Translations under genes and position numbers: made by a program
Part shown: positions 1-44,283 of the stretch, piece by piece
Position numbering within the stretch: position 1 is the stretch's first letter
How the letters are laid out: each line of letters starts with the position of its first letter
The notes under the pieces: generated by a model
Seen by the model: only the letters and a program-made list of their open reading frames with translations
Told to the model about the DNA's origin: nothing
Database searches by the model: none
Virus record (IMG/VR): IMGVR_UViG_3300037160_000024
Coordinates: 1-44,283 of that record
Source: a virus
Length of the DNA stretch: 44,283 nucleotides
Reading direction: 5' to 3' (one strand)

Positions 1-100
1 CCGGCTGCTCGCGAAGCTGACTCGCTCCGAGCGCGTGATCGGCCCCTGGCAGAGCGGGCAGGACGACGGCATCGGCGCTGAGCGGAAGTAGCGCTTGCAC
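1..100. repeat. Terminal direct repeat, left copy (100 bp)
   Basis: Bases 1-100 are identical to 44184-44283, the last 100 bases of the window. This is expected of a circular assembly or a terminally redundant phage genome. The same 100 bases, extended to about 132, also occur at about 43865-43996, so the overlap alone does not prove closure. Confidence 0.95.
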
Positions 101-126
101 TTCGGGCAGCAGGCTTCGAGGATCAC
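1..126 (-). CDS. Zinc-ribbon protein, 5' part (continues at 44183 across the joint)
   Basis: A GTG at 126-124 overlaps the TGA of the upstream gene (GTGA). The frame reads MILEACCPKC... with CPKC and CPLC pairs, which would form a zinc ribbon. It leaves the window at base 1 and, on a circular map, continues to 43992 to give 105 residues. The first 44 codons match those of the gene at 43804-43995. Function is unknown; small CxxC proteins like this are common in actinophage early regions. Confidence 0.7.
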   Translation of the reverse strand, partial: MILEACCPKCKRYFRSAPMPSSCPLCQGPITRSERVSFASSR

Positions 127-311
127 GGCTCGACCCCGTACTTCTGGCGGAACGCCTCGGCTCTGCCCAGCGGGGTCAGGGTGGCGACTCGCGATGGTCG
201 GCCGCAGTTACGGTGCGGATCGTCGTACTGGATGGCCGCGCCGCACTTCTCGCAGGTGTGCAAGCCGACGGGGGCTTGCTTCTCGGCGGTGGGGGCGGTT
301 ACTCTTGGCAT
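123..311 (-). CDS. Small zinc-binding protein, 62 aa
   Basis: The ATG at 311-309 gives 62 residues. A longer in-frame extension to 506 is open but would run over the divergent promoter region, so the internal ATG is preferred. The protein has a CEKC pair (about residues 20-23) and a later Cys (36) near His 33, which suggests a zinc knuckle. Its end, RAEAFRQKYGVEP, is nearly repeated at the end of the next gene of the operon (RAAAFRQKYGVEA), so the two share a C-terminal module. The stop TGA overlaps the GTG start of that gene. Function is unknown. It is the first gene of the left-pointing small-gene operon. Confidence 0.65.
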   Translation of the reverse strand: MPRVTAPTAEKQAPVGLHTCEKCGAAIQYDDPHRNCGRPSRVATLTPLGRAEAFRQKYGVEP

Positions 312-356
312 TGCCACATCACAGGGCGAATGATCGCGCAAGCGGTCGCAGATTGC

Positions 357-390
357 AAGCGCCGGATCCTCGAGCTGGTCCCCGGCGCTT
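357..390. promoter_or_regulatory. 9-bp inverted repeat between divergent genes
   Basis: AAGCGCCGG (357-365) and CCGGCGCTT (382-390) are perfect inverted arms around 16 bases. They lie between the divergent starts at 311 (left) and 441 (right) and just upstream of the rightward promoter. This could be an operator for a dimeric regulator or an RNA hairpin. No T-run follows it. Confidence 0.5.
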
Positions 391-405
391 CTCTGTGTCC
401 GGTGG

Positions 406-434
406 TTGTTGTGCGTGGAACTTTCGGCTACAGT
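406..434 (+). promoter_or_regulatory. Sigma70-type promoter, leaderless
   Basis: TTGTTG (406-411), a 17-base spacer and TACAGT (429-434), then six bases to the ATG at 441. With that spacing transcription would start at or next to the ATG. It would drive the rightward arm from 441. Confidence 0.6.
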
Positions 435-440
435 GCGCGC

Positions 441-776
441 ATGGCTAGCTATCAACTCCACCTTCGGGTCACGACGGTAGGCTCCCCCGGCAGCGGTCAA
501 CCCCACGCAGGCGGTCCTGGCGCCGGGGATGTGATCGTCGATCAGGTCATCGACCTGCGTCAGTGGGTGGCCGAGCGTCTCGCCATCGACCCCGTGGAGC
601 CTGCGGCGAAGCCAGTGCCGGTTCCGGCAGCAGTGGTTGCGCCTGCTCCCAAGCCGGTCGTCACGCCTGCTCCTGCGGTCGTGACCCCCTCACCGCTGCC
701 AGTCACACCGAACGTCGTTGGCCCGCCGCCTGGACCAGTCGTTACTGCCGACACCGGCTTTAGGAGCGGACACTGA
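441..776 (+). CDS. Unknown protein with proline-rich C-terminus, 111 aa
   Basis: The ATG at 441 follows the TACAGT promoter by six bases. An upstream in-frame extension to 213 runs through the promoter and inverted repeat and is rejected. Residues 1-50 (MASYQLHLRV...) look like a small beta-strand-rich domain. From about residue 55 the chain becomes a Pro/Val/Ala-rich repeat typical of an extended linker. No family is recognised. It is the first gene of the right-pointing arm and joins the next gene by ATGA overlap, so the two are probably co-translated. Confidence 0.6.
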   Translation: MASYQLHLRVTTVGSPGSGQPHAGGPGAGDVIVDQVIDLRQWVAERLAIDPVEPAAKPVPVPAAVVAPAPKPVVTPAPAVVTPSPLPVTPNVVGPPPGPVVTADTGFRSGH

Positions 777-961
777 TGGCCGTACAGCCCGGATACCAGT
801 TCACCCGCGGCACCGGCCGCCTGATCTGCGGCGTGTTCGCCTTCGTGCTCTTCGTGATCGCGACGATCATGTTCCTGGCGATCAAAGGCGTGAGCGCCGA
901 CACCGAGTTCGGCATCGTCTCCGCCGGGCTCGCCTTCCTGGCACTCGCCGTCGCCGTCTGA
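776..961 (+). CDS. Small membrane protein, 61 aa
   Basis: The ATG overlaps the previous TGA. Two hydrophobic segments are clear: about residues 16-38 (LICGVFAFVLFVIATIMFLA) and 46-61 (IVSAGLAFLALAVAV). They are separated by a short polar loop, giving a hairpin membrane protein. The lysis genes lie elsewhere (33.3-34.5 kb), so a holin role is possible but not supported. It could equally act in superinfection immunity or membrane remodelling. The stop overlaps the next ATG. Confidence 0.6.
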   Translation: MAVQPGYQFTRGTGRLICGVFAFVLFVIATIMFLAIKGVSADTEFGIVSAGLAFLALAVAV

Positions 962-1155
962 TGCAGGACGACGGCCTTAGTCACGCTTTCCGCGTGGTGG
1001 CAAGCGAGGATGGGGTCAACTGGCAACCCGTCACGATCCTTCGGCAACGTCCGCTACCCCACGAAGAGGGTGAACCCTTCTCAGACGTTCGCTTCCCCGA
1101 TGGTCACGAGGCCACCGTCAGGACGATCGGCGGCCTTCGCACGGTGCGGGTCTAG
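961..1155 (+). CDS. Hypothetical protein, 64 aa
   Basis: ATG at 961 overlaps the preceding TGA. The protein is soluble and mixed-charge (MQDDGLSHAFRVVASEDG...) with a beta-rich look and no Cys. No family is recognised. Tight coupling to the genes on both sides is the main support. Confidence 0.55.
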   Translation: MQDDGLSHAFRVVASEDGVNWQPVTILRQRPLPHEEGEPFSDVRFPDGHEATVRTIGGLRTVRV

Positions 1156-1156
1156 C

Positions 1157-1225
1157 GTGTACATCGGCGGCGGGCTCTTCCTGCTGATTCTGATCATCGT
1201 GGTCGTCATCCTCGTCGTGCGCTAG
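1157..1225 (+). CDS. Single-pass membrane micropeptide, 22 aa
   Basis: GTG at 1157, one base after the preceding TAG, opens a 22-residue frame (MYIGGGLFLLILIIVVVILV R) that is almost wholly a transmembrane helix and ends in Arg. No clear Shine-Dalgarno is visible, so coupling to the upstream stop would be needed. It fits exactly between its neighbours and is strikingly hydrophobic, but it is short and unproven. Confidence 0.4.
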   Translation: MYIGGGLFLLILIIVVVILVVR

Positions 1226-1228
1226 GAT
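1223..1228 (+). promoter_or_regulatory. Candidate -10 box (TAGGAT), leaderless spacing
   Basis: TAGGAT lies six bases before the ATG at 1235, the same geometry as the promoter at 429-434. No good -35 hexamer is seen 17 bases upstream, so support is partial. Confidence 0.4.
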
Positions 1229-1234
1229 TCGGCC

Positions 1235-1678
1235 ATGCCTGAGAGTGTCGCCCTGGGGATCCGCCCGGGCAACTACGCGCTCTTCTTCGATCAGTACATC
1301 GGCGCCGGCGGGGCGGGAGCACCGACCTACCAGAACACGCTGGGGTATCTCAGCACCGACGGCTGGCCCACCGCGATGTACTGGGATCTCTGGGAGAACA
1401 ACGTCGCCGGCTCGGGCGCGATCATCATCGAGGGCACCGATCAGCTCGCCTACGCCAGCGGGGCCACCGTGGTCTGGCAGGCGGTCGGCTACTACCCGGT
1501 GGTCGCCGCCGGGGTCACCGCCACCACGCTGACCCGAGTGCAGGGCACCGCGGTGACGCTCACCCAGAACAAGCCGACCCGGCTCCAGGTGCTCGACTTC
1601 TACCGCTTCATGCGCGCCCGGGTGACCTCCAACGCCTCGGCTGCGAGCCTGAGCGCCGCCTTCTACGGCATCCCCTGA
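1235..1678 (+). CDS. Probable virion-associated protein, 147 aa
   Basis: The protein begins MPESVALGIRPGNYALFFDQ and is rich in Gly, Thr, Tyr and Trp with alternating hydrophobic residues, as in a beta-sandwich. It has no signal peptide or catalytic motif that I recognise. It lies two genes upstream of the tailspike and overlaps the next ATG. A structural role, such as a tail-fibre accessory or chaperone-like part, is inferred from position and composition only. Confidence 0.55.
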   Translation: MPESVALGIRPGNYALFFDQYIGAGGAGAPTYQNTLGYLSTDGWPTAMYWDLWENNVAGSGAIIIEGTDQLAYASGATVVWQAVGYYPVVAAGVTATTLTRVQGTAVTLTQNKPTRLQVLDFYRFMRARVTSNASAASLSAAFYGIP

Positions 1679-2025
1679 TGGCGGTCGCCGAGGCGCGCAT
1701 CTTGGCGCCGGTCGAGGTGGCCGAGATCGAGAGCCGCCTCCAGAACCGCGATCCCCAGCTCGACCTCCACCGCGCCTTCCCCAACCTGATCCTGACCCTG
1801 CGAGCGAGAGATGCGGAGATCCGCGGCCAGGTGGACAGCGTGGTCAAGGCCCAGCAGGAGTTGCGTGAGACCACCGAACGCTATGAGGCGCTCCAGCTCG
1901 AGATGACCCGGGAGCGCGCGGTGATCGAGGCCGCACGCCGGATGCTCGCCAGTGTGGGAACGGCGGGCGCTTCGTTCGCGGGGGTGGTCGCCGACTTCGA
2001 CAGCGGCAAGACGGTGCTCGGCTAG
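1678..2025 (+). CDS. Coiled-coil protein upstream of tailspike, 115 aa
   Basis: ATG overlaps the previous TGA. Residues about 35-90 are strongly helical with heptad spacing and many Glu/Arg/Leu (e.g. VVKAQQELRETTERYEAL), so a coiled coil is likely. The final 20 residues are Gly/Ala-rich. It immediately precedes the tailspike (TAGTG overlap), and a second coiled-coil gene follows the spike, so the pair may help assembly or attachment of the spike. No family is recognised. Confidence 0.55.
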   Translation: MAVAEARILAPVEVAEIESRLQNRDPQLDLHRAFPNLILTLRARDAEIRGQVDSVVKAQQELRETTERYEALQLEMTRERAVIEAARRMLASVGTAGASFAGVVADFDSGKTVLG

Positions 2026-3644
2026 TGCCCACCCAGAACCAGGAGGCACACGCCTGGCTGGCCCAGGACATCCTCACCGACGGGGTTGCCCAGAACATCG
2101 CCTACTACCTCAATCAGATCGGCTTCGTGCCGACCGGCGGGGTCAGCGGCCCGGTCATCGACGCAGGCGGACAGGTCAACAACGTCAGGTCGACCGTCTA
2201 TGCCGGAGGCGCCAAGGGCAACGGGGTCACCAACGATACGGTCGCTGTTCAAGCTGCCATCACCGCGCTCGGCGCGACCGGCGGCACCGTACTCCTGCCT
2301 CCGGGCGTCTATCCCTTGGCGACCCTGACGCCAGTTTCCAACATGATATTTCGCGGCTCTGGCAAGGGCAACACGGTCATCAAGTGCCCGGCCGGGAACA
2401 ACACGCTGTTCAATACGGGCACATACAACCTCACCGATATAGAACTCTGTGACTTCACTTACGACGGCACCCTCGGCACTGGTGGGGCCGTCGGCATTGA
2501 GTTCGTGCTCGCCTCGCGGATCGCCATTCGTCGCTGCCGGGTGATCAACACCAACGGCGTCGGAGTCGAGATTTTCCAGAGCGCGGATTGCCTCGTCGAA
2601 GAGAACGATGTGGAAAGCTCAGGCTATTTGCAGTCGGGCACCAACGCGGGGCAGCAGGCGGGGATCGTCATCAACACAGGCTCCACGTCGCTGCGACACC
2701 GCATCGTGAACAACCGGGTCTACAACGCCAACGACAGCGGCATCTTCTGCTCCAACGCCGTCACCGATTGCATCATCGCGGGCAATGTGGTCGACACCTC
2801 ATTCTATATCGGCATCGCCACCGGGGCAGGTGGGCTACGCAATACGATTCACGGCAACACGGTCCACAATTCGACCAACGACGGCATCGACATCGGTACC
2901 TCGACCGGTTGCACGATAACCTCCAACATCGTCGACGGCTGTCTATACGGATTTTCCAACGACATGTCGACATCGCCAGCGGGCACGTTCGCAGGCAACA
3001 CCTGGCTCGCAAATACGGTGACCGGAGCCTCTGTTGGCTTCTTCTTGGGGAGCGTCAACGGCTGCACCGGCTTCAGCATCGTGGGCAACACGGTCGATAC
3101 TGCCTCCCAGCACGGCATGATCATCGGTGTCTTCTCCCACGGCGTCATCGAGGGCAACATCGTCCACAACTCTCCCGATGGAGTGGACTTCAACGGGACA
3201 GCGAGCCACAACGTCGTCAAAGGCAACACGTTCTTCGATGATCGGGGGGGGTCGTCGGTGATGACGGCGATCAACTACGTCGCGGCCACAGGAGTTGGCA
3301 ACCTCATCGAGGGCAACGACTTCTCTCTCGTCCACACCTTCATCACGGGCACGCCCGCTGTGTCGGATATCTACCGGGGCAACATCGGCTACAACCCGGT
3401 CGGCGTCGTCAGTCCTGGTGTCCCCGCGAGTGGGTCGCCGGTTGTGGCGGTCGGTTACGACCGCACCTTCTATGTCACCACCGTCGCGGGCACGACCAGC
3501 CTGACGATGGCGATCCAGGGCGGACCCACCGTGACTGCGATCGCCAGCACCGCGCAAGTCCTGAACGTGCGCGTGCCCGGCGGGCAGACCATGACGCCGA
3601 CCTACACCGGCACGGCGCCGACCTGGGTGGTCGAGGGTGAGTAG
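2025..3644 (+). CDS. Tailspike with right-handed beta-helix (pectate-lyase-like), 539 aa
   Basis: This is probably a receptor-binding tailspike, perhaps a depolymerase for surface polysaccharide. GTG start overlaps the preceding TAG. Residues 1-40 form a short head with AHAWLAQDILTDGVAQNI, a motif echoed at the N-terminus of the protein at 23051-23701. Residues about 60-100 carry the typical pectate-lyase-3 entry (AKGNGVTNDTVAVQAAI, then GGTVLLPPGVY). Residues about 110-450 are repeated turns with N-x-V/I and G-N-x-V patterns of a parallel beta-helix. The last 80 residues form a separate Thr/Val-rich domain. Catalytic acids cannot be assigned. Stretches of the gene use more A/T-ending codons than their neighbours, which suggests horizontal exchange. 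Confidence 0.85.
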   Translation: MPTQNQEAHAWLAQDILTDGVAQNIAYYLNQIGFVPTGGVSGPVIDAGGQVNNVRSTVYAGGAKGNGVTNDTVAVQAAITALGATGGTVLLPPGVYPLATLTPVSNMIFRGSGKGNTVIKCPAGNNTLFNTGTYNLTDIELCDFTYDGTLGTGGAVGIEFVLASRIAIRRCRVINTNGVGVEIFQSADCLVEENDVESSGYLQSGTNAGQQAGIVINTGSTSLRHRIVNNRVYNANDSGIFCSNAVTDCIIAGNVVDTSFYIGIATGAGGLRNTIHGNTVHNSTNDGIDIGTSTGCTITSNIVDGCLYGFSNDMSTSPAGTFAGNTWLANTVTGASVGFFLGSVNGCTGFSIVGNTVDTASQHGMIIGVFSHGVIEGNIVHNSPDGVDFNGTASHNVVKGNTFFDDRGGSSVMTAINYVAATGVGNLIEGNDFSLVHTFITGTPAVSDIYRGNIGYNPVGVVSPGVPASGSPVVAVGYDRTFYVTTVAGTTSLTMAIQGGPTVTAIASTAQVLNVRVPGGQTMTPTYTGTAPTWVVEGE

Positions 3645-4017
3645 GCTGCGCGACGAACTCCAGCGTGCCCAGGGCGAAGAGATCGCGCTGCGCAAGGAAG
3701 TGCTCCGCCTCCGTGATCGGAGCGTGGTTCGCCGCGCGCTGGTGGAAGCGGAGCAGAACCTCGACAAGCTGCGCCACTCGCTCGCCGAAGAGGTTTCGAT
3801 GGTGGGCAAAAGGACGCGCGAAGTGGCGGCGAAGGATCGGGAGATCGAGCGCTTGAAGGCAGCGGTCCAACGCGAACAGGTGATGCGGATCAGCGCTCAG
3901 CGTGGGCTGGTGGCCTACATGCGCGAGCGCGGCCTCGGCGACCGGATCGGCTACGACCCCGACCAGGACGCGAGCTTGGCGCACCTTCGAGAGGAGCCGA
4001 CAAAGGCGAAGCGCTGA
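3637..4017 (+). CDS. Coiled-coil protein downstream of tailspike, 126 aa
   Basis: GTG at 3637 lies inside the last codons of the tailspike. The protein is almost wholly helical and highly charged (residues 1-95: LRDELQRAQGEEIALRKEVL and similar), a long coiled coil, then a basic tail (PTKAKR). No domain family is recognised. It may be a spike assembly factor, a scaffold, or part of the packaging machinery that starts two genes later. The stop overlaps the next ATG. Confidence 0.55.
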   Translation: MSRLRDELQRAQGEEIALRKEVLRLRDRSVVRRALVEAEQNLDKLRHSLAEEVSMVGKRTREVAAKDREIERLKAAVQREQVMRISAQRGLVAYMRERGLGDRIGYDPDQDASLAHLREEPTKAKR

Positions 4018-4436
4018 TGGCCGGTTTCGTCAGTGTTCGCCTCTCCAAAGAAGAGCGCAAGAAGCTGCTCGCTCTCAAGGCGGAGCGCGGCTGCAAGTCG
4101 ATCTCCCAGGTGGTCCGGCTCATGCTCGGCTTCCCCCGCGGCTCCGACGAGGGCTTGGAAGGCGCCGACGACATCGAGAGCGTCGACCGCATGTGCGAAC
4201 TGTTGATCCGCGCCGTCGACCGCATCGACGAACTCACCAAGGTCGAGACCAAGATCGCCCGCCACCTCAACGTCCCCCTCGAACTCGGCCTGCGCGAGAT
4301 CATGGCGGCGGCCAAGAACGGACGCCCGATCCACCCGCCGCCCGACCTCGAGACCCCCATGGACCCGGACGTGCTCATGCCCACTCGCAACGGCCACAAG
4401 CACCCCGAGATGCCGGCTGGGTTCAGCCGCGGATGA
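4017..4436 (+). CDS. Ribbon-helix-helix protein, small-terminase candidate, 139 aa
   Basis: Residues 4-37 (FVSVRLSKEERKKLLALKAE, then GCKSISQVVRLMLGF) match the strand-helix-helix pattern of CopG/Arc-type DNA-binding proteins. The central part is helical and acidic, and the C-terminus is His/Pro-rich and unstructured. The gene abuts the large terminase (ATGA overlap), the usual place of the small terminase subunit, and no other candidate is present. A DNA-recognising packaging subunit is therefore a reasonable inference. A transcriptional repressor is the alternative. Confidence 0.6.
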   Translation: MAGFVSVRLSKEERKKLLALKAERGCKSISQVVRLMLGFPRGSDEGLEGADDIESVDRMCELLIRAVDRIDELTKVETKIARHLNVPLELGLREIMAAAKNGRPIHPPPDLETPMDPDVLMPTRNGHKHPEMPAGFSRG

Positions 4437-6361
4437 GCGTCGCCTTCGCGCCTGTCGACAGCCCGACCTGGGAGTCGCAGCTCACCGACGCGGGCTACGC
4501 GCTCCACCTCCGTCGCGACCAGGACATCCCCTGGTGGGCGGTCTCCCTGCTCGACCTGCGCGATCCTGCCGAGCAGCGGGTGCGGTCGATCAGCAACTAC
4601 CACCGGATCCGCTTCCCACGCATGTGGAACACGCTCGCCGACCTGGTGACCCGGGCTGAGCAGACGGTGATGACCAAGAGCATCGAGGAGTGGCGCGACC
4701 TCTGCTACAACGACACCGACAAGGACGGCACCCCGGGTCCGATCGCCACGATCATCCGCGACGCCGCGCTCTACGCGCCCCGCGCCTTCGTCAGCCTCAC
4801 CGACATCCGCGACGAGGAGGACAACCCGATCGTCCTCAAGGATTTCCACCTCGACATGCTCAACGCCATGCGCCGGATCAGCCGGCCGGCGATGATCCAG
4901 GCATCATGGGGACTGGGAAAGTCATGGAACAGTTCCACCATCGTGCCGCTCATGGACTGGGGGGAATGGCCCACTGCAACGGAGGGGCGGATCTACCTCG
5001 ACGAGGATCTGATCAAGAAGTGGACCGGCCGGCTGATGCAGCTCGTCGAGGAGAACGATTCGCTCCACAAGCTGTTTCCCTGGATTCGCAAGCCGAACCG
5101 CAACGATCCTGGCTACAAGATCTGGTCCAACGACGGCTTCGCGATCGGGGGCAACCCGATCAAGCAACGCTCTTTCGAGGCCCACACCATCGGGAGTAGC
5201 AAGACCGGGCTGCGCTTCTTCCGCACCGGCATCGACGATGTGGTCAGCGACAAGGAGGCCGCGACCGCCTCGATCCAGGACCGCAACCTCGCCTACATCA
5301 AGCGCGTGGCCCTGACCACCCGGCAGATCCTCAAGCGCCCGCGATCCAAGTACGGGACCGTGTTCCCGGGGATCTACACGGTCGGCACCCCCTACGATCG
5401 CGGCGACGTCAACGTCCAGCTCGAGGACGAGTACCGGCTCAAGGGCTACAAGGTGCTGCGCATCCCGATCTTCCTCGCCAACGACCCCTCGAGACCGCGC
5501 TGGCCGGAACGGGACACGGTGGCTTCGATCCGGCAGATGAAGGAGGAGATGGGGGCGCGCGCCTTCAACATGCGCTGCCTGCTCCAGGTCGGCGGCCGTG
5601 AGCACTCGCTCTTCCCCGAGACCGACGTCGACTGGGCGCTCAAGGACGGGCGCGCCGACGCCGACAAGGCCCAGTGGTGCCAGGTGCCACCGAACACGCG
5701 GCTGATCATCGGCTTCGACCCTGCCAGCGGCAACAAGGTGCAGCATCACGGTGCCCGCTACCCCGCGTGGGTGGTGTACGGCCTGCGTGACATGACCGAC
5801 TGGCTGCCCCAGCATCCGATGCGCGACCACGGCCCCAACGGACCCCCGCCCCAGCAGCGCGATCTCTTCCACCACGTCATCCAGTGGGGTCGCATGGAGG
5901 GCTACGGCTTCCATTCGCAGTGCCAGAAGATCGCCGAACTGGCCCGCGTCTACCAGTGCCCCGTCGCTTTCGAGGACAACACCACCCAGGCGGCCTTCGG
6001 CGACGAGATCGCCAAGCTCGACCCCGGGATCAAGACCTTCTCGCACACCACCGGCCTGAACAAACGCGATCCTGCTCAGGGCGTCGACCAGTTCGAGCCC
6101 CTGTTCACCAACCACCGGGTGATCATCCACGCCGACGGCGCACCCCCCGACATCGTGAAGGGCCTGCGCGACGAGCTGGTCAACTGGAAGGGCTCGACGG
6201 AGAAGACCAGCGGCTTCACCGACCTCGTGATGGCGCTCTGGATCGCGCGCTACCAGTTCTCGCTTCACGTCCAGCAGGCCCAGCCCTTGCCCGCGAGCCG
6301 CCGCCCGATCCCGTCCTACGCGGCGCGATTCCAGCAGCCATGGGTGCGTGGTGGCCGATAG
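4433..6361 (+). CDS. terL: Terminase large subunit, 642 aa
   Basis: This is the packaging motor ATPase and headful or site-specific nuclease. The ATG at 4433 overlaps the previous TGA; the open frame upstream is a shadow. The ATPase half has an adenine-binding-type FHLDMLNAM (138-146), a deviant Walker A ASWGLGKSW (157-165) and a Walker B-like segment TGIDDVVSDKE (265-275). The RNase H-like nuclease half shows LIIGFDPASG (Asp 429), VAFEDN (Glu 514, Asp 515) and SGFTDLVMALW (Asp 597), the three expected acidic sites. Length is normal for TerL, and the layout recalls T7 gp19-like large terminases. It overlaps the portal start by 14 bases. Confidence 0.9.
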   Translation: MSVAFAPVDSPTWESQLTDAGYALHLRRDQDIPWWAVSLLDLRDPAEQRVRSISNYHRIRFPRMWNTLADLVTRAEQTVMTKSIEEWRDLCYNDTDKDGTPGPIATIIRDAALYAPRAFVSLTDIRDEEDNPIVLKDFHLDMLNAMRRISRPAMIQASWGLGKSWNSSTIVPLMDWGEWPTATEGRIYLDEDLIKKWTGRLMQLVEENDSLHKLFPWIRKPNRNDPGYKIWSNDGFAIGGNPIKQRSFEAHTIGSSKTGLRFFRTGIDDVVSDKEAATASIQDRNLAYIKRVALTTRQILKRPRSKYGTVFPGIYTVGTPYDRGDVNVQLEDEYRLKGYKVLRIPIFLANDPSRPRWPERDTVASIRQMKEEMGARAFNMRCLLQVGGREHSLFPETDVDWALKDGRADADKAQWCQVPPNTRLIIGFDPASGNKVQHHGARYPAWVVYGLRDMTDWLPQHPMRDHGPNGPPPQQRDLFHHVIQWGRMEGYGFHSQCQKIAELARVYQCPVAFEDNTTQAAFGDEIAKLDPGIKTFSHTTGLNKRDPAQGVDQFEPLFTNHRVIIHADGAPPDIVKGLRDELVNWKGSTEKTSGFTDLVMALWIARYQFSLHVQQAQPLPASRRPIPSYAARFQQPWVRGGR

Positions 6362-8321
6362 CACCGCTCTCACCCCCGCCAAGGAACTCGTCGAGCGTGC
6401 CGAAGAGCGGCGCGGTCAGCAGAGTGGCCGGATCATGATGTACGACCGCTACCTCACCGCCTACTTCCAGGGGCAATCCCCGGACCAGACCGGCGGTGGC
6501 GCGGCGCTCGACAACTACAGCGACGGCCGCCCCGCCCTACGCGCCCCCGGCGAGAACGCGGCGAGCGTCCACGGCGGCCGGGCGAGCCCGAACTACATCA
6601 AGCCGATCATCAAAGACCTCGTGTCCATCAAGGGGCAGTGGCCGAGCCTCACCGTCCAGCCCGCGAGTGGTGATGAGGCCGCCCAGAAGAAGGCGGTGCT
6701 GATCCGCCGCGGACTCGTCCAGCAGCACACTCAGTCGAGCATGGTCAAGCAGTGGCAGCGCGGCGGCTTCTTCGCCTCCTGCCTCGGCGACGCGGTGATC
6801 GCGCTCGACCCGCGCACCCCTGCCGAGGCCAAGGAGCATCCCAACCCCTTCCGTCCCACCGGCATCTACTACAACGTGCTCAACCCCCGCCAGAGTTTTC
6901 CCAAGTTCCGCCAGGGCGGGGGTGATGACGACCTCGAGGATCTGTTCTGGATCAGCCGGATCACTCGCAACGACTGCAAGGCCCAGTACCCGGGCATCCG
7001 CATGACCGAGCAGGACCAGTGGGTCGACGTGATCCACTACTACAGCCGCTCCGAGCGCCAGACCATCGTCAACAAGCAGCGCGCCCACGGGATCGTCCAC
7101 GACCTCGGCTTCTGCCCTGCTGAGTGGATCCCCAACGACGTCACCCTGAGCGGTTTTGGGCAGAGCGACATCGCGGGCATCCTCGACCTCCACTCCGAGA
7201 TGAGCGACCTCTGGAAGGTCTACGTCGACTCCATCTGGGGCAGCGTCTACCCGATCTACGTGATCAAGGATCCGCAGAACACCCAGGGGCAGCTCGAGTA
7301 CGGCCCGGGTGCGCAGTTCACCACCACCGGGACCGGCGACGTGAAGGTGCTGGCTCCCCAGGCGGATGCGCAGAGCGCCCAGTTGATCTTCCACAGCGCG
7401 CTCGACAACATCATGAAGCAGGCCGGGATCAGCCCGATCCGCCTCGAGGGTCAGATCGACCGCTCTAACGTCAGTGCCAAGTCCGTCGACCGCCAGCAGG
7501 CTCCCCAGGAGCAGCGCCTCAAGGCCGCGCTCGAGCTGGCCGGCGCCGGGCTGGAACGGCTCAACTCGAAATGCCTGCTCATGCTCTCGAGCATCAAGGA
7601 GTTCCAGGACGAGCCGATGGAACTCTATGGACAGGACAAGGACGGCACCTACAATGAGACGTTCTCGGGCGCCGACATCGGCGGCTGGACGCGCAACAAG
7701 GTGAAGTGGGACGACATGACCGGCCAGACCCGGCAGGAGGCGTCGATCCAGGCGCTCCAGTTCTTCAAGGAAGGCCAGGGCGACTTCCCCTTCTCGGCGG
7801 TGCTCGAGGCGGGCGGCTTCGACGATCCCACCGAGGTCATGGAGCGCGGCCACTCCGAGATGCAGGAGCGCATGAAGCTCCAGCAGCAGATGCAGCCCCA
7901 GCAACCTCCGGGCGCGCAAGGTGGCGCACCTCCGGGCGCTGGTCCCCCACCAGGAGCGGGAGGTGCAGGAGGCTCTCCGCCCGTGCAACCGCCGCCTCCG
8001 CAGCAAGCGGGCGGGAATGGCACCCCCGCTCCTGGTGGCGAGGATCAGATGCCCAACTTCTCGCCTGTCGCCTCTTCCCCCGCGGGTGGCGGCAAGGGAT
8101 CGCCCGCTCCGGTGCCCGATCCCGCGACCGAACTCGACCAGGCGGTGCATTCGGTGGCGCTCCGGGGCACTGCGGAGATCGTGGCGAGGGGCAGCGGCTG
8201 GGTCATCGACATCACCGACAACGCCGACGCCTCGCGCATCCGCTTCGCGATCAAGCCGATCGAGCAGGCGCTCGGGATCAAGGTCGCGGTGGTGCTGCGG
8301 CCTGCTGACAAGGTGGCGTAG
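6348..8321 (+). CDS. Portal protein, 657 aa
   Basis: This is the dodecameric head vertex through which DNA enters and leaves. The call rests on position directly after TerL, length, and the pattern of an alpha-beta clip/wing portal (e.g. RRGLVQQHTQSSMVKQWQRG, then YYNVLNPRQSFPKF). Two adjacent GTG codons (6348 and 6351) could start it. After about residue 505 there is a Gln/Pro/Gly low-complexity stretch (QQQMQPQQPPGAQGG and onward), then a separate 65-residue C-terminal domain (ITDNADASRIRFAIKPIEQA) not usual for portals. That extension may face the internal virion proteins encoded next. The stop overlaps the next GTG. Confidence 0.8.
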   Translation: MVADSTALTPAKELVERAEERRGQQSGRIMMYDRYLTAYFQGQSPDQTGGGAALDNYSDGRPALRAPGENAASVHGGRASPNYIKPIIKDLVSIKGQWPSLTVQPASGDEAAQKKAVLIRRGLVQQHTQSSMVKQWQRGGFFASCLGDAVIALDPRTPAEAKEHPNPFRPTGIYYNVLNPRQSFPKFRQGGGDDDLEDLFWISRITRNDCKAQYPGIRMTEQDQWVDVIHYYSRSERQTIVNKQRAHGIVHDLGFCPAEWIPNDVTLSGFGQSDIAGILDLHSEMSDLWKVYVDSIWGSVYPIYVIKDPQNTQGQLEYGPGAQFTTTGTGDVKVLAPQADAQSAQLIFHSALDNIMKQAGISPIRLEGQIDRSNVSAKSVDRQQAPQEQRLKAALELAGAGLERLNSKCLLMLSSIKEFQDEPMELYGQDKDGTYNETFSGADIGGWTRNKVKWDDMTGQTRQEASIQALQFFKEGQGDFPFSAVLEAGGFDDPTEVMERGHSEMQERMKLQQQMQPQQPPGAQGGAPPGAGPPPGAGGAGGSPPVQPPPPQQAGGNGTPAPGGEDQMPNFSPVASSPAGGGKGSPAPVPDPATELDQAVHSVALRGTAEIVARGSGWVIDITDNADASRIRFAIKPIEQALGIKVAVVLRPADKVA

Positions 8322-8452
8322 TGCCCTATCCCGGCTGGTCCCCGAAAGAGATCCGTCAGTACAAGCACATCAAGGCGTCCTCGGGCAGTAAGCAGATCGC
8401 GGCTGCGACCGTGAACAAGCTCAAGAAGAAGCACAAGAAGCGGAAGCACTGA
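8321..8452 (+). CDS. Lysine-rich small protein, 43 aa
   Basis: GTG at 8321 overlaps the portal TAG. The sequence begins MPYPGWSPKEIRQYKHIKAS and ends NKLKKKHKKRKH, a very basic tail. The first part resembles short phage and actinobacterial proteins with a predicted helix-hairpin, which I know only loosely. Nucleic-acid binding or packaging with DNA is inferred from charge. Coding is supported by the overlap and by the third-position G/C pattern. Confidence 0.6.
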   Translation: MPYPGWSPKEIRQYKHIKASSGSKQIAAATVNKLKKKHKKRKH

Positions 8453-8453
8453 C

Positions 8454-8858
8454 GTGCAGATGCCCCCGAGCGGCCTGCCCTCGTCGTCGATGCCGGACGA
8501 AACCGCCCAGCCCGGCGACGGCTCCGCAGGCATGTCCGGGCGCAAGGCGCTCGAGAGTGCCGGTTCCCCTGGTAGGCCCCCCTCTCAGGGCGGCGCACCT
8601 CCTCCGCAAGGTGCGTCGCCCGCTCCCCAGGCTGGGCCTCCGGTGCAGCCACCCCCACGGGTGCCGCTCACCCAGGACGACATGAAGCTGGGCGGGCCCA
8701 TCTTCAGCGAACCGAAGTTCACCCCCCACCGGGGCTGGCGTCAGGAGATGAAAATCATGGCCGCGCATCCCAAGGCGGGACCGTGGCTCGGGGCGCTGGC
8801 GAAGAAGATCGGTGATGAGGAGCAGCAGACCGGCAAACTGACGACGCCGCAGCAATGA
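8454..8858 (+). CDS. Proline-rich virion-region protein, 134 aa
   Basis: GTG at 8454 or ATG at 8460 could start it; the reading is otherwise clear. Residues 1-75 are Pro/Gly/Ser-rich and disordered. Residues 75-134 form a helical domain (LTQDDMKLGGPIFSEPKF, then HRGWRQEMKIMAAHPKAG). The stop overlaps the ATG of the giant gene that follows. No family is recognised. Its low complexity resembles the portal C-terminus. Confidence 0.6.
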   Translation: MQMPPSGLPSSSMPDETAQPGDGSAGMSGRKALESAGSPGRPPSQGGAPPPQGASPAPQAGPPVQPPPRVPLTQDDMKLGGPIFSEPKFTPHRGWRQEMKIMAAHPKAGPWLGALAKKIGDEEQQTGKLTTPQQ

Positions 8859-11800
8859 CCGTCGCCCCCTACCTGCCCCAGCCGACTGGGCCGAGCACCA
8901 CCTCGCAGAACTCCATCCCCGCGATGGATCCGGCAGCGATGGAATCCGCAGCCCAGCAGGTCTCCTCGGCCTCGTACACCTCCTACGGCGCGCTGCCCAA
9001 TCCCCAGGCGGTCTACGAGGCGGCCCAGACCGGAGCCACCGCGACCCTCGCCCAACTCGCCTTGATGGGCACGCCCGAGTATGCGGCCGAACTCACCGGC
9101 TCACCCGCTGGCGGTCAGGTGCAGCAGACCCCGTTCCCCCAGACCACCGCCCAACCACCACCGCAGGCGACCGGCAACACCGGGGTGTACGGTGCCGCGC
9201 CGACAGCCGCGCAGCAGAAGCAGGCGATCCAGTCGTCGGGCAACTCGCAGTGGGCGGCGCTCGGCTCGGTGCCCTCGACCAACCTCGCCTGGATGCAGTC
9301 GATCGAGGACTCCAAGGATCCGAGCCAGATCAAGCAGTGGCAGACCATGCTCAGCGCCAACGGCGGTGGGTTCTACGGGGCCAACACCGGCAACCACATC
9401 AGCGGGGTCTGGAACTCGACCACTGACACGGCGGCGTTACAGGGGTTCCTGATCGCCCGCTACATGCCCGACGCTCTGTATTCGAGCGACCCGACCACCG
9501 CCACCAACGCCTCGCAATTCCTGAGCGCGCTGGGGGTGGACACCACCGCGATGCAGCAGCAGATGCGCGACCCGGTGATGCAGGCGAGTGTGGCCCAGCA
9601 GTGGATGATGGCCCAGGGTCCGAACGCGGGCCAGACCACCAACTCGCTCCAGCAATACGCTGACAAGTACGGACTCTCGGCCCTGCCGACCGGCTACCAG
9701 GCGATCGTCCGACCCGATCCGCTGCGCTCGATCCGAGACGGCCTGCTCAACCTCCCCCTGCTTGGCTTGCTCAACGACGTGCCCTTGGCGTCCAGCGTCT
9801 TTCACGGCGCCGTCAACCTGCTCACCGGCAACCTCGACCTCGGGCATCTCCTCGACGACCCGCGCAACGTCGAGGCGCAGCAGGTCAAGTCGCAGATGCA
9901 GGCACTCAACAAGATGACCCCGACCGATCTCCAGAACATGACCCCGCTGCTCCAGTCGATCGCCAACGACAGCGGCTTCATGGGCTTCATGGACTCGTGG
10001 GACCACGACCGCAACAGCGTCATCTTGGAGGTCGGCTCGACGCTGGTGAACGGCTTCAGCAAGGGCAAATGGGAGAACCCGTTCGACCCCACCTCGGCGG
10101 CGAACATCTGGGCACAGGCGCACGCCGACAACATGGCCGGCGTGCTCTTCGGCGACCAGTGGGCCCAGAACAACCCGTTCTTCGCCGGGATGGCGAACTT
10201 CATCATCAACACCGCCGACGACCCCACCTCCTACCTTGGACTGCTGGGGAAGGTACCGATGATCGCGATGGCGCAGAACATGGGGACGGCTTCCAAGGTT
10301 CTCGACGACACCAAGGGGCCGTTTCTGGGTCTGCGCAGTCTCTTCGGGACACTCAAAGACCCAGAAACGCGGAAGGTGTGGGGCGATCTGGCAGGCAACG
10401 GGTTGAAGGAACAAACCAGCGATGGCTGGATGAAGACGGCCCGTGCCGCAGTCAAGCCAGACGCAGGCGGCAAGATCAGGCTGTCGACCATCGACGCGGC
10501 CGAAGGCTTCGCGATTCCCAAGGTGGGCAGTGAGGCGGCGGGCAAGTACGCGCTCGTCAAGGCGATCCTCGAAGCTCCTGATGACGCTACCGCGCGCGGT
10601 CTCATGATGAACGGGAGCAAGGACGGCGAGACCATGGGTTTCGGGCACTTGACGGCCAGCGGCAAGGCTGTCTACAACACTCACGCCAACTGGGCGTCGG
10701 TCGTCAAGGCGGCAGCGTCGGGCAAGCTCAACCATGCGCGAGCGATCGGTGCGCTCCCCGAGATGATGAACGACGCCCTGGTCACCGACCCGGTGAAGAC
10801 GCTCTCCAACTTCCGCAACCGTGCGCTGGTCTCGGGCATGACCCCGGCCGAATACGGGCCTCTCAACGAGAAATTGGCCGATGCCATCCTTGGCAGGACG
10901 GGCGATGTCGAGGGTGCGGTGGCGGCTGCGAAGGAGTACACCGACGCCATCCTCAAGGCCAACGAGGAGAAGTTCGGGGTAACCAGGGACATGCTCGACA
11001 AGGTGCGGGCCTACCGCTACAAGTCGAGTGGAAGGACGCCCCCCGCTCAGGACGAGAAGAACGTCTACGCGCCCAAACCGGATGCTCCGACTGGCGCTGC
11101 CGCGCCCGAGATCTCTACCGGGACGCGTGCCTCTGGTGACGCTCGCGCTGTTGCGCAGGAACGCATCAATGTCATCAACTCCGACCTCAAGGAACTCGAA
11201 GCTCACGCCAAGCCAGACGATCCTCACATCCTGGCGCTCCAGAACGAACTCACCACGCTCCAGCGCCCGGTGCCGATGTTCACCACCCAGCTCGCCGACC
11301 TCTACCAGTTCCCCTACACCCCTTACGAGATGCTGGTGGCGCGTCATCCGACGATGCGATTCCTTGAGAAGACCCAGGCGGCGGTGCGCGCCGACGAGAT
11401 CAGCGGCGTGTGGAAGCGTTGGGCAATCGGTCGGATCTCATCCGCCTACCGCATCGTCCTCGGCGACGACACCATCCGGCCCGTGACCCTGTTGATCAGC
11501 ACCGGGCACCCGATCACCGGCTTCCGGCTCTTGGGGATGTCCCTGCTTCGGTCGCTGGGGATCACCGACCCGACTGCCGGGCTGGCTGCGATCGGACGCA
11601 AGATCCCGGGCGTGAGGAACGTGGTCGGCGATTTCGGCGGCGTGACGCGCGCGCGGGTATTGGCGCGAACCGAGGAGATCCTCGCCAAGGATCCGAACGC
11701 ACGTCGGCTCATGCAGGAGTTCGGCAACCTCGTCAATGAGACCATTCCGCACGGCTTTCAGTCGTTCCATCCCACTGAAGTCGGCTACGCCCAGGGGCTG

Positions 11801-14755
11801 CACCACGTCATCCAGAACATCCTCGCCCCGGACCCATTGGTCCAGTCGTGGCTCAAGGCCTACGAGGAGGGCGCGCTCGGCACCGCGCTGGCTCCGCTTG
11901 AGGCACTCCCGAAGTCGAGCTTCTACCACGGCACCTCGATGCGCATGGCGGGAGATCAACTCCGCCCAGCCTACGAGGCAGGCTCTGGCGCGAACAATCT
12001 CTTCGGACCTGGTGTCTATGTCACTGACAACCCAGGGATTGCAGAGGCGTACACCCGCAAGGGTTTGGCCCGCGCCAGCGCGAAGGGGGAAGCGTCGAAG
12101 ACCGTCTACGGCATGGAGCCGACCAAGAAACTGAACTTGATCGACCTCAGCAAGCCGCTCCCGGCTGACGCGCAGCAGGCGTTCCTCAACTCGTGGAAGG
12201 GGGTTCTCGGACCCGACTACGACCTCAGTGAACTCGCAGCGAAGATGAAGACCACGCCGGGTGATGAGATCTACAAGGAACTCCGAGGCGACCTCAGCGA
12301 TGCGGAGATTCCGAAGTACGACGCCGACGAGATCCTTCAGGAGATGCATGACGCCCTGAGCGGTAAGGGCTACCACGGCTTCCAATATCAGGGCGGCAAG
12401 TACACGGGGAAGACCCCGCACACAGCCAGTGTGATCTTCGACCCAGAGTCACTCAAGGTCTCCCACATCACCTCTCGCGATCCGGTGCATATGCCCGTGA
12501 ACCTGAAGGGTCTCGACGCCGCGCGCGCGGCTGTCGAGGACACGGTAAGGAAGGCGACGAGCAAGGGCGCGGAGATGGACCCGGTGAGCGCAAGGATCGC
12601 GTCGTGGCTCAACGTCCAGAACGGCGATCTGGGCGAGGAGAACTTCCAAGCGGTGCTCAACCGCTGGCACTCCTACGCGAGCGGTCTGTTCCGCAACGAG
12701 CAGATCCGCCAGTGGACGCGCGAGGGAGCACCCGATTTCAAGAAGGTTCATGGGATGGTGAAGAACGAGGCCAACCTCAACGCCTCCACACTGCCGGTGA
12801 TCTCCTCTCGGATCGAGAACGGCTACGCCCAGAACATGCTGAGCAGCGGCGTCACCAAGTTCCCGCAGTTGATCTTCAACGAGATCACCAAGCCCTCTGT
12901 GGACAGTGCCCGCGCCAACGGCTTCGTGGAGATCAAAGATCTTTACGACAAGTCGATCCGCAAGTACTACGACAAGACGTCGTACGCGGCGCGCGCGGAT
13001 TACGCGGCCATGGTGGAGAAGGAAGCCTCTTCGCAGGCGATGGACTGGATGCTCAACAACACCTACCAGGGCGGGCGTTCGATCGTCGGCGGCACACTGC
13101 GCAACGTGATGCCCTTCTACGGCGCGACCGCCAACCTCGACCGCTTCATCTGGCGGCAGGCGATGGCCCATCCGGCAGTCGGGGTTGGAGCGGTGCGGGC
13201 GATGAACGCCAGCGAGGAATCTCAGGTCAACACCACCGCGCCCGCGCTCACCGGGGGCAGCGGCTTCATGGCGATGCTCGGCTTCGGCGGCGGCGAAGGA
13301 TTGCAGTTCAACCCCATGAACGCCTTCTTCCTCACCGCTGACGGCCTCGGCTCGGTCATCCCCGGCACCGGCCCGGTGTTCACCCCCTTGTGGAAGGGGA
13401 TCTCCAGCGTCAGCCCCGGTCTCTCGCAGTTGCTCAGTACCATCCCGGGCATCTCACAGGAGATCGACTGGTCTACCGGCAATGCGCAGCCGCTCTTCCC
13501 CTGGCTCTCGGATCTGCTCCAGGGCGCTGCCATGAGCGCCTTCGGCACTGGCAATGTGGTCACCGACACCTTGGAGAACCTGCCTGGGATCGGCGTGGGC
13601 GCCGACAAGGTGAGCCAACTCATGATTCAGAAAGAGCAGCAGGACGACCGCAACAAGACCGGCTCCGGGGTGGGCGGCACGACAACTCAGGGCGACATTC
13701 AGAACGTTGCTCGCGATGTCGGGCATGACCTCGTTGCCCAGGGTGCGGCTCAGTTCGTAGCTCCGGTCTCGCCCCAGGTGAAGGACGTCGGCGGCCAGCA
13801 GATCACCCAGCAGATGGACACCTATCGGGCGGCCACCACCGATGCTCAGAAGGACTTGGCGATCACCCAGGCGCTCGGCGTCAAGCCGAAGCAGTGGCAG
13901 GCGGCGCTCGACCAGACCCCGGGCGCTCCCTCGGTGGCCCAGCTCGTGGCGCGCCACCCCGATTCGGCCGGCGCGCTCATGGTCTATCAGGACAGCCGGA
14001 TCTCCTCAGACATGCGCGACGCGGTGCAGGCAGCGGCGCCGTGGGTGGTCTCCAGCGCCGCCGGGAAGTATCAGTACACGTCGACGCAGACGGTCGGCGA
14101 CCTTGCGCAGTGGGATCTGATGCGCAACATGGGCGACATCAACGTGCTCTCCCCCTTCGGCAACCAGAACTCGTTTCTCTCCAAGGTCACCGACGAGCGT
14201 CAGGTCAACAACGCGTGGTTGCAGTACGACCAGCTCAAGAACCTCGAATATTCGACCATGGCCCAGAACGGCTGGAGTACCTCGTCGCCGCTCTACCAGG
14301 CGTGGAACGATGCGGTGATGCAGCCCGCCCTGGTGAAGATGGAGACCGAGTTCCCCGCGTGGGCTACCAAGTTTGGCAGCGGCGGAGGGGGCACGTCGGC
14401 CTCGTCGCTGGCAGGTGCGACCGCACCGTTGCGCACCCTGCAAACCTGGGAGGCGATCCCTCAGAACCCCGACTTCGAGACCCAGACCTCGACCTCGTGG
14501 CGCAACGCCATCCAGGCAAAGGATCAGGCGGCGGCGATGATCTATCAACTCAACCAATCGGGCGGCTCGCCGACCGAGACGCAGATGGTCATGACCCAAC
14601 TCCAGAACCAGCTTCAGCAACTCGCTGCGCAGGATCCCCAGTTCCAGGCGGAATTGGGCAGTTACAGCTTCGGCAAGTGGGAGGACGTGGTAAATCTGGA
14701 AGCGGATGAGCAGCTCGCCAACTACTACGCCCAGACCACGGTGAGCGCGCCCTAA
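8855..14755 (+). CDS. Giant internal virion protein with ADP-ribosyltransferase domain, 1966 aa
   Basis: This is probably an internal head protein ejected into the cell with the DNA, judged by size and position between portal and capsid genes. Around residues 159-199, IKQWQTMLSANGGGFYG followed by GVWNSTTDTAALQGFL resembles a peptidoglycan-binding repeat (tentative). Around 1020-1205 is an ADP-ribosyltransferase fold: FYHGTS (His 1025), GPGVYVTDNPGIAEAYTRKG (Tyr 1055), and a closing strand SVIFDPESLKV near 1192-1202. This is the pattern of toxin/PARP-like ARTs in phage polyvalent proteins, where such domains modify host proteins. The third catalytic residue is not assigned. Residues about 1468-1533 are hydrophobic and Gly-rich and might enter a membrane. 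The C-terminus is Gln-rich and helical. The start overlaps the previous TGA. Confidence 0.75.
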   Translation: MTVAPYLPQPTGPSTTSQNSIPAMDPAAMESAAQQVSSASYTSYGALPNPQAVYEAAQTGATATLAQLALMGTPEYAAELTGSPAGGQVQQTPFPQTTAQPPPQATGNTGVYGAAPTAAQQKQAIQSSGNSQWAALGSVPSTNLAWMQSIEDSKDPSQIKQWQTMLSANGGGFYGANTGNHISGVWNSTTDTAALQGFLIARYMPDALYSSDPTTATNASQFLSALGVDTTAMQQQMRDPVMQASVAQQWMMAQGPNAGQTTNSLQQYADKYGLSALPTGYQAIVRPDPLRSIRDGLLNLPLLGLLNDVPLASSVFHGAVNLLTGNLDLGHLLDDPRNVEAQQVKSQMQALNKMTPTDLQNMTPLLQSIANDSGFMGFMDSWDHDRNSVILEVGSTLVNGFSKGKWENPFDPTSAANIWAQAHADNMAGVLFGDQWAQNNPFFAGMANFIINTADDPTSYLGLLGKVPMIAMAQNMGTASKVLDDTKGPFLGLRSLFGTLKDPETRKVWGDLAGNGLKEQTSDGWMKTARAAVKPDAGGKIRLSTIDAAEGFAIPKVGSEAAGKYALVKAILEAPDDATARGLMMNGSKDGETMGFGHLTASGKAVYNTHANWASVVKAAASGKLNHARAIGALPEMMNDALVTDPVKTLSNFRNRALVSGMTPAEYGPLNEKLADAILGRTGDVEGAVAAAKEYTDAILKANEEKFGVTRDMLDKVRAYRYKSSGRTPPAQDEKNVYAPKPDAPTGAAAPEISTGTRASGDARAVAQERINVINSDLKELEAHAKPDDPHILALQNELTTLQRPVPMFTTQLADLYQFPYTPYEMLVARHPTMRFLEKTQAAVRADEISGVWKRWAIGRISSAYRIVLGDDTIRPVTLLISTGHPITGFRLLGMSLLRSLGITDPTAGLAAIGRKIPGVRNVVGDFGGVTRARVLARTEEILAKDPNARRLMQEFGNLVNETIPHGFQSFHPTEVGYAQGLHHVIQNILAPDPLVQSWLKAYEEGALGTALAPLEALPKSSFYHGTSMRMAGDQLRPAYEAGSGANNLFGPGVYVTDNPGIAEAYTRKGLARASAKGEASKTVYGMEPTKKLNLIDLSKPLPADAQQAFLNSWKGVLGPDYDLSELAAKMKTTPGDEIYKELRGDLSDAEIPKYDADEILQEMHDALSGKGYHGFQYQGGKYTGKTPHTASVIFDPESLKVSHITSRDPVHMPVNLKGLDAARAAVEDTVRKATSKGAEMDPVSARIASWLNVQNGDLGEENFQAVLNRWHSYASGLFRNEQIRQWTREGAPDFKKVHGMVKNEANLNASTLPVISSRIENGYAQNMLSSGVTKFPQLIFNEITKPSVDSARANGFVEIKDLYDKSIRKYYDKTSYAARADYAAMVEKEASSQAMDWMLNNTYQGGRSIVGGTLRNVMPFYGATANLDRFIWRQAMAHPAVGVGAVRAMNASEESQVNTTAPALTGGSGFMAMLGFGGGEGLQFNPMNAFFLTADGLGSVIPGTGPVFTPLWKGISSVSPGLSQLLSTIPGISQEIDWSTGNAQPLFPWLSDLLQGAAMSAFGTGNVVTDTLENLPGIGVGADKVSQLMIQKEQQDDRNKTGSGVGGTTTQGDIQNVARDVGHDLVAQGAAQFVAPVSPQVKDVGGQQITQQMDTYRAATTDAQKDLAITQALGVKPKQWQAALDQTPGAPSVAQLVARHPDSAGALMVYQDSRISSDMRDAVQAAAPWVVSSAAGKYQYTSTQTVGDLAQWDLMRNMGDINVLSPFGNQNSFLSKVTDERQVNNAWLQYDQLKNLEYSTMAQNGWSTSSPLYQAWNDAVMQPALVKMETEFPAWATKFGSGGGGTSASSLAGATAPLRTLQTWEAIPQNPDFETQTSTSWRNAIQAKDQAAAMIYQLNQSGGSPTETQMVMTQLQNQLQQLAAQDPQFQAELGSYSFGKWEDVVNLEADEQLANYYAQTTVSAP

Positions 14756-16410
14756 TGCCTGACGCCCCCGGCTACGGCACGAACGTTCCCGCGGCGCCTC
14801 CGTGGACCGCACCACCGCCTGACAAAGCTGCCGACGCTGACGCGTGGTTCGAGGAGTGGCTCCAGCAGAACTTCCCACCCGACGAATCGGGACGTGCGGC
14901 GGGGCAGATGGGGCCGGAAGCCCTCGCCGTTCGCGAGGAGTGGACCAAACTCTCAGCTGCCCAGAAGACCAGCGTATTCACGCAGATCCGGGGGATGGGC
15001 CGCTACGGCACCCCGGACGCCGTGGCCTCGCTGCTCCAGAAGACTGCCGCCGCACCTGCCGCCACTCCAACACCGCCGACCGGGACCACAGGGACACTCA
15101 ACGCTCAGGATCAGGTCGGCACCGCCGCACTAGCAACTGGAACGCCGGTCCAGGGCACCACCGCAGCCACCGCGCTGATCAACCAGTACATGACCACGCC
15201 GCAGTGGCAGGGATCTCCTGACGATCCCCAGAGCGCGGCAGCCGCGCTCGGCGTGGATTACAACTCCGCGGACCAGCAGTATCAGAAGTACCTCGCCCAC
15301 TTCCAGACGGCGATGGACCGGGCCACCTCGCTCACCCAGCACGCCGCGCCGCCGATGCCCGAGGTCTCCTTCATCCAGAGCCTTGCGCAGGCGCAGTACG
15401 GGCAGTGGGGTCCGGCGATCGGGATGATCGCCTACATGTGGCAGCAGCAGAACGGCTCAGCCCTGCCCTCGGATCTCGCCACCGGCCTGATCGCCCAACT
15501 CAAGACGTTCGCTGCGCGCGACCCCAACGGCGCTGCTCAACTCCAGCTCCAGATGCTGAGCACGGTTGAACAGATCAAGACCTCGGCCGGGAACACCTCC
15601 GCGGCCTCGGGTGGACAGGCCACCAACCTCAACATCGGCGTCGACATCACCAACTTCCTGACCCAGTTGGGCGGCATCGCTCCGAACATCTACTCCAGCG
15701 GCAGCTCAGGATCCTCGGCGCTCGCTGCCTCCTCGCCGAACTCCTTCATCGGCCAGTACATCGAGAAGAATCCGAACGTGGCGGGCGAAGCGGCCACGGT
15801 CGAGGGCGGTGAGAAGAAGAGCGCGATCGACTTCCTCACTGCTCAGAACATGCCGACCACGGCAGCCAACATCACGGCGCTCTCCAATCCTCAGACCCTT
15901 GCCACCATGGGCGCGTACGTGCAGTGGATGAACACCGTCAAGATGCCCATCACTCCGGCGATCCTGACGACCCTGATGAGCATGCCCTTCTCGGACCCCA
16001 ACACTGGGATGGCACCGACCGGCACCGGAGGCGCCTACCTGCTCGATCAGGTGATGCCGGGGACGAAGATGACCTATGGGGCGTACCAGACGGTCTCGTC
16101 CTCGATCACGCCGCAGTGGGAGCAGTATTTCAACTCGACGCCGAACAAGGCACAATTGGCGTACTTCGTGGGCAAGTCGCCAACCGATGTCACCGACTAC
16201 TTCAACAACTCGATGTCCTCGATCCCGGGGATCACCATCGGCCAGAAGAACGACTACGAGAACTTCATCCAGAGCCTCGACCAGCAGAGCCCACAAGTGG
16301 CCGGGATCACCCACACGTTCTCGTCGCAGGTCGATAACTCGATGATGGATCAACTCCATCAGCAGGTCACAGCCCAGTCCACGGGCAAGCCTGTGCCGGG
16401 GAAGATGTAG
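14755..16410 (+). CDS. Internal virion protein candidate, 551 aa
   Basis: ATG at 14755 overlaps the preceding TAA. The protein is rich in Gln, Ala and Thr, mostly helical, with a Pro-rich N-terminus (residues 1-25) and an acidic helical segment (ADAWFEEWLQQNF). It shares its compositional style with the C-terminal half of the preceding 1966-residue protein. A partner in an ejected complex is inferred by analogy with the multi-protein internal cores of podoviruses. No enzyme motif is recognised. Confidence 0.6.
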   Translation: MPDAPGYGTNVPAAPPWTAPPPDKAADADAWFEEWLQQNFPPDESGRAAGQMGPEALAVREEWTKLSAAQKTSVFTQIRGMGRYGTPDAVASLLQKTAAAPAATPTPPTGTTGTLNAQDQVGTAALATGTPVQGTTAATALINQYMTTPQWQGSPDDPQSAAAALGVDYNSADQQYQKYLAHFQTAMDRATSLTQHAAPPMPEVSFIQSLAQAQYGQWGPAIGMIAYMWQQQNGSALPSDLATGLIAQLKTFAARDPNGAAQLQLQMLSTVEQIKTSAGNTSAASGGQATNLNIGVDITNFLTQLGGIAPNIYSSGSSGSSALAASSPNSFIGQYIEKNPNVAGEAATVEGGEKKSAIDFLTAQNMPTTAANITALSNPQTLATMGAYVQWMNTVKMPITPAILTTLMSMPFSDPNTGMAPTGTGGAYLLDQVMPGTKMTYGAYQTVSSSITPQWEQYFNSTPNKAQLAYFVGKSPTDVTDYFNNSMSSIPGITIGQKNDYENFIQSLDQQSPQVAGITHTFSSQVDNSMMDQLHQQVTAQSTGKPVPGKM

Positions 16411-16719
16411 ATGGCTCTGAACGCACGCCAGCGACAGGCGGCGATGGCGTGGTACTTGCAGCAGCCGAAGCCTGGTGCCGGAGTGGACGCCCAAGCTTGG
16501 GAGAAAATCGCGCCGGTCGCGAACTCGATCACGCTGCCCTTGTGGGGCCGACCCGCGCACCCCGAGCAGATTCGGTGGTTGGCTGACCATGATATGACCG
16601 AGCCGAGCCAAATCCACGGGGCATTCGGACAGCTCCCGCATCCGCACGCGCCGTCGATCAGCGTGGCGGACTACCCCAAGTACACCCACGCGATGCAGGT
16701 CTACGAGGACCACAAGTAG
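16411..16719 (+). CDS. Hypothetical protein in internal-protein cluster, 102 aa
   Basis: ATG at 16411 directly follows the previous TAG. The protein has Trp/Pro/His-rich stretches (WLADHDMTEPSQIHGAFG) and a helical N-terminus (NARQRQAAMAWYLQQPK). No family is recognised. Its place between two candidate internal virion proteins suggests it belongs to the same particle substructure. The end overlaps the next GTG. Confidence 0.55.
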   Translation: MALNARQRQAAMAWYLQQPKPGAGVDAQAWEKIAPVANSITLPLWGRPAHPEQIRWLADHDMTEPSQIHGAFGQLPHPHAPSISVADYPKYTHAMQVYEDHK

Positions 16720-18158
16720 TGGCGGCACCTACCGACGCCGAAATCGCCCAGATCGCGAGCCAATACAGCATTCCCCCGGCGATCCTCATGGGCATCGTCA
16801 AGAGCGAGGGCGGCTCGTCCTCGTACAGCCTGCCCACGGCCACAGTCGGCGCCTACGGCCAGAGCGCCGCGCAGATGCAGGCTGACCCGCTGCTCGCGCT
16901 CTCGATCGTGGCCCGGACGCTCTCTCAGTCCTTCGCCCAGACTGGCTCGTGGGAATCGGCGCTCAGCGTCTACCTCACCGGGGATCCCAACTCGTGGGAA
17001 TCGCCCACGTCCAGCGTCGGCGGGCAGGTGCTCGGCATCCTCGGGCAGGCGTCGACCAACCCCACCTTCGGCCTGAACGGCTACCAGCCGGCGAGCGCGC
17101 CTACGTTCCAGCAGGGGGTGTCCGCGTTCGAGCAGCACCTTACCGGCCTGGTCGGCATGGGCGGCGTGGTCTCGCAGCACACCGTCGACAGCTTCCGCAG
17201 CCAGGCGGCCCAGATCGGCTCGCAGCAGTTCCAGCAGAGCGCGAACATGGGCCAGGTCAGCGAGGACATCCTCACCGCGGCCAAGATTCCGGTCACCGAC
17301 GCCAACGTCGCCCTGATCACCACCATGGCCCGGGGCGAGGGGATGCCGCTCGGCTCCTTCAACTGGCTCGCGAGCACCACGCCCGAAGCCGGATCGGGCA
17401 CCTTCAACAGCGTCGGGGTGCAGCAGTACGGCTCCTACCAGTCGGGCGTCGACGCCACCGCCCAGACGCTGCTCAACGGCAACTACGACCGCATGATCCA
17501 GTTGATGCGTTCGGGCACGGATCTCACCACCATCGCCCGCGATCCAGGGGTGGCGAACGATCTGCGGACGTGGCAGGGGGGATCCTCCGAGGACGTCAAC
17601 AACCTGCGCGCGCTCAAGGACGTGCCGGGGTCAAAGCCGACGCAACCCAAGGACAAGCCTCCCGATCCGAGCAAGGTCGGCGAGTTCGCCCAGCAGCTTC
17701 AGGGCGCGGGCATCGACCCCGAGGTGTTCTCCGAGCACTTCGCCACCCTCGCGCAATCACGCCGTCAACTGCTCGGCTCGCAGCGCACCAGCGTGAGCGA
17801 CTTCGCCTCGATGCAGCAGGCGCTCTCCGCGGTGGGTCGAGTGGTCGACCAGGCCGGGGTGCTCGAGCACGTCCGCGCGCAGCCTCACCCGCTCTTCCCC
17901 AACGTGGCCGCTGGAACGTTCCACGACACCTTCGGGCTGGCGAGCATCTACTCGACGACCCACACCGGAGCCTTCCCGACCCTGCACGAGACCGCCAACC
18001 TCGCGAGCCTCGACCACAAGGCGATCAGCGACTTCTACCAGCAGAAGGCCAAGGCCACGCAGCCTGCCACGACGCAACCCGCGACCGCGCCGGATAACGT
18101 GGTGCAGATGCCGCAGCAGTCGGGTCAGCAGCAAAAGGAGGCGAAGCAGACCGCGTGA
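16719..18158 (+). CDS. Virion-associated lytic enzyme with two lysozyme-like segments, 479 aa
   Basis: GTG start overlaps the preceding TAG. Residues 5-95 resemble a soluble lytic transglycosylase: YSIPPAILMGIVKSEGGSSS with candidate catalytic Glu 30, then a helical body and SALSVYLTGDPN. A second segment at about 184-290 resembles the lysozyme-like domain of actinophage tail lysins: ITTMARGEGMP with candidate Glu 207, then TFNSVGVQQYGSYQSGVDAT and a helix. Residues 300-479 are helical with a Gln/Lys-rich end. Placed among internal proteins, it probably opens the cell wall during DNA entry, not during final lysis, for which there is a separate CHAP enzyme. Catalytic roles are inferred from motif position. 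Confidence 0.7.
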   Translation: MAAPTDAEIAQIASQYSIPPAILMGIVKSEGGSSSYSLPTATVGAYGQSAAQMQADPLLALSIVARTLSQSFAQTGSWESALSVYLTGDPNSWESPTSSVGGQVLGILGQASTNPTFGLNGYQPASAPTFQQGVSAFEQHLTGLVGMGGVVSQHTVDSFRSQAAQIGSQQFQQSANMGQVSEDILTAAKIPVTDANVALITTMARGEGMPLGSFNWLASTTPEAGSGTFNSVGVQQYGSYQSGVDATAQTLLNGNYDRMIQLMRSGTDLTTIARDPGVANDLRTWQGGSSEDVNNLRALKDVPGSKPTQPKDKPPDPSKVGEFAQQLQGAGIDPEVFSEHFATLAQSRRQLLGSQRTSVSDFASMQQALSAVGRVVDQAGVLEHVRAQPHPLFPNVAAGTFHDTFGLASIYSTTHTGAFPTLHETANLASLDHKAISDFYQQKAKATQPATTQPATAPDNVVQMPQQSGQQQKEAKQTA

Positions 18159-18964
18159 GCACCGGCCAGAGCACAGACACGCAGTCCGCCTCGCCACTGG
18201 GGAATCAGGTCTCGAACCAGGCGCTCATCAACATGGGCATCCCCACCACCTCGCAGGGTGCCCAGTTCGAGCTTGAGGAAGAGGCCGCCGCATCAGCCCG
18301 GGGACAGTCCTATGCGCAGCTCTGGGCAGGGTTCAAGATCCCCGCGGCCGACGCCGGCGACTTCTGGACGGTGTACGCGATGGCCGAGACCTTCGCGAGC
18401 AACACCGGCTGGAAATACCTGCCGACCCCGCAGTTGCTCCTAAAACTGCTCGCGAGCGGCAACATCGACAACCCCCAGCAGGCGTATGCGTGGTTTGCGG
18501 ACGTGATGAAGGTGAACCAGGCGAAGATGCCCTGGGCCGCGCTCGGCATGAGTAGCACGCAGTACAACCAGGCCGAGGCGAACGTGAGCGACAGCCTCTA
18601 CGCGCTGACCGGCACGACCGACTTCACCAAGGCGGGGCTCGGCGGGATCAAGAGTGACGCGCTCTTCAACCAGTGGTCAATGACCCATTTGCAGAACTAC
18701 ATCGAGCAGAATCCGAAGCTCTCGGCACAGTACGGATACCTCCGTTATGGACAGAACTACCAACAATTTTCTGCTTGGAAGCAATCCAATTCCGTGAGCC
18801 TGCAACAGCGATATGGAACGAAATATACTGATGCACAAGCGATTTCCGAACTCGCGTCGCCGCTGCAATCGTTCCACGCCTCGGGCGGTGTTTTTGGTCA
18901 ATCGGTGCCGTATGTCGCGGCGTCCTCGACGATGCCGACCGGCCACCAGTCAGCCATTCGCTAG
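18155..18964 (+). CDS. Hypothetical internal/virion protein, 269 aa
   Basis: GTG overlaps the previous TGA. It is mostly helical with aromatic pairs (SYAQLWAGFKIPAADAGDFW). No domain is recognised; it closes the block of internal-protein-like genes. Its last 75 codons (from about 18725) switch to A/T-ending codons (TAT, GGA, CAA, AAA, ATT), unlike the rest of the gene. That points to a recombination patch or to a promoter zone hidden in the coding sequence. Confidence 0.6.
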   Translation: MSTGQSTDTQSASPLGNQVSNQALINMGIPTTSQGAQFELEEEAAASARGQSYAQLWAGFKIPAADAGDFWTVYAMAETFASNTGWKYLPTPQLLLKLLASGNIDNPQQAYAWFADVMKVNQAKMPWAALGMSSTQYNQAEANVSDSLYALTGTTDFTKAGLGGIKSDALFNQWSMTHLQNYIEQNPKLSAQYGYLRYGQNYQQFSAWKQSNSVSLQQRYGTKYTDAQAISELASPLQSFHASGGVFGQSVPYVAASSTMPTGHQSAIR

Positions 18965-18965
18965 T

Positions 18966-18971
18966 TATACT
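18966..18971 (+). promoter_or_regulatory. Candidate -10 box TATACT, leaderless spacing
   Basis: TATACT lies just after the TAG at 18962-18964 and seven bases before the ATG at 18979. It sits downstream of an A+T-rich patch. No convincing -35 hexamer is seen at 17 bases. The geometry matches the other leaderless promoters in this genome. Confidence 0.5.
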
Positions 18972-18978
18972 GGCGCGT

Positions 18979-19260
18979 ATGGGTTCCTACGTCTACAAGG
19001 GCAAGACCACCCTGCGCCGCTACGAGTGGATGACCGCCGTTCTCCCGAGCGCATTGCTGAACGTCTATGGTCAACCAGTCCAGAGCGGCACGTTCAATGG
19101 CGAGATCCTCGTGCTCGCCAACCACGACGGCAGCGTCATGATGCCGCAGGCGACCGGGCCGCCCGTGGGTGCGAGCACGACCGTGTTGCCCTACGGCACC
19201 AACGACAACGACATCTACAGCGCGTATGTCCAGCCGTCGCCTTGGACGGAGGTGCCGTGA
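18979..19260 (+). CDS. Hypothetical beta-rich protein, 93 aa
   Basis: ATG at 18979 follows TATACT. The protein (MGSYVYKGKTTLRRYEWMTA...) looks beta-rich with a Pro/Trp-rich C-terminus. No family is recognised. It opens a sub-block of four small genes leading to the capsid gene and might be a head accessory protein. The stop overlaps the next GTG. Confidence 0.55.
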   Translation: MGSYVYKGKTTLRRYEWMTAVLPSALLNVYGQPVQSGTFNGEILVLANHDGSVMMPQATGPPVGASTTVLPYGTNDNDIYSAYVQPSPWTEVP

Positions 19261-19625
19261 GCCGCTTCATCTCGATCCCCGGCATGGCCCCGTCGCAGTC
19301 CTCAGACGACCGCGGCAAGCTGCGCCTCCCCGACATTCACGCAGAAGAACACGATCAGCATTTCGGCGAATGGCTGCGCTCTCGCAGCGAGACCTCGCAT
19401 CAGGAGGTGGGTCTGTCTCCCGGCGACAAGGTGGGCTTCGTCGACGCCACGGGCGAGCGCCGTCCCGCCATCGTCGACCACGAAGAAAGAGATTCCCATA
19501 GCGGCAAGGTCGACGTGTATCTCCACGCCAACGACCAGACCGGGAGCGGCAGCTACAAGATGACCTTCGAAGGCAGTACCAACCGCGAACTCAAATCCTC
19601 GCGTGTGAAAAGGATCCACGAATAA
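19257..19625 (+). CDS. Hypothetical protein with possible SH3-like barrel, 122 aa
   Basis: GTG at 19257 overlaps the preceding TGA; a longer upstream frame is a shadow. The centre (LSPGDKVGFVDATGERRPAI, then VDHEERDSHSGKVDVYLHAN) has the strand-turn rhythm of small beta-barrel domains. This is a weak impression, not a family match. The N-terminus is charged and His-rich. The stop overlaps the next ATG. Confidence 0.55.
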   Translation: MSRFISIPGMAPSQSSDDRGKLRLPDIHAEEHDQHFGEWLRSRSETSHQEVGLSPGDKVGFVDATGERRPAIVDHEERDSHSGKVDVYLHANDQTGSGSYKMTFEGSTNRELKSSRVKRIHE

Positions 19626-20197
19626 TGCCAATCGAACTCGCATCCCATCCGAACTACGGCCCCGAGGCGGCCAAGTTCCGCGCCGCCCAGGAGGCCGCGA
19701 CCACAGCAGGCGACGAGGTTGCACTCGCCACTGCGAAGGCCGAGTGGGCCAACGCCACCGCGCGCATGAGCGCCGACCTCTACGAGCGGCAGGACAGCGA
19801 GCGCGGCCGCCAGGCGGAGATCGACCGCATCAGGCGCGAGAACCCGGATGCGCCGTTCGACAAGTTCAGCGGCGTGCAGGACATTGCCCAGATGGAGGAG
19901 ATCGCGAAGTCCTTCCAGGCGCTCTCCGCGTCGCGACCCAAGGGCGCGCAAGAGCAGGGCTCGTGGTCGACGCCTCCCGGTGGCGGCGGTGGCGTCCCGA
20001 ACGATCCCGAGGACGTGATCGACCCGAACGAGCAGCGTGACGGGGACACCGGCATCCTGCCGAGCGTGCAGCGGCGCATGAACAACCTCTCGGGCACGGT
20101 GATGCAGAAGGGCGCGCTGGCCCGCAAGGAGAACGAGGATTTGCAAGCCCTCGCCCTGGAGCCGCTGGTCGCCCGATTCCGGCGCCGTCAGTCGTGA
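19625..20197 (+). CDS. Scaffolding protein candidate, 190 aa
   Basis: The first half is a long charged helix (AKFRAAQEAATTAGDEVALA and on, residues 15-105). A Gly-rich hinge follows (about 115-125), then a basic helical C-terminus (LARKENEDLQALALEPLVAR). A helical acidic rod with a basic tail, two genes upstream of the major capsid gene, fits a scaffold, but no sequence family is recognised. It overlaps the next gene by four bases. Confidence 0.5.
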   Translation: MPIELASHPNYGPEAAKFRAAQEAATTAGDEVALATAKAEWANATARMSADLYERQDSERGRQAEIDRIRRENPDAPFDKFSGVQDIAQMEEIAKSFQALSASRPKGAQEQGSWSTPPGGGGGVPNDPEDVIDPNEQRDGDTGILPSVQRRMNNLSGTVMQKGALARKENEDLQALALEPLVARFRRRQS

Positions 20198-20862
20198 GCG
20201 AGGACATCCTCGCTCAGTTCATGGAGCCGAAGGAGGATCCCCACGTAGTCCCTGCTTCCCAGCCGGTGGTTGAGCAGACCGAGCAGGAGCGCCGCGCGCA
20301 GGAGGCCCGGGACTTCCTCGCCTCCCTGCCGCCCGCCCAGCGTCAGCGCACCGAGGAGGAGATCGCCGCCGAGCGCGCCGAGGTGCTCGCGACGGTGCCG
20401 ATGGCGAACGGCGTGCCCATCCCCGAGAGCGGCACGCTCACCCAGGAGCAGATGCGCAACAACCCGAGCAACTTCCAGCCGGCGATCGAGCCCTTCCTGG
20501 AACAGGCGGGCGTGTCGAGCGAAACCATCGTCATGGGCGTGAAAAGGGAACCAGTGGACGTGCTACTGACACAAGAGCAGATTGACAACGCGCCGAAGCC
20601 GCAGGAGACCGACAACCGCCAGTGGTGGGTGTGCGTCCAGAGCGACGGCATCCGCACCATGGACAACAAGGGTGTCGTGCATCCCGCGTTCCAGAGCGAC
20701 GTGCATCTGATGGACGTGATGGTTCGCTGCCCGTTGTGCGAGAGCGTCAGCGTGCGCAAGGTCATGCCCGGCGAGAACCTTGCGGAGAGCGAGGCCAACG
20801 CGAAGTGGATGCGGGATCGCACCCGGGTGATGGGCTTGAACCCGATCCTGCGGCAGGTGTAG
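20194..20862 (+). CDS. Capsid-assembly candidate with CxxC, 222 aa
   Basis: GTG at 20194 overlaps the preceding TGA. Residues 1-120 are acidic and helical/disordered (QTEQERRAQEARDFLASLPP). Residues about 145-222 form a compact domain with WWVCVQSDG and a CPLC pair, possibly a half zinc site. The acidic first half directly before the capsid gene makes it an alternative scaffold. Function is unproven. Confidence 0.5.
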   Translation: MSEDILAQFMEPKEDPHVVPASQPVVEQTEQERRAQEARDFLASLPPAQRQRTEEEIAAERAEVLATVPMANGVPIPESGTLTQEQMRNNPSNFQPAIEPFLEQAGVSSETIVMGVKREPVDVLLTQEQIDNAPKPQETDNRQWWVCVQSDGIRTMDNKGVVHPAFQSDVHLMDVMVRCPLCESVSVRKVMPGENLAESEANAKWMRDRTRVMGLNPILRQV

Positions 20863-20891
20863 TTGACAGAGTAGTTCTGTCGGCGCATAGT
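20863..20891 (+). promoter_or_regulatory. Strong sigma70-type promoter for the capsid gene
   Basis: Consensus TTGACA (20863-20868), 17 bases, then CATAGT (20886-20891). It leaves an untranslated leader of about 115 bases before the ATG at 21014, unlike the leaderless promoters. GGCGC (20882-20886) and GCGCC (20894-20898) form inverted arms around the -10 box and may be an operator or a hairpin. A GGAGA ribosome site precedes the start. Confidence 0.75.
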
Positions 20892-21013
20892 TCGCGCCAG
20901 TCCCGACGAACGTAAGGGGCGCGAAGAGCACACCGCAAGGCCAAGGCTCCGAGCAGCCAACCCGTGAAGGTCGTGGTCGTCAAGATCACCACCACCGTTC
21001 ACGGAGACACCTT

Positions 21014-22276
21014 ATGGCACTCGTGCAGGGGGCTGGAACTTCAGCCACTAACCTCGCGGCCGCTGGAACTGCGCGAATTGACATCAGTGAGTTCCTGGCC
21101 GCGAACCTCGTCCTCGCCAATAACTTCGCGGGCGCCCTGCGGGTCGGCCCAGAGTTCTCGGGCAACAACCAGGTCTGCACCTGGAACGAGGACAAGCTCA
21201 ACGCTGACTTCGTGACCGACACCACGTCGGGTGGTATCTCCTCGTCCGCGACCCAGATCATCGTCTCGCTCGCCGACGCTGGGATCACCCCGGTCGGCAC
21301 CGTCCTCGGCGACGCCGGAGCCACCAACGGCTTGGGCGGCGGCGAGAAGATGCAGGTCACCGGCGTGACCTACTCGGGCAGCACCGCGAACCTCCAGCTC
21401 TCCCGGGCTTTCGGCGGTACCACCGCCTCGAGCCATGCGCAGAGCGCTGTGTTCACCCACGTTGCCCGCCCACTCCAGCAGAACTCGGACCTCGGCCCCG
21501 ACATGAGCCGGGCGCGCGTGGTCAAGTACAACAACATCCAGCGCCAGGGCATCGACGTGGTGCTCGGTGCGGAGGCGATTGAATCGTCACGCCGGGGGTA
21601 CACCCCGGGCATCCAGGACGAACTCGTCTACCAGCTCGCGAACCGGACCCAGGAGATCCTGCGGCTCTGGAACCGCTCCTCGATCTACGGCGCGGCCTCG
21701 CCGGGCGCAGGACCGAACCCCGGCACGGCGGGAACATCGGCCGGTGACTACTCGACCTTCGCGGGCCTGCACAACTGGCTCGACGGCACCTTCAACACAA
21801 CCAGCGTGGCGAACTCGTGGATCACCAAGGGGTACGCCAACGGGGACATCTTCAGCGCGGTCAACGACGCCAACCTGACCCTGTTCCGCAACGGCGCGGT
21901 GCCGGACTGGCTGATGATCGGCCCCCAGGGCGCGGTGGACGCCTCGAAGCTCTTCTCCGACCGGATCCGCATCCAGCAGGACGAACTCACCCGCGGCTTC
22001 ACCGCGCAGTACCTCAGGACCACGCTGGCGAACGAGGTGCGGCTCCTGCTCGACGGCTACGTGGCCGACGGCGCGGCGGTCGGGGACATCTTCCTGCTCG
22101 ACAGCTCCCGGTTCCGCTTGCGGCCGTATACGGGCAGCCTCTACTACACGATCACGGCGGAGACGCTGCGTGACGGCGATCAGGTGCGGGCGCTCTCCAA
22201 GCTCAGCTTCGAGGCGCGCAACACGGGCACTGACATCGGCCAGGCGTCGATGCTCATCCAGTTCGCAACCCTGTAG
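21014..22276 (+). CDS. Major capsid protein, SU10-like (DUF5309-type), 420 aa
   Basis: This is the HK97-fold shell subunit. The pattern ISEFLAANLVLANNFA, EAIESSRRGYTPGIQDELVY, KLFSDRIRIQQDELTRGFTA, FLLDSSRFRLRPYTGSLYY and the closing GTDIGQASMLIQFATL is that of SU10/DUF5309 capsid proteins as I know them. Residues about 65-140 carry a Thr/Ser/Gly-rich beta insertion (SSSATQIIVSLADAGITPVG) that could project from the surface. The gene has its own strong promoter and long leader, as expected for the most abundant virion protein. Confidence 0.85.
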   Translation: MALVQGAGTSATNLAAAGTARIDISEFLAANLVLANNFAGALRVGPEFSGNNQVCTWNEDKLNADFVTDTTSGGISSSATQIIVSLADAGITPVGTVLGDAGATNGLGGGEKMQVTGVTYSGSTANLQLSRAFGGTTASSHAQSAVFTHVARPLQQNSDLGPDMSRARVVKYNNIQRQGIDVVLGAEAIESSRRGYTPGIQDELVYQLANRTQEILRLWNRSSIYGAASPGAGPNPGTAGTSAGDYSTFAGLHNWLDGTFNTTSVANSWITKGYANGDIFSAVNDANLTLFRNGAVPDWLMIGPQGAVDASKLFSDRIRIQQDELTRGFTAQYLRTTLANEVRLLLDGYVADGAAVGDIFLLDSSRFRLRPYTGSLYYTITAETLRDGDQVRALSKLSFEARNTGTDIGQASMLIQFATL

Positions 22277-22279
22277 CCC

Positions 22280-23038
22280 ATGGCACGCAAGCTACGCTCG
22301 GCGACCGCGCTCGGTGGCGCGAACCTCAACGAGAGCGCCTGGTACGACGGCGGCGAGAACCTCAACTTCGCCGCGTTCACGTCGACAAGCACGCCGACGA
22401 TTCTCGGCATCCGTGTGGTGCCGCTGGATACGGCCAGCGTGAACAGCGGTGGCGACTTCCTGGCCGCCGGTCTCCCGATCAATCGTCTCCAGGGCGCGCA
22501 ACTCGGCATCGTGAGCCTCACCTACATGGCGGCGCAGACCACCCAGGACGCCGGGGTCGGCGTGATGCGAGTGTTCGGCACACTGGCGACCCAGATCACC
22601 AACGGCGGCGGCGCGCTCACCTCACTCAACGTCACCGCGTTGAACACGGCGCTACCCAGCGGCCAGATCCTCAACCTCACCAACGCGGCGGGAACCCTGC
22701 AGACCTGGACGCTCAGCGCGGCTGCGGCCAAGGGGGCGACCACACTGGCGGTCAACTCGCAGACCCCGACCGGCACCAACGCGGTCGGCAACTCGTTCGT
22801 CGGCCTGGTGGGCAACATGATCGCCTTCGGCTGGCTGCACGCAGTCGGCTCGCCGGTGTTCCTGCCCTATCTCCCCTACAGCCTTCCGGCAGTCGCCGCC
22901 AACACGGCGCTCAACACCACGGGCGACCCCTACGGGTCGTATCTCCCGGAGTACCCGGGCGATGTCGAAGTCTTCTACGTCACCTCCGCAGGCTCGATCA
23001 GTTGGTCCGCCGGCGTCATCAACACCCTGGCCTCATAA
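22280..23038 (+). CDS. Head decoration or minor capsid protein candidate, 252 aa
   Basis: ATG four bases after the capsid TAG. It is beta-rich (Thr/Ala/Gly/Val) without Cys. Residues about 125-170 (LPSGQILNLTNAAGTLQTW, then GATTLAVNSQTP) follow the IPSGT...GATTLAV rhythm seen in many phage surface proteins. A capsid-decorating or head-completion role is inferred from position directly after the capsid gene. Confidence 0.6.
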   Translation: MARKLRSATALGGANLNESAWYDGGENLNFAAFTSTSTPTILGIRVVPLDTASVNSGGDFLAAGLPINRLQGAQLGIVSLTYMAAQTTQDAGVGVMRVFGTLATQITNGGGALTSLNVTALNTALPSGQILNLTNAAGTLQTWTLSAAAAKGATTLAVNSQTPTGTNAVGNSFVGLVGNMIAFGWLHAVGSPVFLPYLPYSLPAVAANTALNTTGDPYGSYLPEYPGDVEVFYVTSAGSISWSAGVINTLAS

Positions 23039-23050
23039 GGAGCCTGATCA

Positions 23051-23701
23051 ATGCCACTGAACATCGGCGATCACAGATGGATGGCTCAGGACGACCTGAG
23101 CGATGGTGTGATCCAGAACATCCAGGCCCAGCTCGGCCAGAACCCCCAGGCGGGCGTGGCTGCGAGCGGCCTGCGCACCCGCACCGTGGCGACCTCGGCG
23201 GCGATCAACACCACCGAGACCCTGCTCCTCGCGTCGCCCCTGCGGATCCCGTCGACCGACTTCGGGCAGACCATCCTGGGCACGCTCCAGGTCGGCACGC
23301 TGGTGCGCTGGACGATCCAGGGAACCTGCACCGACACGGTAGCCAACACCTCGACCTTCGGGGTCAGGATGGGCATCCTCGGCACGGTGGCGGGCGACAC
23401 GCTGGTGGCGACCTTCGTCACGTCGGTTTCCGGCTCGGCGGGCACGTCGGTGCCCTTCACGGCGGTGATCAGCCTCACCGTCCAGACCCTCACCGCAACC
23501 GGCACCGGCACAGGGCAACTCGTGATCAACAGCCCGGCGACCGGGATCATCGGCGCGGCGATCAGCTTCAACGTCGGCTCGGCCGCGGCGATCACGGCGC
23601 TCCCGACCACGACCGCGACCTTCATCGACCTCACGTTGATCACGGCCGCGACCACCACGACCAACACCATCCAGAGCGTCCAGTGCGAGATCTTCCCGTA
23701 G
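23051..23701 (+). CDS. Virion protein sharing the tailspike N-terminal motif, 216 aa
   Basis: AAGGAG just upstream is among the best ribosome sites in the window. Residues 7-25 (DHRWMAQDDLSDGVIQNI) closely match the tailspike N-terminus (AHAWLAQDILTDGVAQNI), although the rest differs. The remaining protein is a Thr/Val-rich beta domain (NTTETLLLASPLRIPSTDFG and on), like a trimeric tip or jelly roll. A second particle-attached fibre or spike is likely, anchored through the shared motif. Confidence 0.65.
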   Translation: MPLNIGDHRWMAQDDLSDGVIQNIQAQLGQNPQAGVAASGLRTRTVATSAAINTTETLLLASPLRIPSTDFGQTILGTLQVGTLVRWTIQGTCTDTVANTSTFGVRMGILGTVAGDTLVATFVTSVSGSAGTSVPFTAVISLTVQTLTATGTGTGQLVINSPATGIIGAAISFNVGSAAAITALPTTTATFIDLTLITAATTTTNTIQSVQCEIFP

Positions 23702-23704
23702 GCG

Positions 23705-24157
23705 ATGGGACGCTGGAACCACGCTGAACATGAAGAGGACGAGCAACTCACCCGCATCGCCGACGCGCTCGACTTCATCGGCCGCCTGCTCGCCGTCTAC
23801 CTCCCCCAACCTCAACCAATCGCAACAGGAGTCAATGGCATGTCCCTTCCCGTCAGCCCGGTAGCCCCGGGCACCCAGTTCACCGGCACCTACACCGCGG
23901 TGGACGCCGCCGGCAACACGCTCGCCGGCCCGATCGCTTTCACGTCGAGTGACAGCACGCTGCTCACCGTCACGGGCGACGGCTCGGTCACGGGTGTCTC
24001 CGTGGTCACCTGCGATGCTGTGGCCGCGGGCTCGCCGATCCTCACCGCCTCGTTCACCAACGCCGATGGCAGCGTCACCAGCGTCGGCACCAACAACCCC
24101 TTCACGGTCACCATCGCGGCGGCCACCGACAACGCAGTCGCAGTCAACGGCGTCTAA
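23705..24157 (+). CDS. Ig-like (Big_2-type) virion protein, 150 aa
   Basis: Residues about 50-145 (GTYTAVDAAGNTLAGPIAF, then SSDSTLLTVTGDGSVTGVSV) match bacterial Ig-like domains that decorate phage heads and tails. The N-terminal 40 residues are a charged helix plus a hydrophobic stretch. An internal ATG (MSLPVSPVAP...) preceded by AGGAG near 23828 could produce the Ig domain alone, so two products are possible. Confidence 0.65.
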   Translation: MGRWNHAEHEEDEQLTRIADALDFIGRLLAVYLPQPQPIATGVNGMSLPVSPVAPGTQFTGTYTAVDAAGNTLAGPIAFTSSDSTLLTVTGDGSVTGVSVVTCDAVAAGSPILTASFTNADGSVTSVGTNNPFTVTIAAATDNAVAVNGV

Positions 24158-24166
24158 GGAGAAGAC

Positions 24167-24400
24167 ATGGCAAGTGGACGCAAGGGCGGCGGGATGATCG
24201 GGCAGAAGTACCCGATCCCTGACGACCGCGCCTTCGGTACTCCGGGGGAGATTCACTCCCGCGAGCACGAGGCGCATCAGGAATCCCCGACCACCTTCTC
24301 GCAGATCGGACCCGCCGACAACACCGGCATGAACGTCGCCGAGATGGATAAGAATCCGGCCAATCGCAGCGGTCGGTTCAAGTTCTCCGAGGGCGTCTAG
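24167..24400 (+). CDS. Hypothetical protein, 77 aa
   Basis: AAGGAG seven bases before the ATG. It is hydrophilic, Gly/Asp/Asn-rich and probably disordered (GGGMIGQKYPIPDDRAFG). No family is recognised. Part of a run of very small genes between the Ig-like protein and the tail genes. Confidence 0.6.
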   Translation: MASGRKGGGMIGQKYPIPDDRAFGTPGEIHSREHEAHQESPTTFSQIGPADNTGMNVAEMDKNPANRSGRFKFSEGV

Positions 24401-24403
24401 GCG

Positions 24404-24568
24404 ATGGCGCGCCGCAAGGGCACCATGCCCCCGCCTTCGGGTTCGCACACCGGGCCGTTCTCGCCGAAAGGCTTTGACAACGGCTCCAAGGCGCTCGCGG
24501 TCGGACACACTGCGGCGGGACGTCCCCGGCGCAAGTTCCACCGCGGCGGCAAGAAGCGCAGGGGCTAG
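24404..24568 (+). CDS. Basic small protein, 54 aa
   Basis: ATG at 24404 gives MARRKGTMPPPSGSHTG and a strongly basic C-terminus (GRPRRKFHRGGKKRRG). No family is recognised. Together with the next gene and the one at 8321 it forms a set of small Arg/Lys-rich proteins that could bind packaged DNA. It was identified by reading the 164-base gap between neighbours. Confidence 0.6.
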   Translation: MARRKGTMPPPSGSHTGPFSPKGFDNGSKALAVGHTAAGRPRRKFHRGGKKRRG

Positions 24569-24571
24569 GCC

Positions 24572-24775
24572 ATGCAGATGCCTCCCGACATGGGAGCAGC
24601 CGCGGGTGGCGGGATGCCTTCAGGCGGAGCTGCCCAGCAGGGCGGTCCCATCGGAGCTGCCCCGCCGATGCCGATGCCTCTTCCGCTGCCCGCTGCCACG
24701 CGCAAACGGCGCAAGAGCGGCAAAAAGGCGATGCTGACCCGGCGCCGGTCGCGCAACAAGAGCAAGAAGGGCTGA
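24572..24775 (+). CDS. Basic small protein with Met/Pro/Gly-rich N-terminus, 67 aa
   Basis: Residues 1-40 are Met/Pro/Gly/Ala-rich and the last 25 (RKRRKSGKKAMLTRRRSRNK) are almost all basic, as in nucleic-acid-condensing tails. Function is unknown. It is followed after one base by the next ATG. Confidence 0.6.
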   Translation: MQMPPDMGAAAGGGMPSGGAAQQGGPIGAAPPMPMPLPLPAATRKRRKSGKKAMLTRRRSRNKSKKG

Positions 24776-24776
24776 G

Positions 24777-25001
24777 ATGGGCGAGACCACCAGCACCTGG
24801 AGCCTGCCGCTGCACAGTTCGGACACCGAGCATCCGCGCATGAAGCGCCGCGACAGCAGGGGCAGTGGCGGCCCGCTCCGCATCAATCGCGGTGAGCACA
24901 ACTTCATCAGCGCGCCGGGCGATCCCACCGCGGGCATCGAGCACCCCGGCGTGAATGCGAGCAGCGTGCTCACCAACCCGTTCGACAAGCACAGTCGGTG
25001 A
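24777..25001 (+). CDS. Hypothetical hydrophilic protein, 74 aa
   Basis: It begins MGETTSTWSLPLHSSDTEHP and is His/Arg/Ser-rich without hydrophobic core segments. No family is recognised. TGA is followed immediately by the ATG of the next gene. Confidence 0.55.
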   Translation: MGETTSTWSLPLHSSDTEHPRMKRRDSRGSGGPLRINRGEHNFISAPGDPTAGIEHPGVNASSVLTNPFDKHSR

Positions 25002-25349
25002 ATGCCGACCACGCCGGTCACGGTCACGATGTGGCTGGATCCGCCCTTGGTGACGGACTTCCAGGTGGGCGACATGATCACCTGGCACGCGAGCTTCGTG
25101 GATCGTCAGACCAAGGCCCCAGTGACCCCGGACATCATCACCTTCGTCTACTCGTCGCCCCCCGGGCAGGCGCCGACGCCGGTGACGACGCCCGCGATCA
25201 CGGTGGACGCGACGGGTGTCTGCCACTACGACCTCGCCTTGTCGATCGTGGGCAAGTGGATTCTTACCACCGCGCCGCAAGGGAATCCTGGCGCAGTGTC
25301 GATCGGCAACCAGTCCATGGTGCTCAACGTCACCGAGATTGGGCAATGA
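25002..25349 (+). CDS. Beta-rich virion protein candidate, 115 aa
   Basis: ATG follows the previous TGA with no gap. The alternating pattern (TVTMWLDPPLVTDFQVGDMI, DATGVCHYDLALSIVGKW) suggests an Ig-like beta sandwich with W and Y core residues. I infer a head or tail accessory role from composition and place. Confidence 0.55.
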   Translation: MPTTPVTVTMWLDPPLVTDFQVGDMITWHASFVDRQTKAPVTPDIITFVYSSPPGQAPTPVTTPAITVDATGVCHYDLALSIVGKWILTTAPQGNPGAVSIGNQSMVLNVTEIGQ

Positions 25350-25549
25350 ATATGGTCAAACGTCTGAGCCGGTGGGGGTCAAATACCCTCGCGTGTTTGA
25401 AGCGCGGCCGCGCCGTAGGTTTCCGCACCTGGATAGGGCGGCTCAGTTTGGAGGACAGACATGCGTTTCCGCCGCCGCGGTCACAAGCGCCGGTAGGCGC
25501 CCAGGGCGTGGGGGCAGCAATGCCCCCGCTCCCGACGCACTGGAGCTAG
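25346..25549 (+). CDS. Doubtful ORF, 67 aa
   Basis: The ATG overlaps the previous TGA, and the frame stays open to 25549 (MNMVKRLSRWGSNTLACLKR...). It covers an 11-codon minigene in another frame and a strong hairpin, and its second half is Pro/Gln-rich shadow-like sequence. Coding is uncertain; the stretch may instead be a terminator region. Confidence 0.25.
   Translation: MNMVKRLSRWGSNTLACLKRGRAVGFRTWIGRLSLEDRHAFPPPRSQAPVGAQGVGAAMPPLPTHWS
25461..25496 (+). CDS. Arginine-rich minigene, 11 aa
   Basis: A full GGAGG (25450-25454) lies six bases before ATG-TAG encoding MRFRRRGHKRR. The ribosome site is better than most in this genome. It could be a tiny basic virion peptide, or a start site whose original gene was lost when the HNH gene arrived. 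Confidence 0.4.
   Translation: MRFRRRGHKRR
25510..25527. terminator. Hairpin with GCAA tetraloop between convergent genes
   Basis: GGGGGCA (25510-25516), loop GCAA, TGCCCCC (25521-25527): seven perfect pairs closed by a GNRA-type loop. It lies between the right-pointing genes and the end of the left-pointing HNH gene. No T-run follows on either strand, so termination would be imperfect or Rho-assisted. Confidence 0.55.
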
Positions 25550-26097
25550 GGATGATCCCGATGCCAGCGTTCTCTCGCCGCAGCCTTGAGCCGCTCGCGG
25601 TTCGCCGCGTAGTAAGCACGACTGTTGGCCCTGTGGTTCTCGGCAAAGATCGGGTCCGAGGCGCGAGCGTTGGCTTGCCAGAGCGCTTCACACTTCCGAC
25701 ACATTCGAGAGCCGTTATCCTTCCTGATGTACGTGTTCGCCTCAGTGAACTCGTGACCACTCTTGCAGTGGGTCTTATCTGCGTTTTTGCGAGTGACCGT
25801 CAAGCGGCTCGCCAGCAGATTCTCTTGGCAGCTCGCCTTGCGAAGATGAGCGAGATTCACACAGGAACGATGGGGGCATGTCGATCCGCCTTGGCAGGCG
25901 CGGTCTGAGTTGTGGCAAACATGATCCAGTTGCACACCCTTGGCGAGCGGCCCGTAGAACTGCTCCCACATGTACCGATGAGCCCTCACCTGCCTTCCGT
26001 CAATGGTGAGTACCCCGTAGCCCTGATCGTTCTGGGTTCCCCTCCATCGCAGGCACTCGCCTACCCACTCAACCGGCAAGGCGAGGGACTGTTTCAT
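25546..26097 (-). CDS. Free-standing HNH homing endonuclease, 183 aa
   Basis: Residues 26-95 carry an HNH_3-type core: GYGVLTIDGRQVRAHRYMWE, then VQLDHVCHNSDRAC, then SCVNLAHLRKASCQENLL. The His in LDHVC, the Asn in CVNL and the His in AHL give the ββα-metal site. A second metal knuckle follows (THCKSGHEF ... MCRKCEALW). The C-terminus is Arg/Ala-rich. It is the only left-pointing gene within the late arm and uses less G/C-biased codons, so it is a mobile insertion. It occupies the gap just upstream of the gene at 26118; its ATG is 20 bases from that gene's start. There are no signs of a surrounding intron. Confidence 0.85.
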   Translation of the reverse strand: MKQSLALPVEWVGECLRWRGTQNDQGYGVLTIDGRQVRAHRYMWEQFYGPLAKGVQLDHVCHNSDRACQGGSTCPHRSCVNLAHLRKASCQENLLASRLTVTRKNADKTHCKSGHEFTEANTYIRKDNGSRMCRKCEALWQANARASDPIFAENHRANSRAYYAANRERLKAAARERWHRDHP

Positions 26098-26102
26098 ATA
26101 GT
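26097..26102 (+). promoter_or_regulatory. Candidate -10 box TATAGT near the HNH insertion edge
   Basis: TATAGT lies upstream of the GGAGG ribosome site (26105-26109). A transcript starting about 26109 would leave little room for that site, and no -35 is evident, so this is weak. Confidence 0.25.
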
Positions 26103-26117
26103 GCGGAGGTTACCACA

Positions 26118-26618
26118 ATCCCTTTAGGCCAGTATCAGAAGGGCCGGATCCTCTCGGGCCTGTTCGGTGCCACTGCGTACCCGGCGATCCCCGCCACGCT
26201 CTACCTGTTCGCGAGCACCGCACCGTGGGCCACCTCGACCGATGCGCAGATCCTCGCTGCTGAGCCGACCGTCACCACGGGCGGTTACCTGCGGCCTTCG
26301 GTGACCAACAACGGCACTGACTTCGCGGCCGTGTCGGTGGGCGCCTTCGTGGGCAGTGCTTCGAGCACCAACCTCCAGGCCGGTCCTGGACCCACTGGGG
26401 TGCTCTCTTGGCCCGCCTCGACCGGCTCCGGGTGGACATCGGCGGGATCCTTCCTCGTGACCGTGGGCTGGGCTGACGGCGCGACCCCTGGCGCCGGAAA
26501 CATCATCTGGTGCGGCACGCCGGTCAACGGCTCGGGCAACCCGCTGTCGCTCCAGGTGAACCAGGCGGGGATCACGATCTATCTGGCTGCCGGCGGGTTT
26601 TCCACGCTGCTCCTGTAG
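26118..26618 (+). CDS. Virion protein with apparent ATC start, 166 aa
   Basis: The coding pattern clearly begins before the first in-frame GTG (26301): GQYQKGRILSGLFGA and AIPATLYLFASTAPWA read as a conserved N-terminus. No ATG, GTG or TTG is in frame upstream. ATC at 26118 lies eight bases after GGAGG (26105-26109), the normal spacing, so initiation at ATC is the best reading. The motif TVTTGGYLRPSV recalls small phage tail or fibre proteins with a GG-Y-x-R-x-x-V signature (loose recollection). The rest is Gly/Thr/Ser beta-rich. A start codon mutated by the HNH insertion or by a sequencing error is the alternative. Confidence 0.6.
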   Translation: MPLGQYQKGRILSGLFGATAYPAIPATLYLFASTAPWATSTDAQILAAEPTVTTGGYLRPSVTNNGTDFAAVSVGAFVGSASSTNLQAGPGPTGVLSWPASTGSGWTSAGSFLVTVGWADGATPGAGNIIWCGTPVNGSGNPLSLQVNQAGITIYLAAGGFSTLLL

Positions 26619-26621
26619 GCC

Positions 26622-28877
26622 ATGGCGAACCCCACCACCGTCGGCGCCGCCTGGGGCACGGGGGACAGTGCGGACCACGCGACCTTCGCCATCCCAGCAC
26701 GGACCATCGGTGCGACCAACAACCTGATCCTGGCTTTCGCCGAGGTACGCTCCGCTGCGGCCACCAACTTCACGGCGCTGGTGCCGACGGACGGGAGCAA
26801 CACCTACCACCTCCTCTACGGGGTGGCGCCCTCGACGGCCACCTACGCCTCGTGCTACTGGGCGCTCGCCGCCGGCACGGGGCCGTACACGATCACCTGG
26901 ACACCGTCGGCGAGCGGCACGGTGGCATCGCAATGCCGGGAGATCACCGGCAACGACACCACCACCCCGGTCGACCAGTCGGCGTTCACCAATGGCACCT
27001 CGGTCAGCGGCACTGCCTTCGCGCCGACCTCGCTGACCTCGAGCTTCGCGAACGAGTTGGCGGTGGGCGCGGTCCACTGGCTCGGCAGCACCGGCACCGC
27101 ACCGCTCTCGGCGCAGACCTTCTCGACGGGGTCAGGTCAGGTCAACGACACCCCGGTCAGCGCCACCAACGCCCACAACTGCTCGGTGGGTCTCAGCGAG
27201 ATCAATCTCGCCACCGCCGGCGCGTTGACCTTCACGGGCACGCTGGGCGCCAACGCGGCCTACGCCTGCGGGCTGGTCACGGTCACCGGGACGCGCGGGG
27301 TGACCCCGCCGACCTCGCTGAAGAACCCATCGCTCGGCATGATCCAGCGCGGCGCGACGGCGGTGCCCGCGTCCCAGGCCGCCTTCCTGCACGGCTCGAT
27401 CATCGAGTGCCACTGGGGGGCACAGTCGTCGCAGGGGGACTCGCTCAACAACGCTGCGCAGCCGGACGCGGGAATGCCAACCGGGGGCTGGGGGCAGACC
27501 ATCGCCCCGGCGTTCATCAACACCATGAACAACCAGCTCAGGGCAGTGCGTCAGTACAACGCCAACACCGCCAACGTGCGCACGATCACGGGTGCGGTGA
27601 TCACCAGTTCCAACCTGCTCGCCAGCGCCTCGCTGACCTCTGCCGACATTGGCAAGTACGTGAGCGGACCCGGGCTGCTGATCGGGACGTACATCACCGT
27701 CTACGCGGGCGGGATCTCCTACGAGCTGAGCCAGAATCCGAGCGCGCAGGGGAGTGGCCTCACCATCCAGGTTGGCCAGCCTCAGACCCTTCGCCTCCGG
27801 GTGGAGACGGGGATCCACTCGCCCAACTGGGCGTACGCGCTCGGTGGCGGGGCGCTGACCGTCCACTCGGGGAGCAGTGGCGTCGGGCAGGTGCCGCAGT
27901 GGTGGAAGACCCCGGTGCTCAACGCCTACGCCAACCTCATCTCCGGGCTGGCAAACTGCGTGCTCACTCCCGGGGTCGGGGCCTCGACCACGGTCGACCT
28001 CTGCCCGGAGATCCGCGAGTGCCTGGTCGGCCTGTCGATGCTCTTCTTCGGGGAGTGCTTCATCCGCTTCCCCACCAGTGGCTCGCCGACCAACAGCGCG
28101 GTGCTGCTCGGCGCCGGGCTGACCTCGCAGTTGGACTTCAACTCGATGACCGCGGCGCTGGCGATCCACGGCGCGAACTTCCTCAACACGCTCACCTTCT
28201 CTGATGTCAACGACTACCAGAACCTCGTGGGTGAGAGCCCGGCACCACCGCCGAGCTTGCAGAAGCGGGCCTTCCGGCTGGGGATCATGGACTACATGAA
28301 CAACAACCTCGCGGGGTTCGGGTTCACCAACGCCTCCTTCGATTCGTCGAACGGGAGCGCGCAGATTTACACCGACATGCAGCTCTACGGCCCCAAGGGG
28401 ACCGGGGATCCGACCCGCAACAACAACGCCGCGATCTCGTTCCAGACCTACCCCAACTCGGGCACCGCGGGGGCAAACCAGCAGTACGGCTCGCTCCCCG
28501 GGCTGCTCGCCCGCGCGGTGACCTACGGAGCATCCTCGATCGAGATCCCGGGGTCCACGCAACTCCCGAGCGGCTTCACCCAGGGCACGTACCAGCCCCT
28601 TGACGCGGCCATCGAGGCTGACCAGCCGGTGTCGCCCACGTACTGGCCGTGGACCTCGTCCTCGACCGGCACCACGATCCTGCTGGCGGTGCATGATCAG
28701 AGCACATCGAGTGAGCGCGTGATGCTCACCATCATCGGCCCCCAGGAGATGTTCGTCATGGATCAGTCCACCTCGACCGAGACGATCACCCTCCTGGCGA
28801 TCTTCGGGGTGCCCTACGTGGTGAGCAAGACCATCCTCGCCGGCACCGCGCAGCCGATCCCCGGCAAGCCGTTCTGA
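26622..28877 (+). CDS. Large virion protein, possible fibre with glycosidase-like barrel, 751 aa
   Basis: Residues 1-230 are a Thr/Ala/Gly-rich beta domain (WGTGDSADHATFAIPARTIG) of the lectin-like or jelly-roll style used on tail fibres. Residues about 240-640 differ: LRLRVETGIHSPNWAYALGG, VPQWWKTPVLNAYANLISGL, then RECLVGLSMLFFGECFIRFP and NTLTFSDVNDYQNLVG. They have the helix-strand rhythm of a TIM-barrel glycosidase. Acidic candidates exist but none is assigned. The C-terminus (650-751) is a small beta domain. The second adsorption or depolymerase module of the particle is a fair inference. Confidence 0.55.
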   Translation: MANPTTVGAAWGTGDSADHATFAIPARTIGATNNLILAFAEVRSAAATNFTALVPTDGSNTYHLLYGVAPSTATYASCYWALAAGTGPYTITWTPSASGTVASQCREITGNDTTTPVDQSAFTNGTSVSGTAFAPTSLTSSFANELAVGAVHWLGSTGTAPLSAQTFSTGSGQVNDTPVSATNAHNCSVGLSEINLATAGALTFTGTLGANAAYACGLVTVTGTRGVTPPTSLKNPSLGMIQRGATAVPASQAAFLHGSIIECHWGAQSSQGDSLNNAAQPDAGMPTGGWGQTIAPAFINTMNNQLRAVRQYNANTANVRTITGAVITSSNLLASASLTSADIGKYVSGPGLLIGTYITVYAGGISYELSQNPSAQGSGLTIQVGQPQTLRLRVETGIHSPNWAYALGGGALTVHSGSSGVGQVPQWWKTPVLNAYANLISGLANCVLTPGVGASTTVDLCPEIRECLVGLSMLFFGECFIRFPTSGSPTNSAVLLGAGLTSQLDFNSMTAALAIHGANFLNTLTFSDVNDYQNLVGESPAPPPSLQKRAFRLGIMDYMNNNLAGFGFTNASFDSSNGSAQIYTDMQLYGPKGTGDPTRNNNAAISFQTYPNSGTAGANQQYGSLPGLLARAVTYGASSIEIPGSTQLPSGFTQGTYQPLDAAIEADQPVSPTYWPWTSSSTGTTILLAVHDQSTSSERVMLTIIGPQEMFVMDQSTSTETITLLAIFGVPYVVSKTILAGTAQPIPGKPF

Positions 28878-29791
28878 TGGCAACCCTGGTCGAGCCCGGC
28901 GCGTTCGGCTCGGAGGCGGGCACCGCCGACCGGACCTTCACCTGGCGGTTCCGGCAGTTGGTGCGGGACATGCCGGTGAGCGCCAACGAGCAGATGAGCG
29001 GCGACGGCACCTCCACGCTCTTTCAGCTCCAGAAGGTGCCGATCTACGACGACCAGAACACCATCGTCACCGACAGCGGGACCACGGTGCCGATCGTGCG
29101 CAACCGCGATGCCCTGACCGGCAGCAACGTCTACCTCGACTTCGACACCGGGCTGATGCTCTTCGCCCAGGGCAACGCGCCGGCGGCGCTGAGCAACAAC
29201 GTCGCCATCCAGAAGACCAAGGTGCGCTGGAGCGACGCCGCCATCCTCGCCTCGCTCAACGGCGGCCTGCGCCAACTCTTCCCGCGCCAGTTCCGGTCCG
29301 CGGTGGACACCTCGATCACCCTCCAGGTGAATCAGTGGGATTATCAACTCCCGCAGCCCTTCTACGACCCGCGGTGCCGGATCATCAGCGTGTCGATCCA
29401 GGAGGTGCCCTCGAGCGTCAACCGCCCGGTGCCGGTCAGCGGGTTCACGCGCCGCGGGTTGACCACCATCGACATCCCCACCTCGCAGCGGTACACCCCG
29501 GGCGCGACCGTCTGGGTCGAGTACACCGCGCCGTACCGCTCGCTGGCGGAGTTGGAGCCGCAACTCTACGAGCTGCCTCTCTACTACGCGGCCGGGCAGT
29601 TGCTCGGATTCGACGAGACCCGGCGTACCCGGATCGACACGCAGAGCCCCGCGGCGGAGGCGAGCGCCAACCCGCCGATGTACCAGCAGAACGCGGGGTC
29701 TTGGTTCATGAATCAGTTCAACGCGATGGTCATGGCGCTGCCACCGCCCACCCTGCGGATGCCCCGGCCGATCTCGACATACGAGCACTGA
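28877..29791 (+). CDS. Head-tail adaptor/connector candidate, 304 aa
   Basis: ATG overlaps the previous TGA. A helical segment at about 105-140 (DAAILASLNGGLRQLFPRQF) followed by beta strands (VNQWDYQLPQPFYDPRCRII) and a C-terminal helix (LPLYYAAGQLLGFDETRRTR) has the look of head-tail joining proteins that dock under the portal. No exact family is claimed. It precedes the AAA+ gene by three bases and a tail protein follows. Confidence 0.55.
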   Translation: MATLVEPGAFGSEAGTADRTFTWRFRQLVRDMPVSANEQMSGDGTSTLFQLQKVPIYDDQNTIVTDSGTTVPIVRNRDALTGSNVYLDFDTGLMLFAQGNAPAALSNNVAIQKTKVRWSDAAILASLNGGLRQLFPRQFRSAVDTSITLQVNQWDYQLPQPFYDPRCRIISVSIQEVPSSVNRPVPVSGFTRRGLTTIDIPTSQRYTPGATVWVEYTAPYRSLAELEPQLYELPLYYAAGQLLGFDETRRTRIDTQSPAAEASANPPMYQQNAGSWFMNQFNAMVMALPPPTLRMPRPISTYEH

Positions 29792-29794
29792 CTC

Positions 29795-30844
29795 GTGCGC
29801 TTCCAGCCGGCGACCTACGACATTCTCCCCACGGTCGACCAGATGGTGGCGACCATGAACCAGACCGTGAGCGGCCTCGATCTCTTCAAGCGACGGCTCG
29901 CCCTGGCCTTGCGCCGCTTCATGGTGGCGGCGGCGAAGGATCACGACCGGCCGCCCCAGAATCTCGTAGTGATCGGCCCCTCGGGAGGCGGCAAGACGCA
30001 TACCCTGCGCCAGTTGCTCGGCTCGATCCCGGTGATCTGGACCGACGTGGACGCCACCGCCTTCAGCGAGACCGGCTACGTCGGCCGCGAGCTTTCCTCG
30101 ATGTACCTCGGCCTGCTTGCCCCCAAGTGGCGAGGGGGCCGCGGGGAGCCGGAGAAGCCGCTCAGCCAGCCTGAGATCGTCTCCCATGCCTCACGCTGGG
30201 GGGTGATGATCATCGACGAGTTCGACAAGATCCGAGCCTCCTCGCGGCCGACCCCGAGCGGGGAGCGGCAGGTGGGGCGCGGGCTCCAGGCGGAGATGCT
30301 CAAGCTGGTCGAGGGCGTCGACGCCATGGTCAAGCGCAACGACGACGACCGGGGCGTCCCCTTCCCGACCCACAACGTGCTCCACATCGCCGTGGGAGCG
30401 TTCCAGGGGCTCGACAAGATCGTCGCGAAGGAATTACTCGCCGAGGGCCTCCAGGTGCCCCCTGCGGCCTACCAGAAGGCGAGCATCATCAACCTGATCG
30501 ACTATGGGTTCCTTGAGGAGTTGATCGGCCGGTTCGCGACCGTGCTGACCCTGCCCCCGCTGGACACCGGGCACATGAGCCGGATCCTCCGCGAGCACGT
30601 CATCCCCGAGTTCCAGCGCCAGTGCGCCGACGACGGCATCACGCTCACCGTCGACGAGGGGGCGCTGATGGCGCTCTCCAACAAGGCCGCGGGGCTGCCG
30701 ATCGGCGCACGCGCCCTCACCCCGATGGTGGACGACTGCCTCGCCAAGAACTGGGCAGAGGCGGAGGCGGGGGATCAGTTGAAACTCGACGCCAACGGGG
30801 TGAGGGCCGACACCTGCCTCTTGGTGCGTCCGGTGGCTGTCTGA
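29795..30844 (+). CDS. ClpX/HslU-like AAA+ unfoldase, 349 aa
   Basis: This is an ATP-driven protein remodeler in form. Walker A is GPSGGGKT (61-68) and Walker B VMIIDEFDKI (137-146). The pore loop TGYVGRE (93-99) is identical to the GYVG loop of ClpX/HslU. Sensor 1 is IAVGAF (198-203), the arginine-finger region FLEELIGRF (239-247), and sensor 2 IGARALTP (303-310). The ClpX zinc domain is absent, and I see no IGF-type loop for docking ClpP, so it may act without a protease. It sits between the head-tail adaptor and tail genes in the late operon, so a role in assembling or remodelling virion proteins is suggested. GTG at 29795 starts it, three bases after the previous stop. Confidence 0.85.
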   Translation: MRFQPATYDILPTVDQMVATMNQTVSGLDLFKRRLALALRRFMVAAAKDHDRPPQNLVVIGPSGGGKTHTLRQLLGSIPVIWTDVDATAFSETGYVGRELSSMYLGLLAPKWRGGRGEPEKPLSQPEIVSHASRWGVMIIDEFDKIRASSRPTPSGERQVGRGLQAEMLKLVEGVDAMVKRNDDDRGVPFPTHNVLHIAVGAFQGLDKIVAKELLAEGLQVPPAAYQKASIINLIDYGFLEELIGRFATVLTLPPLDTGHMSRILREHVIPEFQRQCADDGITLTVDEGALMALSNKAAGLPIGARALTPMVDDCLAKNWAEAEAGDQLKLDANGVRADTCLLVRPVAV

Positions 30845-31128
30845 TGGCGACGAGCAACCCCGGGGCCACGCCGCCCACGGTTCCGAGCGGGCAGGGCGCC
30901 GGCGCCAATACCTTCCCGTTCCTCAACGTCACCGGGGCGATCACTGCTCAGAGCATCACCACCCGGCAGCCGCTCCAGATCCAGCAGGGCAGCCACCTCC
31001 TCTCGGGGGTCGGGGTGCCTTCCGCCGCGATCGGGGTGAACGGCGATGCGTACCTCCGGCGTGACGGCGGTGCTGGTGCGACCCACCTGTATTACAAGGC
31101 AAGCGGCGCCTGGACGGGCCTGGTCTGA
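30844..31128 (+). CDS. Small fibre-tip-like protein, 94 aa
   Basis: ATG overlaps the AAA+ TGA. The C-terminal half (GVNGDAYLRRDGGAGATHLY, then YKASGAWTGLV) is the common end of phage fibre and collar proteins (G-x-x-G-D-x-Y, then W). The N-terminus is Pro/Gly/Thr-rich. It is probably a small virion component that acts with the large tail protein that follows (ATG overlaps TGA). Confidence 0.6.
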   Translation: MATSNPGATPPTVPSGQGAGANTFPFLNVTGAITAQSITTRQPLQIQQGSHLLSGVGVPSAAIGVNGDAYLRRDGGAGATHLYYKASGAWTGLV

Positions 31129-33125
31129 TGCCGGTAGCCTTCGATCCCGCCTCGGTGCGCATGGACAGCGTCGGTGACGATTACGACGTGGCGATCGGCT
31201 ACCCGGATCCCAACACCAGCCTGGTGCGCATGGTGGGCTACGTGCTGACCCCGGGCGGGACGTGGAGCGAGAGCACCGACATGCAGGACGAGAACCACCT
31301 CGTGCAGATCGCCTCGCCATCGTCGTCGGACAAGTTCACCCGCTTCCCGAAGGTGTCCCAGGGCGACTGGAGCGGCGGCGAGCGCCAGCTCATCTTCATC
31401 ACCGCCAACCAGTACTACTCGAGCACCCAGCTCAACGTTTCCCTGCCCGGGCATCTCACCTGCAACGGTGCCTACTACACCGCGACCATCCCCAACGGGG
31501 TCACGCCGTCCACGACCAGCCCGATCCCCCGGGTGGTGGCCTCGAGCATCAAGCGCATCTACTTCCTCGGCGTCAACGCGGGCACCTACTACGTGTCGAC
31601 CTACGACCTGCTTCGCGGCACCGTCGGCACCGCGGCGGCGACCGGCTTCGGCATCCTCCACGAGGTGATGCGCAACAGCGACTACCCGGTCTACATCGGC
31701 GCGGTGAGCGGGATCTGGGCGGGGAGTGGGACCGGGACCACGGTGACCCTGACGCCCCAGGTGACCAACGACGACGTGGCCCTGATCAACGGCGCGAGCA
31801 TGGCGACCTTCGCGGGCTCGGTGTACTACATCGTCGGCATCACCTCGCCGAACGCCATCCACGCGGCCACCTACCCGCTGCCGGGCGCCGGCATCGGGTC
31901 GACCGTCTACACCGCGCAGCAGATGGAGGGGTTGATCCAGGTGCTCTCGCGGGGATCGACCGGGCTGATCTTCGTCACCGGGGCGTCGAGTGGCGTGGAC
32001 CAGTATGTCTACGCCTTCGACGGGGTGAATGCCAACTTCCTCGGAAGGATCGAGGGCGACGTGCTTGACGCCTGCGAAGCCAACGGCACCGTCTACATCC
32101 TCACCGCCGCGCTGGCCTCGCAGCCCTCCGCGCCCTCGCTGCCGGTGATCTACTCGGTGACCGGATCGACCCTCAACACCTTCGACGACTTCCGCAAGGT
32201 GGATCCCGACTTCTACCCGCTCTCGGAGTTTGCCAATGGTCACATCGAGAGCGACGGCGCCTACCTCTACCTCTGGTATTGCGGCCTCTCGGTGAAGCGG
32301 TACTCGCTGACCACCAGCGCGGTGAGTGACATCGGCAATCCGGCGTGCGTGACGGCCAACTCGCTCAACCGGGCAGGAACCCCCTTCGGCGACGGCGGCT
32401 TCGTCGAGATCGAGCCCTTCGTGTCGACCACCACCGCGTATCTCAACACCCCGACCCTGGCCCCGAGCGTGGACGGGGTGATGCTCACCTCCTGGTACGA
32501 CTTCGGCACCCCCGACGTGGACAAGAGTTTTAAGAGCATCGAGTTCGCCTTCAACTCCACCTTCGTCGAGACCTCGGTGACCGTGAACTATCAGCTCGAC
32601 AACCCCAACACAGGGTTTCAGCCGCTCGACGTGGACGTGTCCCAGGACGGCCTCCAACTCGAGGCGTTGTTCCCGGGCGGGACGATCGGCAAGCGGGTGC
32701 GCTACCAGATCACGCTGAGCCATCTCCAGAGCCCCGACGTGCAGTTGTGGTCGACGCTCGCCACCCTCGCCCGGATCTGGACCTTCACGGTGTCCTGCCG
32801 CCACGATCCCAAGATCCGGGGGCTGACCGATGATCCCCAGGGCAGGACGTCGATGCAGTTGATCGCCAACATCCTCAACGCCTACCAGCTCGCGGGCGGC
32901 AAGGTGGTGATGTGGGTGCCCGATGCGACCGTGGGTCCCGACAACCCGAGCATTGACCCGATCACCGGGGCCAACGTGATCGGCGTGTCCCAGGTGAGCG
33001 CGGTGCTCCAGGACTACTCGCGGACCAACGCGCCCGGGGTGTCGCCGACCTACCACCAGCTCAACGATGGGCCCGCGGACATGAGCGCGGACATATTGAT
33101 CACCGCGGCCGAGGCGCTCGGGTAA
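31128..33125 (+). CDS. Large tail protein (nozzle/hub candidate), 665 aa
   Basis: It is beta-rich with recurring YxxYxxxG/NAxN strand patterns (FITANQYYSSTQLNVSLPGH, ASSIKRIYFLGVNAGTYYVS, GGVDQ-like blades). This recalls beta-propeller tail-nozzle proteins of podoviruses such as the T7 gp12 group, though no sequence match is claimed. Residues 470-560 form a separate strand-rich segment (SFKSIEFAFNSTFVETSVTV), and the C-terminus is helical. It is the last morphogenesis gene before the lysis block. Confidence 0.6.
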   Translation: MPVAFDPASVRMDSVGDDYDVAIGYPDPNTSLVRMVGYVLTPGGTWSESTDMQDENHLVQIASPSSSDKFTRFPKVSQGDWSGGERQLIFITANQYYSSTQLNVSLPGHLTCNGAYYTATIPNGVTPSTTSPIPRVVASSIKRIYFLGVNAGTYYVSTYDLLRGTVGTAAATGFGILHEVMRNSDYPVYIGAVSGIWAGSGTGTTVTLTPQVTNDDVALINGASMATFAGSVYYIVGITSPNAIHAATYPLPGAGIGSTVYTAQQMEGLIQVLSRGSTGLIFVTGASSGVDQYVYAFDGVNANFLGRIEGDVLDACEANGTVYILTAALASQPSAPSLPVIYSVTGSTLNTFDDFRKVDPDFYPLSEFANGHIESDGAYLYLWYCGLSVKRYSLTTSAVSDIGNPACVTANSLNRAGTPFGDGGFVEIEPFVSTTTAYLNTPTLAPSVDGVMLTSWYDFGTPDVDKSFKSIEFAFNSTFVETSVTVNYQLDNPNTGFQPLDVDVSQDGLQLEALFPGGTIGKRVRYQITLSHLQSPDVQLWSTLATLARIWTFTVSCRHDPKIRGLTDDPQGRTSMQLIANILNAYQLAGGKVVMWVPDATVGPDNPSIDPITGANVIGVSQVSAVLQDYSRTNAPGVSPTYHQLNDGPADMSADILITAAEALG

Positions 33126-33160
33126 AATGCTGGGGGGCGACCAAACCCGCTACGGCCGTC

Positions 33161-33191
33161 ACCGTCCTGTCCATGAACACCCCAGGACGGT
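33161..33191. promoter_or_regulatory. 9-bp inverted repeat upstream of lysis promoter
   Basis: ACCGTCCTG (33161-33169) and CAGGACGGT (33183-33191) are perfect inverted arms 22 bp apart start to start, about two helical turns. They end five bases before the TTGACA of the next promoter. Either an operator or the terminator of the tail operon is possible. Confidence 0.5.
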
Positions 33192-33195
33192 CCAG

Positions 33196-33224
33196 TTGAC
33201 ACCCAAGGGTGGCCTGGGGAATCT
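33196..33224 (+). promoter_or_regulatory. Promoter for the lysis genes
   Basis: Consensus TTGACA (33196-33201), 17 bases, then GAATCT (33219-33224). The untranslated leader would be about 45 bases, with GAAGGAGG at 33236-33243 and the ATG at 33277. The 151-base gap before the lysis genes otherwise holds only the inverted repeat described separately. Confidence 0.55.
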
Positions 33225-33276
33225 GGGCCTAGCATGAAGGAGGTCGCCCCGCTCTGATTGGCGCGATAATCGCCTG

Positions 33277-33717
33277 ATGTTTGGCTCCAGGTTTCGCAAC
33301 GGCGCGCAGGGACCGCCCGTGGATTCGCAGGGCAATCCGACTGCCGATCCGACGCGCAACGTCATCAACAACTTGCAGGATGCGGTCAAGCGCCTGGACG
33401 ATCTCCGCAAGCTCGAGGTCCATCGCCAGGACAACCTTCGCGACAAGGACGTCAGACAACTTCGCCAAGAGATGGAGTTGCGGGCACGCTATGAGGAAAA
33501 GCTGCGCAAGGCTGAGAGCAGGCGCATCGACGCCATCCACAAGGCCGACGAAGCGGCGGCCGCCAAGGTCGCGGCGCTCCAGACCAGCGCCCAGGCGAAT
33601 CTCCAGCGTCAGCTCTCGACGCGACGGGAGAGTTCCCAGTGGGTGGTCGCTACCGTGATCACCGGGCTGGTGCTGGTGCTTGGCATCATCGCCTTCCTTG
33701 CCGCACACTATCACTGA
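33277..33717 (+). CDS. Coiled-coil protein with C-terminal transmembrane helix, 146 aa
   Basis: Residues 30-115 form a long charged coiled coil (NNLQDAVKRLDDLRKLEVHR and on). Residues about 122-143 (WVVATVITGLVLVLGIIAFL) are a single transmembrane helix, followed by AAHYH. This tail-anchored layout beside endolysin and holin genes suggests a lysis accessory such as a holin-like or spanin-like factor. No family is recognised. Own promoter at 33196. Confidence 0.65.
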   Translation: MFGSRFRNGAQGPPVDSQGNPTADPTRNVINNLQDAVKRLDDLRKLEVHRQDNLRDKDVRQLRQEMELRARYEEKLRKAESRRIDAIHKADEAAAAKVAALQTSAQANLQRQLSTRRESSQWVVATVITGLVLVLGIIAFLAAHYH

Positions 33718-33718
33718 C

Positions 33719-34270
33719 GTGTTGAACCCCTACAAACCAGTGGGCCAATGCACCTGGTGGTGCGCCGAGGATCAGCCGTGGTGTCTCGACTTCGGGCTGC
33801 TCGGCAACGCGCTCAACTGGGCGGCGAACTGGCGAGCCAAGGGCGGAATCGTGGTCATGACGCCCAGCGTCGGCAACATCGCCTGCTTCCAGCCGGGGAG
33901 CAACCAGGCCGATGCGGTGTTCGGGCACGTCGCGGTGGTGATCGCACTCCAGAGCAGCGGATACTTCACGGTCTCGGAGATGAACGGGCCGGCGGGCCCC
34001 GGCCGCGTCGACGATCGGCGCTGCCATAACAACTCAGGCGTCAGCTACCTTGTTGCACCCGCACCCACACCACCGGAGGACACCGATTTGACCGCCCAAG
34101 AGCACGCTTGGCTGGAGTACATCTTCCAGGCCCTCTCCGCCTCGGGCCCCAGCGTGGGCGCCGCTCCCTGGAACAACATCGAGATCATGCGGCGCCAGAA
34201 CGTGCAGCTTGGCGCTGACTACCAGCTCAACCCGGGCCCCGTGCCTCCCGCCAAGCCGGGAACGCCATGA
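33719..34270 (+). CDS. CHAP-domain endolysin, 183 aa
   Basis: This peptidoglycan amidase/endopeptidase releases progeny. GTG at 33719, one base after the previous TGA, starts directly at the domain; an upstream in-frame ATG would overlap the previous gene by 38 bases. CHAP motifs: GQCTWWCAED with nucleophile Cys 11, GHVAVVIALQ with His 70, and FTVSEMNG with Glu 87/Asn 89. Residues 100-130 are a Pro-rich linker, and 130-183 a short helical part that might bind the wall. There is no signal peptide, so it depends on the holin encoded next (ATGA overlap). Confidence 0.88.
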   Translation: MLNPYKPVGQCTWWCAEDQPWCLDFGLLGNALNWAANWRAKGGIVVMTPSVGNIACFQPGSNQADAVFGHVAVVIALQSSGYFTVSEMNGPAGPGRVDDRRCHNNSGVSYLVAPAPTPPEDTDLTAQEHAWLEYIFQALSASGPSVGAAPWNNIEIMRRQNVQLGADYQLNPGPVPPAKPGTP

Positions 34271-34512
34271 GCCTGACCTTTCCTACGCTGACTGACATCC
34301 GCAACTGGGCGCACTCCCTGATCGCCATCCTCGGCGTGGTCGGCATGGGCTATGGGATCGTGGTCAACATCATCGCGACCAGCGACCCAGCGCTCAGCAC
34401 CAAGTACGCCAACTACATCCTGCTGATCGGGGGGATCCTCGCCGGCGCGTCGAAGCTCATCGACAGTGTGAACAACGCGCTCGGGGGGACACCGACACCG
34501 CCCGCTGCCTAG
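34267..34512 (+). CDS. Holin, 81 aa
   Basis: There are two transmembrane helices, about residues 17-38 (SLIAILGVVGMGYGIVVNII) and 47-62 (ANYILLIGGILAGASK). A short polar loop joins them and a Pro/Ala-rich tail follows. With the ATGA overlap to the endolysin, this is the expected pore former that times lysis. Its TAG (34510-34512) shares bases with the TAG of the convergent VRR-NUC gene. Confidence 0.8.
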   Translation: MSLTFPTLTDIRNWAHSLIAILGVVGMGYGIVVNIIATSDPALSTKYANYILLIGGILAGASKLIDSVNNALGGTPTPPAA

Positions 34513-34847
34513 GCCGACAGAACGCGCAGGATTTCGCCGCTGTGCCAGTCAGCAGGGCGCCATGTCAATCCACCAGCGCTCGCTTGATAGAACTTCTCGA
34601 GCCATATGCGCTGCGCCTCTGTCGGGTTCTTCCCGGTAGCCTTGAGTTCAACAGCGAGCGTCTTTGGTGGCTTCAGCAGGATGAGGTCCGGGAAGCCCTT
34701 GCCGTCTCCCTGTACGGGCGTCCGGTAGCCACGGGCGGTCATGGCCGGCCGAGCGTGGAAACTACGCCAACCGTAGAGCCTCGCGAGATCCAGGACGCAT
34801 TCGAGCAACTTGGCTTCGCTCATGCTCCTGAAGGCGGGAGTGCTCAC
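34509..34847 (-). CDS. VRR-NUC nuclease, 112 aa
   Basis: This is a PD-(D/E)XK-type nuclease. GKGFPDLILLKPPKTLAVEL followed by KATG gives the Asp and the E-x-K of the active site; YRTPVQGDG precedes, and AQRIWLEKFYQASAGG closes the fold. VRR-NUC domains act on branched or flapped DNA, which fits a phage recombination set with RecT. GTG at 34847 overlaps the previous TGA (GTGA); the internal ATG at 34823 is the alternative. It is the last gene of the early operon. Confidence 0.85.
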   Translation of the reverse strand: MSTPAFRSMSEAKLLECVLDLARLYGWRSFHARPAMTARGYRTPVQGDGKGFPDLILLKPPKTLAVELKATGKNPTEAQRIWLEKFYQASAGGLTWRPADWHSGEILRVLSA

Positions 34848-35083
34848 AGCGCCAACGCCTGCTGCTGCGGCTGCTCGAGGTAGTAGCGGGCGACCGGGTG
34901 CTCGTGCCGGTGCCATCCACAGGTCGCCGTGCGGATCGGCACGCCGTCGCGCCGCAGCTCGCTGATGCGATTGCGCGCGGTGTACGAGAGTTCGAGCGGG
35001 AGGTCCGCGACGCACAGGCTGCCCCAGAGCTTGAGGTGCTCGTGGATGCGCTGCTTCTGGGTGACGAGAGTCGGGGTCGTCAT
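34844..35083 (-). CDS. Winged-HTH protein, 79 aa
   Basis: QKQRIHEHLKLWGSLCVADL, then ARNRISELRRDGVPIRTATC, is the helix-turn-helix-wing pattern found in many small phage regulators, ending with HPVARYYLEQ. It probably binds DNA as a small transcription factor; the target is unknown. ATG overlaps the previous TGA. Its start, MTTPTLV, preserves ACCCCGACT from the leader repeat of the genes upstream, so it may be a decayed member. Confidence 0.7.
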   Translation of the reverse strand: MTTPTLVTQKQRIHEHLKLWGSLCVADLPLELSYTARNRISELRRDGVPIRTATCGWHRHEHPVARYYLEQPQQQALAL

Positions 35084-35214
35084 GGACGCCTCACCGATCC
35101 CCACACATGCAGACGCCATCCACCATCGACGTCCGTTATGCGCTCCCACCATAGCCAGGAGCGATGACGCCAACCCGTGCGAATGCTCCTGATAGTCGGG
35201 GTTCTCGCGCTCAC
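35080..35214 (-). CDS. Leader-bearing small protein, 44 aa
   Basis: GTG at 35214 overlaps the previous TGA and the stop overlaps the next ATG, so the gene fits the slot exactly. It reads MSARTPTIRSIRTGWRHRSW and on, Trp/Arg-rich and basic. The first seven residues are the shared leader in its short form. No family is recognised. Confidence 0.55.
   Translation of the reverse strand: MSARTPTIRSIRTGWRHRSWLWWERITDVDGGWRLHVWGSVRRP
35191..35214 (-). repeat. Leader repeat, short form
   Basis: Reads GTGAGCGCGAGAACCCCGAC then TATC; it lacks the 12 bases that encode the S-P-P-V part. The same short form occurs at 40418-40444. Confidence 0.8.
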
Positions 35215-35585
35215 CGAACGGACCCCAGACGCACAACCGACTTCCGATACACGTCGCCACCGCTGTACTCGAATTTGTAGACCCCACTCGGCCAGTCGAT
35301 CCTCGGCAGGTCGCCTTCACCGTAGACGATGTATCCCGGCCAGCCGTCGTACTCATGTGTTGTCCATTCGATCTCGGCGTCGAGGGTTCCGACGTACTGC
35401 TCCACGCAACGACGCAGCACGAAGGTTCCTGTGAACGGCGATACGGCACGTACGATCCAGAGGCCGGGCTTCTTTGCGGCGACGACATTGAGGGACACGC
35501 ACCGGGCGCGCACGTCCTCCAACACCTTCTGTTCGACTTCCGGGATCTCGGTGACTGGCGGGCTAGTCGGGGTTCTCGCGCTCAC
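35211..35585 (-). CDS. Leader-bearing protein, 124 aa
   Basis: GTG at 35585 overlaps the previous TGA; GGGAG lies eight bases upstream. The leader is MSARTPTSPPV. The body (KVLEDVRARCVSLNVVAAKK, then YIVYGEGDLPRIDWPSGVYK) is a compact alpha/beta domain ending in a Tyr-rich strand. No family is recognised. An open extension to 35627 is a shadow. Confidence 0.65.
   Translation of the reverse strand: MSARTPTSPPVTEIPEVEQKVLEDVRARCVSLNVVAAKKPGLWIVRAVSPFTGTFVLRRCVEQYVGTLDAEIEWTTHEYDGWPGYIVYGEGDLPRIDWPSGVYKFEYSGGDVYRKSVVRLGSVR
35551..35585 (-). repeat. Leader repeat, long form
   Basis: Codes MSARTPTSPPV and then diverges; identical bases to the 36225-36266 copy over 30 positions. Confidence 0.85.
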
Positions 35586-35773
35586 GCGAAGCACTCCCGG
35601 CTGATGTACCGCTTGCAAGGACACCACTCATCGGTCAGCCTGCCCCTGGCACACGACCCGTCGCTGACGTGCAAATGCTTCGGATGGCCGCAGACGCACA
35701 GCCCAGACTTGCTCTCGATAACTGGCGGGTTCTCCTTCGTGCTGATAACTGGCGGGCTAGTCGGGGTTCTCAT
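35582..35773 (-). CDS. Leader-bearing zinc-binding protein, 63 aa
   Basis: ATG at 35773. Leader MRTPTSPPVI is followed by a second, partial leader (PPVIES) 26 bp downstream. The body has LCVCGHPKHLHVSDGSCARG and WCPC, a Cys/His set for a zinc site known from small actinophage proteins. Function is unknown. Stop and start overlap both neighbours. Confidence 0.7.
   Translation of the reverse strand: MRTPTSPPVISTKENPPVIESKSGLCVCGHPKHLHVSDGSCARGRLTDEWCPCKRYISRECFA
35711..35773 (-). repeat. Leader repeat, tandem double copy
   Basis: One full copy next to the ATG (35743-35773) and a second partial one (35711-35729). GATAACTGGCGGG occurs on the + strand at 35717 and again at 35743. Confidence 0.85.
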
Positions 35774-36018
35774 ACCTTCAAGACCTCCCCCGTTTCGAGG
35801 TTCGCCCCGTAATAGCCAGGAATCTCAGGAAGACCATGGGCGAGCGCATAGCGATGGATCGCTCGGTGTGCCTCTTGCCACGCCGTCTGTGACCAGGAGG
35901 TCACGCCGTCGAAGCTGATGACCGGGGTCTTCTGCGCCCGGGCGACTAACTCGCGACACTCTAGGCGCTCGGCGTCGGTCAGGATAATGCCGGTCGGAAT
36001 CGGGGTTCTCGCGCTCAC
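35770..36018 (-). CDS. Leader-bearing protein, 82 aa
   Basis: GTG at 36018 with GGAGGG six bases before it. The leader variant is MSARTPIPTGI. The body is helical (TDAERLECRELVARAQKTPV) and ends GYYGANLETGEVLKV. No family is recognised. Confidence 0.65.
   Translation of the reverse strand: MSARTPIPTGIILTDAERLECRELVARAQKTPVISFDGVTSWSQTAWQEAHRAIHRYALAHGLPEIPGYYGANLETGEVLKV
35983..36018 (-). repeat. Leader repeat, Ile variant
   Basis: Start-proximal 22 bases match the long form except for one base that changes Thr 7 to Ile; similarity fades after the eighth codon. Confidence 0.75.
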
Positions 36019-36266
36019 GGATAGCCCTCCACGGCTTCGTTGATCCGCTCGCGAAGCACCATCGGCGCGGTGTACGGGTCGTTGTTCAGCAGGTAACCAC
36101 GGGCCTCGCGCAGCAGGTCGCGAGCTTCCTTGAGCAGCGCGCCGCAGCGGAGCGCCTCACCCTCCCAGCAGCCAATGCAGTCGGGGTCGTGACGCGAATG
36201 GACGCACGGATGCCGCCCTTCCTCGCTCTCGATAACTGGCGGGCTAGTCGGGGTTCTCGCGCTCAC
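36015..36266 (-). CDS. Leader-bearing Cys-rich protein, 83 aa
   Basis: GTG at 36266 with GGAGAG seven bases before it; the longer frame to 36473 is a shadow of the gene upstream. Full leader MSARTPTSPPVIES. Then HPCVHSRHDPDCIGCWEGEA provides Cys/His for a metal, followed by two helices (LLKEARDLLREARGYLLNND). Function is unknown. Confidence 0.65.
   Translation of the reverse strand: MSARTPTSPPVIESEEGRHPCVHSRHDPDCIGCWEGEALRCGALLKEARDLLREARGYLLNNDPYTAPMVLRERINEAVEGYP
36225..36266 (-). repeat. Leader repeat, full 42-bp copy
   Basis: The most complete copy: from the GTG through codon 14 (MSARTPTSPPVIES). Useful as the reference for the family. Confidence 0.9.
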
Positions 36267-36649
36267 CGAGAGGCTCTCCGTTGCGCGTCGATCCATTCGT
36301 CGATGTCCAGCGCGGCACTGTCGATCCGTTTCAGCAGCGTCCAGAGCGCCTCCTTCTCGGCCACCTGGCGCAGACACTCCTCGTACTGAAGTTGGTGGGC
36401 TGCCTTGAGCCGTTCGATGTCCGCGTCCCGAGACGCCAGAGCATGGATCCAGTGGATGTGCTCGACATGCCATTCGTGCCGCTCGTCAGCCGTGGCGTGG
36501 TAGGGATTGGCGTGGAACGCGGGCCGCGCACAGATGACGCCGATGCGCTTCCCCTCGCCGTCTGGGACATAGGTGATGAACTCCGAAACGTCGCCACAAA
36601 GCGCCACGTCCGGGCTCTCGATAACGGGCGGGCTAGTCGGGGTTCTCAT
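36263..36649 (-). CDS. Leader-bearing coiled-coil protein, 128 aa
   Basis: ATG at 36649 with GGAGAG five bases before it. Leader MRTPTSPPVIES. Residues 15-60 contain Cys and His (LCGDV, VICARPAFHAN, ERHEWHVEHIHW), possibly a metal site. Residues 75-125 are a coiled coil (DADIERLKAAHQLQYEECLR). No family is recognised. Confidence 0.65.
   Translation of the reverse strand: MRTPTSPPVIESPDVALCGDVSEFITYVPDGEGKRIGVICARPAFHANPYHATADERHEWHVEHIHWIHALASRDADIERLKAAHQLQYEECLRQVAEKEALWTLLKRIDSAALDIDEWIDAQRRASR
36614..36649 (-). repeat. Leader repeat, ATG form
   Basis: Begins ATGAGAACCCCGACTAGCCC; the S-A codons are missing, and one base (C for A, wobble) differs in the P-V junction. Confidence 0.9.
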
Positions 36650-36930
36650 GAAATCTCTCCATGCGCCCTGAGCCATGAGTCCGTGCCCTGGAAGAAGCCG
36701 CAGTGCTGGCACGGGCGTGTCAAGGTCGCATCGGGGTAGTGGTAGTCGCTCCGGTGTCCGCATGGTTGGAGCCGTGACGGACCCTCCCACTCACCCAGCC
36801 GGTCGAAGTACCAGACACGCTGCCCACAGGTGTCACAGGCCAGCATCTGGTTCGCCGGATAGAGCCGATGACCGGACCAACCGAGGCGACACAAGAGCCT
36901 GATAAGCCACCCACGAATCGGGGTACTCAC
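36646..36930 (-). CDS. Zinc-ribbon protein with reduced leader, 94 aa
   Basis: GTG at 36930 overlaps the previous TGA. The leader is reduced to MSTPIRG. Pairs MLACDTCGQRVWYF, LQPCGHRSDYHY and RPCQHCGFFQG form a two-part zinc ribbon. Possible nucleic-acid or protein binding; no family is recognised. Confidence 0.65.
   Translation of the reverse strand: MSTPIRGWLIRLLCRLGWSGHRLYPANQMLACDTCGQRVWYFDRLGEWEGPSRLQPCGHRSDYHYPDATLTRPCQHCGFFQGTDSWLRAHGEIS
36915..36930 (-). repeat. Leader repeat, degenerate copy
   Basis: GTGAGTACCCCGATTC keeps only the start and the ACCCCGATTC core shared with the Ile variant at 35983-36018. Confidence 0.55.
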
Positions 36931-37208
36931 GAGCTTGGCCTACAGAGGTCGAGCATCCGACCGAGGTTCTCGACCGCTCCCTCGTTGCCGTTGCAGACCC
37001 GCTGACCGGCGTTCCACAGCGCCTCGTTCTGCTGGCGAAGCGCCCACTCGATGTGCGAGCGGACGCTGTCGGCGTCCGGCCAGTCAGAGCGTCCACAGGC
37101 GCAGCGGTAGATGTGCTCGTGGCCGTCGAAGGCGAGGGCGTGCTCACCGCTCCACCCGAAGGCCGGATCGTCGGGCCTGATAACGCCGTCGGTAGTCGGG
37201 GTTCTCAT
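36927..37208 (-). CDS. Leader-bearing CxC protein, 93 aa
   Basis: ATG at 37208. Leader MRTPTTDGVI. The body has HEHIYRCACGRSDWPDADSV, a Cys-His site typical of small phage zinc proteins, then a helix (IEWALRQQNEALWNAG). Function is unknown. Both ends overlap neighbours. Confidence 0.65.
   Translation of the reverse strand: MRTPTTDGVIRPDDPAFGWSGEHALAFDGHEHIYRCACGRSDWPDADSVRSHIEWALRQQNEALWNAGQRVCNGNEGAVENLGRMLDLCRPSS
37176..37208 (-). repeat. Leader repeat, partly diverged
   Basis: ATGAGAACCCCGACTACC is kept, then GACGGCG replaces the Pro-Pro part, and GTTATCAGG returns to the family. Confidence 0.75.
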
Positions 37209-37669
37209 GCGGTCAACTCCATCGTGAGCGCGACGATCGCGTCACTCCACGACGGGCAGAAGGTCACCTGTGGGAGCAGGCAAAAGACGTTCTCCCGGTG
37301 GCCGACGACGAAAATCCGCTTGCCCATCCCGAGCGCGATGCCGAACTCGACGTGCCGACCTCCTCGGGAATTGGTGCTGCGCGGCTCCTCGGTGAAGCAC
37401 ACCACGACGCCCGCCGCGGTCACGTCGCGCCAGTCGTCCTCAGCGAACCGTAGCGCCTCGGGCGGGATCGTCTCGGCTGCCTGGGCCTCACCGGCGCCGT
37501 CCCACTGGTGCGCGCCGCCGAGCCACGTCGCCTGGACGCGCCACCCGACGTGCCCGAAGATGTGGTCAAGCTGCGCGGCGTAGCGGCACAATTCCTCGCG
37601 CCGAGAGTACCGAGCGGCGAGGTAGATCGTGTTCTCGATAACTGGCGGGGTAGTCGGGGTTCTCGTCAC
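37205..37669 (-). CDS. Leader-bearing nucleoside 2-deoxyribosyltransferase-like enzyme, 154 aa
   Basis: After the leader MTRTPTTPPVIEN the domain begins TIYLAARYSRREELCRYAAQ. It continues with RFAEDDWRDVTAAGVVVCFT (Asp 79, Asp 82) and RHVEFGIALGMGKRIFVVG, where Glu 108 is the expected nucleophile. These are the marks of the nucleoside deoxyribosyltransferase fold, which includes base-exchange enzymes and nucleotide hydrolases. A part in nucleotide salvage or base modification during infection is inferred. GTG at 37669 shares one base with the RecT TAG. Confidence 0.8.
   Translation of the reverse strand: MTRTPTTPPVIENTIYLAARYSRREELCRYAAQLDHIFGHVGWRVQATWLGGAHQWDGAGEAQAAETIPPEALRFAEDDWRDVTAAGVVVCFTEEPRSTNSRGGRHVEFGIALGMGKRIFVVGHRENVFCLLPQVTFCPSWSDAIVALTMELTA
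37631..37669 (-). repeat. Leader repeat, MTR form
   Basis: GTGACGAGAACCCCGACTAC, then CCCGCCAGTTATCGAGAAC: 13 codons of leader, with ACG replacing the AGC-GCG pair. Confidence 0.9.
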
Positions 37670-38898
37670 TAGGGCAGCCCGGCCATGGCGTCGGACACAG
37701 CCACGAGCTTGTCCTGCTCGAGCCCGAGCATCCAGTCGCCGAGGGATTCGCCGCCCTTCCAGCCGAACTCGTCCAGGAGGCCGCGCATCTCGATCGCAGC
37801 GTGCGGTGGCCGCGGGCGGATGAAGTGCTGGTACACGGCGTTGCGCATGGCCTGGTTGGCGTCCTCTGGCGCGACCGGCTCGGGAATGGGCGCGTTCTCC
37901 GCACTCGCCGGTACAGCAACCACGTCTTCGCCGTCGAGTGTATCGCGCTCGCTCTCCGACTGCACGGCAGAGTCGTTCGCGTCGACAGGTTCAGGCGCGA
38001 ATGCATCCTCTCGCTCCCAGGAGTGGACGCCCTCATGGCCTGCGGCGAACCAGCAGGAGTTCACGTCGCCGTCCTCGGCGCGGCACACGATACGCTCTCC
38101 CGGCTCTAGGACGGGCTCTGCGGCCCCCGCGAGCGTCAGGTGCTCGGGAGTGCCCCTCACGGCATCGCGCACCTCCTGGGGCGGTGGGAACGTCGCAAAG
38201 CATGATCCACAGCGCAGGTAGGCGCCACCGTTGCGCCCAGCCTCGAGGTACAGCGCGCCGTGGAAGCAGGTGGCGCACTGTCCGAAGCTCTGGCGGTGGT
38301 CGATCTGGTGCTCAACCTTGGCCACGTCGATCACGCGGGCCTCGTCGAGTTCGTCGACCTCGGGTTGGATCGCGATCAGCTTGTCGGCGAAGTGCCGGCG
38401 GGCGACCCGGCGCACCGTCCAGGCGTAGAGCATGTCCTCGGGGATACTGACCCACTGGGAGGGCTGGCCGGCCTTGGACGGCTCGAAGTAGCGTGCGGGG
38501 ATGTCGGCGATGGTGACCGTGAGCGTCTGGGGCTGGCGTCCCTTGCGCTGGAAGCGGATGGTGCAGTGCTTGGCGTCGGTGTCCGTCTCCCATGCCTCGC
38601 AGTCGCCGCTCTGTTGAATCCGCGCGCTGGTGAGCGCCGCGCTCGGGAGCATCTGAATCCGCCCGCCGCGGCCGGGGATGAGGTAGATCTCGCGCATGGC
38701 TGCGAGGGGGTTGAGCCCGACCTCGGCGCCGTAGATCATCACCACGAGTGCCTGTTGGGGCGTCACGTTGCCGAACAGGCCGGAGCGCGCGATGGTGTCC
38801 GCGAACCGGGTCAGGTCAGCGATGTTCTGGGGCATGAAGCGAGCGAGCGAGGTGGTCGGGTCGCTCGCCGGCAGGTTGACGATGTTGGCCTCGCTCAC
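37669..38898 (-). CDS. recT: RecT-family annealase with zinc-ribbon and C-terminal extensions, 409 aa
   Basis: This single-strand annealing recombinase pairs complementary strands during phage recombination and replication. The RecT core is at residues 20-195: FADTIARSGLFGNVTPQQAL, VVMIYGAEVGLNPLAAMREI, RGGRIQMLPSAALTSARIQQ, and SIPEDMLYAWTVRRVARRHF. Unusually, a zinc ribbon follows (Cys 208, 211, 230, 233), then a Cys-Cys-His-His group (272, 282, 288, 292), an acidic Pro-rich linker (300-348) and a helical C-terminal domain (349-409). No partner exonuclease of the RecE/lambda-exo type is seen; the VRR-NUC gene ends the same operon. GTG at 38898 overlaps the previous TGA; the open frame to 39006 is rejected. 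Confidence 0.88.
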   Translation of the reverse strand: MSEANIVNLPASDPTTSLARFMPQNIADLTRFADTIARSGLFGNVTPQQALVVMIYGAEVGLNPLAAMREIYLIPGRGGRIQMLPSAALTSARIQQSGDCEAWETDTDAKHCTIRFQRKGRQPQTLTVTIADIPARYFEPSKAGQPSQWVSIPEDMLYAWTVRRVARRHFADKLIAIQPEVDELDEARVIDVAKVEHQIDHRQSFGQCATCFHGALYLEAGRNGGAYLRCGSCFATFPPPQEVRDAVRGTPEHLTLAGAAEPVLEPGERIVCRAEDGDVNSCWFAAGHEGVHSWEREDAFAPEPVDANDSAVQSESERDTLDGEDVVAVPASAENAPIPEPVAPEDANQAMRNAVYQHFIRPRPPHAAIEMRGLLDEFGWKGGESLGDWMLGLEQDKLVAVSDAMAGLP

Positions 38899-39161
38899 TG
38901 CGGCAGGTTCCCGTAGCGAGCGTCGACCAGCTTCATTACGTGGACGCGGCGGAGCGGGCCGTCGGCGCCTTCGGTGTCGATCTGCTCGTACTTGATGCCG
39001 ACACACTCCACCTCGAGGACCATGCGCGTGACCTCGCCGATCGTGAACTGACGCGGCGTCGGTGCGAGTGCTTCGCGGAACACCTTGGTTGCTCCGGTCA
39101 ACGTGACGGTCGCGGCTCTGACGGTCTGCCCCTCGAAGAGGCTCAGTTGGTCATTGGTCAT
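38895..39161 (-). CDS. Small RecT-associated protein with sliding-clamp motif, 88 aa
   Basis: It starts MTNDQLSLFEGQTV. QLSLF is a canonical bacterial beta-clamp-binding pentapeptide, here at residues 5-9. The rest is an alpha/beta domain (ITGATKV-like strands, MVLEVECVGIKYEQIDTEGA). Proteins with such starts often sit beside recombination genes in actinophages, as I recall. Tethering recombination to the host replisome is an attractive inference. The stop overlaps the recT GTG. Confidence 0.65.
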   Translation of the reverse strand: MTNDQLSLFEGQTVRAATVTLTGATKVFREALAPTPRQFTIGEVTRMVLEVECVGIKYEQIDTEGADGPLRRVHVMKLVDARYGNLPQ

Positions 39162-39318
39162 CGGTGATCCCCTTGAGGCGCTTGTCGATTTCTTTCAGCT
39201 TCAATTCGGCGCGCTTGATTGACAGTGCCATGAGTTCACGCTCACGCCTGAGCTTGCCCTGCTTCGAGAGGCCGCTCTCGTAGGCCAGCGGCGGCAGGTG
39301 GTCGAGTGGGTTGCTCAT
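39151..39318 (-). CDS. Helical protein, 55 aa
   Basis: ATG at 39318 overlaps the preceding TGA and the stop lies inside the next gene by 11 bases. It reads MSNPLDHLPPLAYESGLSKQ, then a charged helix (KRAELKLKEIDKRLKGITDD), so a coiled coil is likely. Function is unknown. It fills the gap between two well-supported genes. Confidence 0.6.
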   Translation of the reverse strand: MSNPLDHLPPLAYESGLSKQGKLRRERELMALSIKRAELKLKEIDKRLKGITDDQ

Positions 39319-39761
39319 CTCACTCCTAGCGCGCCGTCCGGCTTGCGGGCTTCGCGCACCTTCTCCGCTGCTTCTCCGCCCTGCTTGATGACGTTGGACG
39401 CCGCGTACTTGTCCACGGTCCAGGACACCTCGTATTGCACGTCGGGCACCTCCTCGAGCGCCAGGGAGAGGATACGTTCGATCTTCTCGATCATGTCGCT
39501 GGTGAAGGTGACCTTGCCGCCCGTCAGCAGCGACGGCATCACGACCTTGATGATCTCGCTGTCCCAGGAGTAGCCGTCGGGCACGATCTCGAGCAGGCCA
39601 GCGGGAGTACGCACCGGGCCGCCTTCCTTGACGTAATCGGTGAGCCTGCGGCTGGTGACGTAGAGGAACGAGCGAATCTGCTTGATCTCAGCGAAGTGTT
39701 CGGCGTACCAGGATGCCAATTCCTCGAGAGTGCTGTCGGAGGGCAGATCGAGCAAGGTCAT
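39315..39761 (-). CDS. Hypothetical protein of the recombination operon, 148 aa
   Basis: It begins MTLLDLPSDSTLEELASWYA. It has a helical N-terminus, a central strand segment (VRTPAGLLEIVPDGYSWDSE) and a long C-terminal helix pair. Not recognised; position two genes upstream of recT suggests a partner or regulator of recombination. ATG overlaps the 17-codon gene before it. Confidence 0.65.
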   Translation of the reverse strand: MTLLDLPSDSTLEELASWYAEHFAEIKQIRSFLYVTSRRLTDYVKEGGPVRTPAGLLEIVPDGYSWDSEIIKVVMPSLLTGGKVTFTSDMIEKIERILSLALEEVPDVQYEVSWTVDKYAASNVIKQGGEAAEKVREARKPDGALGVR

Positions 39762-39811
39762 AGCCGCGTGTCCACCGCTGTCCGTAGGGCGTCGAGGTTG
39801 CGCTGATTCAC
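39758..39811 (-). CDS. 17-codon minigene
   Basis: GTG at 39811 overlaps the previous TGA (GTGA) and its own TGA overlaps the next ATG (ATGA), encoding MNQRNLDALRTAVDTRL. The exact fit at both ends suggests that ribosomes pass through it. It may be a true amphipathic micropeptide or only a coupling bridge. Confidence 0.4.
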   Translation of the reverse strand: MNQRNLDALRTAVDTRL

Positions 39812-40152
39812 TTCCGTACCCCTGCGATCACGAGCCGCTTCTCATCCTCAAATGGCGAGAGGAGGAGGGTGGTCGGCAAGGGCAGCAGCGGGTACACCCA
39901 GGTGAACGCGCTCAGCGCGATATGGCCGTTCTCGTTGACCTTGAGCCCGAGCCCGTTGTCCGACGGTACGAGGCTGAAGTTGCCATCGCCTCCTTCCCGC
40001 TCGAAGCGCACCACGCCGGCGCGTTTACCATCGAACAAAAACTCCCGAGCGTTGGCGTTCAGGTAGCCGATCGTCTTGTTCGTGAGGCGCAGTTCGTAGC
40101 CCTCACGACGGTTCCATGCCTTGCGCGTTGGTTTGACTGCTTCCCAATTCAT
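39808..40152 (-). CDS. First gene of the RecT operon, 114 aa, unknown
   Basis: ATG at 40152 starts seven bases after a TAGCAT -10 box, so the message is probably leaderless; an upstream extension to 40221 crosses the promoter and is rejected. The sequence RLTNKTIGYLNANAREFLFD, then AGVVRFEREGGDGNFSLVPS, looks like a small beta-rich domain. No family is recognised. As the promoter-proximal gene it would be made most strongly. Confidence 0.65.
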   Translation of the reverse strand: MNWEAVKPTRKAWNRREGYELRLTNKTIGYLNANAREFLFDGKRAGVVRFEREGGDGNFSLVPSDNGLGLKVNENGHIALSAFTWVYPLLPLPTTLLLSPFEDEKRLVIAGVRK

Positions 40153-40159
40153 AGACGCG

Positions 40160-40188
40160 ATGCTACATGCTTCTGAGTGGTACGTCAA
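40160..40188 (-). promoter_or_regulatory. Leaderless promoter of the RecT operon
   Basis: On the minus strand: TTGACG (40188-40183), 17 bases, TAGCAT (40165-40160), seven bases, ATG at 40152. This is the best-matched leaderless promoter in the window and would drive genes 40152 to 34509. Confidence 0.75.
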
Positions 40189-40260
40189 TTGGCGTTCACA
40201 AACAAACAGAGCCCCGGTCACACCCGAGGCTCGCTGGTTCGCCGTGGCGATGGCTGTCGG

Positions 40261-40444
40261 TTACGAGCGTGAGCGCCGCAGGATGCCCGGACACTGGCGG
40301 TAGAGTTGTCCGCCGTCGTACTCGGCGATGATGGAGCGGTCGCAGGTGTCGCCGGCCTTGACGCGGTTGACCTTTGGCGTAGAGCTGGGCGCCGCAGCGG
40401 TCACAGCGCAGCAGGTTGCTCTTGATAGTCGGGGTTCTCGTCAC
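40261..40444 (-). pseudogene. Leader-bearing zinc protein with +1 frameshift, about 60 aa
   Basis: GTG at 40444 gives MTRTPTIKSNLLRCDRCGAQ then LYAKG. From about 40370 the sensible reading moves by one base: RVKAGDTCDRSIIAEYDGGQ, then LYRQCPGILRRSRS and TAA at 40263-40261. In the unshifted frame the text becomes Arg/His nonsense. CDRC, TC and QC supply a zinc ribbon only if both parts are joined. A one-base indel, a sequencing error or programmed frameshifting could explain it. It starts one base after the previous TGA. Confidence 0.55.
40418..40444 (-). repeat. Leader repeat, isolated short copy
   Basis: Lies about 2.7 kb from the rest, in a different operon. It combines the MTR start of the 37669 copy with the 12-base deletion of the 35214 copy. 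Confidence 0.8.
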
Positions 40445-40445
40445 G

Positions 40446-40652
40446 TCACCCACCGTAGTACGCCCTGCTCGCCGCATAGTCGTCGTCTTGGCGGTTCTCA
40501 GCGTCCCAGAGGGCTTGTTCGTCGTCATAAGCCGTCCTACAGGGCTCGCAGAGATTGAGCCTGTCCAGGCGCTCTGAGCGGCCGCAGGAGTGGCATTCGC
40601 GCTTGAGCGGTTCGGGCTGGATGCCGGCGAAGTCGTCGGATCCCCACATCAT
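40446..40652 (-). CDS. Zinc-ribbon protein, 68 aa
   Basis: ATG at 40652 (or the next ATG at 40649) overlaps the previous TGA; the longer frame to 40781 is a shadow. LKRECHSCGRSERLDRLNLC then EPC forms a four-Cys ribbon. The tail is acidic and Tyr-rich (DDDYAASRAYYGG). Function is unknown. Confidence 0.65.
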   Translation of the reverse strand: MMWGSDDFAGIQPEPLKRECHSCGRSERLDRLNLCEPCRTAYDDEQALWDAENRQDDDYAASRAYYGG

Positions 40653-40900
40653 GCTTCCACCTGATTGCCCACTTCGAGAGCCATGATCGTGGCTCCGAGA
40701 GCGTCGAACTCCAAAAAAGGGCCGCTGGGCGTGTTCTTGTCGAACAGTGGGAGTTTGTCCTTGTCGTAGCTGAAGGCGCATCGAGTGCAGAGTTTGACGC
40801 GCTCACCATCGCGGGTTACCTCCCACGCGACCGGAGCAGCCTCGGCGCCTTCGGCGTGGTTCTCACAGACACACTCGCAGCCGTAGATCACGTCGCTCAT
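40649..40900 (-). CDS. Cys-rich small protein, 83 aa
   Basis: MSDVIYGCECVCENHAEGAE and KLCTRCAFSYDKDKLPLF supply six Cys and a His, suggesting one or two zinc sites. The C-terminus is hydrophobic (FLEFDALGATIMALEVG). No family is recognised; overlaps both neighbours by four bases. Confidence 0.65.
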   Translation of the reverse strand: MSDVIYGCECVCENHAEGAEAAPVAWEVTRDGERVKLCTRCAFSYDKDKLPLFDKNTPSGPFLEFDALGATIMALEVGNQVEA

Positions 40901-41097
40901 GGCTCGACGTCCGGGTTGGTGAGATCGAGCAGGGCCTCAAGCGCGTCGAGGTTGTACAGGCACTCGGGGTCGAAGGCTGCCGCTGCGCCGCGGGTGCGGT
41001 ACAGGCGGCTCACGGTCTTGTCGTGGAGGATGCGCAGCTTGCCCAGCTCGTAACGCGTCTCACGGTCGAGGTCGGCAGGGTGGAGGGTGGCGCTCAT
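40897..41097 (-). CDS. Helical small protein, 66 aa
   Basis: ATG at 41097 overlaps the previous gene end; the frame to 41421 is a shadow. The sequence (LDRETRYELGKLRILHDKTV) is helical and charged. No family is recognised. Confidence 0.6.
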   Translation of the reverse strand: MSATLHPADLDRETRYELGKLRILHDKTVSRLYRTRGAAAAFDPECLYNLDALEALLDLTNPDVEP

Positions 41098-41273
41098 CGC
41101 GGCTGAACTCCCCAGCGGAGCCAGCGAGCGCGGAGGCCGGCGAAGTACCAGGCCACGGCGCGTTCGTAGTCGTCGGCGTGCTCCACGCGCATCTGAGCGA
41201 CCAGCTCGGATGGGGTGTCGATGTTGAAGCAGTCCAGCAGTTCCGGTGCGGTCAGTGGGGGTGTGGGTGTCAT
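41094..41273 (-). CDS. Hypothetical protein, 59 aa
   Basis: ATG at 41273 overlaps the previous TGA (TGATG); an upstream ATG at 41285 would add four residues. Pro/Thr-rich start, then helices ending GLRARWLRWGVQPR with three Trp. Not recognised. Confidence 0.55.
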   Translation of the reverse strand: MTPTPPLTAPELLDCFNIDTPSELVAQMRVEHADDYERAVAWYFAGLRARWLRWGVQPR

Positions 41274-41458
41274 CAGTGCTGGCACTCCATTGGCGTCGGA
41301 ATCCGCTCACGGACCTGGTAGCCGCCCCATGTGGTCGCGTAGTGGACGCTCTGTCCCTGGTTCCTGAGCAGCCATTCGAAGGCTGCATTCGACGTCTCCA
41401 CGACGACGAGCACGTTGCCATCGCGCAGAACTTCCCATTTCGTGGTTGCCGTGGTCAT
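41273..41458 (-). CDS. Hypothetical protein, 61 aa
   Basis: ATG at 41458 has GGGAG upstream; a longer frame to 41566 would overlap the preceding gene by 32 bases. The sequence (TTKWEVLRDGNVLVVVETSN) is a small alpha/beta fold. Not recognised. Confidence 0.55.
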   Translation of the reverse strand: MTTATTKWEVLRDGNVLVVVETSNAAFEWLLRNQGQSVHYATTWGGYQVRERIPTPMECQH

Positions 41459-41534
41459 GGCTGTCTGTGCTCCCGTTTCGGCTGAGAACTGCTCAGCCTC
41501 GTCAGCGCGGAGGTTTCCGCGGACGGGTGATCCC

Positions 41535-41783
41535 TCAGAACAAGCCCTCCTGGATCGCGTCGCCATTGAGCACCATCGCGCCCTGGAGCCCGCTTACCTC
41601 GGAGGCAACCCATGCGACAGCCAGCGGGTAATCTGTCACGCCGGCGTTATCGTCATCCTCGCCAAGGTCTTCAGTTTCGAGCGCAGCAAGCAGCTCGCGT
41701 CCGTCGTGGCGCTCCAGGCATGCCTCCGCAACCGTGATTGACGTCCAGACAATCCCGCAGAGCGGGCAGGTCGACTTGTCCAT
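41535..41783 (-). CDS. Zinc-finger-like acidic protein, 82 aa
   Basis: STCPLCGIVWTSITVAEACL then ERH gives a C-x2-C...C-x3-H finger at residues 6-26. The rest is acidic and hydrophobic (AALETEDLGEDDDNAGV). Overlaps the HTH gene upstream by one base. Confidence 0.65.
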   Translation of the reverse strand: MDKSTCPLCGIVWTSITVAEACLERHDGRELLAALETEDLGEDDDNAGVTDYPLAVAWVASEVSGLQGAMVLNGDAIQEGLF

Positions 41784-42298
41784 CAGATAGCCTCCGCATA
41801 GTCGCTGTCGAATTCGGTCACGTCAAACTGAACGATCGCCCGTGTGCGCCCATGCTCCAGGGCCCATCCGAGGATGTCGCCGCGCCACCAATACGGCGTG
41901 CCGGAGACGAATCCCGCCGGCTGTCCGAGCACGTTGCGATGTTTCCACTGGCGAGCCGCGTCGCGCGAGTAGCCGAGCATATCCGCGATCTCGAGCATTC
42001 CCAATGGCGTCTTATCCGTCCACAAACGACGCTCAGCCCGCAGGGAGGCAATCTGGTCGCGCATCTCGCGTCTGGCCGATCCCAGCTCACGACGTTCGTT
42101 CCGAGCTGCCGCGATCGCCGAACCGTTGTGCAATGCGCCGGCGTGGCGCTGCTTGCGCACGATCCCGCCGTCAAACTCGTCAGAGTCGATCCGAGCATCC
42201 TGCCAGTCGCACGCCGCGCCCTGCGCTTCGACGTCAAGCGTGAGCCGATCAATCTCCGCGTCGATCGCCTGAACCGTCCGAATCGAGATCGTTTGCAT
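41783..42298 (-). CDS. HTH regulator with helical N-terminus, 171 aa
   Basis: Residues 1-95 are a long charged helix (AARNERRELGSARREMRDQI). Residues about 98-150 (PLGMLEIADMLGYSRDAARQ, then WKHRNVLGQPAGFVSGTPYW) match the MerR/excisionase-type winged helix that reads DNA and is common in phage control regions. It is the first gene after a gap dense in palindromes, so it may regulate itself and the divergent or downstream promoters. Confidence 0.7.
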   Translation of the reverse strand: MQTISIRTVQAIDAEIDRLTLDVEAQGAACDWQDARIDSDEFDGGIVRKQRHAGALHNGSAIAAARNERRELGSARREMRDQIASLRAERRLWTDKTPLGMLEIADMLGYSRDAARQWKHRNVLGQPAGFVSGTPYWWRGDILGWALEHGRTRAIVQFDVTEFDSDYAEAI

Positions 42299-42316
42299 GC
42301 GCTTATGATCTCAAAC

Positions 42317-42425
42317 CACCACGAGAATGTGGTGACAGCGCTGTTACGAAATCGAACGATTCAGCAACGGAAACCCGGTCTCTTGTGGAGCTTCGCGCGT
42401 TTGCCGGCGTAACGCACGCGTTACG
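42317..42425. promoter_or_regulatory. Cluster of four palindromes upstream of the HTH gene
   Basis: In 109 bases: CACCAC-N6-GTGGTG (42317-42334); ACAGCGCTGT (42335-42344), extendable to 16 bp with one mismatch; AATCGAACGATT (42350-42361); and CGTAACGCACGCGTTACG (42408-42425), a perfect 18-bp arm pair with a 2-base centre. Probable operator region. The 12-mer and 18-mer are the strongest sites. Confidence 0.6.
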
Positions 42426-42429
42426 GACG

Positions 42430-42985
42430 ACGGTCTGCTATGGCAGCCCTACCATGGGTGCGTCGCTACGTGAGCACCTGCGTCGTGGCAGTGTCTCGTC
42501 ACGTCGACGTTACAGCAAAGCCATCGTGCGACCTTCGCCTTGTCGACGTCATCGCGTTGCTTGATGCATTGAGCTTCGATGTGGGTCTGCGTGTAGTGGC
42601 TCTGAGCACGCGCGGCTGCGACGCTGAGCCCACCCCCCACCCCCTGGGGCCTCATGGGGTACTGTCCCGTCCTCACCCCGGTCTTTCATTCCATTCCGCT
42701 GTCTGAGTGAGTTGTCCCAATCGCAACGAATGCACCACTGTGTGACGTTTCGGGGCCCTGGGCTGCTCTCCAAGAGCGGCAACCTTGTTCCAATCACCAC
42801 AGACATGGTCCTGCGGACGCCCTCCCCCCTTCGGGGACTTTGACCCCAACCGTAGCGGTGGATTCGCAGGGCTTCGTGGCTGGTGTCTTCCCGCGGCGGG
42901 TTCCGATGGCACGAAGCAGATGCCCGTTCCCGGGTGACCGTGACCATGCCTTGCCTTCTCGCTGGGGGATGCGGCCCCCTGTGAG
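42430..42985. other. Gene-poor stretch, no supported gene
   Basis: About 550 bases between the operator cluster and the end of the gene at 42986. Open frames exist on both strands but they are Arg/Pro/Ser-rich shadows without ribosome sites or overlaps. Short G/C-rich inverted arms occur (for example TCCCC-CCTTC-GGGGA near 42822). It could hold an origin or a control region; I see no decisive signal. Confidence 0.4.
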
Positions 42986-43243
42986 CTACGAGGGGGTCGA
43001 AGTGAGTGTGATCGTGTCGTGGAGGAAGGCCCACTGCTTCGGGGACTTCCAGGTGAGGGTGAAGTTGCGTCGGTCAGCGGTTGTTGGCCGGTCATCCCGG
43101 CAAGGGATCCCGAGGTTGTTGCAGGACCAGAACTCGGCGTATGCCTGCTGGGTCCGTCTGCCGACGCCTGAGGGGTGATGGAGGCCCGGGGCGCCACAGC
43201 GTGGGCACTGGTTCAGGTCGGACGCGGTGGCGACGGTTCTCAC
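42986..43243 (-). CDS. Zinc-ribbon protein, 85 aa
   Basis: GTG at 43243 overlaps the previous TGA. NQCPRCGAPGLHHPSGVGRR, then FWSCNNLGIPC, gives four Cys and His for a ribbon. The C-terminus (FTLTWKSPKQWAFLHDTITL) is a strand-helix segment. Function is unknown. It is the last gene before the gap. Confidence 0.6.
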   Translation of the reverse strand: MRTVATASDLNQCPRCGAPGLHHPSGVGRRTQQAYAEFWSCNNLGIPCRDDRPTTADRRNFTLTWKSPKQWAFLHDTITLTSTPS

Positions 43244-43467
43244 GGTTGATCCTCGTCACGTTTGATCAGGACCGGCTTGTGGAGTTCGACCTGCCCGGAA
43301 GTGATGCTCCAGTGCATCGGCATCTCGAAGACGGATTCGCACTTGGGGCACTTGAGCGCGTAGGCGCCGTAGCCGTCGAAATGGCCCTCCTGCCCGCAGG
43401 AGCAAACGAAGTCGAGGCATACGTCGGTGCCCTTCCACTGGACGCCGACCGAAGCCACCTGGCTCAT
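43240..43467 (-). CDS. Zinc-ribbon protein, 75 aa
   Basis: ATG at 43467; the frame to 43734 is a shadow. VQWKGTDVCLDFVCSCGQEG, then ALKCPKCESVFEM, is a pattern I recognise from small actinophage proteins of unknown role (W-K-G-T-D-V-C start and CxC/CxxC pairs). Confidence 0.75.
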   Translation of the reverse strand: MSQVASVGVQWKGTDVCLDFVCSCGQEGHFDGYGAYALKCPKCESVFEMPMHWSITSGQVELHKPVLIKRDEDQP

Positions 43468-43700
43468 ACGACCACCACCCTGCCGAAGATGGGCGCATCC
43501 CGCAGCGTCGGGTTGTCGAACGTCCACAAGTGGAGCGCGCAGAACAACGCCACGTCGTCGACGGGGGCTTCGCACTTCACGCAGCGAAAGGCGTGGAGGG
43601 GCGAGGAGGACATGCGCGCGACGTGGCCGCGGGCGGGCTGGCCGTCGATGTACTCGTCGCGGGAGGGCACGGTCGCCCAGATGCGGGGATGGCCGGTCAC
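43464..43700 (-). CDS. Cys-containing protein, 78 aa
   Basis: ATG at 43700 overlaps the previous TGA. It has FRCVKCEAPVDDVALFCALH in the middle, which suggests a C-x2-C...C-x2-H metal site, and a hydrophobic end (FGRVVVV). Not recognised. Confidence 0.6.
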   Translation of the reverse strand: MTGHPRIWATVPSRDEYIDGQPARGHVARMSSSPLHAFRCVKCEAPVDDVALFCALHLWTFDNPTLRDAPIFGRVVVV

Positions 43701-43807
43701 AGGTCTTCGTCCCGCATCTTCGCGTGGAGGTCACGCCGGAACTCGAGCGCCCAGAGCACGATGCAGCCGCCGAGGATGAAGCCGAGCACGAACTCGATCA
43801 GGCTCAC
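43697..43807 (-). CDS. Single-pass membrane protein, 36 aa
   Basis: GTG at 43807 overlaps the previous TGA. It reads MSLIEFVLGFILGGCIVLWA then LEFRRDLHAKMRDEDL: one membrane helix and a charged cytoplasmic tail. Function is unknown. Confidence 0.6.
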   Translation of the reverse strand: MSLIEFVLGFILGGCIVLWALEFRRDLHAKMRDEDL

Positions 43808-43995
43808 GGCCGGGGGAATCCGTTCGGAACGCGGACGAGGTGATCGGTGGGGAGCCCGGGAAGCTGCATCCGGCTGCTCGCGAAGCTGACTCGCTCCGAG
43901 CGCGTGATCGGCCCCTGGCAGAGCGGGCAGGACGACGGCATCGGCGCTGAGCGGAAGTAGCGCTTGCACTTCGGGCAGCAGGCTTCGAGGATCAC
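43804..43995 (-). CDS. Zinc-ribbon protein, 63 aa
   Basis: GTG at 43995 overlaps the previous TGA. The first 44 residues (MILEACCPKCKRYFRSAP, then MPSSCPLCQGPITR) duplicate those of the gene across the joint; the last 19 (LPGLPTDHLVRVPNGFPRP) are unique. CPKC and CPLC form a ribbon. Probably arose by tandem duplication. Confidence 0.7.
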   Translation of the reverse strand: MILEACCPKCKRYFRSAPMPSSCPLCQGPITRSERVSFASSRMQLPGLPTDHLVRVPNGFPRP

Positions 43996-43996
43996 G
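43865..43996. repeat. Internal copy of the terminal repeat (about 132 bp)
   Basis: From about 43865 the sequence matches the joint sequence (44179-44283 plus 101-127) base for base until position 128 of the left end, where G replaces C. It lies 314 bp from the right terminal copy, so this is a short tandem-type duplication that covers the starts of two zinc-ribbon genes. Confidence 0.9.
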
Positions 43997-44283
43997 CCTC
44001 AACCCCGTACTTCTGGCGAAACGCGGCGGCTCTGCCCTTGGCGGTGAGGAAGATCTGCTGACGCTGCGGGATCGAACCGTGGTCCCAGTTGCCCATGCGA
44101 GCCCAACCCCAGTTCACTCGTCTCGGGCAGTCGTCAGCGTGGCGACGTGTGCCGGGAGCGTGAACACAACAGAGAAGTTGCATCCGGCTGCTCGCGAAGC
44201 TGACTCGCTCCGAGCGCGTGATCGGCCCCTGGCAGAGCGGGCAGGACGACGGCATCGGCGCTGAGCGGAAGTAGCGCTTGCAC
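43992..44283 (-). CDS. Zinc-ribbon protein, 3' part (begins at 126 across the joint)
   Basis: Within the window the frame is open to the right edge; on the circular map it starts at the GTG of 126 and is 105 residues long. N-terminal half equals the neighbour at 43804-43995. The C-terminal half (CCVHAPGTRRHADDCP, then TAKGRAAAFRQKYGVEA) resembles the end of the gene at 123-311. The protein is thus a chimera of its two neighbours. Confidence 0.7.
   Translation of the reverse strand, partial: CKRYFRSAPMPSSCPLCQGPITRSERVSFASSRMQLLCCVHAPGTRRHADDCPRRVNWGWARMGNWDHGSIPQRQQIFLTAKGRAAAFRQKYGVEA
44184..44283. repeat. Terminal direct repeat, right copy (100 bp)
   Basis: Exact copy of bases 1-100. Joining the two copies keeps a left-pointing reading frame open across the joint: the 5' end lies at 126-1 and the 3' end at 44183-43992, 318 bases and 105 codons plus stop. 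This supports a circular map of 44183 bp. Confidence 0.95.

Follow-up and report, generated by a model that had tools for sequence, protein, structure and literature searches.

Why would ten or more phage genes that encode unrelated proteins all begin with the same short stretch of DNA? We considered this question in the viral record IMGVR_UViG_3300037160_000024. (We refer to its whole length, 44,283 nt, as the window, and to genes by their start coordinates.) A preliminary description of the window had listed ten leftward genes, with starts from 35214 to 40444, that open with variants of one leader sequence, and all ten start coordinates are correct.

A translated leader at gene starts

The core motif GAGAACCCCGACTA occurs exactly eight times in the window. 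Every copy is on the minus strand and in frame, at a distance of 0-8 nt past a start codon. With the motif extended to the 18-mer GAGAACCCCGACTAGCCC and up to 3 mismatches allowed, there are eight matches, versus 0.02 expected from dinucleotide-preserving shuffles. We also scanned both strands of the window with the 42-nt consensus, without gaps, and considered scores of 14 or more to be matches. This gave ten matches, all on the minus strand: in nine, the distance to a start codon is 0-4 nt, and the tenth is at +44, inside gene 35773. The best score outside these ten was 12.5. The leaders and the key neighboring genes are:

40418-40444, minus strand: short form of the leader (GTGAC, core, and ATCAAGAGC) at the start of gene 40444
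37669-38898, minus strand: gene for a RecT-family single-strand annealing protein, directly upstream of the array (Pfam PF03837, E = 5e-10; phrog_561, E = 2e-15)
37631-37669, minus strand: full form (GTGAC and core) at the start of the deoxyribosyltransferase-like gene 37669-37205
37173-37208, minus strand: leader ATGAGAACCCCGACTACCGACGGCGTTATCAGGCCC, the copy nearest to the leader of another viral contig, G001 (31/36 nt)
36898-36930, minus strand: weak copy (GTGAGTACCCCGATT...TTATCAGG; also given as GAGTACCCCGATT...TTATCAGG)
36614-36649, minus strand: full form (ATG and core)
36225-36266, minus strand: full 42-nt form, which is the consensus that we used
35980-36018, minus strand: partial leader GAGAACCCCGATT, with 5' end GTGAGCGC and a diverged 3' half (GATTCCGACCGGCATTATCCTG)
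35711-35773, minus strand: two stacked leaders, a complete core form and then another that lacks 9 nt internally
35544-35585, minus strand: full form, with 32 nt identical to the copy at 36266
35185-35214, minus strand: short form (GTGAGCGC, core, and ATCAGGAGC)
35069-35083, minus strand: degenerate copy ATGACGACCCCGACT, at the next gene after gene 35214
34824-34847, minus strand: degenerate copy GTGAGCACTCCCGCCTTCAGGAGC, ahead of the ATG that aligns in other phages' VRR-NUC gene
34509-34847, minus strand: VRR-NUC nuclease gene that closes the array (PF08774, E = 1e-6)

All of the copies at gene starts lie within 34.8-40.4 kb, so they are confined to about 5.6 kb. The core opens these genes in eight exact copies, but the leader of 36018 is partial and that of 36930 is weak. 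Nor is there just one leader per gene, given the stacked pair in gene 35773, and the degenerate copies at 35083 and 34847 are additional. No leader is present on recT or on the other genes that lie between copies 40444 and 37669.

The leader is always translated, in frame, as M-(SA/T)-R-T-P-T-S-P-P-V-I-E-S, with R/S-T-P varying least. In-frame deletions make the copies differ in length, and the copies also sit at different distances from the start codon; in several genes the second half is deleted or replaced. The leader was said to overlap the previous stop codon, and it does so by 4 nt (ATGA or GTGA) in 8/10 cases, but the overlap at 37669 is only 1 nt (TAGTG) and at 40444 there is none. Similarly, the Shine-Dalgarno sequences that had been noticed upstream (of the GGAG, GGGAG, or GGAGGG type) are present ahead of most copies, although those at 37669 and 36930 are weak. 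Upstream of the start codons, we found no sequence that is common to the leader genes.

Beyond the leader, the proteins have no detectable relationship to each other, in agreement with the preliminary description, and only one pair is marginal (37208 and 36649, E = 0.04-0.7). The RecT-family gene just upstream was also confirmed. GC content does not clearly differ among the gene bodies, so it is no proof of a foreign origin. A scan for promoters and terminators gave no enrichment.

What is conserved is the DNA rather than the peptide, as had been proposed. Among all copies of the leader, the codon differences are 53 nonsynonymous versus 6 synonymous; the great majority thus alter the amino acid as well as the codon. 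(In a conserved N-terminal peptide domain, synonymous differences would outnumber nonsynonymous ones.) The wobble bases are indeed kept: the rare codons AGA (0.8-2.2% of arginine codons) and ACT (5% of threonine codons), which sit at codons 2-7, are each retained in 9/9 copies that retain the residue. Given the 53:6 ratio and the retention of very rare codons, purifying selection at the peptide level does not account for the conserved leader.

A possible joint between exchangeable genes

The explanation that we favor, at slightly less than even confidence, is that accessory genes are shuffled at the leader, which would act as a translated stop/start joint; RecT-type annealing is a plausible means. 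The setting would be the early operon of a tailed phage. With its 5' end (ATGA or GTGA), the leader would both terminate the upstream gene and start the downstream one, whose body would continue in frame. A crossover or strand annealing between two leaders would join the end of an upstream gene, with its Shine-Dalgarno, to a new body. Since stop and start share the 5' end and the body is in frame, such a crossover would break neither frame. Accessory genes could thus be acquired, lost, or exchanged as cassettes. Copying of one leader onto another would also keep the leader DNA uniform. The phage's RecT is a plausible annealing enzyme. We infer that recombination at the leader underlies these observations, that RecT carries it out, and that it has benefited the phage.

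Besides the stacked leaders, several pieces of evidence favor this cassette reading, which was first put forward in the preliminary description. First, as expected for a cassette linker, the same short DNA lies between non-homologous genes, and it is conserved as DNA.

Second, a search for the core in other phages, as had been suggested, found the leader on non-homologous genes in two viral contigs, G001 (IMGVR 3300021420_000084) and L079 (3300014501_000252). These share only a distant RecT/VRR-NUC early module with the window, and the genes in common are only 47-64% identical (DNA). G001 has one clear copy, which matches the leader of gene 37208 at 31/36 nt. It is on an unrelated gene, and the bodies do not match. 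(For comparison, RecT from G001 and the window are 47% identical in DNA and VRR-NUC 56%.) In L079, GTGAGCGTGAGAACCCCG, which matches 17/18 nt of the leader, lies just before the ATG of the VRR-NUC gene. The L079 copy is near-perfect, whereas the leader of the window's orthologue has diverged.

Third, the Rhizobium phage RHph_TM26 encodes a homologue of the deoxyribosyltransferase-like protein (gene 37669) that lacks the leader: it begins with MKLTKNIYIAAKYQRR, versus MTRTPTTPPVIENTIYLAARYSRR in the window. We have such a leaderless homologue for this one gene only.

Fourth, the variants seem to be reassorted. Both 5' types, GTGAC and GTGAGCGC, are found with each of the two 3' types (full and 12-nt-deleted), so all four combinations are present, which looks like the pattern left by exchange inside the core. 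A caveat is that the identical 12-nt deletion may have arisen twice via its TA...TA ends, which would give the four combinations without exchange.

The length of identity between leaders cuts both ways. The minimal pairing segment for Red-beta is 23-27 bp (PMC3945230). Four pairs of leaders share 23-32 identical nt, which is in this range and favors recombination. Against it, these are only 4/55 pairs with an exact shared run of at least 23 nt, and most pairs are below the published minimum. Also, recombination alone does not explain why the leader is fixed exactly at start codons and in frame. Nor does it explain the persistence of the same DNA in three lineages, unless exchange between lineages is frequent. 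The single clear copy in G001 is a further point against this reading.

It is possible, although we think it rather doubtful, that the leader represents a universal-joint system for gene capture. In such a system, a RecT-type annealing protein would use the in-frame translated leader, both stop and start, to build and rearrange arrays of unrelated accessory genes, and the leader would be passed between unrelated phages of the same hosts.

Phage genomes are mosaics, but shared sequences at the mosaic joints are rarely visible (PMC3029335). If the leader is a joint, then it would be a rare site where the joining sequence is still readable, and it would be directly testable. Short repeats at gene boundaries, with inferred gain or loss of genes by recombination, have been described in cluster O mycobacteriophages (PMC4351075), and conserved boundary sequences have been discussed for lambdoid phages (PMC3029335). 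One cluster O gene has a 17-bp repeat on either side, of which relatives have a single copy, and the presence or absence of a gene at such a repeat has been observed in that cluster; unlike the leader, those repeats are palindromic and are not tied to gene starts (PMC4351075).

Expression signals, peptide tags, and other alternatives

The strongest alternative, which we consider unlikely but not very much so, is that the leader is a start-associated expression element. The DNA or RNA past the start codon might be bound by a phage or host factor, or might set initiation, re-initiation, or early elongation at the overlapping stop/start. This would be a coding counterpart of the Start Associated Sequences (SAS) of cluster K mycobacteriophages. 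SAS are a conserved 13-bp sequence, GGGATAGGAGCCC (with up to 2 mismatches), that directly precedes the start and includes the ribosome-binding site; in the extended form (ESAS), there is an upstream 17-bp imperfect inverted repeat (PMC3203893, PMC7302621, PMC12699233). A SAS-like motif is known in Microbacterium cluster EF phages, and the function of SAS itself is unproven (same references). Actinophages commonly have SAS or similar motifs (PMC3203893; PMC7302621). Like SAS, the leader is a short asymmetric repeat with many copies in one orientation, that of transcription, at the starts of unrelated genes. The conservation of DNA over peptide, including rare codons near the start, also fits an expression element. 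Furthermore, different start-associated repeats, with the Shine-Dalgarno inside them, are present in L079 and G001 (CCCCAGGAGAGATGAAATGAGC twice and GCCCCGATCCAGAGGAGCC three times in L079; AAGGAGGCAACGGCGTGA/AAGGAGGCAACAGCATGA in G001).

However, unlike SAS, the leader begins no earlier than the start codon. It is part of the translated sequence and can reach 42 nt, and the ribosome site is left in the upstream gene. With no shared upstream DNA, it has neither the position of SAS nor the inverted repeat of ESAS. We found no common fold for the leader RNA, and the starts of the leader genes are no more accessible than those of other genes (0.38 versus 0.42-0.43 unpaired). The variable length and spacing of the copies, and the genes between 40444 and 37669 that do without them, also argue against an expression element. 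Another parallel is the halovirus Hardycor1, in which a repeat covers the starts of three genes, so that their N-termini are the same (MNANT), but that repeat is mainly intergenic and upstream and affects few genes, while the leader is on the coding side of ten or more genes and in other lineages (PMC7911831). If the leader is an expression element, then it would be a start-associated signal inside coding sequence, of a kind that gene callers and searches based on ribosome-binding sites would miss. Under either reading, unrelated phage proteins may seem related because of identical N-termini.

We disfavor a shared N-terminal peptide that targets, stabilizes, or tags unrelated early proteins, perhaps as a propeptide; this seems improbable. 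Constant translation in frame and the constancy of R/S-T-P would fit a tag, as would the VRR-NUC leaders, which keep TPA with different codons (STPA, ACT CCC GCC, in the window and RTPA, ACC CCG GCA, in L079), and gene 401 of L079, which begins with MSPAIPPVIV. But the codon differences run the wrong way for a tag, rare codons are kept, the second half is missing or replaced in several genes, and in both L079 and G001 there are leader-like ORFs of 12-16 codons that lack a body. Also, the Pfam matches in the scanned genes, the one kind of prohead-related evidence that was considered, include no protease.

It is quite improbable that one junction was duplicated in tandem repeatedly and that the bodies then diverged or were replaced, with the leader having no present role. 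The most similar copies do cluster (in 36649-35585), gene 35773 has its stacked pair, and the bodies are too diverged to compare. But near-identical leaders lie beside bodies with no residual similarity, and the leader DNA is also found in the two distant lineages.

Stoperators are repressor-bound sites near gene junctions that are shorter than the leader and spread through the genome. Like the stoperators of cluster A mycobacteriophages (PMC4351075), the leader is an asymmetric motif oriented with transcription; it lies at stop/start junctions, and a small helix-turn-helix-like protein is encoded at 42298-41783 (a weak match), but a stoperator-type role is the least likely of all: the conserved unit is coding, codon-phased, and up to 42 bp; it is confined to one module rather than being at promoters, operators, or intergenic DNA genome-wide; the consensus scan found no copies in the non-coding region 42300-43240; and the scanned genes of the window include no integrase or repressor.

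Searches for relatives

Nucleotide and protein searches against named phages found no relative of the array, RecT, or terminase, and when viral contigs were scanned with four proteins (deoxyribosyltransferase, RecT, terminase, and capsid), there was no relative close enough for gain or loss of a gene at a leader to be seen. Against named phages, the 42-mer gave only matches with E = 8, and a degenerate pattern for the leader peptide had no viral match. Among 397 genomes from the phylum of an Acidimicrobiales MAG, VRR-NUC had one match, whose surroundings lack the leader. Nine bacterial matches to a 20-mer appear to be coding coincidences (mostly in one conserved Corynebacterium gene), and matches in the contigs L069-L071 are due to chance. 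GAGAACCCCGACTANC is present in 40 viral contigs; judging by frame, gene start, and a downstream TTATCAGG, we regard these as chance matches except for L017, which alone has it in frame at a real gene start with TTATCAGG downstream.

The window genome and its leader copies

The window is an entire virus record, 44,283 nt long. Its ends repeat imperfectly (1-180 versus 43870-44049, 94%), so it is probably a near-complete tailed-phage genome. (Besides this terminal repeat, its right end has a short tandem duplication; together the two involve 1-180, 43860-43969, 43870-44049, and 44174-44283. The genome is probably circular or terminally redundant, with an untidy assembly end.) No named phage in the collections searched was related to the window at the DNA level or through its terminase or RecT. 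The virion genes (terminase phrog_38, portal phrog_104, SU10-type capsid PF17236, and SU10 adaptor) are on the plus strand, and the minus strand between 44 and 34.5 kb forms an early-type module. The ~900 nt at 42300-43240, which lie upstream of the first early genes, contain few genes and are a candidate early-promoter or origin site. The module includes:

38898-37669, minus strand, RecT
34847-34509, minus strand, VRR-NUC nuclease

The preliminary description held that unrelated genes (named here by start coordinate) open with one repeated leader, and this is real. The 14-mer GAGAACCCCGACTA has 8 copies in the window, without exception on the minus strand, and GAGAACCCCGACTAGCCC with up to 3 mismatches was found 8 times, versus 0.02 expected. 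When both window strands were scanned with the 42-nt consensus GTGAGCGCGAGAACCCCGACTAGCCCGCCAGTTATCGAGAGC, all matches scoring at least 14 were on the minus strand and in frame at a start codon, except for a second leader copy stacked within gene 35773. We found no common sequence in the DNA upstream of the leader start codons of the window genes, and no reliable similarity among leader-bearing proteins past residue 16. The leader was also said to overlap the previous stop codon. This holds at 8 of the 10 junctions (ATGA or GTGA), where the leader therefore provides the preceding gene's stop codon. Of the other two, 37669 overlaps by 1 nt (TAGTG) and 40444 has no overlap.

Conservation and possible exchange of the leader DNA

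The further claim that wobble bases are retained was borne out. AGA accounts for 0.8-2.2% of the window's Arg codons and ACT for 5% of its Thr codons, yet each is used 9 times out of 9 in the leader. Across all copies in three phages, 53 codon differences from the consensus are nonsynonymous and 6 are synonymous, which is the opposite of what is expected for a peptide under purifying selection. (These counts are descriptive, because the codons were aligned by hand and one copy is not independent of another.) A counter-example is TPA in the VRR-NUC leaders of the window (ACT CCC GCC) and of L079, a distantly related phage (ACC CCG GCA), where all 3 codons differ. Sequence comparison supports conservation at the DNA level and sharing across phages; it covered three phages, two of which are contigs of uncertain completeness.

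Two 5' forms, GTGAC and GTGAGCGC, are each found next to a full 3' form in one leader and next to a shorter one, always missing the same 12 nt, in another (leaders 40444, 37669, 36266, and 35214). Exchange inside the core would directly explain these four combinations; so would loss of the 12 nt on two separate occasions through the TA...TA ends. Gene 35773 has tandem leaders, the second with a 9-nt deletion. Identical runs of 23-32 nt in four leader pairs reach or exceed the lower end of the minimal pairing segment reported for Red-beta (23-27 bp; PMC3945230). We tentatively favor the leader being a joint for swapping genes, which is the best single account of it, at somewhat less than even odds.

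The leader in distantly related phages

G001, a phage contig of 37.7 kb, came up when viral contigs were scanned for the pattern. Compared to the window, its RecT region is 28% identical in amino acids and 47% in nucleotides (a RecT profile had no match in G001), its homologue of gene 39161 is 27% identical in amino acids, and its VRR-NUC is 54% and 56% identical, respectively. G001 gene 11774-11373 opens with ATGAGAACCCCGACTACCGAGCAACTTATCAGGCCC, which matches window leader 37208 at 31 of 36 nt, and the gene bodies have no match past residue 22. The probability of at least 31/36 is 0.0007 at a background identity of 0.60, before allowing for this being the best of about ten leaders.

The L079 contig was found via VRR-NUC. 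Its VRR-NUC gene has GTGAGCGTGAGAACCCCGGCA at the start, with 17 of the first 18 nt matching the window consensus, and ATGTCGGAG directly after, which is where the window and G001 VRR-NUC proteins become alignable. The preceding gene encodes the N-terminus MSPAIPPVIV, and the 13-mer CCGCCAGTTATCG is common to this gene and the second half of the leader. In the Rhizobium phage RHph_TM26, the homologue of gene 37669 (deoxyribosyltransferase-like) starts with MKLTKNIYIAAKYQRR and lacks the leader. These three comparisons indicate that the leader is something added onto gene bodies, and that its conservation exceeds that of the genes alongside it.

Other repeats at gene starts

Start-associated repeats occur in cluster K mycobacteriophages (SAS; PMC3203893) and in several Microbacterium phage clusters (PMC7302621). 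L079 has start repeats that include the ribosome site (CCCCCCGTCCCCAGGAGAGATGAAATGAGC twice, CCCGCCCCGATCCAGAGGAGCC three times). G001 has one with a Shine-Dalgarno, AAGGAGGCAACRGCRTGA, at two genes (L078:6936-6959 and 7157-7180), and a third related copy, GGAGGCAACCGAATGA, ahead of gene 13386 (L067). From these, start-associated repeats seem usual in this phage group. They also favor the next-ranked reading, that the leader is a start-associated expression element, which is compatible with a joint for swapping genes. We consider this reading rather unlikely. We found no common RNA structure among leader genes, and their predicted start accessibility is no better than that of other genes. By its features, the leader belongs with start-associated repeats as a variant on the coding side and is not an SAS member, because it has neither the upstream position nor the extended inverted repeat of SAS.

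Several short elements were also seen. L079:14-406 and 59-1340 have two junction repeat families (CCCCAGGAGAGATGAAATGAGC twice, GCCCCGATCCAGAGGAGCC three times) spanning the Shine-Dalgarno and overlapping start, along with 13-27-codon ORFs that resemble leaders with no body. A similar 12-codon ORF in G001 (L067:10961-10999; MPKATPILAVKR, with GCAACCCCGATT inside) also resembles a leader with no body; its stop runs into a DNA-methyltransferase-like gene, whose start it overlaps. In two phages, the start (A/G)TGAGTGATGACATTGTGACCCGACTACG, encoding MSDDIVTRLR, is on different genes, twice in one (L085:9386 and 9564) and once in the other (L082:7905). Finally, G001 has about 16 tandem copies of a 12-nt repeat resembling GCCGCGTGGGCC (L078:5624-5893).
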